32,802 nucleotides of DNA from NCBI GenBank assembly GCA_937871605.1, contig CALMRM010000287.1, positions 17,294-50,095 of the forward strand, written 5' to 3'. Positions 1 through 32,802 of this stretch are shown piece after piece. The notes beneath the pieces are model-generated. The model had not been told where the DNA came from. It was given only the letters and a program-made list of their open reading frames with translations, and made no database searches. The position numbers and the translations under genes were made by a program. This DNA comes from an uncultured Terriglobus sp. GTDB lineage: Bacteria > Acidobacteriota > Terriglobia > Terriglobales > Acidobacteriaceae. Positions within the stretch are counted from its first letter, which is position 1. Each line of letters starts with the position of its first letter.

Positions 1-580
1 GGATGATGCCCAGGACGCGCTGCTTCATCTCAGACTGAATCTGCTCTTCCGCGAGCTCACGCTCGGTTACCCGCACGGTTACGGAGTTTGTGGTTGAAGC
101 GACAGGCAGAGCGATGTTGGGCGCTTCATGCTGCTGCCCTTCCTTGAGCGTGATCTCAGAAGAAACAAAGGTCTCAAGCCCGAGCGCGGTGATGGTGAAG
201 CGGTACCTACCGGGCGGCAAACTCACAAAGCGAAAGCGGCCCTCACTGTCAGAGGTAGTTTCGACCGGCGGGACCTTTTCATTGGCTGGAGAGGCAGCAT
301 CTTCTGCCACGCCGGCGGGCAAGGTCTCAAGGGTCACCCTTGCGCCGGGTACAAGGCCCTGATTTACGTCCAGCACCAGGCCAGAGATGCTGCCCTTGCC
401 CGTTTGCAGTTCCTGCTGCTCAGGGGAGGCGCGCACGCCAGGAGCATCGGGCAGCGCCAGCGACGCGGTGGGGCCACCCTGTGCCCCTGCCGCGGCGGGA
501 AGCATCGCAAGGCCGGTGGCAAGCATGGCGACAAGTGGGCGTCCCCGTCGCAAAGGGTGGCATTCGTAGGGTGCAGCCAT
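1..580 (-). CDS. Secreted carboxypeptidase-regulatory-like (CnaB/TonB-receptor plug-type) domain protein, C-terminus cut by window edge
   Basis: Reverse-strand ATG at 580 opens a frame running to base 1 without a stop (absent from ORF track because truncated): MAAPYECHPLRRGRPLVAMLATGLAMLPAAAGAQGG...GSISGLVLDVNQGLVPGARVTLETLPAG...TTSDSEGRFRFVSLPPGRYRFTITALGLETF. Signal peptide plus typical 'G.V.D..G..VPGA.VTL...T..DS.GRF.F..LPPG.Y.' motif. Confidence 0.8.
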   Translation of the reverse strand, partial: MAAPYECHPLRRGRPLVAMLATGLAMLPAAAGAQGGPTASLALPDAPGVRASPEQQELQTGKGSISGLVLDVNQGLVPGARVTLETLPAGVAEDAASPANEKVPPVETTSDSEGRFRFVSLPPGRYRFTITALGLETFVSSEITLKEGQQHEAPNIALPVASTTNSVTVRVTERELAEEQIQSEMKQRVLGII

Positions 581-714
581 GTACCTTGGACGCTATTGCC
601 GCGCGGCCAATTTGTCAAAGCAACTAGGTTGTAGCCGCATCAACGCGCAGTTTGACCAAAACGGATCCGCGGTCTAGGAGGATCGCAAGCGACGCGCATA
701 GAACAGGTACGGGG

Positions 715-1096
715 TCAGGACCCGGTCGCTTCCGCCTTAGGCGGCACCAGTGTGCCCTGGTGAAACTGCATTTGCCAGCGCCCGTCGCGGTGCATCCACA
801 GGCTGCTGCGCAGGCTCTCTCGCCCGTTCACCACAGTGCGATAGTGCAGCAGAGCCTTGTCGGCTGTCAGGGGTGTGCAGCGCACCTCGCTGATGCGGTG
901 GCGCCGCGCGGGAATGCGCACCAGTTCGCTCACCATGCCCGGCACGATCCCACACTTTGCCGGTTGCGCCAAACTCGCGAAAGTCTTCTGCAAGCAGCGA
1001 TTCGATGCAGTCGCGGCCGCAGTCCGCGCCGACTGCTAACAACTTCTTCTCCAACGGCAGGAGTGTATCGATGAGGTCCACAGCGTTCCGGTCCAT
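715..1096 (-). pseudogene. DUF4440/SnoaL-like (NTF2 fold) protein, apparently frameshifted
   Basis: N-terminal half (MDRNAVDLIDTLLPLEKKLLAVGADCGRDCIESLLAEDFREFGATGKVWDRAG) is in one frame; C-terminal half (MVSELVRIPARRHRISEVRCTPLTADKALLHYRTVVNGRESLRSSLWMHRDGRWQMQFHQGTLVPPKAEATGS) is in another. The switch is near 934-943. Confidence 0.65.
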
Positions 1097-1249
1097 AGCT
1101 CAAGGATAGAGTGTGCTGGCGCAATACGAAAGAGCGTCCGCAACGTGCGCCAAGTTGCCGCAATGTCCGCAGAGAGCTTTGCGAACATGGCGGAACCGTT
1201 GCGAACTCTGCGGACGCTCTTAGGGCTTCACACGGCGTACACTCTCACT

Positions 1250-2173
1250 GTGAGCCAGTTTGCCCCCAGTCTGGTCCCTGACCTCATCCAGATTGATCTC
1301 TCGCCGAAGAAGGCTGCGCCCAAGCCGGAGTGGCTGAAGGCGCGCGCGCCGGTGGGCGAGACGTTCCACGCGCTCAAGAAGCTGACGCGCGACCTCGGCC
1401 TGCATACCGTATGCGAAAGCGCACACTGCCCCAACATTGGCGAGTGCTGGAACCACAAAACCGCTACCTTCATGATGCTAGGCAATAGCTGCACCCGGCG
1501 CTGCGGCTTTTGCGCGGTGCCCAGCGGCAAGCCAGAGCCCATCGACCATGACGAGCCGCGCCGCGTAGCCTATGCCGTCGCGCAGCTCGGTCTGCAGCAC
1601 GCCGTCATCACCAGCGTGAACCGTGACGACGACAACACCGGTGCCGCACGCGCCTTTGTGGAGGTCATCCGCGAAATTCGCGCGCAAGCTCCAGGCTGCC
1701 AGGTCGAGGTGCTAACGCCGGACTTCCAGGGTACCGAGGAAGCCATCCGCCTGGTCGTCGCCGCGGGTCCGGAAATCCTGAACCACAACATCGAGACCGT
1801 ACCTCGCCTGTACCGCGTGGCCAAGAGCGGCGGCCGCTACGAGCGCAGTCTCGGCTACCTGCGGCTGGCAAAGGAACTGAACCCGCGGCAGGTGACCAAG
1901 ACCGGCATCATCGTGGGCATGGGCGAAGAAACGCACGAACTGCTCGAGGTCTTCCGCGACCTCGCCGCCATCAAAGTCGACATCCTGACCATCGGCCAGT
2001 ACCTACGCCCCTCGAAGGACCACATCCCCATGAAGCGCTACTACACGCCGCAGGAGTTCGCCTTTCTGAAAGAAGAGGCGCTGCGCATGGGCTTCCGCCA
2101 TGTGGAAAGCGGCCCGCTGGTGCGCTCCAGCTACCATGCGCACGAACAGGCGCAATCGACGGGCCTGGCCTGA
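1250..2173 (+). CDS. lipA: Lipoyl synthase (radical SAM)
   Basis: CESAHCPNIGEC cluster motif, CTRRCGFC radical-SAM CX3CX2C, C-terminal VRSSYHA. The longest ORF begins at 1145, but the N-terminal 35 codons overlap a repeat/dyad region; GTG at 1250 is the preferred start. Confidence 0.95.
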   Translation: MSQFAPSLVPDLIQIDLSPKKAAPKPEWLKARAPVGETFHALKKLTRDLGLHTVCESAHCPNIGECWNHKTATFMMLGNSCTRRCGFCAVPSGKPEPIDHDEPRRVAYAVAQLGLQHAVITSVNRDDDNTGAARAFVEVIREIRAQAPGCQVEVLTPDFQGTEEAIRLVVAAGPEILNHNIETVPRLYRVAKSGGRYERSLGYLRLAKELNPRQVTKTGIIVGMGEETHELLEVFRDLAAIKVDILTIGQYLRPSKDHIPMKRYYTPQEFAFLKEEALRMGFRHVESGPLVRSSYHAHEQAQSTGLA

Positions 2174-2220
2174 TTTTAGGGATTGACTTTCACGAGTCGA
2201 TAAGCATCAGATAGGAATGG

Positions 2221-2249
2221 CTCCCCACCGTTGCTGACACGGCGGGGAG
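2221..2249 (-). terminator. GC-rich hairpin, terminator-like (no strong U-tract)
   Basis: CTCCCCACCGT-TGCTGAC-ACGGCGGGGAG. 11-bp stem; the one irregular pair is G-U in a minus-strand RNA but A-C in a plus-strand RNA. Confidence 0.5.
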
Positions 2250-2271
2250 GTTGGGAAGCAAGGCTCACGTC

Positions 2272-2376
2272 CTACGACATGTGTCTTGCCCAAGTCACCA
2301 GCAGGAATAGGAGAATTTCTCCCGGGACCTGCATGGTGAAGCTGCGACAACGAAACCGAAATGGCTGCATCGTCAT
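2272..2376 (-). CDS. Candidate 34-aa small protein with hydrophobic segment
   Basis: ATG at 2376 preceded by AGAAAGGAGCT (near-consensus SD); product MTMQPFRFRCRSFTMQVPGEILLFLLVTWARHMS. Flanked by hairpins on both sides. Confidence 0.45.
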   Translation of the reverse strand: MTMQPFRFRCRSFTMQVPGEILLFLLVTWARHMS

Positions 2377-2394
2377 AGCTCCTTTCTGTGAGAT

Positions 2395-2422
2395 CGCTTC
2401 CAAGGTTGCAGCCTTGGAAGCG
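2395..2422. repeat. Perfect 11-bp inverted repeat (hairpin) upstream of small ORF
   Basis: CGCTTCCAAGG-TTGCAG-CCTTGGAAGCG, perfect stem; immediately adjacent to a second hairpin TTTCGC-TTTTCAGG-GCGAAA at 2423-2442. Confidence 0.85.
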
Positions 2423-2622
2423 TTTCGCTTTTCAGGGCGAAACTGGTCACTTCCTCGGTGCCCCGTAGCGGTCAGCCCCACAGATCGGCAGTTCCAATCT
2501 AAGCACGTTTATTCAACAGGTTGTTTGCCCTACTGGCACGCCGCATCATCTGCAGCACGGGCGTGCACTGCCACATACAGCTAATTGGGCGTGGCATGCA
2601 ACAGCGCCGGTAGAATAGGCGC

Positions 2623-3162
2623 ATGTCCCACCCGATCAACTGCGAGCCGCTCAAAGACCTCATCCGCACCGTGCCGGACTTCCCCAAGCCGGGCATCCTG
2701 TTCTACGACATCACCACGCTGCTGAAGGACAAGGCAGGCTTTGCGCAGATGATCGACGCCTTTGCGGCGTACTACATCGACAAGCAGGTGGATCTGGTGC
2801 TGGGCATAGAGGCGCGCGGCTTCATCTTTGGTCCCGCCATGGCGTACCGGCTGAACGCGGGATTTGTGCCTGTGCGCAAGCCGCGCAAGCTGCCCGCGCC
2901 CACGGCCAAGGTGACCTACGACCTGGAGTATGGCTCTGACTCGCTCGAAATCCACCTGGACGCCATCCAACCCGGGCAGCGCGTCGTCATCGTAGACGAC
3001 CTCTTGGCGACAGGCGGCACCATGCAGGCAACGGTGCAGCTTGTAAAGCAGTTGGGCGGCGAAATAGCGGGCGTGGCCTTTGCGGTAGAACTCGACTTCC
3101 TGAAGGGCCGCTCCAAATTCCCGGATGTAGATGTCTACAGCCTTTTGCACTACGACGAGTAA
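2623..3162 (+). CDS. apt: Adenine phosphoribosyltransferase
   Basis: [25 protein letters not shown] and PRPP-binding [14 protein letters not shown] motifs; full length 179 aa. Confidence 0.95.
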
Positions 3163-3194
3163 GCCACTAGCGATAGTTCGCCTGAGGAGGCGTT

Positions 3195-4106
3195 GTGGCG
3201 GTTCCTAACTACCAGGTGTTCATGGTGCCCATCCTCTCTGTCGCGCGCGACGGCATCGTTCATACGACAGCTGACTTTGAAGCTGGTGCTGCAGATTTGC
3301 TCAAGCTGTCAGTTGACGACAGAGCAGAGATGTTGTCGAGCGGCAGCATGACTGTGCTGCGTGACCGGGTAGGCTGGGCTTTTTACCACATGTACCGAGC
3401 AGGACTGCTAGACCGGCCAGCGCGTGGTCGATATGTCATAACTCCGCGAGGACAGCAAGCTCTCCAAGATAGCCCGCAGGGTATAGACCAGAAGTACCTC
3501 AAGCAGTTCGCAAGCTACAGGGAATACCTGACAAAGTCTAAGGAGGCAGTTCCTTCGTCTACTGAAGCACCTACGAATGAACCCGCTACGCAAACGCCGC
3601 AGGGTGCTATCGAAGCTGCGTACAAGGTCCTGCAACAACAACTTGCTGCCGAACTGCTGGAACAAGTAATGGCCAAGTCGCCTGCCTTCTTTGAAGATCT
3701 CGTACTCAAACTCTTGGTCAAGATGGGGTACGGTGGTTCAGAGCAGGACGCACGTGTTACAGGTCGCTCTGGCGATGGCGGTATAGACGGACTGATCAAC
3801 GAAGTTCGGCTTGGTTTAGATCGAATATACGTACAGGCAAAGCGCTGGCAGAACAAAGTTGGCACACCAGAGATGCGCGACTTTGTCGGTAGCTTGGCAG
3901 GTGGCGGAGCACACAAAGGTGTATTCATCACGACTTCAGGTTTTCAGCCGGGTGTCTCCGAGTACCTCCGCGGCGTGCAGCACCGAGTAGTGCTCATCGA
4001 TGGTCCTCGGCTGGCAGAACTCTGTATCCAGTTCGGCGTCGGTGTTCTAGTTGAGGGTGCTTACCACATCAAGAGAATCGATCTGTCATTCTTCGAAGCG
4101 GAGTAG
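3195..4106 (+). CDS. mrr: Mrr-family (type IV-like) restriction endonuclease
   Basis: N-terminal winged-helix-like region (DRVGWAFYHMYRAGLLDRPARGRYVITPRG) and C-terminal Mrr nuclease core (VTGRSGDGGIDGLIN...IYVQAKRW, D-xn-QxK). GTG start with GAGGAGG SD. Confidence 0.88.
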   Translation: MAVPNYQVFMVPILSVARDGIVHTTADFEAGAADLLKLSVDDRAEMLSSGSMTVLRDRVGWAFYHMYRAGLLDRPARGRYVITPRGQQALQDSPQGIDQKYLKQFASYREYLTKSKEAVPSSTEAPTNEPATQTPQGAIEAAYKVLQQQLAAELLEQVMAKSPAFFEDLVLKLLVKMGYGGSEQDARVTGRSGDGGIDGLINEVRLGLDRIYVQAKRWQNKVGTPEMRDFVGSLAGGGAHKGVFITTSGFQPGVSEYLRGVQHRVVLIDGPRLAELCIQFGVGVLVEGAYHIKRIDLSFFEAE

Positions 4107-4122
4107 CGCGCCTGCTTACGCG

Positions 4123-4389
4123 TCAGAGCGATAGTTTCACAATGCGCAGTGTGTCGTCCGCGCGCAAATAGCCCTTGCGGCGAAACCATGCCTCCATGCG
4201 CTCCTGCAGCAGCGGGAGCGGCACCAGTAGTCCAGCTTCCATCAGCCCGTCCGCAACGGGCAGGGTGTCGTCGAAGATGGCATCGTTGGTGAAGTTGCGC
4301 ATGGCGAAGTTGTCGATCCAGGCGATGGGACACGGGCTAACCTCGCCCGCCGCAGTCACCCGCTCGATACGCAGGGTGTGCAGGAACAT
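4123..4389 (-). CDS. Hypothetical protein (88 aa)
   Basis: Intact ORF starting 4 nt after the lactonase stop on the same strand; no recognised domain. Confidence 0.55.
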   Translation of the reverse strand: MFLHTLRIERVTAAGEVSPCPIAWIDNFAMRNFTNDAIFDDTLPVADGLMEAGLLVPLPLLQERMEAWFRRKGYLRADDTLRIVKLSL

Positions 4390-4393
4390 TGGG

Positions 4394-5542
4394 CTAGGCC
4401 CACACGATCATGCACGCACCGGGCAGAGCGGTACTGCTGTGTTGCTGTCCCAGCACACCGGTTGTTGGGTCGCGCGGGAAGACGGTAAGATTGTCCGTGC
4501 CGTAGACGTTCGCGGCCAAGAGCCACTTGCCGGTGGTGTCCAGCGCGATGCAACGGTTCTCGGCACCGTTCTTCACCGGCGTGCCGACCGGCTGCAAAGT
4601 GCCGTCGCGCTGCACCGCCCAGGTGCTGATCGTATTGCTGTCGCGCACGCTGCCATACAGGAAGCGCGCATCGGGCGACAGGACCATGTCGGCGGTGCGG
4701 TTCTTAGCTGGCGCATCCGGCGGCAGGGTGCTGACCGACGCTACGCGCTCCAGCGTGCCACGCTTACCGTCCCAGTGCAGCAGATCGATGCGGTTGCCCA
4801 GCTCGTTGTTGCAGTAGATCCACCTGCCATTCGGGTGAAAGACGAGGTGGCGCGGCGCGCTGCTCGGCGGTGCCGTGTAAAAGGGCGGCGTATGCGGCGT
4901 CAGCCTGGCCGTCGCGGGGTCAAGCCGATAGACATAAATGCGGTCCGCGCCGTAGTCGTTCACCAGCACAAACCCACCGTCGCCCGGTGCCTGCAGGATG
5001 CTGTGGCAGCGGCTGTGCGGCTGCATGCGGTCAGGCCCGTGCACCGCGTCGCCGTAGCTGATGTGCTGCACCGCTGCGGAGAGCGCGCCATCGTTGCCGA
5101 CCCTGTAGGTGGTGATGTCACCCGTGCCCCAGTTCGCCTCCATGCAAACGCGCTCGGTACGGTCCAGCGAAACGAAGTTCGGGATAGTGCCCGTGGTGCT
5201 CTGCCGGTTGATCTCGCGCAGCGGCTCCTGCCCGTCCCCCGCTTGCAGCGCCACCACCTGGGCAATGCCATCCACGATGCACGTGCTGTACAACCGCCTG
5301 CGGTCACGCGTCAGCACCATGCAGTCATTGCCGGGCAGCGCCGCGGCCACCTCCGGCTGGGAAAAGCTGCCGCTGTCCAGGTCGAACTCCGCCGTGAAGA
5401 TGCCCTGCGCTGCTTTGCCAGAGGTACCGACATACGCGCGCTGCCGCTGCAGGGTGGCCGCAGCGACCTGGGCTGAAAGCGCGGTGCGCAGCAACAGCGT
5501 GGCGGCTGGCAGTGTGGTCAGAACGCGTCGGCGCGTGGGCAA
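4394..5542 (-). CDS. Lactonase family protein (6-phosphogluconolactonase-like 7-bladed beta-propeller), Tat-like signal
   Basis: MPTRRRVLTTLPAATLLL signal; repeats such as PRHLVFHPNGRWIYCNNELGNRIDLL and SPDARFLYGSVRDSNTISTW. Confidence 0.85.
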   Translation of the reverse strand: MPTRRRVLTTLPAATLLLRTALSAQVAAATLQRQRAYVGTSGKAAQGIFTAEFDLDSGSFSQPEVAAALPGNDCMVLTRDRRRLYSTCIVDGIAQVVALQAGDGQEPLREINRQSTTGTIPNFVSLDRTERVCMEANWGTGDITTYRVGNDGALSAAVQHISYGDAVHGPDRMQPHSRCHSILQAPGDGGFVLVNDYGADRIYVYRLDPATARLTPHTPPFYTAPPSSAPRHLVFHPNGRWIYCNNELGNRIDLLHWDGKRGTLERVASVSTLPPDAPAKNRTADMVLSPDARFLYGSVRDSNTISTWAVQRDGTLQPVGTPVKNGAENRCIALDTTGKWLLAANVYGTDNLTVFPRDPTTGVLGQQHSSTALPGACMIVWA

Positions 5543-5610
5543 GGTGTCGCTCCTGGGATGCCCAGCCTACTCCTGCCGGTACGTGGGTGGCCAACCAACC
5601 CTCGGCGGCG

Positions 5611-6033
5611 CTACTCGGCTTCCAGGTGCCCGGCGTATTCCTCGGGTTTTACGTCGTCGTTGATGACGGGCAGCAGCGGCAGGTTGAAGGTGCTGCCTGC
5701 CTGATTCACCACGGCGTTCACATGGTCCAGCACCTCGTCCACTGTCATGGTGTACAGCTCGCGGCCGTTGTCGTAGCCGTTCTCTACGATGGTCTTCAGG
5801 TAGCGTCCGGCGGCCTGTGCCGCCGCGTAATCCGTAATGACGAAGCCGGTGCGTCGCTTCATCTCCACCCACGCGATGTTGGGCATGGCAATCCACATGG
5901 GCCGACCGTTTACGTCGAAGCGGATGTCCGTGGCGTCAGCGTGCCGGGTGGCAATGGCGACCATGGTCGCCTTCCAGACGCAGTGCAGTTCCTCGCCGCT
6001 CCAGCGGTCTTCGACCCGAAAATCCTCGTACAT
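5611..6033 (-). CDS. Conserved hypothetical protein (~140 aa)
   Basis: ATG at 6033 with upstream AGGGGAG SD: MYEDFRVEDRWSGEELHCVWKATMVAIATRHADATDIRFDVNGRPMWIAMPNIAWVEMKRRTG... The 336-aa ORF to 6621 is an artefactual extension into frr. Confidence 0.7.
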   Translation of the reverse strand: MYEDFRVEDRWSGEELHCVWKATMVAIATRHADATDIRFDVNGRPMWIAMPNIAWVEMKRRTGFVITDYAAAQAAGRYLKTIVENGYDNGRELYTMTVDEVLDHVNAVVNQAGSTFNLPLLPVINDDVKPEEYAGHLEAE

Positions 6034-6222
6034 GCCTGGCTCCCCTGACAGCAAGGGTAGAGGTTGCCGCGCCGCAGGGCAAGGCGGCCACCATGACACC
6101 TGCCCGGCAAGCGGGAGTGCGCCGATGTGCATCCCATAGAATCGACACGTTAGCAGGTGACGAACACCTGTTTGCAGGGCAGAACCCTGGTTGCGCAACA
6201 GGCGCGCTGAAGGAACAAGACG

Positions 6223-6807
6223 ATGGCTTCGCAGATGGCAAACATTCCCGCGTTGAAGGACCTGCAGGTCCAGCTCACGAACAAGATGAAGAAGTCCATT
6301 GAGGACTTTCGCACCAACCTGCTCTCCATCCGCACGGGCCGTGCCAGCGTGCACATGCTGGACAACGTGCGCGTGGACTACTACGGCTCGGAGATGCCCA
6401 TCAACCAGCTGGCACAGGTCTCCGCACCGGAAGCAACGCAGATCGTGGTGCAGCCGTTTGACGTGGGCGTGGTCGGGCTCATTGAAAAGGCCATTCGCAC
6501 CAGCGGTCAGGGCTTCAACCCCATGCACGACGGCAAGGTCATCCGCGTACCCGTGCCGCCCATGACAGAGGAGCGCCGCCGCGACGCCGTCAAGCAGCTC
6601 TCCGGCATCCTGGAAGACCACAAGACCAGCGTCCGCAACATTCGCCGCGACGGCAATGATGTCATCAAGAAGGCCACCAAAGACAAGCTCATCAGCGTCG
6701 ACGATGAGAAGCGCGCCATGGAAGAAACCCAGGGCATGACCGACGCACAGATCAAAACGCTGGAAGAAATGTTCAAGGTAAAGGAAAAGGAATTGATGAC
6801 GGTCTGA
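6223..6807 (+). CDS. frr: Ribosome recycling factor
   Basis: NLLSIRTGRASVHMLDNVRVDYYGSEMPINQLAQVSAPEATQIVVQPFD and ERRRDAVKQLSGILEDHKTSVRNIRRD; 194 aa. Confidence 0.95.
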   Translation: MASQMANIPALKDLQVQLTNKMKKSIEDFRTNLLSIRTGRASVHMLDNVRVDYYGSEMPINQLAQVSAPEATQIVVQPFDVGVVGLIEKAIRTSGQGFNPMHDGKVIRVPVPPMTEERRRDAVKQLSGILEDHKTSVRNIRRDGNDVIKKATKDKLISVDDEKRAMEETQGMTDAQIKTLEEMFKVKEKELMTV

Positions 6808-6831
6808 ACCCGATGCCTACTCACAACGCCG

Positions 6832-7046
6832 CGTCATCCTGAGCGCAGCGGCATTCTGAACGCAGCGTCATCCTGAGCGCAGCGAAGGATCCCTACAATA
6901 GCTCGCACCTGGCATGGTGGTGCGGGCTTTCTTGCGCGAAAGGCCTTAGGCATACGCAACAACACGTCGTGATTTGTTACGAAAAGGTCTTTGCAGGCGG
7001 TGGTGACCCGGACGGCAACGGGATCCTTCGCTACGCTCAGGATGAC
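6832..7046. repeat. REP-like element A: tandem partial units plus facing inverted unit
   Basis: GTCATCCTGAGCGCAGCG (6832-6850), degenerate GCATTCTGAACGCAGC (6851-6866), GTCATCCTGAGCGCAGCGAAGGATCC (6867-6892), and inverted GGATCCTTCGCTACGCTCAGGATGAC (7021-7046; 25/26 match to the reverse complement). Confidence 0.9.
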
Positions 7047-7071
7047 ACCTTAACCAGCACCAGGAGCAGCA

Positions 7072-8493
7072 GTGGGCACACAGGCAGAGCAGTTTGACGC
7101 AGTAGTGATCGGCAGCGGGCAGGGTGGCAACCCGTTGGCGCAGGCCATGATGAAGCACGGTTGGAAGACGGCCGTCGTGGAGCGCCGCTACCCGGGCGGC
7201 ACCTGCGTTAACGACGGCTGCACGCCGTCCAAGACCATCGACGCCAGCGCGCGTGTGGCTTACCTGGCAAAGCGTGGCGACGATTTTGGCGTGGAGACCG
7301 GGCCCGTCACGGTGGACCTGCGCAAGGTGTACGAGCGCAAGCAGAAGCTGGTAACAGCCTCGCGCAAGAACAACGGCGAAGCACTCGAGGGCGATCACGG
7401 CACGCTGATCCTGGGCGAGGCAAGCTTTGCAGAGGCGCAGCCGGGCAGCGGCACTTACCTGCTCGACGTGCTGCTGCAGGAGGGCGGCACGCGCCAGCTG
7501 CAAACGCCCCGCGTATTTCTCAACACAGGCGAACGCCCCAACCCGCCGGACCTTGACGGGCTGGACGAGGTGCCATACCTGGACAGCACCCGCATCATGG
7601 ACCTGCAGGACGTGCCGAAGCACCTGATCGTGCTGGGTGCGGGCTATATCGCGCTGGAGTTTGCGCAGATGTTTCTGCGCTTTGGAGCGGAGGTCACCGT
7701 CGTCGAACGGGGCGAGCGGCTTGCCTCACACGACGATGAAGACGTGGCCGAGTGCCTTCGCAGCATCCTCGAAGAGGATGGCATGCGCATCCTCACCTGC
7801 TCTGCCGTCAAGCGTGTTTCTGGCGACGAGAACGCCGTAACGCTGGACGTCGAAGTCGAAGGCAAGCCGCAAACCATTGAAGGCTCACACCTGCTGGTCG
7901 CGACCGGCCGCACGCCCAACGTGGAGTCGCTGCACCTCGACCGGGCGGGAGTGAAGCAGAAAGAACGCGGCGGCTATGTGGAGGTAAACGACCGGCTGGA
8001 GACCAGCGCCCCCGGCATCTGGGCGCTGGGCGACGTGAAGGGTGGCCAGGCCTTTACCCACATTTCCTATGACGACTTCCGCGTCCTGCGCACCAACCTG
8101 CTACAGAACGGCAGCACCTCCACGGAGGGCCGGCTGACCAACTACGTGATGTATACCGACCCGGAACTGGGCCGCATCGGCTTGAATGAGACCGACGCAA
8201 AGAAGGAGAACATCCCGTACCGCGTAGCACAGGTCCCCATGAAGCAGATGGCGCGCGCCAACCAGATGTTTGAACCGCGCGGCACCATCAAGGCGCTGGT
8301 CGATCCCGAGACAAAACAGATTCTGGGTGCCACCGTGCTGGGCGTGGACGGCGGCGAAGTGACCGCACAGCTGCAGCTGGCCATGATGGGCAAGCTACCG
8401 TACACGGCACTGCGTGACGGCATCTTTGCGCACCCGACCAAGGCCGAGGTGTTGAACACACTCTTTACCAGCTTTCGCGACGGCGAGGAGTAA
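7072..8493 (+). CDS. FAD-dependent pyridine nucleotide-disulfide oxidoreductase (mercuric reductase/dihydrolipoamide dehydrogenase-like)
   Basis: VVIGSGQGGNPLA, redox-active GGTCVNDGCTPSKT, VLGAGYIALEFAQMF, ALGDVKGG, C-terminal HPTKAEVLNTLF. No C-terminal vicinal Cys pair, so true MerA function is not supported. GTG start after CAGGAGC. Confidence 0.9.
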   Translation: MGTQAEQFDAVVIGSGQGGNPLAQAMMKHGWKTAVVERRYPGGTCVNDGCTPSKTIDASARVAYLAKRGDDFGVETGPVTVDLRKVYERKQKLVTASRKNNGEALEGDHGTLILGEASFAEAQPGSGTYLLDVLLQEGGTRQLQTPRVFLNTGERPNPPDLDGLDEVPYLDSTRIMDLQDVPKHLIVLGAGYIALEFAQMFLRFGAEVTVVERGERLASHDDEDVAECLRSILEEDGMRILTCSAVKRVSGDENAVTLDVEVEGKPQTIEGSHLLVATGRTPNVESLHLDRAGVKQKERGGYVEVNDRLETSAPGIWALGDVKGGQAFTHISYDDFRVLRTNLLQNGSTSTEGRLTNYVMYTDPELGRIGLNETDAKKENIPYRVAQVPMKQMARANQMFEPRGTIKALVDPETKQILGATVLGVDGGEVTAQLQLAMMGKLPYTALRDGIFAHPTKAEVLNTLFTSFRDGEE

Positions 8494-8524
8494 CACAGCC
8501 TGTCCCGCTTAGCATGGGAAGAGC

Positions 8525-9739
8525 ATGCCGAGCGACACCCCACGCCGAACGCGCCCGATCGTGGCCAGCATCTCCGCCGCGGCGCTCCGGCACAACTACT
8601 CCGCCCTGCGTGCAGCCGCAGGCATGGAAACATTGGCCGTCGTCAAGGCCGATGCATACGGCCACGGTGCCGCGCTGTGTGCTCCGGAACTGGTGGCTGC
8701 CGGTGCAAGATGGCTGGGCGTTACCTCTGTGGACGAGGGCATCGCGGTGCGGCATGCCTTGCGCGGAGCGGCGGCAGACATCCCCACGCACATCCTGGTG
8801 ATGTGCGGTCTGTGGCAGGGTGAAGCGGGTGCCTGCCTTGACCATGCCCTGACACCCGTGGTGTGGGAGCCATACCAGTTGCACCTGCTGCAGGCTGAAG
8901 GGGAGCGCCGCGCACTGCCAAGCGGCTCTGTTCCGGTGCACGTAGAGATCGATACCGGCATGGCGCGCCAGGGCGTGAAACCCGGCGCGGCGCTGCACGA
9001 TCTGCTGACCTGCCTGCAGACCACGCCCGTCCTGCGGGTGGACGGCGCGATGACGCACCTTGCTTCCAGCGAATGTGCGGCAGACCCGCAGAACACAACG
9101 CAGATGGACCGCTTCCGACAAGCACTCGAGCAGGTACAGCGGGCAGGACTGAGGCCAGCCTGGGTCCACGCCGGGAACAGCGCTTCGCTCGACAGCGGCT
9201 TGATGCCGCATGCGTTGCCCGCACTCGCGGCGACGCTGGGCACACGGCCCATGACGCGCACCGGCGTGGCCCTGTATGGGTACGCCCTGCCGCTGGAGAG
9301 TGCCGCGCCGCACGTAGAGCCACACCTGCGTCCCGTTCTGACGTGGACCACGCGCATCGTAAGCCTGCGCGATGTGGCAGCCGGTAGCACCGTGGGGTAC
9401 AACGCGGCATTTGTCGCACCGCGGCCCATGCGGCTGGCGCTGCTGCCGGTGGGCTATGCCGACGGCTTTCGGCGCGCGCTCTCCTCCAGCACACACCAGC
9501 CGGGCGGCGCGGTGCTCATCGGCGGCAGGCGCGCGCCGGTCGTGGGCCGCGTCTCCATGGACCTGACCGTGGTCGATGTATCGGACCTGCCAGACGCAGC
9601 CATTGGCGATGAGGCCGTGCTGATTGGTTCGCAGGGGGCGGAGCACATCGGCGCGGACGAACACGCCAGGCTCGCAAACACCAGCATGTACGAGGTGCTG
9701 TGCGGCATCAGCGACCGTGTGCCACGCGTGCTCTCGTAA
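8525..9739 (+). CDS. alr: Alanine racemase
   Basis: PLP-lysine motif AVVKADAYGHG, HVEIDTGMARQGV, HAGNSASLDSG, GRVSMDLTVVDV. Confidence 0.95.
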   Translation: MPSDTPRRTRPIVASISAAALRHNYSALRAAAGMETLAVVKADAYGHGAALCAPELVAAGARWLGVTSVDEGIAVRHALRGAAADIPTHILVMCGLWQGEAGACLDHALTPVVWEPYQLHLLQAEGERRALPSGSVPVHVEIDTGMARQGVKPGAALHDLLTCLQTTPVLRVDGAMTHLASSECAADPQNTTQMDRFRQALEQVQRAGLRPAWVHAGNSASLDSGLMPHALPALAATLGTRPMTRTGVALYGYALPLESAAPHVEPHLRPVLTWTTRIVSLRDVAAGSTVGYNAAFVAPRPMRLALLPVGYADGFRRALSSSTHQPGGAVLIGGRRAPVVGRVSMDLTVVDVSDLPDAAIGDEAVLIGSQGAEHIGADEHARLANTSMYEVLCGISDRVPRVLS

Positions 9740-9751
9740 GCCAGCAACGCG

Positions 9752-10510
9752 CTAAGGCTGCCGCTTCTTCTCTACAACCGTGTAGCCCTCAGGCGGCTTG
9801 AACCATTTGGCTTCTGGTTCCGTGGTCGTGATCTCCGTCACAACAAACTTTTGCTCGCCCAACGACGGTGACTGCACGATCGACAGGAGGTTGAGGCCAA
9901 GGTGGTCCGAGAACATCATGTCGCGGTGATACGTGGTCAGTTGGCTGTTGCCCATGGCCCCAGGCTGTACCGTCATGGTATCGCGATACGCGTGCACGGG
10001 CACACCGGCCACCGTCTCGGCCCCCAGGTCCTCATGCTCTCGAAAGGCTTTGCCACCCCACACCGGGCCTGACTTCGTCATGGCGGGTGGCTGCTGTAAC
10101 GGCGGCGCGTCTTCATGCGGGCTGCTCTCGCACAGGTGCGTGCGCGGGTTGCACTCGTAATACATGCCCGAGACAGGGTCATCGATCTGGATCCAGCTCA
10201 TGCGGGAGCGTCCGATGCTGCCTTTCGGCTCCAGCAGCCAACGCTCCATGTAGATGCGGCCCTGGCTGTCGCGCTTGATCGGCCGCGAGTTCACCGAGGT
10301 CATGGTTCCGCCACTCAGCAACGGGCGCGTCCACTCCGTCGACAGCTGCAAGCTGAAGGGTGCACCTGCAAGATTCGGCACGTAGATGCTCTCAAGCACC
10401 TCCTGGCCCCGGCCGAAGTAGCTGACGCCACCGTCCTCCTGCTGCGCAGACGCACTCGCAAGGCTTAGCACCACCGTGCACACAACACCCAGAACAAGCT
10501 CACGCTTCAT
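9752..10510 (-). CDS. Secreted hypothetical protein (252 aa)
   Basis: Signal peptide MKRELVLGVVCTVVLSLASASAQ; no domain recognised. Confidence 0.7.
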   Translation of the reverse strand: MKRELVLGVVCTVVLSLASASAQQEDGGVSYFGRGQEVLESIYVPNLAGAPFSLQLSTEWTRPLLSGGTMTSVNSRPIKRDSQGRIYMERWLLEPKGSIGRSRMSWIQIDDPVSGMYYECNPRTHLCESSPHEDAPPLQQPPAMTKSGPVWGGKAFREHEDLGAETVAGVPVHAYRDTMTVQPGAMGNSQLTTYHRDMMFSDHLGLNLLSIVQSPSLGEQKFVVTEITTTEPEAKWFKPPEGYTVVEKKRQP

Positions 10511-10534
10511 GCGCAGCAGTGTACTCCCGCGGAG

Positions 10535-11890
10535 TTACACGGCTGCGCCCAGCTCAGCACGAATGGCCGCGGCGATGGTATCCGCATGGTGCCGCATGGC
10601 GGCTTCATCCTCGGCCTCAATCATGACGCGCGCCAGCGCCTCCGTTCCGCTGTAGCGGATGACCACGCGGCCCGTGTCCGCCAATGCCTGCTCGGCATCG
10701 CGAATGGCTGCGGCGACGGACGGGATCGATTCCAGCGGCCTCTTTTCGCGGACGCGCACGTTCACGATGACCTGCGGAAACGTCTTGAGATCGGCCGTCA
10801 ATTCGGCCAGGGACTTTCCGCTGCGATGCAGAATATCCAGCAGCAGCAGAGCCGTCAGCAGGCCATCGCCCGTGGTGCTTTTGCCCGTGAACAGGATGTG
10901 GCCGCTCTGCTCGCCGCCCAGACTCGCACCGGTCTTTTGCATCTGCTCCAGCACGTACTTGTCGCCCACAGGCGCGCGCAGCATACGGATGCCGCTGCGC
11001 TTCAACGCCGCCTCCAGCCCCATGTTGCTCATGGTGGTCGCCACCACGGTGCTGTCGTGCAGCAGGCCGCGTGCCTGCAAATCGCGCCCGGCCAGCAGCA
11101 TCACGGCATCGCCATTCACCACCGCGCCGTTCTCGTCGGCAAACAGCGCGCGGTCGGCGTCGCCGTCGAAGGTAATGCCCAGATCCGCCTTTTCCTCGAC
11201 GACCATGCGCGCCACCACTTGGGGGTGCAGCGCGCCGCAGCCCTCGTTGATATTGCGGCCGTCTGGGCTTGCGTTGTGGATGCGCACCTCGCCCAGCAGG
11301 CCGGCAAACAGCTGCGGCGCAACGGCGGACGCGGCACCATTCGCGCAATCCACCACGATGCGCTTGCCATCCAGGGACAACCCGGGCGCGGCTGCCAACA
11401 GCGAGCGAACGTACTCCGCGCGGTCAGCCTCTTCTACAACCGGCGATGCCTCACTGTGCGCAGCGTCGGCATGGTTGGCAGCCAACTGCGCAAAGATCTC
11501 ATCCTCAATCGCCAGTTCCGTCGCATCCGGCAGCTTGTAGCCGTCCGGGCCGAACACCTTGATGCCGTTGTCCTGCCAGGGATTGTGCGAGGCGGAAATG
11601 ACGATGCCCGCACTGAAGCCATGAGCACGCGTCAAGTATGCGATGGCGGGCGTGGTGATGACCCCGGCAGACTCCACGGCGGCGCCGCCCTGCCGCAAAC
11701 CCGCCGTAACCGTCGCGGCAATCCACCCGCTCGACTCCCGCGTGTCCATGCCCAGCACCACCCGCGGCTGACCGCCACCCTTGCCGATGTGGTGCGCCAG
11801 CGCCACGCCCACGGCAAACACCGTGCGACCATCCAGCGGCGCTTCACCCGCAACGGCGCGAATGCCATCCGTTCCAAACAGCTTCCTCAT
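10535..11890 (-). CDS. glmM: Phosphoglucosamine mutase
   Basis: MRKLFGTDGIRAVAGEAPLD, phosphoserine loop VISASHNPWQDNGIKVFG, FDGDADRALF, GGEQSGHILF, RYSGTEALARVMIE. Confidence 0.97.
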   Translation of the reverse strand: MRKLFGTDGIRAVAGEAPLDGRTVFAVGVALAHHIGKGGGQPRVVLGMDTRESSGWIAATVTAGLRQGGAAVESAGVITTPAIAYLTRAHGFSAGIVISASHNPWQDNGIKVFGPDGYKLPDATELAIEDEIFAQLAANHADAAHSEASPVVEEADRAEYVRSLLAAAPGLSLDGKRIVVDCANGAASAVAPQLFAGLLGEVRIHNASPDGRNINEGCGALHPQVVARMVVEEKADLGITFDGDADRALFADENGAVVNGDAVMLLAGRDLQARGLLHDSTVVATTMSNMGLEAALKRSGIRMLRAPVGDKYVLEQMQKTGASLGGEQSGHILFTGKSTTGDGLLTALLLLDILHRSGKSLAELTADLKTFPQVIVNVRVREKRPLESIPSVAAAIRDAEQALADTGRVVIRYSGTEALARVMIEAEDEAAMRHHADTIAAAIRAELGAAV

Positions 11891-13539
11891 CCTGCCTCGT
11901 TCTCCCGTTGCGTTTCAGTACCGGTCACGCGCGAACCCACCGTGCCCCGGTGCAGCCGCGTGGTGATGGTATCGCCTGCATGGACCTCATCGGCAGATCG
12001 GAGCAGCGTTCCATTCGCGCGGAAGCTCAGTGAGTACCCACGCTGCAGCACGGCCAGCGGAGACAATGCACCCAAGTGGCTTGCAGCCCGCGCTACGCGC
12101 GCACGTTGTACCTGCGCAAACGACTCGCCCGCATGCCGCAATCGGTTATCGGCATGCTGCACTTGCTGCCGTTCGCTGGAAGCAACTGCCGCGCCCACCC
12201 GCAGCAGCCGCTCGTGCAGGGTCCGGCTCCGGCTCTGCGCCCGCGCCACACCCCGGCTTACATCCTGTGCCTGCACGCGCGAGCCAAGTTCCCGCACGCG
12301 GCTGCCCCGCACTTGTAACAGGCTGCGCATGGCCGCTTCCAGCCGAAAGCGACGCTCATCCACACGTTGCTGTCGGCGACCCAGCACGTCGGCCATCCTC
12401 GCAAAGGTCGCAGGGGCGTTCAGCCGTGCAAAGCGCTGCTGTGCGTGCATCTGCTGAAAGCGCATGCCGCGCAGCAGCCGTGCCTCCAGCGCCTGCACAC
12501 GCTCCTCCACACGGTGCTGCGCGGCGGTAATCAGTTCCGCCGCGGCAGAGGGCGTGGGCGCGCGCAGGTCCGCCACAAAGTCGGCAATGGTGAAGTCCGT
12601 CTCATGCCCCACGGCGCTGACCACCGGCAGCCTCGACGCCGCGATCCCGCGCGCCAGGGCCTCATCGTTGAAGCCCTGCAGGTCCTCTGCAGAGCCGCCA
12701 CCGCGTGCAATCACAATGACATCCACGGCATGTTGGCCGCTCGTGTTGAAGTACCGCAGCCCGCGCAGCACGTCCGCGGCGCAGGTGGCTCCCTGCATGG
12801 CCGCCGGGAACACCAGCATGTTCATGCAGCCGTGCCGCCGCCGCAGCACCGTGCGAATGTCGTGCAGCACCGCACCTTGCGTACTGGTAATGACGCCCAC
12901 CGTGCGCGGAAAGGCGGGCAGCGCCCGCTTGCGCTCCGCCTCAAATAAACCCTCTGCACGCAGCTTTGCTTTGAGCTGCTCAAACGCGACCTGCAGCGCA
13001 CCCGCGCCGCGCGGTTCCAGCGACTCGCCAATGAGCTGCAGCTGGCCACGGCTCTCAAACACGGAGACACGCCCGCGCACCAGCACGGCCATGCCATCCT
13101 CTGGCCGGAAGCGCAGCAGCGACGCCTGTCTGCGAAACAGCACGACGAGTAACTGCGCGTCGCCATCCTTCAGCGTAAAGTACAGGTGGCCGCTCGGTGC
13201 GGGGCGGCAGTTGGAAATCTCGCCCTCTACCCACACATCGGCGTAGTCACGCTCCACGCGGCCACGCAGCGTGCTGACAAGTTCTGCAACCGACCACAGC
13301 TTGCGCTCGGCGGGAGCAACGGTGGGAGCAGTTGGAACCGGTGCAGCGGCAACGGGCGTTTCAGGCCGCTCCGGTTGCGCTTCCGGCTCTGCTTCTGTTG
13401 GCTCTGCTTCTGTGAAGAGGAGGCCGAACTGACCCAGCCGGTCTGCCTGTGGCGTGGGCGCGGGCCGCTTGGCAACACGCCCGCGCCGCTGCGCAAACAG
13501 CTGTGCCAGTGAAGCCGGTGTTTGGTCAGGCGAAGCCAT
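11887..13539 (-). CDS. xseA: Exodeoxyribonuclease VII large subunit, with extended N-terminus
   Basis: LWSVAELVSTLRGRVERDYADVWVEGEISNCRPAPSGHLYFTLKD, GVITSTQGAVLHDI, VIARGGGSAEDLQGFNDEALARGIAASRLPVVSAVGHETDFTIADFVADLRAPTPSAAAE; 4-nt ATGA overlap with glmM. Confidence 0.95.
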   Translation of the reverse strand: MASPDQTPASLAQLFAQRRGRVAKRPAPTPQADRLGQFGLLFTEAEPTEAEPEAQPERPETPVAAAPVPTAPTVAPAERKLWSVAELVSTLRGRVERDYADVWVEGEISNCRPAPSGHLYFTLKDGDAQLLVVLFRRQASLLRFRPEDGMAVLVRGRVSVFESRGQLQLIGESLEPRGAGALQVAFEQLKAKLRAEGLFEAERKRALPAFPRTVGVITSTQGAVLHDIRTVLRRRHGCMNMLVFPAAMQGATCAADVLRGLRYFNTSGQHAVDVIVIARGGGSAEDLQGFNDEALARGIAASRLPVVSAVGHETDFTIADFVADLRAPTPSAAAELITAAQHRVEERVQALEARLLRGMRFQQMHAQQRFARLNAPATFARMADVLGRRQQRVDERRFRLEAAMRSLLQVRGSRVRELGSRVQAQDVSRGVARAQSRSRTLHERLLRVGAAVASSERQQVQHADNRLRHAGESFAQVQRARVARAASHLGALSPLAVLQRGYSLSFRANGTLLRSADEVHAGDTITTRLHRGTVGSRVTGTETQRENEAG

Positions 13540-13557
13540 ACGGATGCCGCCGCTGGA

Positions 13558-14391
13558 TCACTGCGCGGGTGCGCCGCTCAGCTTCTGTGTCGCAATCTCC
13601 GCGGCGGCGGACTTGGGATCCTTGTCCTTGATCTCCGCATAGATCTTTTTGGCATCGGCTGCCTTGCCGGTGCTCTCATACAGCGCAGCCAGGTCAAGCC
13701 GCGCCAGCCCGGCGGGTACCAGAACCGAGGGCGTACTGGCCACCTTCTTGTACGTGTCAATAGCCAGGGTGTCGCGGCCGGTGTCATGGTACAGCCCCGC
13801 CAGCGCCATCTCTGACAGTGTGGCGACGTCGCGATTGGACGTGTCTGCGCTCTTCTTCAGCAGCGGTTCTGCCGCACCCTTGTCCCCGGCATCCAGTGTC
13901 GAAACGGCCTGCAGGTACCGTGCATTGCGGCCCGCAGGCGTCATGCCGTATTTGTCCGCAATGGCACCGAACTGCACCGCAGCGGCGCGGGCCCGCTCCG
14001 CCGTGCTGGAGAAGCTCTTGGTGCTGGGCGGCACGGGCTGGTCCGGCGTGCTCACCGGTGTGTCCAGCACCTGCATGGCATCGGCAAGTGCGGCGCTGGC
14101 TGCGTTGGATCGTACGGTGTAGGTAACGGAGATGGCCGCGACCACCAGTACCACCGCCACAATCGCGACCAGCAGTCGCAGGGCAAGCGCACGATCGTTC
14201 TGGATGCGGTCAAAAAACGCGGTGCTGCTTACGTTGGTGTTTACAGCCAACGGACCATCCTGCCGTAATGGCAAGGGCGTGGTGCGGGTACGGGTCACAG
14301 GGTCCAAGAAGCTCTTCCTCTTTGCCGGGCAGTTGAGCACACCGGCAAACTGCGGCAAACGTGCCGTACCCTGAAAGTCTAGCAGGGGCAA
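13558..14391 (-). CDS. Membrane-anchored tetratricopeptide-like protein (YfgM/BamD-like)
   Basis: TM helix ALRLLVAIVAVVLVVAAISVTYTV followed by TPR-like helices (PAGLARLDLAALYESTGKAADAKKIYAEIKDKDPKS). Start uncertain: TTG at 14391, or TTG at 14250 preceded by AGGATGG. Confidence 0.75.
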   Translation of the reverse strand: MPLLDFQGTARLPQFAGVLNCPAKRKSFLDPVTRTRTTPLPLRQDGPLAVNTNVSSTAFFDRIQNDRALALRLLVAIVAVVLVVAAISVTYTVRSNAASAALADAMQVLDTPVSTPDQPVPPSTKSFSSTAERARAAAVQFGAIADKYGMTPAGRNARYLQAVSTLDAGDKGAAEPLLKKSADTSNRDVATLSEMALAGLYHDTGRDTLAIDTYKKVASTPSVLVPAGLARLDLAALYESTGKAADAKKIYAEIKDKDPKSAAAEIATQKLSGAPAQ

Positions 14392-14441
14392 CCGCTGTGG
14401 TTGAATCTGGTCCGGGGCCGGCGTGGAACGAAACTGCTGAC

Positions 14442-14738
14442 TTAAACAGCACCCTCAATCTCGAAGCTGCGTAGGTTGTCGCCTTCCCCGTCAAGGAGGT
14501 CGTGCGTGCGGATGCGATCCACCCGGCTGCCGCGCGAACCCTTGTGAAGGGCAGCTTCCAGGTCGTGCAACTGCTCCGGGCTGCCGGCGGCAACGGCCTC
14601 CACATGGCCAGCGTCCGTGTTGCGCACCCAGCCGCGTAAGCCGAGTTCCGCCGCCTCACGCTGCACATACCAGCGAAAGCCCACGCCCTGTACCCGGCCC
14701 TCCACCTGATAGTGCCGCGTCAGCAGATCGTCACTCAT
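14442..14738 (-). CDS. acyP: Acylphosphatase
   Basis: YQVEGRVQGVGFRWYVQREAAELGLRGWVRNTDAGHVEAVAAG. Confidence 0.95.
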   Translation of the reverse strand: MSDDLLTRHYQVEGRVQGVGFRWYVQREAAELGLRGWVRNTDAGHVEAVAAGSPEQLHDLEAALHKGSRGSRVDRIRTHDLLDGEGDNLRSFEIEGAV

Positions 14739-15637
14739 TGCTCGCCGCCTCCAAGGTGCGCCAGAATCTCCCGTGCCGTGTGCTCCGGTGCCTCACGCTG
14801 CGGAAAGTGACCGACACCGTCAAGCAGGACGCGCCGGTAGCCCGCGGTAAAGTATTTGCCCGCGCCGTCGGTGGTCTCGGCTAGCTCACAGTGGTCCTGC
14901 AAGCCATGCAACAGCAGCGTGGGCACACCCAACGTCACCGTGCTTTCAAAGCGGGTCTGCAGCACATCATAGGCAGGGTCTTTCTCCGCATGCCCCCAGC
15001 GCGAACGGTAGCTGTGCAACACCACGTCGGCAAAGTCGTCGCCCGTCCAGCTTTTGGCAGCTTCGGCCAGGTCGCCGGAGCTGTACCACCCCTCCGGGCT
15101 CCACGTATCCCACTGGCGCTTGCAGTAGGCCACCGGATCCTCGCGAAATGCCTTTTCACCCGGCTTGGAGCACAGAAACCACTGGTACCAGAATGCTTGT
15201 GCCTGCGGCAGCTTGGGCGGCTGGCCAATGCCAGGCTCGAACGGCACGGCAATCGTCACCATGCGCCGCAACCGGTGCGGAAACAGCGCCGCCAGGGCAT
15301 GCGCCGTGCGTGCACCCCAGTCATGCCCCACAAAGTCGAAGGTGCTCCACTTTAACGAGTCCGCCAGGTCGATCACGTCCTGCGCAAACGCCACCGGTTG
15401 GCCGGTGTGGCGCGGGTTGCGCCCAAACAGGTTCGACCGGAACTCCGACTTGCCATAGCCGCGCAGGTACGGCACCACCGTGCGGTATCCAGCCTCCTGC
15501 AGCGTGGGCAGCACCTTGTCCCAGGTGCGCGGCGAATCGGGCCATCCATGCAGCAACATGAGCGGCTTGCCATCCTTGGGTCCAGATTCCTCGTAGGTCA
15601 GCTTGAGCCGGTCGGTCTTGAGGGTGTGCGTTCGCAT
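14735..15637 (-). CDS. Alpha/beta hydrolase (epoxide hydrolase/haloalkane dehalogenase-like)
   Basis: LMLLHGWPDSPRTWDKVLPTL, nucleophile elbow FVGHDWGARTAHALA, C-terminal GVGHFPQREAPE; 4-nt overlap with acyP. Longer 417-aa ORF rejected as N-terminal over-extension. Confidence 0.88.
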   Translation of the reverse strand: MRTHTLKTDRLKLTYEESGPKDGKPLMLLHGWPDSPRTWDKVLPTLQEAGYRTVVPYLRGYGKSEFRSNLFGRNPRHTGQPVAFAQDVIDLADSLKWSTFDFVGHDWGARTAHALAALFPHRLRRMVTIAVPFEPGIGQPPKLPQAQAFWYQWFLCSKPGEKAFREDPVAYCKRQWDTWSPEGWYSSGDLAEAAKSWTGDDFADVVLHSYRSRWGHAEKDPAYDVLQTRFESTVTLGVPTLLLHGLQDHCELAETTDGAGKYFTAGYRRVLLDGVGHFPQREAPEHTAREILAHLGGGEQ

Positions 15638-15692
15638 GGGAGTAAGATGCGCGCCGGCCTGCAGCCGTAGCCACGCAAGAGGGCCATGCCGC

Positions 15693-16483
15693 TTAGCTGA
15701 GGAAGGCTTGCGCGTCTTCCAGAATGTCAAGCGTGTTGGAGTCACGCGGCCCATCCCGGTAAGCGAGTACGCGATCCAAGGCAAATGCGATGGCCTCCGC
15801 CAGTTCCGGTCGATTCTTGGCGTCGGGCATGCGCGCCAGCCGACGTAGAACCAATGCTGTGTTGTAGAGCAGAAAGGCCTGGGTCTCTTGAACAAAGCGG
15901 TTCTGCAGCCATGGAAGGTAGCTGGGCATGGATCGCACCTGCAGAATGGCGACGGCAGCCAGCCGCTCTCCGGGACTGGCAGAGGCAACTAACTGGGGCA
16001 GCAAAGGAATGGCGGGTAACGCAAAGGTCCGCATCAGTCCGGCGATTTCGTTCATACTGCGGGTACGATCGTCACCGGCTGGTCTCTCCGCGCGAATGCG
16101 ATCATAGTCGGCGGCCAGCTCTGCCAGCCGGGCACTCACAGTTGACAGCCGTTCACTATAGGCAACCCCGCTGCTCTTCAGTTGCTCGTTCAGCTTTTCC
16201 GAGGAGTCCACCTGGGTTTGGGGAATATCGGGCTGAGGGAAAGGCGTGGTGCCAAGGGCGGCTCTCGTCTCCTGCGCCGCCGCATCGAGGAGGCCATTTA
16301 CTTCGACTGGTCCGAGCTTGAACGATTGTGCCGAGGAGAGCTTGCTCGTGAACACGCCCAGCAGGGCAGCGAGCTCCTTGCGGTAGGTCAGGACTACAGA
16401 ACCGACTACCAGCGGCCATGCGAGGCCGTAATCAGGGTGACGGTAACGGCATACGCGTTCGAAGGTGCTGGCGTGTCGAACAT
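15693..16483 (-). pseudogene. Membrane-anchored hypothetical protein with HEAT-like C-terminal half, apparently frameshifted within the N-terminal TM helix
   Basis: Frame b from ATG 16483: MFDTPAPSNAYAVTVTLITA. Frame a continues: LAWPLVVGSVVLTYRKELAALLGVFTSKLSSAQSFKLGPVEVNGLL...SPGERLAAVAILQVRSMPSYLPWLQNRFVQETQAFLLYNTALVLRRLA. Together they form one good TM helix; switch at about 16423-16427. Confidence 0.65.
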
Positions 16484-16626
16484 GACTGTTACAGCGTCTC
16501 CGAAGCAGCGTCTTCTTATCTACGAGGCCTGCTAGGCCATTCGGATAGATGGCCCGCACAAGCGACAGCCCATTCTTCCACACTCCCAACCTGCGTCATC
16601 TCCGTAACCGAGTCAGGTGGCCTGGA

Positions 16627-17484
16627 TCAATTGGCTGTGGGCGGCTCGATATGGTCGATCACAAGCACCGGCACGTCAGCCTTGCCGCTCTCGAGCCGCA
16701 GACCAAGCTCCTGCCGCACGGCTGTAAAGAAATCCGGGTCAGTGGAGGGCTCCGACGCAACGCCGGCGTTGCTCGGCGCAAAGCGCAACTCGAAGTCGAA
16801 CCGGCCCGGCAGCGCGGTGCGGTCCACCACGACGCGCTCCGCGGGGTAGGCCAGCAAGTTGGCAATCAGCGGTGTGGCTACGCCTTTGCCTGCGAGCTTG
16901 CCGTTGCCGAAGCTCATGGAGCCTTCGTTGGCTCCGTTTGCTGTGGGCTTCAGGTGCGGGCCGCCCTTGTCCACCGTGAGCAGATATACCGCACGCGGGC
17001 GCATTACGTAGTGCGCTTTCAGGTGAAAGCGGTCGGCCAGCATGGCCTGCTGCATGAGCATCTCGCCGGTGTATTGCCGCGCGGCAAAGGCTGCGATTGT
17101 GTCCGCCATGGTCATGCTGGACAGTTTGCGAAAGCTCTCCACATCGTCTGGGTCGACACGCGCCCGGACGTCGTACTGTGCGTTCTTCGCCCAGCTGGGC
17201 AGCCCCTCCATCTCCTCATCCCGGAATGGCAGAAAGCCGAAGTGATACGCCGCCGAAAGAAGATTCCGCAGGTCCATGCCCTGGCCGGTAATGCCGTTCG
17301 GCTGGTCACCCCAGCTGTCGTTCGCCGTGTCGCGCGCAGGGTCACTCGGGTGGATGGAAACTGCGGCCCACGGCACTGGATCGCCCCCGGGCGGCGGGGC
17401 AGGTACCTGCGCCTGAAGCAGACACGCGGAGAGTACTACAGCGCAAAGAACAAACGAGAATACTTGTGAGGAATAAACCGGCAT
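16627..17484 (-). CDS. TIGR03435 family protein (acidobacterial-type secreted family)
   Basis: Signal peptide, 'WAAVSIHPSDPA', 'GITGQGMDLRNLLSAAY', 'MQQAMLADRFHLKAHYVMRPRAVYLLTVDKGGPHLKPT', 'VVVDRTALPGRFDFELRFAP' organisation typical of the family. Confidence 0.85.
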   Translation of the reverse strand: MPVYSSQVFSFVLCAVVLSACLLQAQVPAPPPGGDPVPWAAVSIHPSDPARDTANDSWGDQPNGITGQGMDLRNLLSAAYHFGFLPFRDEEMEGLPSWAKNAQYDVRARVDPDDVESFRKLSSMTMADTIAAFAARQYTGEMLMQQAMLADRFHLKAHYVMRPRAVYLLTVDKGGPHLKPTANGANEGSMSFGNGKLAGKGVATPLIANLLAYPAERVVVDRTALPGRFDFELRFAPSNAGVASEPSTDPDFFTAVRQELGLRLESGKADVPVLVIDHIEPPTAN

Positions 17485-17502
17485 GCAGCGACACCCTATA
17501 CG

Positions 17503-17880
17503 CTAAGCGGCGCGCTCCAGGATGCCCTCTTCAATTAGATGAGGGCCAAACGAGAGACCATCCAGTCTTGCACCATGCACCTGCTTGTTGTGCATGGTAA
17601 GGCGAAGCACCCCTGTCACAATCGGATTGTCCATGCTGAGGATGGTGATGACGTGCTCATTAAAAACAAGACCAGGGCTCCGGGCGGCTGCAATGCGCCT
17701 GTAGGCTTCGAAGCGATCCATGCCATCGAACTCCGGCGCTGCAAGAAAAAAACGCCACGCGCCATATTCTTCCAGCTTGCCCCAGAAAGCCACGACAACA
17801 CGGATGCCACTACGTTCAAGTTCTTGAAGAATGGCTGTATCGACGTTCTTGTCCAAACTTACCAGCGAGCCTTGATCCAT
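17503..17880 (-). CDS. Hypothetical protein, partner of the HEPN gene
   Basis: 125 aa; MDQGSLVSLDKNVDTAILQELERSGIRVVVAFWGKLEEYGAWRFFLAAPEFDGMDRFEAYRRIAAAR; ATG overlaps the 3' end of the HEPN gene by 22 nt. Confidence 0.75.
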   Translation of the reverse strand: MDQGSLVSLDKNVDTAILQELERSGIRVVVAFWGKLEEYGAWRFFLAAPEFDGMDRFEAYRRIAAARSPGLVFNEHVITILSMDNPIVTGVLRLTMHNKQVHGARLDGLSFGPHLIEEGILERAA

Positions 17881-18278
17881 GGCAGCACTCCAGTTGTTTC
17901 ATCCTGTATGGATGAGAGTAATGCACGCGTCTGCGCGGCGGGCGACAAGGCGTAACGGCTCTCCTCGGACCACTCGAGAACGAGCGCCCAGTTAGCGTCA
18001 AACGCTGGCTGCCGGGCACTGAACTCCATGAGTTCACGGTCGAGACCCGCAATGCGCAACAGGTTCAGCAGGTTGTGGGTGTACACCCAACGTGCGTCGG
18101 CTTTGCTGGGGAATGCACTTCGGGAATGCAGCCCAGCAATCCTCGCCTTTAGTGCAGACTCTACGGCATAGCCTGCAAGGTAATACGCCCCGCTTGGGCT
18201 GCCATGCTGCAAAAGCAGGTGCGCCTCATGCAGGCGTATTTCTGTGAGCCGCTGAAAGTCGACCCGTGTCATACCCAC
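17859..18278 (-). CDS. HEPN-domain protein
   Basis: LTEIRLHEAHLLLQHGSPSGAYYLAGYAVESALKARIAGLHSR...ARWVYTHNLLNLLRIAGL: HEPN helix pattern plus RX4H (R-WVYT-H). GTG at 18278 overlaps the efp TAG stop; ATG at 18272 is an alternative start. Confidence 0.82.
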   Translation of the reverse strand: MGMTRVDFQRLTEIRLHEAHLLLQHGSPSGAYYLAGYAVESALKARIAGLHSRSAFPSKADARWVYTHNLLNLLRIAGLDRELMEFSARQPAFDANWALVLEWSEESRYALSPAAQTRALLSSIQDETTGVLPWIKARW

Positions 18279-18838
18279 TACGCGCGGCTCATGTATGCGC
18301 CTTCCGCCGTGTCGATGCGTATTTTCTCGCCTTCGTTAATAAAGGCCGGCACCTGCACGGTCAGGCCGGTCTCCGTCTTTGCCGGCTTGGTGACGGACGA
18401 CGCCGTGGCAGAGCGGATGCCGGGCTCAGTCTCCACCACCGTCATCTCCACCACGTTGGGCAGCTCCACGCCCACCGGCTTGCCGTCGATAAAGCTGATG
18501 TCGATCTTGATGTTGGGCAGCATGTAGTCCACCGCGTCGCCCAGGATGTCGCGGCCAAGCGTGGTCTGCTCGAAGTTATTCATATCCATAAAGATGTAGT
18601 CATCGCCATCGTTGTAGAGGAACTCCATCTGCACGTCATCCACGATCACGCGCTCAATGGCGTCGCCGGAGCGGAAGCGGTGCTCGAACATGGCACCGGA
18701 TTCCAGGTTGCGCAGTTTGGCTTGAATAAAGGCACGGAGGTTGCCGGGAGTGCGGTGTTCCACGGCGAAAACCGAGTGGAGCTTGTCGTTGTGCTTGATG
18801 ACCATGCCGGGACGCATCTGGGTGGCGGGAATCGCCAT
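18278..18838 (-). CDS. efp: Elongation factor P (Asn at tip position)
   Basis: MAIPATQMRPGMVIKHNDKLHSVFAVEHRTPGNLRAFIQAKLRNLESGAMFEHRFRSGD...FLYNDGDDYIFMD...LPNVVEMTVVETEPG...GEKIRIDTAEGAYMSRA; upstream GGAGTCC SD-like. Confidence 0.96.
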   Translation of the reverse strand: MAIPATQMRPGMVIKHNDKLHSVFAVEHRTPGNLRAFIQAKLRNLESGAMFEHRFRSGDAIERVIVDDVQMEFLYNDGDDYIFMDMNNFEQTTLGRDILGDAVDYMLPNIKIDISFIDGKPVGVELPNVVEMTVVETEPGIRSATASSVTKPAKTETGLTVQVPAFINEGEKIRIDTAEGAYMSRA

Positions 18839-18879
18839 AAAAGGACTCCTAAACGTACTTGTGAGGCTTAAATCTGCAT

Positions 18880-18924
18880 CTGTACGGTGCAGAATCGCTG
18901 TTTTTGCTGCACAAAACTGTACAG
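18880..18924. repeat. Interrupted dyad upstream of efp
   Basis: CTGTAC-G-GTGCAG ... CTGCAC-AAAACT-GTACAG: two 6-bp arms paired in order around a 14-nt centre. Confidence 0.5.
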
Positions 18925-18977
18925 AATGTGTCGATTTCGTATGCAATTTGCACCCTGATTGTAGCGTGCGGTGCACC

Positions 18978-19988
18978 TTACGATGCTTTACCGAAGAGAT
19001 GCCGGAAGAAGCGGCCGAGCGCGTGAAAGGGGTTCGGTCCCCCTGGCGGCGGCGCAGAGGATTCCACGTGCGCGGCGGCGGTACCATCCGGCGGTGTACC
19101 GGTTCCGGCGGCAGCGGGCGAACTGGCCTGTGCCTGACCCTGAGCCGCAGTTCCACCTGCAGTGTTGCCGGCCGGGTTCAAGCTCTCGGGCCCGGTGGTC
19201 TGCCCCGGCGGCCCGGTAACCGTGTTGCTGGTGCCGTTGTAATTCAGCGCGGTGGACACCTGCACGTGCGTCTCGGCTGGCAGGGCTTGGGGCACCGTCG
19301 GCTTCACCAGGCCCTGGCTCTCAGCTTCCGGGAACGGGTTATTGCGCGCCGCCTCGGTGATCTTGCCGTTGCCGTGCTTGCCCTTGCCCGCCAGCACCAG
19401 CGGCTCGGGTTTGGGGCAGCCGCAGCTGCTGCCCTCGTGGTCCACCACCTCACGCAGGCTGCCATGCTCAAACAGAACGCGCTGGCCCGGCCGGATGAAA
19501 TACGCCCCCATGCCGAAGGCCTCGGTCACGTGCAGAATCGGCGCGTCTTTGCCCGCATTCTCGATACAGGTGTCGCCGTTCGCCGTCAGGCGCATGGACA
19601 CGTTCAACGGCGCGCTGTCGGACAGCTGCAGCCGGAAGTCCGGCGTGACCAGGATGTCGTTTTTTTCGGCCCGCGTGCGCATTTCCACCGCGCCGCTATT
19701 GAGCGCCAGCATTAGCGGCGGCCGCTGAACGTCCAGCGCAGGTTGCGCGAGCCGCACGGAAGAGCCGGTGCACACCCGTACGGAGCCGCCGCGCGTCAGC
19801 GAGACCTCTGCCGTGCCCGCACCTGCCTCCACCATGCCTGTGTTGGCGATGGTAGCGCGCCCTCCGCTGACCGTCACCGTGCCCGTAATGGCCGCGCCTT
19901 CCGTCTTCAATGAACCAAGCGGCTGTTGCCCAGCGCAGGCCGAGGCGAGCAACGCGCCCACAACACCCGCAATGCCCCGGTAAAGCAC
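18978..19988 (-). CDS. FecR-like secreted/lipoprotein-like protein
   Basis: N-terminal signal with Cys (GALLASACAGQ), FecR-like region (GGSVRVCTGSSVRL...LMLALNSGAVEMRTRAEKNDILVTPDFRLQL), Pro/Ala/Gly-rich C-terminus. Confidence 0.72.
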   Translation of the reverse strand: MLYRGIAGVVGALLASACAGQQPLGSLKTEGAAITGTVTVSGGRATIANTGMVEAGAGTAEVSLTRGGSVRVCTGSSVRLAQPALDVQRPPLMLALNSGAVEMRTRAEKNDILVTPDFRLQLSDSAPLNVSMRLTANGDTCIENAGKDAPILHVTEAFGMGAYFIRPGQRVLFEHGSLREVVDHEGSSCGCPKPEPLVLAGKGKHGNGKITEAARNNPFPEAESQGLVKPTVPQALPAETHVQVSTALNYNGTSNTVTGPPGQTTGPESLNPAGNTAGGTAAQGQAQASSPAAAGTGTPPDGTAAAHVESSAPPPGGPNPFHALGRFFRHLFGKAS

Positions 19989-19989
19989 G

Positions 19990-20586
<597 letters not shown>

Positions 20587-20731
20587 CAGTGTAGCGCCGC
20601 TGCCACGCGTAGCGGCTTCGGCCGCCCGGTAGGTACGAGATTGCGTGGGAACGCGGCGTTGGTCCCCATGCTGAGCCGCTTACGTCCAGGGAGGTTGCTA
20701 CCATGGCGCGGTCACGCACGGCGTGGTGAAC

Positions 20732-21400
20732 CTACTCCATCTTCCAGACGCCGCGATTGTCCCCGTCGTTCTTGGGCCAGGTGGGCCGGTCCAGCTCAAA
20801 CAGGTCGCGTGTGGTGCAGTAGCCACCGCCGCCGTGCATGCGGCCCACCAGCTGCAGCACTGCGGGGTCGATATGGAGGCGTTCGCGATTGCTAAAGGCG
20901 TCCGAGCGCACGTGCACCTCCAAGATTTGCGCCAGCAGGATGGTGCTGCTCGCGTTTGGCTCCACGAGCTGAAAGGTGCGGCACTCCAGCGAGACCGGCG
21001 ACTCCGCAATGCGGGGCGGCTTGACGTGAGAGGACGGTGCCAGGGCCAGCCCAGCCAGCGCCGTTTCGTCCGTGCCACGCGGAGCATTCAACGCGGTCAC
21101 GTTCATGGCCTGTGCGAGCCCCTCGCTCACCAGGTTGATGACGAGTTCGCCCGTGGCGCGCACGTTGGCCAGTGTGTCCTTGCCCTCGCGGTCACTCGCG
21201 GCAGCAAAGCCGACGGCAACCAACGGCGGGTCTGCCAGCAGAAGGTTAAAGAACGAGTACGGCGCAGCGTTCACGCGACTTGCCAGGTCGACCGACGTGA
21301 TCCAGGCGATGGGGCGCGGCATGATCAGCGAGGCAATCAGCTTAAAGCTGTCTCCCTTGCTCATTTCGGCCAGGGTGAAGTGGGAGTATTCGTTGCTCAT
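20732..21400 (-). CDS. Flavin reductase-like FMN-binding protein
   Basis: ATG 21400 with AAGGA SD; KLIASLIMPRPIAWITSVDLASRVNAAPYSFFNLLLADPPLVAVGFAA; 222 aa. Confidence 0.88.
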   Translation of the reverse strand: MSNEYSHFTLAEMSKGDSFKLIASLIMPRPIAWITSVDLASRVNAAPYSFFNLLLADPPLVAVGFAAASDREGKDTLANVRATGELVINLVSEGLAQAMNVTALNAPRGTDETALAGLALAPSSHVKPPRIAESPVSLECRTFQLVEPNASSTILLAQILEVHVRSDAFSNRERLHIDPAVLQLVGRMHGGGGYCTTRDLFELDRPTWPKNDGDNRGVWKME

Positions 21401-21440
21401 AGTTCCTTGTTGTCTATTGCACACGTTTGCCCATTCATTT

Positions 21441-21590
21441 GTCATCCCGACCGGAGCACTTGAAAGTTTGTCATCCCGACCGGAGCACGCAGTGCGGAGT
21501 GGAGGGACCTGCTGTTTGCCCGAAGCGCAGAGCAGCCCGGAAGGAAAGCAGGTCCCTCCACTTCGCTTCGCTGCGGTCGGGATGACAAAT
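21441..21590. repeat. REP-like element B: inverted-repeat element with tandem heads
   Basis: GTCATCCCGACCGGAGCAC at 21441-21459 and again at 21470-21488; inverted end CGGTCGGGATGACAAA near 21575-21590; inner arms GTGGAGGGACCTGC (21499-21512) and GCAGGTCCCTCCAC (21548-21561) are perfect reverse complements. Confidence 0.9.
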
Positions 21591-21622
21591 CTTGTCTTAT
21601 TGAAGGGGAAATGGAGAGGCAT

Positions 21623-23146
21623 TCAGCGCGACCGGGCGCGTTCAATGGCGCGGACCACGGCCTTGGACTTGTTCACCGTTTCGTCGAACTCGGCGTCCGG
21701 CACGGAGTCTGCCACGACGCCGCCGCCCGCCTGGATGGAGCCGCGCTCGCCGTGCATGAACAGCGTGCGGATGGCGATGCAGCTGTCGAGATTGCCGCTG
21801 AAGTCGGCGTAGAAGATGCTGCCGCCGTAGACGCCGCGGCGTGTGGGTTCCAGCTCTTCGATGATCTCCATGGCGCGGATTTTGGGCGCACCGGAGAGCG
21901 TGCCCGCCGGGAAGCACGAGCGAAACGCATCCACGGGTGCCATGCCGTCGCGCAGCTGCCCTTTGAGCGTGCTCACCAGGTGCATGACGTGCGAGTAGCG
22001 CTCGATGAACATGAGTTTCTTCACCTCGACCGAGCCGAAGCGGCTGACGCGGCCCACGTCGTTGCGGCCCAGGTCCACCAGCATCACGTGCTCGGCCACT
22101 TCCTTTTCGTCGTGGAGCAGGTCCTGTTCCAGCGCTGCATCGGCAGCTTCATCCGCGCCGCGCGGGCGGGTTCCGGCGATGGGATGGTACTCGATGCGGC
22201 CGCCGTGCACGCGCACCAGCAGCTCCGGCGACGAGCCCACGATGTGTGCCGGTGTCTCCACCTGCTGGCCGGGTGCGGCCATGGGAAAACGCAGGAAGTA
22301 CATGTAGGGCGACGGGTTGACGATGCGCAGCGCACGGTAGATCTCGAAGGGGTCGACGCCCGGTGTGCAGTCGAACCGCTGCGACAAGACGCACTGGAAG
22401 ATGTCGCCCGCGCCGATGTACTCCTTGACGCGGTCCACGGCAGCCATGTAGTCGGCGCGCGGCGTGCGTGGCGTTAGTTGGAGCGGACCCTGCACCACGG
22501 TTTTAGCAGGCGGTGCCAGTGGCTGGGCCAGCTGTTGCTCCAGCCGGTCGAGCCGCTCGAGCGCCGTTGCGTAGGCGATGTCGACATCCGGCTGACGCAA
22601 GAGGTCCGCCGTCAGGATGAGGAAGATTTCCTTCTTGACGTGGTCAAACGCCAAGACCTCGTCGAAGAACATGAGGCACGCGTCCGGCACGCCGAGTTCG
22701 TCCATCGCCGTTGCTGGCAGACGTTCGATCTGGCGCACCACGTCATACGCGAAAAAGCCAACGGCACCCGCGGTAAAGGGCGGCAGGCCGGGCAGCTTGG
22801 CGGGCCGGTGCTCGCCCAGGGCGTGCTTCAGCTCTTCAAAGACGTCGCCGGTGTAGGTGCGGCTGTTGCCGCGCTCCGTTGCGGTCAGGGCCGTGCCGCG
22901 CGAGACCAGCTTTTTGTACGGACGTATGCCAATGAAGGTGTAGCGGCCAATGCGCTCACCGCCCTCCACCGACTCCAGCAGAAACGCCTCCGGCTCGTGC
23001 GCGGCGATGCGCAGAAAGACCGAAACCGGCGTGTCCAGGTCTGCCGTTACGGTGCGGTACACCGGAATCAGGGTGTGGCCGCTGCCGGCCAGGGCGTGAA
23101 ACTGCCCGGGTGCTGGCGTTGCGAGAGGTGTGGGTGCATCGGGCAT
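21623..23146 (-). CDS. trpE: Anthranilate synthase component I
   Basis: FLLESVEGGERIGRYTFIG, PSPYMYFLRF, IAGTRPRG, LVDLGRNDVGRV, SCFPAGTLSGAPKIRAMEIIEELEPTRRGVYGG. Start at 23146 preferred (GGAAGG SD); 23161 or 23203 also possible. Confidence 0.95.
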   Translation of the reverse strand: MPDAPTPLATPAPGQFHALAGSGHTLIPVYRTVTADLDTPVSVFLRIAAHEPEAFLLESVEGGERIGRYTFIGIRPYKKLVSRGTALTATERGNSRTYTGDVFEELKHALGEHRPAKLPGLPPFTAGAVGFFAYDVVRQIERLPATAMDELGVPDACLMFFDEVLAFDHVKKEIFLILTADLLRQPDVDIAYATALERLDRLEQQLAQPLAPPAKTVVQGPLQLTPRTPRADYMAAVDRVKEYIGAGDIFQCVLSQRFDCTPGVDPFEIYRALRIVNPSPYMYFLRFPMAAPGQQVETPAHIVGSSPELLVRVHGGRIEYHPIAGTRPRGADEAADAALEQDLLHDEKEVAEHVMLVDLGRNDVGRVSRFGSVEVKKLMFIERYSHVMHLVSTLKGQLRDGMAPVDAFRSCFPAGTLSGAPKIRAMEIIEELEPTRRGVYGGSIFYADFSGNLDSCIAIRTLFMHGERGSIQAGGGVVADSVPDAEFDETVNKSKAVVRAIERARSR

Positions 23147-23294
23147 GCCGTTGCCTTCCATCGTACAGTTCAGCGGCCACTGAACACCCGAGTGCTGCAG
23201 CACTCGACACTTTCCGTCACGCTCGAGGGGCTGGGTTCCTGAACACTCCCCGAGTCACGCCGCGAGTCGGCTTTCTGGCGTCTTACCAGGTACG

Positions 23295-24776
23295 ATGCGA
23301 ACCCTCCCTGCCCTGCTTCTGGCTGCCGCCGCGGTTGCCCCTCTCGCCGCACAGACCATTGCCGGTACACCGACAGCCCAGGCGGCCCAGCCTGCCACCG
23401 GCGATGCGGCCTTTGCGGGTTGGGACCAGCAGAAGCCGGGAACGAGCCGCCTGATCACCGTAGACACCCTGCCCGCGCCCGCTCCGGAGCAGTCCGTCAG
23501 GGCCCAGCCGCACCTGGTGGCGCGCCCCGCAAACGCCTGGCCGGTTGCGCCTGCCAGCTTCACGGTGACCCTGTACGCGGGCGGCGACAATGGCCCGGGA
23601 GAGTCGCCAGACCAGCCGCACTCGCAGAAACAGACGCAGCTGCCCGCGAGCGGCACGTTTCAGCAGCCGCGGCTCATCCGCATGGCACCCAATGGCGACC
23701 TGTTTGTAGCGGACTCGGGCGGCGGCGAGCTTGTGGTGCTGCGCGGTGTGAAGGCAGATGGTAAGGCGGACAAGGTAGAACGCTTCGCCACCGGGCTGGA
23801 CCATCCCTTCGGGATCGCCTTTTACCCGGCAAATAACCCCAGGTATGTCTACGTGGCGAATACGACCTCGGTTGTCCGCTTTCCATACCGGTCCGGCGAC
23901 CTGCACGCGAAGGGCAAGCCGGAGACGGTGGTGCCGACACTGCCCGGATTTGCGCAGCTGACGGGCGGCGGCCACTGGACGCGCGACGTGGTGTTTACGC
24001 AGGACGGCCGGCACATGCTGGTGTCGGTCGGCTCTGGCTCCAACATCGACAACCCGGACGACCACCCCAAGGAGTTTCACCGTGCCGACGTGCTGGAGTA
24101 CACGCCGGACGGCCAGTTCGTGAAGGTGTATGCGTCCGGCATTCGCAACTGCGTGGGCGAGGCCATCCATCCCAGCACCGGGGCGCTGTGGTGCTCTGCC
24201 AACGAGCGCGACGAGCTGGGCAACCACCTGGTGCCGGACTATGTGACGTCAGTGCCGGAGGACAGCTTCTTTGGCTGGCCCTGGTACTACATGGGCGGGC
24301 ACCAGGACCCGCGCCTGCCCCAGCCCTGCGGCGATGGCGAGGCTGGCAAGGCGCAGCCGGTTAGCGCCACGCTCGATCCGGCGACCTGCACCCATGTGGA
24401 CCTGCGTGCGACGGTGCGCACGCCGGATGTGCTGGTGCAGCCGCACATGGCTTCGCTGCAACTGACCTTTTACCCCACGGCCGGCACGTTTCCGCAGCAC
24501 TTTCAGGGCGATGCTTTTGTGGCGGAACACGGCTCCTGGAACCGGCAGCACCGCGCCGGGTACGAGGTGATCCACGTGCCCCTGCATGACGGCAAGGCCG
24601 ATGGCAGCTATGAGGATTTCCTGACCGGGTTCGTGGTCGATGACAGCACTGTGTGGGGCAGGCCCGTGGGCGTGGCCACCGGCAAGGACGGCAGCCTGTA
24701 CGTCACCGATGACGGCAGCCGCTCCGTGTGGCGCGTCACCTATACCGGCACGCCGCAGCAGGTGGCGGCACGCTGA
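23295..24776 (+). CDS. Secreted PQQ-dependent sugar dehydrogenase-like / L-sorbosone dehydrogenase family protein
   Basis: Signal peptide MRTLPALLLAAAAVAPLAAQ; QQPRLIRMAPNGDLFVADSGGGELVVLRG, GLDHPFGIAFYPANNPRYVYVAN, GNHLVPDYVTSVPEDSFFGWPWYYMGGHQDPR, VAEHGSWNRQHRAGYEV, GRPVGVATGKDGSLYVTDD. Confidence 0.87.
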   Translation: MRTLPALLLAAAAVAPLAAQTIAGTPTAQAAQPATGDAAFAGWDQQKPGTSRLITVDTLPAPAPEQSVRAQPHLVARPANAWPVAPASFTVTLYAGGDNGPGESPDQPHSQKQTQLPASGTFQQPRLIRMAPNGDLFVADSGGGELVVLRGVKADGKADKVERFATGLDHPFGIAFYPANNPRYVYVANTTSVVRFPYRSGDLHAKGKPETVVPTLPGFAQLTGGGHWTRDVVFTQDGRHMLVSVGSGSNIDNPDDHPKEFHRADVLEYTPDGQFVKVYASGIRNCVGEAIHPSTGALWCSANERDELGNHLVPDYVTSVPEDSFFGWPWYYMGGHQDPRLPQPCGDGEAGKAQPVSATLDPATCTHVDLRATVRTPDVLVQPHMASLQLTFYPTAGTFPQHFQGDAFVAEHGSWNRQHRAGYEVIHVPLHDGKADGSYEDFLTGFVVDDSTVWGRPVGVATGKDGSLYVTDDGSRSVWRVTYTGTPQQVAAR

Positions 24777-24796
24777 AGTGCAATCTCTAAACAGGC

Positions 24797-24981
24797 TTGT
24801 CATCCCGCAGCGTAGCGGAGGGATCTGCATGTGTGTTCCTAACGCCTCAAACGCTACGCTATACGCATGGCTTGCACCCCGTTCGCGCCTGCGCGAACAG
24901 GCCCGCTTCTTCGGCTTAGCAGAACACGGTCGCATGGACGACCACGCATGCAGATCCCTTCGCTTCGCTACGGGATGACAA
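24797..24981. repeat. REP-like element C: ~35-bp inverted repeats around ~115-nt centre
   Basis: TTGTCATCCCGCAGCGTAGCGGAGGGATCTGCATG (24797-24831) vs CATGCAGATCCCTTCGCTTCGCTACGGGATGACAA (24947-24981), 32/35 complementary; centre includes hairpin GTTCGCGCCTGCGCGAAC (24881-24898). Confidence 0.92.
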
Positions 24982-25012
24982 CCCTAAATGTTGGCGTAAG
25001 AGCAGAGCCGCG

Positions 25013-26245
25013 CTAGCTGTACTTGAGCCAGCGGCGAATCTCGCCAAAGTTCGGCTTTTTTCCGTACATCAGGATGCCCACGCGGTAGATGCGGCTGCTG
25101 ACCCACAGCACGGCATAGATCGTGACGATCATGAGCGCAATGGACCCGGCGATCTCGTACCAGGGCACCGGCGACACCGAGATGCGCATGTACATCAGCA
25201 GCGGCGCACAGAAGGGGATAAACGACAGGATGCGTGCGGCAAGGCTGCCCGGTGAGTTCAGCACCAGCGGCAGCGCGATCATGCACGCGGCCAGTGGCAT
25301 GACCAGAAACATGTTCAGCTGCTGCAGCTCCTGCTCGGAGTTGGTCATGGCACCCAACGCCGCGGCCATGGCCGAGTACAAGAGGTAGCCCAGGAGAAAG
25401 AACACGATGAAAAAGACCACCTGCGCGGCGGACAGGCTGATGTGCGCGCCCGCGCCCAGCAGGTGCGCCATGAGGGGCGTGGCGGTGAGCAGAACGGCGG
25501 CCAGCATCCAGATGCTGACCTGCGTAAGCCCTACGGACCCCACGCCGATGACCTTGCCCGCCATCATTTCTGCGGGCTTGACCGTGGCCAGCATCACCTC
25601 AAACACGCGTGAGGTCTTCTCCTCAATGATGCTGCGCGCCACGTTCATGCCGTAGAGCATGATCACCAGGTACATGAGGAAGAACAGCGTGTACGCCCCT
25701 GCAAAGTTGGCGGAGGTGTTGTCTTCGGCCGCGGCGTTGCTGCTGCTCATCTCCACCGGGCGCATCATGCTGTCCACGTCGGCGGCGCTCATACCCTGCC
25801 GCGTCAGGCGCTCGCGCTCCAGCACCTTACCCAGGCTGTCGCGCACCGTCTCACGCGTGGCCAGGTCAGCGGAGGAACCCTGACGGTACGCAATCTGCGG
25901 ACGTCCGCCAGCGACCGGGGTCAGCGTGATGTAGCCGTCCAGATCCTTCTTGTGGATCATGCGTTCCAGCGACGGCCGCGTGTTCGCACTGGGCGGCGAA
26001 ATGAGGTTGACCTGCATGCCGTTGTCAGTGTCGCGCAGCAGCTGCTCTTTCAGGTCTTCGCCCAGGCGCATGTCCTGCGACACGATGACGAGGCGCGAGC
26101 TCGACTTCGCATGCTTCGCGATCAGGATGGACGCCGCGATGCCGCCGCCCATCAGCAGCGGGATCAGAATGGTGGCGATCAGGAAACCCTTGGTGCGGAT
26201 GCGCTCCAGGTACTCGCGCCGTGCAATCAGCCAGACGTTATGCAT
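25013..26245 (-). CDS. ABC transporter permease (NatB / ABC-2 type)
   Basis: MHNVWLIARREYLERIRTKGFLIATILIPLLMGG, ARSIIEEKTSRVFEVMLATVKPAEMMAGKVIGVGSVGLTQ; multiple TM helices. Confidence 0.92.
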   Translation of the reverse strand: MHNVWLIARREYLERIRTKGFLIATILIPLLMGGGIAASILIAKHAKSSSRLVIVSQDMRLGEDLKEQLLRDTDNGMQVNLISPPSANTRPSLERMIHKKDLDGYITLTPVAGGRPQIAYRQGSSADLATRETVRDSLGKVLERERLTRQGMSAADVDSMMRPVEMSSSNAAAEDNTSANFAGAYTLFFLMYLVIMLYGMNVARSIIEEKTSRVFEVMLATVKPAEMMAGKVIGVGSVGLTQVSIWMLAAVLLTATPLMAHLLGAGAHISLSAAQVVFFIVFFLLGYLLYSAMAAALGAMTNSEQELQQLNMFLVMPLAACMIALPLVLNSPGSLAARILSFIPFCAPLLMYMRISVSPVPWYEIAGSIALMIVTIYAVLWVSSRIYRVGILMYGKKPNFGEIRRWLKYS

Positions 26246-27146
26246 CGACGGTGCCTCCCACGCGCTCGATAAAAATCTCTTCCAGCGTTGGCTCCTTGAC
26301 CTCGAAGCGCGTGATGCGGGTGCCGTTGCGTACCGCCTCCGCCAGCAGCGGCTGCGCGTCCGGCTGTGCACCGCTTAGCTTCAGGTTGGCCACGCCGCCA
26401 TACTGCTTGTGCGACTCCACGGAGGCGTGGTGCAGAAAGCGATCGTCGCCCTCGTAGGCCACTTCCACACGGTTCCGCGGGTACTCGCTCTTGATCTGCC
26501 GCATGCTGCCCTGGAGCACCACTTCGCCCCGATGGATGAGTGCGATGCTGTCGCACATGCGCTCCACCTGGTCCATGCGGTGGGTGGAAAACAGGATGCT
26601 CTTGCCCGCCGCGCGCAGTTCCAGCAGGGTGTCCTGGAGCAGGGCGCCGTTCACCGGGTCGAGGCCGCTGAAGGGCTCGTCCATGATGATGAGTTCCGGG
26701 TCGTGCAGCAGCGTGCAGATGAACTGAATCTTCTGCTGCATGCCCTTGCTCAGCTCCTCGGTCTTCTTGGGCAGTGCCTCGGTAATCTGCAGCCGCTCGG
26801 CCCACTGCTTGCCGCGCTTACTCGCCTCGGCGGCGCTCAACCCGCGCAGTTGGCCCATGAAGACGATCTGCTCCAGCACATTCATCTTCTTGTACAGGCC
26901 GCGTTCTTCCGGCAGGTAGCCCACACGCTGCAGCATGTCGCGGCGGAAGGGCTTGCCGAACAGCTTGACCGTGCCCGAATCCGGGATGGTGATGCCGATC
27001 ATCATGCGGATGCTCGACGTCTTGCCCGAGCCGTTCGGTCCCAAGAGGCCGAACATGGTCCCCGGCTCAATGACCAGCGACAGCCCCGCCACGGCGACCT
27101 TGGCTTCATACACTTTGCGGATGTGTTCGAGTTCGACGGTCGGCAT
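26238..27146 (-). CDS. ABC transporter ATP-binding protein (NatA-type)
   Basis: Walker A GPNGSGKT, signature LSKGMQQK, Walker B LIIMDEPFSGLDP, H-loop STHRMDQ; ATG at 27146; 8-nt overlap with permease. Confidence 0.95.
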   Translation of the reverse strand: MPTVELEHIRKVYEAKVAVAGLSLVIEPGTMFGLLGPNGSGKTSSIRMMIGITIPDSGTVKLFGKPFRRDMLQRVGYLPEERGLYKKMNVLEQIVFMGQLRGLSAAEASKRGKQWAERLQITEALPKKTEELSKGMQQKIQFICTLLHDPELIIMDEPFSGLDPVNGALLQDTLLELRAAGKSILFSTHRMDQVERMCDSIALIHRGEVVLQGSMRQIKSEYPRNRVEVAYEGDDRFLHHASVESHKQYGGVANLKLSGAQPDAQPLLAEAVRNGTRITRFEVKEPTLEEIFIERVGGTVDA

Positions 27147-27338
27147 GGGTGGGGCTCGTTCAAGTCTACCGGAGCACCCTCCCATTTTGCAGCGCGCATT
27201 AGTGCCTGCCTCATCTAGCTATGCAGCAAGAGCCAACATGAAACTTGCGAAGACTAAGCGCATGGCCACTGGGAGCGGCTGGCGGATGGCATCGTGCCAT
27301 ACGGGAACATGCAAATTCGTACCGGTGTCTAGCTCTGT

Positions 27339-27836
27339 ATGCAAGTGATTCACTACATTGGAGCGCTGCTATGCACAGGTAGCTTCTTTGCATACAGCAC
27401 GTTGCCCCCTGAGCAGCCTTCCCGAGGGTTGTATGTCACTGCCTCCGTTGAGTGTCCGCGCGACATGGAAGACGATCGACTACTCTACGTTATCTCCTAC
27501 CTGAGCGATGGGCGCATGTTTCTGAACGACACGGAGCTAAGCCAAAGCGCGCTGCTGCAGGGCGCGGCAGACGCTATCAAGTACCGTAACGATCGGATTG
27601 TCTGGCTCCGGGCAGAGCCGGAGGTCAGCTATGGGAGTGTGATGGCTCTGCTTTCGGGCTTGGCTAAGAGCGCACCGAACCTGCACGTGGCCTTGATCAC
27701 AGACCGGCAGGATGGCAGCCCTGTCGACCCTGGCAAGCGAACTGCTGCCTTGAAGAGCGGACAACGGTTCGCCAACCCTTACTGCTTGCCCAGAGTTGAA
27801 CAAGGCAGGGACATGGCGCTGCGTGGCGTTTACTGA
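27339..27836 (+). CDS. Orphan ExbD/TolR-like periplasmic domain protein (tentative)
   Basis: Single N-terminal hydrophobic segment (IHYIGALLCTGSFFAYST) and ExbD-like core pattern: LSDGRMFLNDTELSQSALLQGAADAIKYRNDRIVWLRAEPEVSYGSVMALLSGLAKSAPNLHVALITD. Confidence 0.55.
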   Translation: MQVIHYIGALLCTGSFFAYSTLPPEQPSRGLYVTASVECPRDMEDDRLLYVISYLSDGRMFLNDTELSQSALLQGAADAIKYRNDRIVWLRAEPEVSYGSVMALLSGLAKSAPNLHVALITDRQDGSPVDPGKRTAALKSGQRFANPYCLPRVEQGRDMALRGVY

Positions 27837-29593
27837 CGCTGGCCAAGCGGCGCAGGGAACTCCGCCACCTTGGGTGTGACCCTGCCTGGTGCTGTGTGGG
27901 TTGAGCCGCCCTGGTCGTCGATCACATGTTCAATCGCACCCAGGTTGTCCAGCGCCACCGTGATCATGTGGTGGAAGCGAACGCCTGCGGTGCGCGGCAC
28001 CTCAATGGAGCGGTCCAGCACCACGTCCGGATGGCGGAAGACACTGTACACGCCCAGCCCCCACGCCTCATGCTCGCGCACCGTGTCGGCCACCTTGTAG
28101 CTGGCCCAGCCGTTCGCGCCGTTGCGGTCGGTCCAGGCAACCTGCGTGGGCGGGTCGTACGGGATTTCGGACTGGTAGAAGTAGGTGCGGCCGGCCTCGC
28201 CGTTCCACAAGACCTGGTAGTGCTGGTGGTGCTCCACGAACAAGCCGTAGACCGTGACGCGGTTGCCATTGACGACGAGCCCATTGTCGCTCTCGTTCAC
28301 GGTCCAGCCCACGCTGTTGCTGCCGCTGAGACCATGGTCCGCACGCCAGATCCAGGTGTGGTCCACCACGGTATCGTCGCTGTCGATGACGAGGTTTGCC
28401 GATACCCTGCCCACCGCGGCGCCACCGACGCGGAAGAAGACGTCGTGCAGGGCTATGGGGTCAGCCTCGTGCGAGCGGTGCGTGCCCGGGCTGCCCACGT
28501 GCAGCAGCGAGGGCGACTTCGCCTCACCCGCGTCGAACAGCAGGCCAGAGACGGTGACGCCGTCCACGTCAGCCACGGTCATGGCCTCGGTACCGCGCAC
28601 CGGGTGCAGCGTGGCGAAACCTAGGCCCAGCACAGTGCTGTCCTTGCGCGTGACGCGGAGCGGTTCCTGCAGGTCGTAGATGCCGGGCGTTAACAGCAGG
28701 TCCTTGCCCGCGGCCAGCGCCCGGTTGATGGTGGCTGCTGTGTCGCGCTCAGGCCGCGCAATGTAGAAGCGGCCTAATGGGACTACCCGCCCGGGTGTAC
28801 TGCCGCCGTGCCAGGTGACGCCGCTGGTGTTCCGCTGCAGCGCGGGGATGCGCACCGCTACGGTGCCGTTCGGCTGCTGCTCCAGGTAGGGCTGTTCGCG
28901 CACCACGGGTGTGGTGGCGATCTTTGTGTACGGAGGCTGCGGCCACTCGCCGGGCGGCATGGTCGGCGTGCCCACAAAGACCATGTTCCAGTTGGAGCCG
29001 GTCCAGCGCGCCCACTCCGTATTGCGCGAAATCCATTGCTGCTGCGTGCCGGAGTCCACGGTGCCGTCCACGGCGGTGTCGCTCATCCATCCACCGCTGG
29101 CCCAGCCGTGCTGCTGGTTCAGCACCATGTTGCCGAGCACGTGCATGCGCCGGAACGATACTGCCTGCGACACCGCCCACTGCATCGTTCCGCTGTCGGG
29201 CGTGACGGAGAAGCCCTCGGCCGAGCGCCAGAACGTAGTAGTGGCGTTGTTGTTATTGAGCGCTGCGTCCACGCGAACGTCACCGATGATGTGCACGGCG
29301 TCCGGCGAAGCACCCAGCCCAATGACCTGCGTGTAAAAGCCAATGGGCAGGTGGAGGTGGTACGTGCCGGGCGCAAACACAAAGGCATAGCGCCCGCTGC
29401 CGAACTCCGCGTGCTGCTGCTCTGCATAGACGACGTCGATCCTGGCCTGGATGTCAGCAGGCTTGCTGGCCGTCGTGTAGACGAAGACGTTCGGCCCGAG
29501 GTCGGGCATCGCCGATGCGCGTTGCGCACTTGCCTGCTGCACTGCCACGCCGCACAGAACGAAGAAGACCATCTGACATAAACGACGCACCAT
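27830..29593 (-). CDS. Secreted right-handed beta-helix protein (carbohydrate-active-like, GH55-like architecture)
   Basis: Signal MVRRLCQMVFFVLCGVAVQQASAQ; YAFVFAPGTYHLHLPIGFYTQVIGLGASPDAVHIIGDVRV, FWRSAEGFSV, DTAATINRALAAGKDLLLTPGIYDLQEPLRVTRKDSTVLGLGFATLHP; two beta-helix-type modules. Confidence 0.72.
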   Translation of the reverse strand: MVRRLCQMVFFVLCGVAVQQASAQRASAMPDLGPNVFVYTTASKPADIQARIDVVYAEQQHAEFGSGRYAFVFAPGTYHLHLPIGFYTQVIGLGASPDAVHIIGDVRVDAALNNNNATTTFWRSAEGFSVTPDSGTMQWAVSQAVSFRRMHVLGNMVLNQQHGWASGGWMSDTAVDGTVDSGTQQQWISRNTEWARWTGSNWNMVFVGTPTMPPGEWPQPPYTKIATTPVVREQPYLEQQPNGTVAVRIPALQRNTSGVTWHGGSTPGRVVPLGRFYIARPERDTAATINRALAAGKDLLLTPGIYDLQEPLRVTRKDSTVLGLGFATLHPVRGTEAMTVADVDGVTVSGLLFDAGEAKSPSLLHVGSPGTHRSHEADPIALHDVFFRVGGAAVGRVSANLVIDSDDTVVDHTWIWRADHGLSGSNSVGWTVNESDNGLVVNGNRVTVYGLFVEHHQHYQVLWNGEAGRTYFYQSEIPYDPPTQVAWTDRNGANGWASYKVADTVREHEAWGLGVYSVFRHPDVVLDRSIEVPRTAGVRFHHMITVALDNLGAIEHVIDDQGGSTHTAPGRVTPKVAEFPAPLGQRQ

Positions 29594-29646
29594 ACACCCA
29601 CACCTTCTGCATCGCGCCCCGGCCCGGCGGGCGACGCCTGAGTGTA

Positions 29647-29662
29647 GAACACACGATTGTTT
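29647..29662. promoter_or_regulatory. Candidate LacI-type operator, site 2
   Basis: GAACACACGATTGTTT; 13/16 identical to site 1; lies between the divergent beta-helix gene and lacI-family gene. Confidence 0.4.
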
Positions 29663-29756
29663 CCTGCCAAAAACGCCGCAGACCTGGGACGCACGGCTCC
29701 ACGCTTCCCGCGGCGACACACGCAGACACACCTCTGTCCACTACACTGTGCTCACC

Positions 29757-30818
29757 ATGACCATGCGCAGTCTGGAGTCAGGCGATCCGGGCCAACCCAC
29801 CAGCCTGAAAACGCTCGGGGAGTATCTCGGCCTGGATCCGAGCACGGTCTCCTTTGTGCTGAACAACACGCCAAACCGGTCCATTCCAGAGGCGACCCGG
29901 CAGCGGGTGCGCGAGGCCGCGGCCAGGTTTGGCTACCAGCCAAGCCACATCGCGCGTTCGCTGCGCAGCAAAAAGACGCAGACGCTCGGCGTCATGCTGC
30001 CGGAGATGGGGGAGGGTTATCACGCGCAGGTGCTCAACGGCGTGGCCGACGTCTTGATGCGCGAGCAGTGGTTCTTTTTCACGGTGCACCACCGCCACCG
30101 CAAAGACCTGGTGAACACCTATCCCAAGCTGCTGCAGGCACGCGGCGTGGAAGGCATCCTGACCATCGATACGCGACTGGAGTGCACGCCCGCAGTGCCC
30201 ACGGTGTGCGTAGCCCATCACGGCGGGCTCCCCGGTGTCAGCAGCATCAACCTGGACGAGGACGCCGCCGCCATGCAGTCGCTGCGGCACCTGTACGACC
30301 TGGGACACCGGCAGATCGTGTTCATGCGCGGGCAGAGCTTCAGTTCTGATTCGGACGTGCGTTGGCACGCGACCGTGCGTGCCGCAAAGGCGCTTGGCAT
30401 TGCCATGCCGGAATCTTTGACCATTCGCCTGGAAAAAGACACGGTCACGCCAGAGCTCGGCTACCCGGACATGAGCGAACTGCTGCAGCGTACACGCGCC
30501 TTTACGGCGGTGCTGTGCTTCAACGATGTGTCGGCCATCGGTGTGATTCGCTCGCTGACGGATGCCGGGCTGCGGGTTCCGGAGGACTGCTCCGTGGTGG
30601 GGTTCGACGATATTTCGTCCGCCGACTACCAGGTGCCGCGGCTAACCACGGTGCGGCAGCCGCTGCACCGCATGGGCCAGACCGCTGCGGAAACCCTGCT
30701 GCGCTGCATTGCAGGCGAGGCCGTGCCGCACGAGACACAGTTGCAACCGGAGCTGATGGTGCGGGAATCATCAGCGCGTGCATCCCGGCTGTGTGTAAAC
30801 AAACGCTTGTTTAGCTAA
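29757..30818 (+). CDS. LacI-family transcriptional regulator
   Basis: HTH SLKTLGEYLGLDPSTVSFVLNNTPNRSIPEATRQRVREAAARFGYQPSHIARSLRSKKTQTLGVMLPE; effector domain INLDEDAAAMQSLRHLYDLGHRQIVFM, CFNDVSAIGVIRSLTDAGLRVPEDCSVVGFDDISSADYQVPRLTTVRQPL. Confidence 0.95.
   Translation: MTMRSLESGDPGQPTSLKTLGEYLGLDPSTVSFVLNNTPNRSIPEATRQRVREAAARFGYQPSHIARSLRSKKTQTLGVMLPEMGEGYHAQVLNGVADVLMREQWFFFTVHHRHRKDLVNTYPKLLQARGVEGILTIDTRLECTPAVPTVCVAHHGGLPGVSSINLDEDAAAMQSLRHLYDLGHRQIVFMRGQSFSSDSDVRWHATVRAAKALGIAMPESLTIRLEKDTVTPELGYPDMSELLQRTRAFTAVLCFNDVSAIGVIRSLTDAGLRVPEDCSVVGFDDISSADYQVPRLTTVRQPLHRMGQTAAETLLRCIAGEAVPHETQLQPELMVRESSARASRLCVNKRLFS
30797..30812. promoter_or_regulatory. Candidate LacI-type operator, site 1
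   Basis: AAACAAACGCTTGTTT; AAACAA/TTGTTT perfect arms around a central CG; upstream of GH30, overlapping the last codons of the regulator. Confidence 0.45.
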
Positions 30819-30921
30819 CCTTCCTCGCCGTTCCGGTTGACAGCAGAACCGCTGCGCGTGCCCAATGAAGGCGGCCTCGCGGCGTGGTATCCATGCCTGC
30901 ACAGCCCGAAGAGGGTTCCTA

Positions 30922-32337
30922 ATGAAGCATGTTCGACGTTCGCTGGGCTGCCTGCTTCTCAGCGCCCTGCTGTTGGGTGGTGCGCTGCCGCTGCACGCAC
31001 GCGGGGCACAGAAGGGCGAGTGGCTGACCACGCCGGACCGCGCCAACCTGCTGGCACGCAAGGACGCATTGAGGTGGAAGCGGGCGGGGAGCGGGACGGC
31101 AAGCGTCATTGCCGTGGACGACACGAAGCGCTACCAGACGATGGACGGCTTTGGCCACGCCTTGACCGGCGGCAGTGCTCAGCTGCTGATGAAGATGAGC
31201 CCGGCCAGGCGCTCCGCGCTGCTGCATGAGCTGTTCTCCGCCGGACCGGACGGCATCGGTACCAGCTACCTGCGCATCTCGGTGGGCGCGTCCGACATGA
31301 ACGACCACGTCTACACCTACGACGACGTGCCCGCAGGCAGCACCGACACCGCGCTGCAGCACTTTTCACTGGCGGAAGACGAGAAGGACGTCATCCCTGT
31401 CCTGCGGGAGATCCTGGCCATCCAGCCGGGCATCCACATCATGGCCACGCCCTGGACCGCGCCCTCCTGGATGAAGACCAACGGCCTGCCAAAGGGCGGC
31501 AACCTGCAGCCGCAGTACTACGACGTGTACGCGCAGTACCTGATTCGCTATCTGCAGGCCATGGCACAGCATGCCATCCCCATCGCCACGCTGTCGCCGC
31601 AGAATGAGCCGGAGAACGCGAAGAACACGCCCAGCATGCTGGTCACGTCAGAGCAGGAAGCTGACTTCATCGGCGGCCATCTTGGGCCAGCGATCGCCAA
31701 GGCCGGGCTGAAGACGAAGCTGATCGACTTCGACCACAACTGCGACCACCCGGACTACAGCATCGACCTCTTGAAGAACGCGGAGGCGAACCGTTACACC
31801 GACGGCTCCGGCTTTCACTTATACCTCGGCAAGATTGATGCGATGACGCAGGTGCATGACGCTTTTCCGGCGAAGAACCTGTACTTCACCGAGCAGATGG
31901 TGATCCCGCGCAGGAACGACCCGGCGCTGCTGATGGCGGAACCGGTGGCGCGGCTGATGGTGGGCGCGCCGGAGAACTGGGCTCGCAACGTGCTGCTGTG
32001 GAACCTGGCGGCGGACCCGGACAATGGGCCGCACACACCGGACGGCGGCTGCCCCATCTGCGTGGGCGCCATGACGCTGGACGGTGACACCGTGACGCGG
32101 CACGTGGCGTACTACACCGCGGCCCACCTCTCGAAGTTTGTGCCGCCGGGTTCGGTGCGCGTCGACTCGACGGCGCCTGTTGCGCTGCCGCATGTTGCGT
32201 TTGTAACGCCGGGCGGCAGCCACGTGCTGCTGGTCAGCAATACCACCGCCGCCGAACGCAGCTTCACCATCCGCAGCCACGGCAAGGACGCCGAAGGGAG
32301 CCTGCCCGCGGGTGCGGTGGCCACCTACGTCTGGTAG
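30922..32337 (+). CDS. Glycoside hydrolase family 30 (glucosylceramidase / beta-1,6-glucanase-like)
   Basis: Signal MKHVRRSLGCLLLSALLLGGALPLHARG; YQTMDGFGHALTGGSAQLL, TPWTAPSWMKTNG, acid/base LSPQNEPEN, nucleophile region LYFTEQMV, C-terminal beta-sandwich. Confidence 0.92.
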   Translation: MKHVRRSLGCLLLSALLLGGALPLHARGAQKGEWLTTPDRANLLARKDALRWKRAGSGTASVIAVDDTKRYQTMDGFGHALTGGSAQLLMKMSPARRSALLHELFSAGPDGIGTSYLRISVGASDMNDHVYTYDDVPAGSTDTALQHFSLAEDEKDVIPVLREILAIQPGIHIMATPWTAPSWMKTNGLPKGGNLQPQYYDVYAQYLIRYLQAMAQHAIPIATLSPQNEPENAKNTPSMLVTSEQEADFIGGHLGPAIAKAGLKTKLIDFDHNCDHPDYSIDLLKNAEANRYTDGSGFHLYLGKIDAMTQVHDAFPAKNLYFTEQMVIPRRNDPALLMAEPVARLMVGAPENWARNVLLWNLAADPDNGPHTPDGGCPICVGAMTLDGDTVTRHVAYYTAAHLSKFVPPGSVRVDSTAPVALPHVAFVTPGGSHVLLVSNTTAAERSFTIRSHGKDAEGSLPAGAVATYVW

Positions 32338-32443
32338 CTCAGGCCCGGTTGCAGAGAGTTGTACTGTTGCTGAACCTCAGACACAGGTTTGTCTAGAGAT
32401 TGTTCTCACTGGTAGTGTTGCGAAGGAAATCCGGTTCACCTCT

Positions 32444-32802
32444 ATGCGCATACCCGTTCAGTTTGACCGCCCCTTGTCGCTCGCCGCAGTGCTTTTCGTC
32501 AGCGTTGTACCGTTCGCACGTCCGCAGATGCCGCCCACAGCTGCCACGCAGGCCGTGGCACCCACTGCGCAGGAGCGCCGCTTTGTGGACGACCTGCTCC
32601 ACCGCATGACGCTGGACGAAAAGGTCGGGCAGATGGAGCAGGCCGCCGGGCAGCCCATGTTTACGCCACCTGCCGTGTCAGAGCAGCTGGCGCGCACCGG
32701 CGGGGTGGGCAGCTTCCTCTTCTTTACGGACCCCGCGCGCATCAACCAGCTGCAGCACCTTGCGGTGGAGCAGTCGCGCCTGCACATTCCATTGCTGTTT
32801 GG
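32444..32802 (+). CDS. Glycoside hydrolase family 3 (beta-glucosidase-like), N-terminus only
   Basis: Frame open to window end: signal-like N-terminus then RRFVDDLLHRMTLDEKVGQMEQAAGQPM...GGVGSFLFFTDPARINQLQHLAVEQSRLHIPLLFG, diagnostic GH3 N-terminus. Confidence 0.93.
   Translation, partial: MRIPVQFDRPLSLAAVLFVSVVPFARPQMPPTAATQAVAPTAQERRFVDDLLHRMTLDEKVGQMEQAAGQPMFTPPAVSEQLARTGGVGSFLFFTDPARINQLQHLAVEQSRLHIPLLF

Follow-up and report, generated by a model that had tools for sequence, protein, structure and literature searches.

The gap between lipA and apt in an uncultured Terriglobus sp. raises the question of what occupies its minus strand. A preliminary description of the window (the whole stretch of DNA analysed, 32,802 nt) placed there two leader hairpins, a strong Shine-Dalgarno (SD) sequence, a small ORF and a 3' hairpin, and offered two readings, an unannotated gene for a small membrane protein with a structured leader or a structured RNA in which the ORF is incidental. 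All of the named parts were found in the sequence, including AGAAAGGAGCT-ATG (Table 1). The first leader hairpin, given as 2423-2442, is present as 2422-2443 with the arms GTTTCGC/GCGAAAC, and the 3' hairpin at 2221-2249 was recovered as described, with 11 pairs, a single G-U on the minus strand and no U-tract to speak of. The hairpin at 2395-2422 exists as well, but with 14-nt arms that are 93% complementary in place of the perfect 11-bp stem claimed. The proposed limits of 2221-2442 enclose a real unit but are too short, as it appears to run from a -10 box at 2496-2501 to a putative antisense promoter at 2183-2212. In the close relative G010, which shares the lipA-apt gene order, 24 nt separate the lipA stop from the apt start and the unit is missing; it was therefore gained or lost at the window locus.

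Table 1. Features of the lipA-apt unit (positions in the window; strand relative to the window sequence)
Feature	Position	Strand	Details	Basis
Sense (mRNA) promoter -10 box TAGATT	2496..2501	-		read from sequence
P1 5' strand	2479..2484	-	pairs with 2385-2390	covariation (40 copies); permutation z=9.2
5' segment CGCTACGGGGC	2460..2470	-	complementary to loop and 3' strand of H1 (alternative helix or pseudoknot)	
Hairpin H1	2422..2443	-	GTTTCGC CCTGAAAA GCGAAAC	sequence and covariation
Hairpin H2	2395..2422	-	14-nt arms, 93% complementary	sequence and covariation
P1 3' strand CACAGA	2385..2390	-	adjoins SD sequence	covariation and permutation
SD sequence AAAGGAG	2379..2385	-		read from sequence
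Small ORF (probable start)	2272..2370	-	32 aa, MQPFRFRCRSFTMQVPGEILLFLLVTWARHMS; type A peptide, VPGEILLFLL core; stop 2272-2274; 34 aa from ATG 2376	
3' hairpin	2221..2249	-	22 nt past stop codon; 11 pairs, 91% complementary, one G-U	
Putative antisense promoter, -35 box TTGACT	2183..2188	+		positional motif analysis
Putative antisense -10-like box TCAGAT	2207..2212	+	18-nt spacer from -35	positional motif analysis
Antisense intrinsic terminator-like site	2395..2432	+	H2, then TTTCGCTTTT	read from sequence
Predicted antisense RNA, ~214 nt	2219..2432	+	3' hairpin, ORF, SD, H2	inferred from promoter and terminator
Extra lipA-apt DNA relative to G010	2174..2603	.	same gene order in G010	

The unit is not confined to this locus, and its recurrence puts it far beyond chance. 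A DNA search identified a second copy elsewhere in the window genome (75% over 145 nt) and others in four more genomes of the genus, from which the covariance models R1 and R2 were built. Across the order, these models have members in at least 21 of 397 genomes, a number that includes weak ones dropped later, and in the family covariance-model members occur in at least 22 of 398 genomes; these genome counts are lower bounds, with few candidates scored per genome. In a search of the phylum (396 genomes), matches were restricted to Acidobacteriaceae apart from a single borderline one in another family (L148, G572:C24:139333-139434, E 0.005). About 43 copies were found altogether, all in Acidobacteriaceae (Terriglobus, Granulicella and their neighbours), with a patchy distribution and up to six per genome, the number present in the window genome (C287, C85, C186, C55, C52 and C152). 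Weak matches to the model in other genera (G339, G239, G228, G236, G200, G142 and G114) lacked an SD sequence and ORF and were discarded. An exact 18-mer of H1 was also searched in all species genomes and viral contigs. The sole full-length model match above 30 bits outside Acidobacteriaceae, on a Pseudolabrys contig (L088), apparently lies inside coding sequence, lacks such a small ORF and was rejected, and the remaining matches outside the family were low-scoring or partial.

The genes flanking the unit vary between copies. Recurrent housekeeping neighbours include what are presumably glyA and asnS, and no mobile-element or phage neighbours common to the copies were obvious. In different genomes, copies that differ in peptide type or orientation sit close to the same conserved genes (L049, L055 and L073; L047, L059 and L071), a hint of insertion hot spots or of recurrent turnover at ancestral sites. 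One Granulicella MAG has two oppositely oriented copies approximately 7 kb apart (L047, 2953-3062 and 10055-10162). Several cassettes look to be decaying, retaining a good leader score while the peptide is not intact or the ORF or H1 is disrupted (L056 2992-3089 in G088, L053 3001-3113 in G076, L064 2997-3117 in G396 and L051 2995-3105 in G014).

Comparison of the copies places the twin leader hairpins, which are indeed present, as merely part of a larger fold closed by a long-range stem, P1 (2479-2484 with 2385-2390), and in most copies a -10-like hexamer lies 7-11 nt ahead of P1. In an alignment of 40 copies, itself fitted to the covariance model, 95.3% of the cells are paired, both partners have changed in 21 of the 22 leader pairs, and covariation scores 0.556, compared with 0.203 for shuffled alignments and at most 0.157 with slid partners. 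All six P1 pairs covary. P1 was also recovered by an alignment-free own-partner test, in which the 5' region of one copy is paired with the SD region of another; the result (z=9.2, reached in 0 of 20,000 permutations, controls null) may be somewhat inflated, as may those of the other permutation tests, because related copies were treated as exchangeable. P1 commonly extends into the SD sequence, for instance GCCGCCTCTACAGA/TCTGTAGAGGAGGT.

The H1 loop is matched by a complementary segment that lies between P1 and H1 (overall z=7.1, controls null), with z=5.2-7.1 across tests and 6.4 and 6.0 for divergent loops alone. Allowing bulges extends the pairing of this segment to the 3' strand of H1, at -15.1 kcal/mol for own partners versus -12.7 for swapped ones (z=6.9); the segment may thus form either a pseudoknot that leaves H1 standing or an alternative helix in its place. 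By nested-fold energy the median difference between the two leader folds is -1.5 kcal/mol, that of the window copy is +1.3, and 19 of 33 copies fall within 3 kcal. The SD sequence has a predicted mean unpaired probability of 0.24 over the copies and an openness of 0.5 in the window copy. P1, together with the partial pairing of the SD sequence, suggests that the structure of the mRNA limits access to the ribosome-binding site.

The encoded peptides range from 28 to 44 aa, and 28 of 31 contain a TM-like segment compatible with a single helix; that of the window is among the least hydrophobic, with a borderline 17-residue mean of 1.44. Type A peptides share the core VPGEILLFLL, type B peptides SASEKVILALIGL and type C peptides KAxGSxSVPGxL, whereas types D and E have few copies each. 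Substitutions are conservative (BLOSUM 0.81 versus -0.55 expected), and in each of the three peptide types tested variation is lowest at the second codon position. As judged from these comparisons, the ORF is a real gene under purifying selection at the protein level. Searches with peptide profiles alone recovered known copies along with three that were new to the leader model (L213, L205 and L196). All three have the leader, with co-varied loop partners such as GCGTTGAGC with GCTCAACGC, and the leader in these peptide-found copies is the strongest independent support for peptide and leader belonging together. Covariance and peptide searches thus bear out the expected conservation in relatives, the leader being common to about 40 copies across the family and the peptide conserved as well, and the proposal of an unannotated gene for a small membrane protein, with a structured leader, holds. 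The 34-aa ORF was correctly located, but its start was probably misplaced at 2376. The ATG at 2370, which would give a 32-aa peptide beginning MQPFRFRC..., is favoured because it aligns with the M-x-P-(F/L/V) starts of relatives (MKPLRVKW..., MRPFVVSW...) and has a normal SD spacing.

A 3' hairpin follows soon after the stop codon in 30 of the 31 copies, above 95% of shuffles, with a U-run behind it in some. It is probable that this hairpin acts both as the sense terminator, with a weak U-tract in the window copy, and as the 5' hairpin of an antisense RNA. The earlier use of its single G-U pair to support the minus strand is too simple, as the hairpin is probably transcribed off both strands. 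Within 100 nt beyond it, 25 of 31 copies carry the -35 motif TTGAC (GTCAA on the sense strand) pointing into the gene, against a mean of 3.3 and a maximum of 8 in 300 shuffles, although the motif had been spotted in the data before its enrichment was tested; six copies do not have it there. GTCAA is the commonest 5-mer in these 100 nt, and control counts were 2 copies for the sense orientation, 0 for the next 100 nt and 1 upstream of the leader, with 0-6 copies in neighbouring regions. Most of the motifs are accompanied 15-18 nt on by a -10-like box (consensus TCnAAT). Among the copies found blind, L196 alone has the -35 motif in the expected arrangement, together with a -10-like box, while that of L205 lies farther off and L213 has none. 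The signal appears in the positional analysis only, a generic promoter score for the antisense strand (mean z 0.19) being not clearly above shuffles.

In the window copy, H2 and its T-rich flank resemble a terminator for the antisense strand, and an A-rich stretch ahead of H2 is found in 36 of 40 copies, although this tract may be kept for H1 alone because it overlaps H1. The lipA stop codon lies at 2171-2173 and the antisense -35 box starts 10 nt beyond it; given this adjacency, read-through from lipA could also yield RNA antisense to the unit.

The window unit is probably one member of a type I toxin-antitoxin-like cassette family dispersed through Acidobacteriaceae. A type I plan is suggested by the membrane peptide, the SD lock, the switchable leader, the putative convergent antisense promoter, the unit's own ends, the divergent copies and their presence or absence, and the wording "type I toxin-antitoxin-like" is chosen over proven membership because the antisense transcript and the toxicity are predictions. 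Comparison among copies backs the leader fold, the SD-adjacent and loop pairings, coding selection, the 3' hairpin and the antisense promoter motif; the preliminary description, which had the core parts right, missed the SD-sequestering long-range stem, the pairing of loop and 5' segment, the multicopy family, its presence/absence and the antisense promoter. In the proposed mechanism, the sense promoter would give a short mRNA that folds its 5' end back through P1 onto the SD region, enclosing H1 and H2, so that the ORF would be poorly translated from both nascent and full-length RNA. The pairing of the 5' segment with the H1 loop, the longer form of which would displace H1, probably represents a second fold controlling ribosome access. 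The ORF product would be a small membrane peptide with a single helix. From a convergent promoter past the 3' hairpin, an antisense RNA would run through the 3' hairpin, ORF and SD sequence, end at H2 and silence the mRNA by duplex formation. We infer that this RNA is made and represses, and that the peptide is membrane-active or growth-inhibiting, as well as the identity of the translated fold. There is about an even chance that these copies constitute an undescribed multicopy type I family native to Acidobacteriota, with a 5'-end lock that has a bistable loop switch and silences the nascent toxin mRNA, and with dual-use hairpins, in which the sense 3' hairpin would double as the 5' hairpin of the antisense RNA and H2 as the antisense terminator.

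Other explanations account for parts of these data. Some small membrane proteins are stress modulators, and the unit might encode an antisense-regulated membrane modulator with a housekeeping or stress function, not a toxin; conservation of the peptides as proteins under purifying selection would fit, and antisense control is compatible with it. This is nevertheless unlikely, as the patchiness, the divergent paralogs per genome, the presence or absence at the same locus and the SD lock are features seen more typically in toxin cassettes. A riboswitch-like leader that senses a ligand or protein and governs a non-toxic small membrane protein, with an antisense promoter that is incidental or belongs to convergent genes, seems decidedly improbable. 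The loop varies across types together with its pairing partner, as in a base-paired lock and not an aptamer. What is regulated is in every case a gene for a tiny peptide of one kind, without a metabolic context, and the antisense -35 motif is strongly concentrated at a single location. A sensor is nonetheless suggested by the pseudoknot-like leader with its SD-proximal stem, by two folds similar in energy and by the conservation of some unpaired positions (UG, CGC and A-rich loop columns).

The two remaining possibilities have scarcely any probability. Strong RNA structure is what the originally suggested non-coding RNA with an incidental ORF would display, but this alternative is rejected because peptide and leader are both conserved, the amino-acid sequence of the ORF being conserved in three peptide types and peptide profiles finding new copies. 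An attenuator, in which a leader peptide controls a neighbouring gene, would likewise combine a small ORF with leader hairpins; the downstream gene is convergent in 20 of 31 copies, and the unit therefore serves no neighbouring gene, while the hairpin directly after the stop codon and the differing neighbours also speak against this role.

Returning to the type I-like cassette, no match above the gathering score was found with Rfam in the window, where 2180-2520 gave only sub-threshold chance matches. Representative peptides had no match in NCBIfam, PADLOC or PHROGs and a single sub-cut-off match, to Claudin, in Pfam, and no RNA motif or type I system of Acidobacteria turned up among the papers searched. 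By analogy, aapA/IsoA of Helicobacter pylori appears closest to the unit in plan and timP nearest for the pseudoknot. The former comprises a membrane peptide of approximately 30 aa in several chromosomal copies, a cis-overlapping antisense RNA and an SD sequence masked by alternative mRNA folds, and the unit resembles it in peptide size, multiple copies, predicted antisense overlap and SD masking (PMC6733600). In aapA/IsoA, however, masking involves a long-distance interaction of the 3' end, the antisense promoter lies inside the ORF and the antisense RNA is 80 nt, whereas the unit uses the mRNA 5' end within the leader, its motif lies beyond the 3' hairpin and its predicted antisense RNA is ~214 nt (PMC6733600). 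The sequence contrast between the unit peptides and AapA is drawn from the Pfam and NCBIfam profile searches, which were without a match. The enterobacterial timP/TimR is similar in its sequestered SD sequence, covariation-backed leader pseudoknot, alternative conformations and small inner-membrane peptide; its mRNA has four stem-loops with the SD sequence in a hairpin of its own, and TimR pairs with a leader stem-loop, whereas the predicted antisense RNA of the unit spans the ORF and SD sequence (PMC11228461).

In zorO/OrzO and tisB/IstR the antitoxin gene lies away from the toxin ORF, its RNA pairs with the leader, and activation is by processing, to which nothing in the unit points. These systems share with the unit small hydrophobic peptides and a ribosome-binding site sequestered by leader structure (PMC8309996, PMC7708055). 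According to the report on msoT1/msoA1 of Microcystis, type I systems were until then known only from Proteobacteria, Firmicutes and Tenericutes (PMC12390103). That locus is, like the unit, a type I-like one outside the classical phyla; it is cyanobacterial and experimentally tested, while the unit, known from sequence, is likened to it by description (PMC12390103). With no library match and no description in the literature searched, the unit would stand for a hitherto undescribed family, in a phylum new to such systems and with a leader architecture of its own. If confirmed, it would imply that the type I kind is wider than homology searches suggest, and its approximately 43 divergent copies would offer a natural set for studying how a toxin mRNA is kept silent during transcription. 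The covariance and peptide models would then also serve to annotate, in a dominant soil phylum, genes whose small size puts them beyond annotation pipelines.
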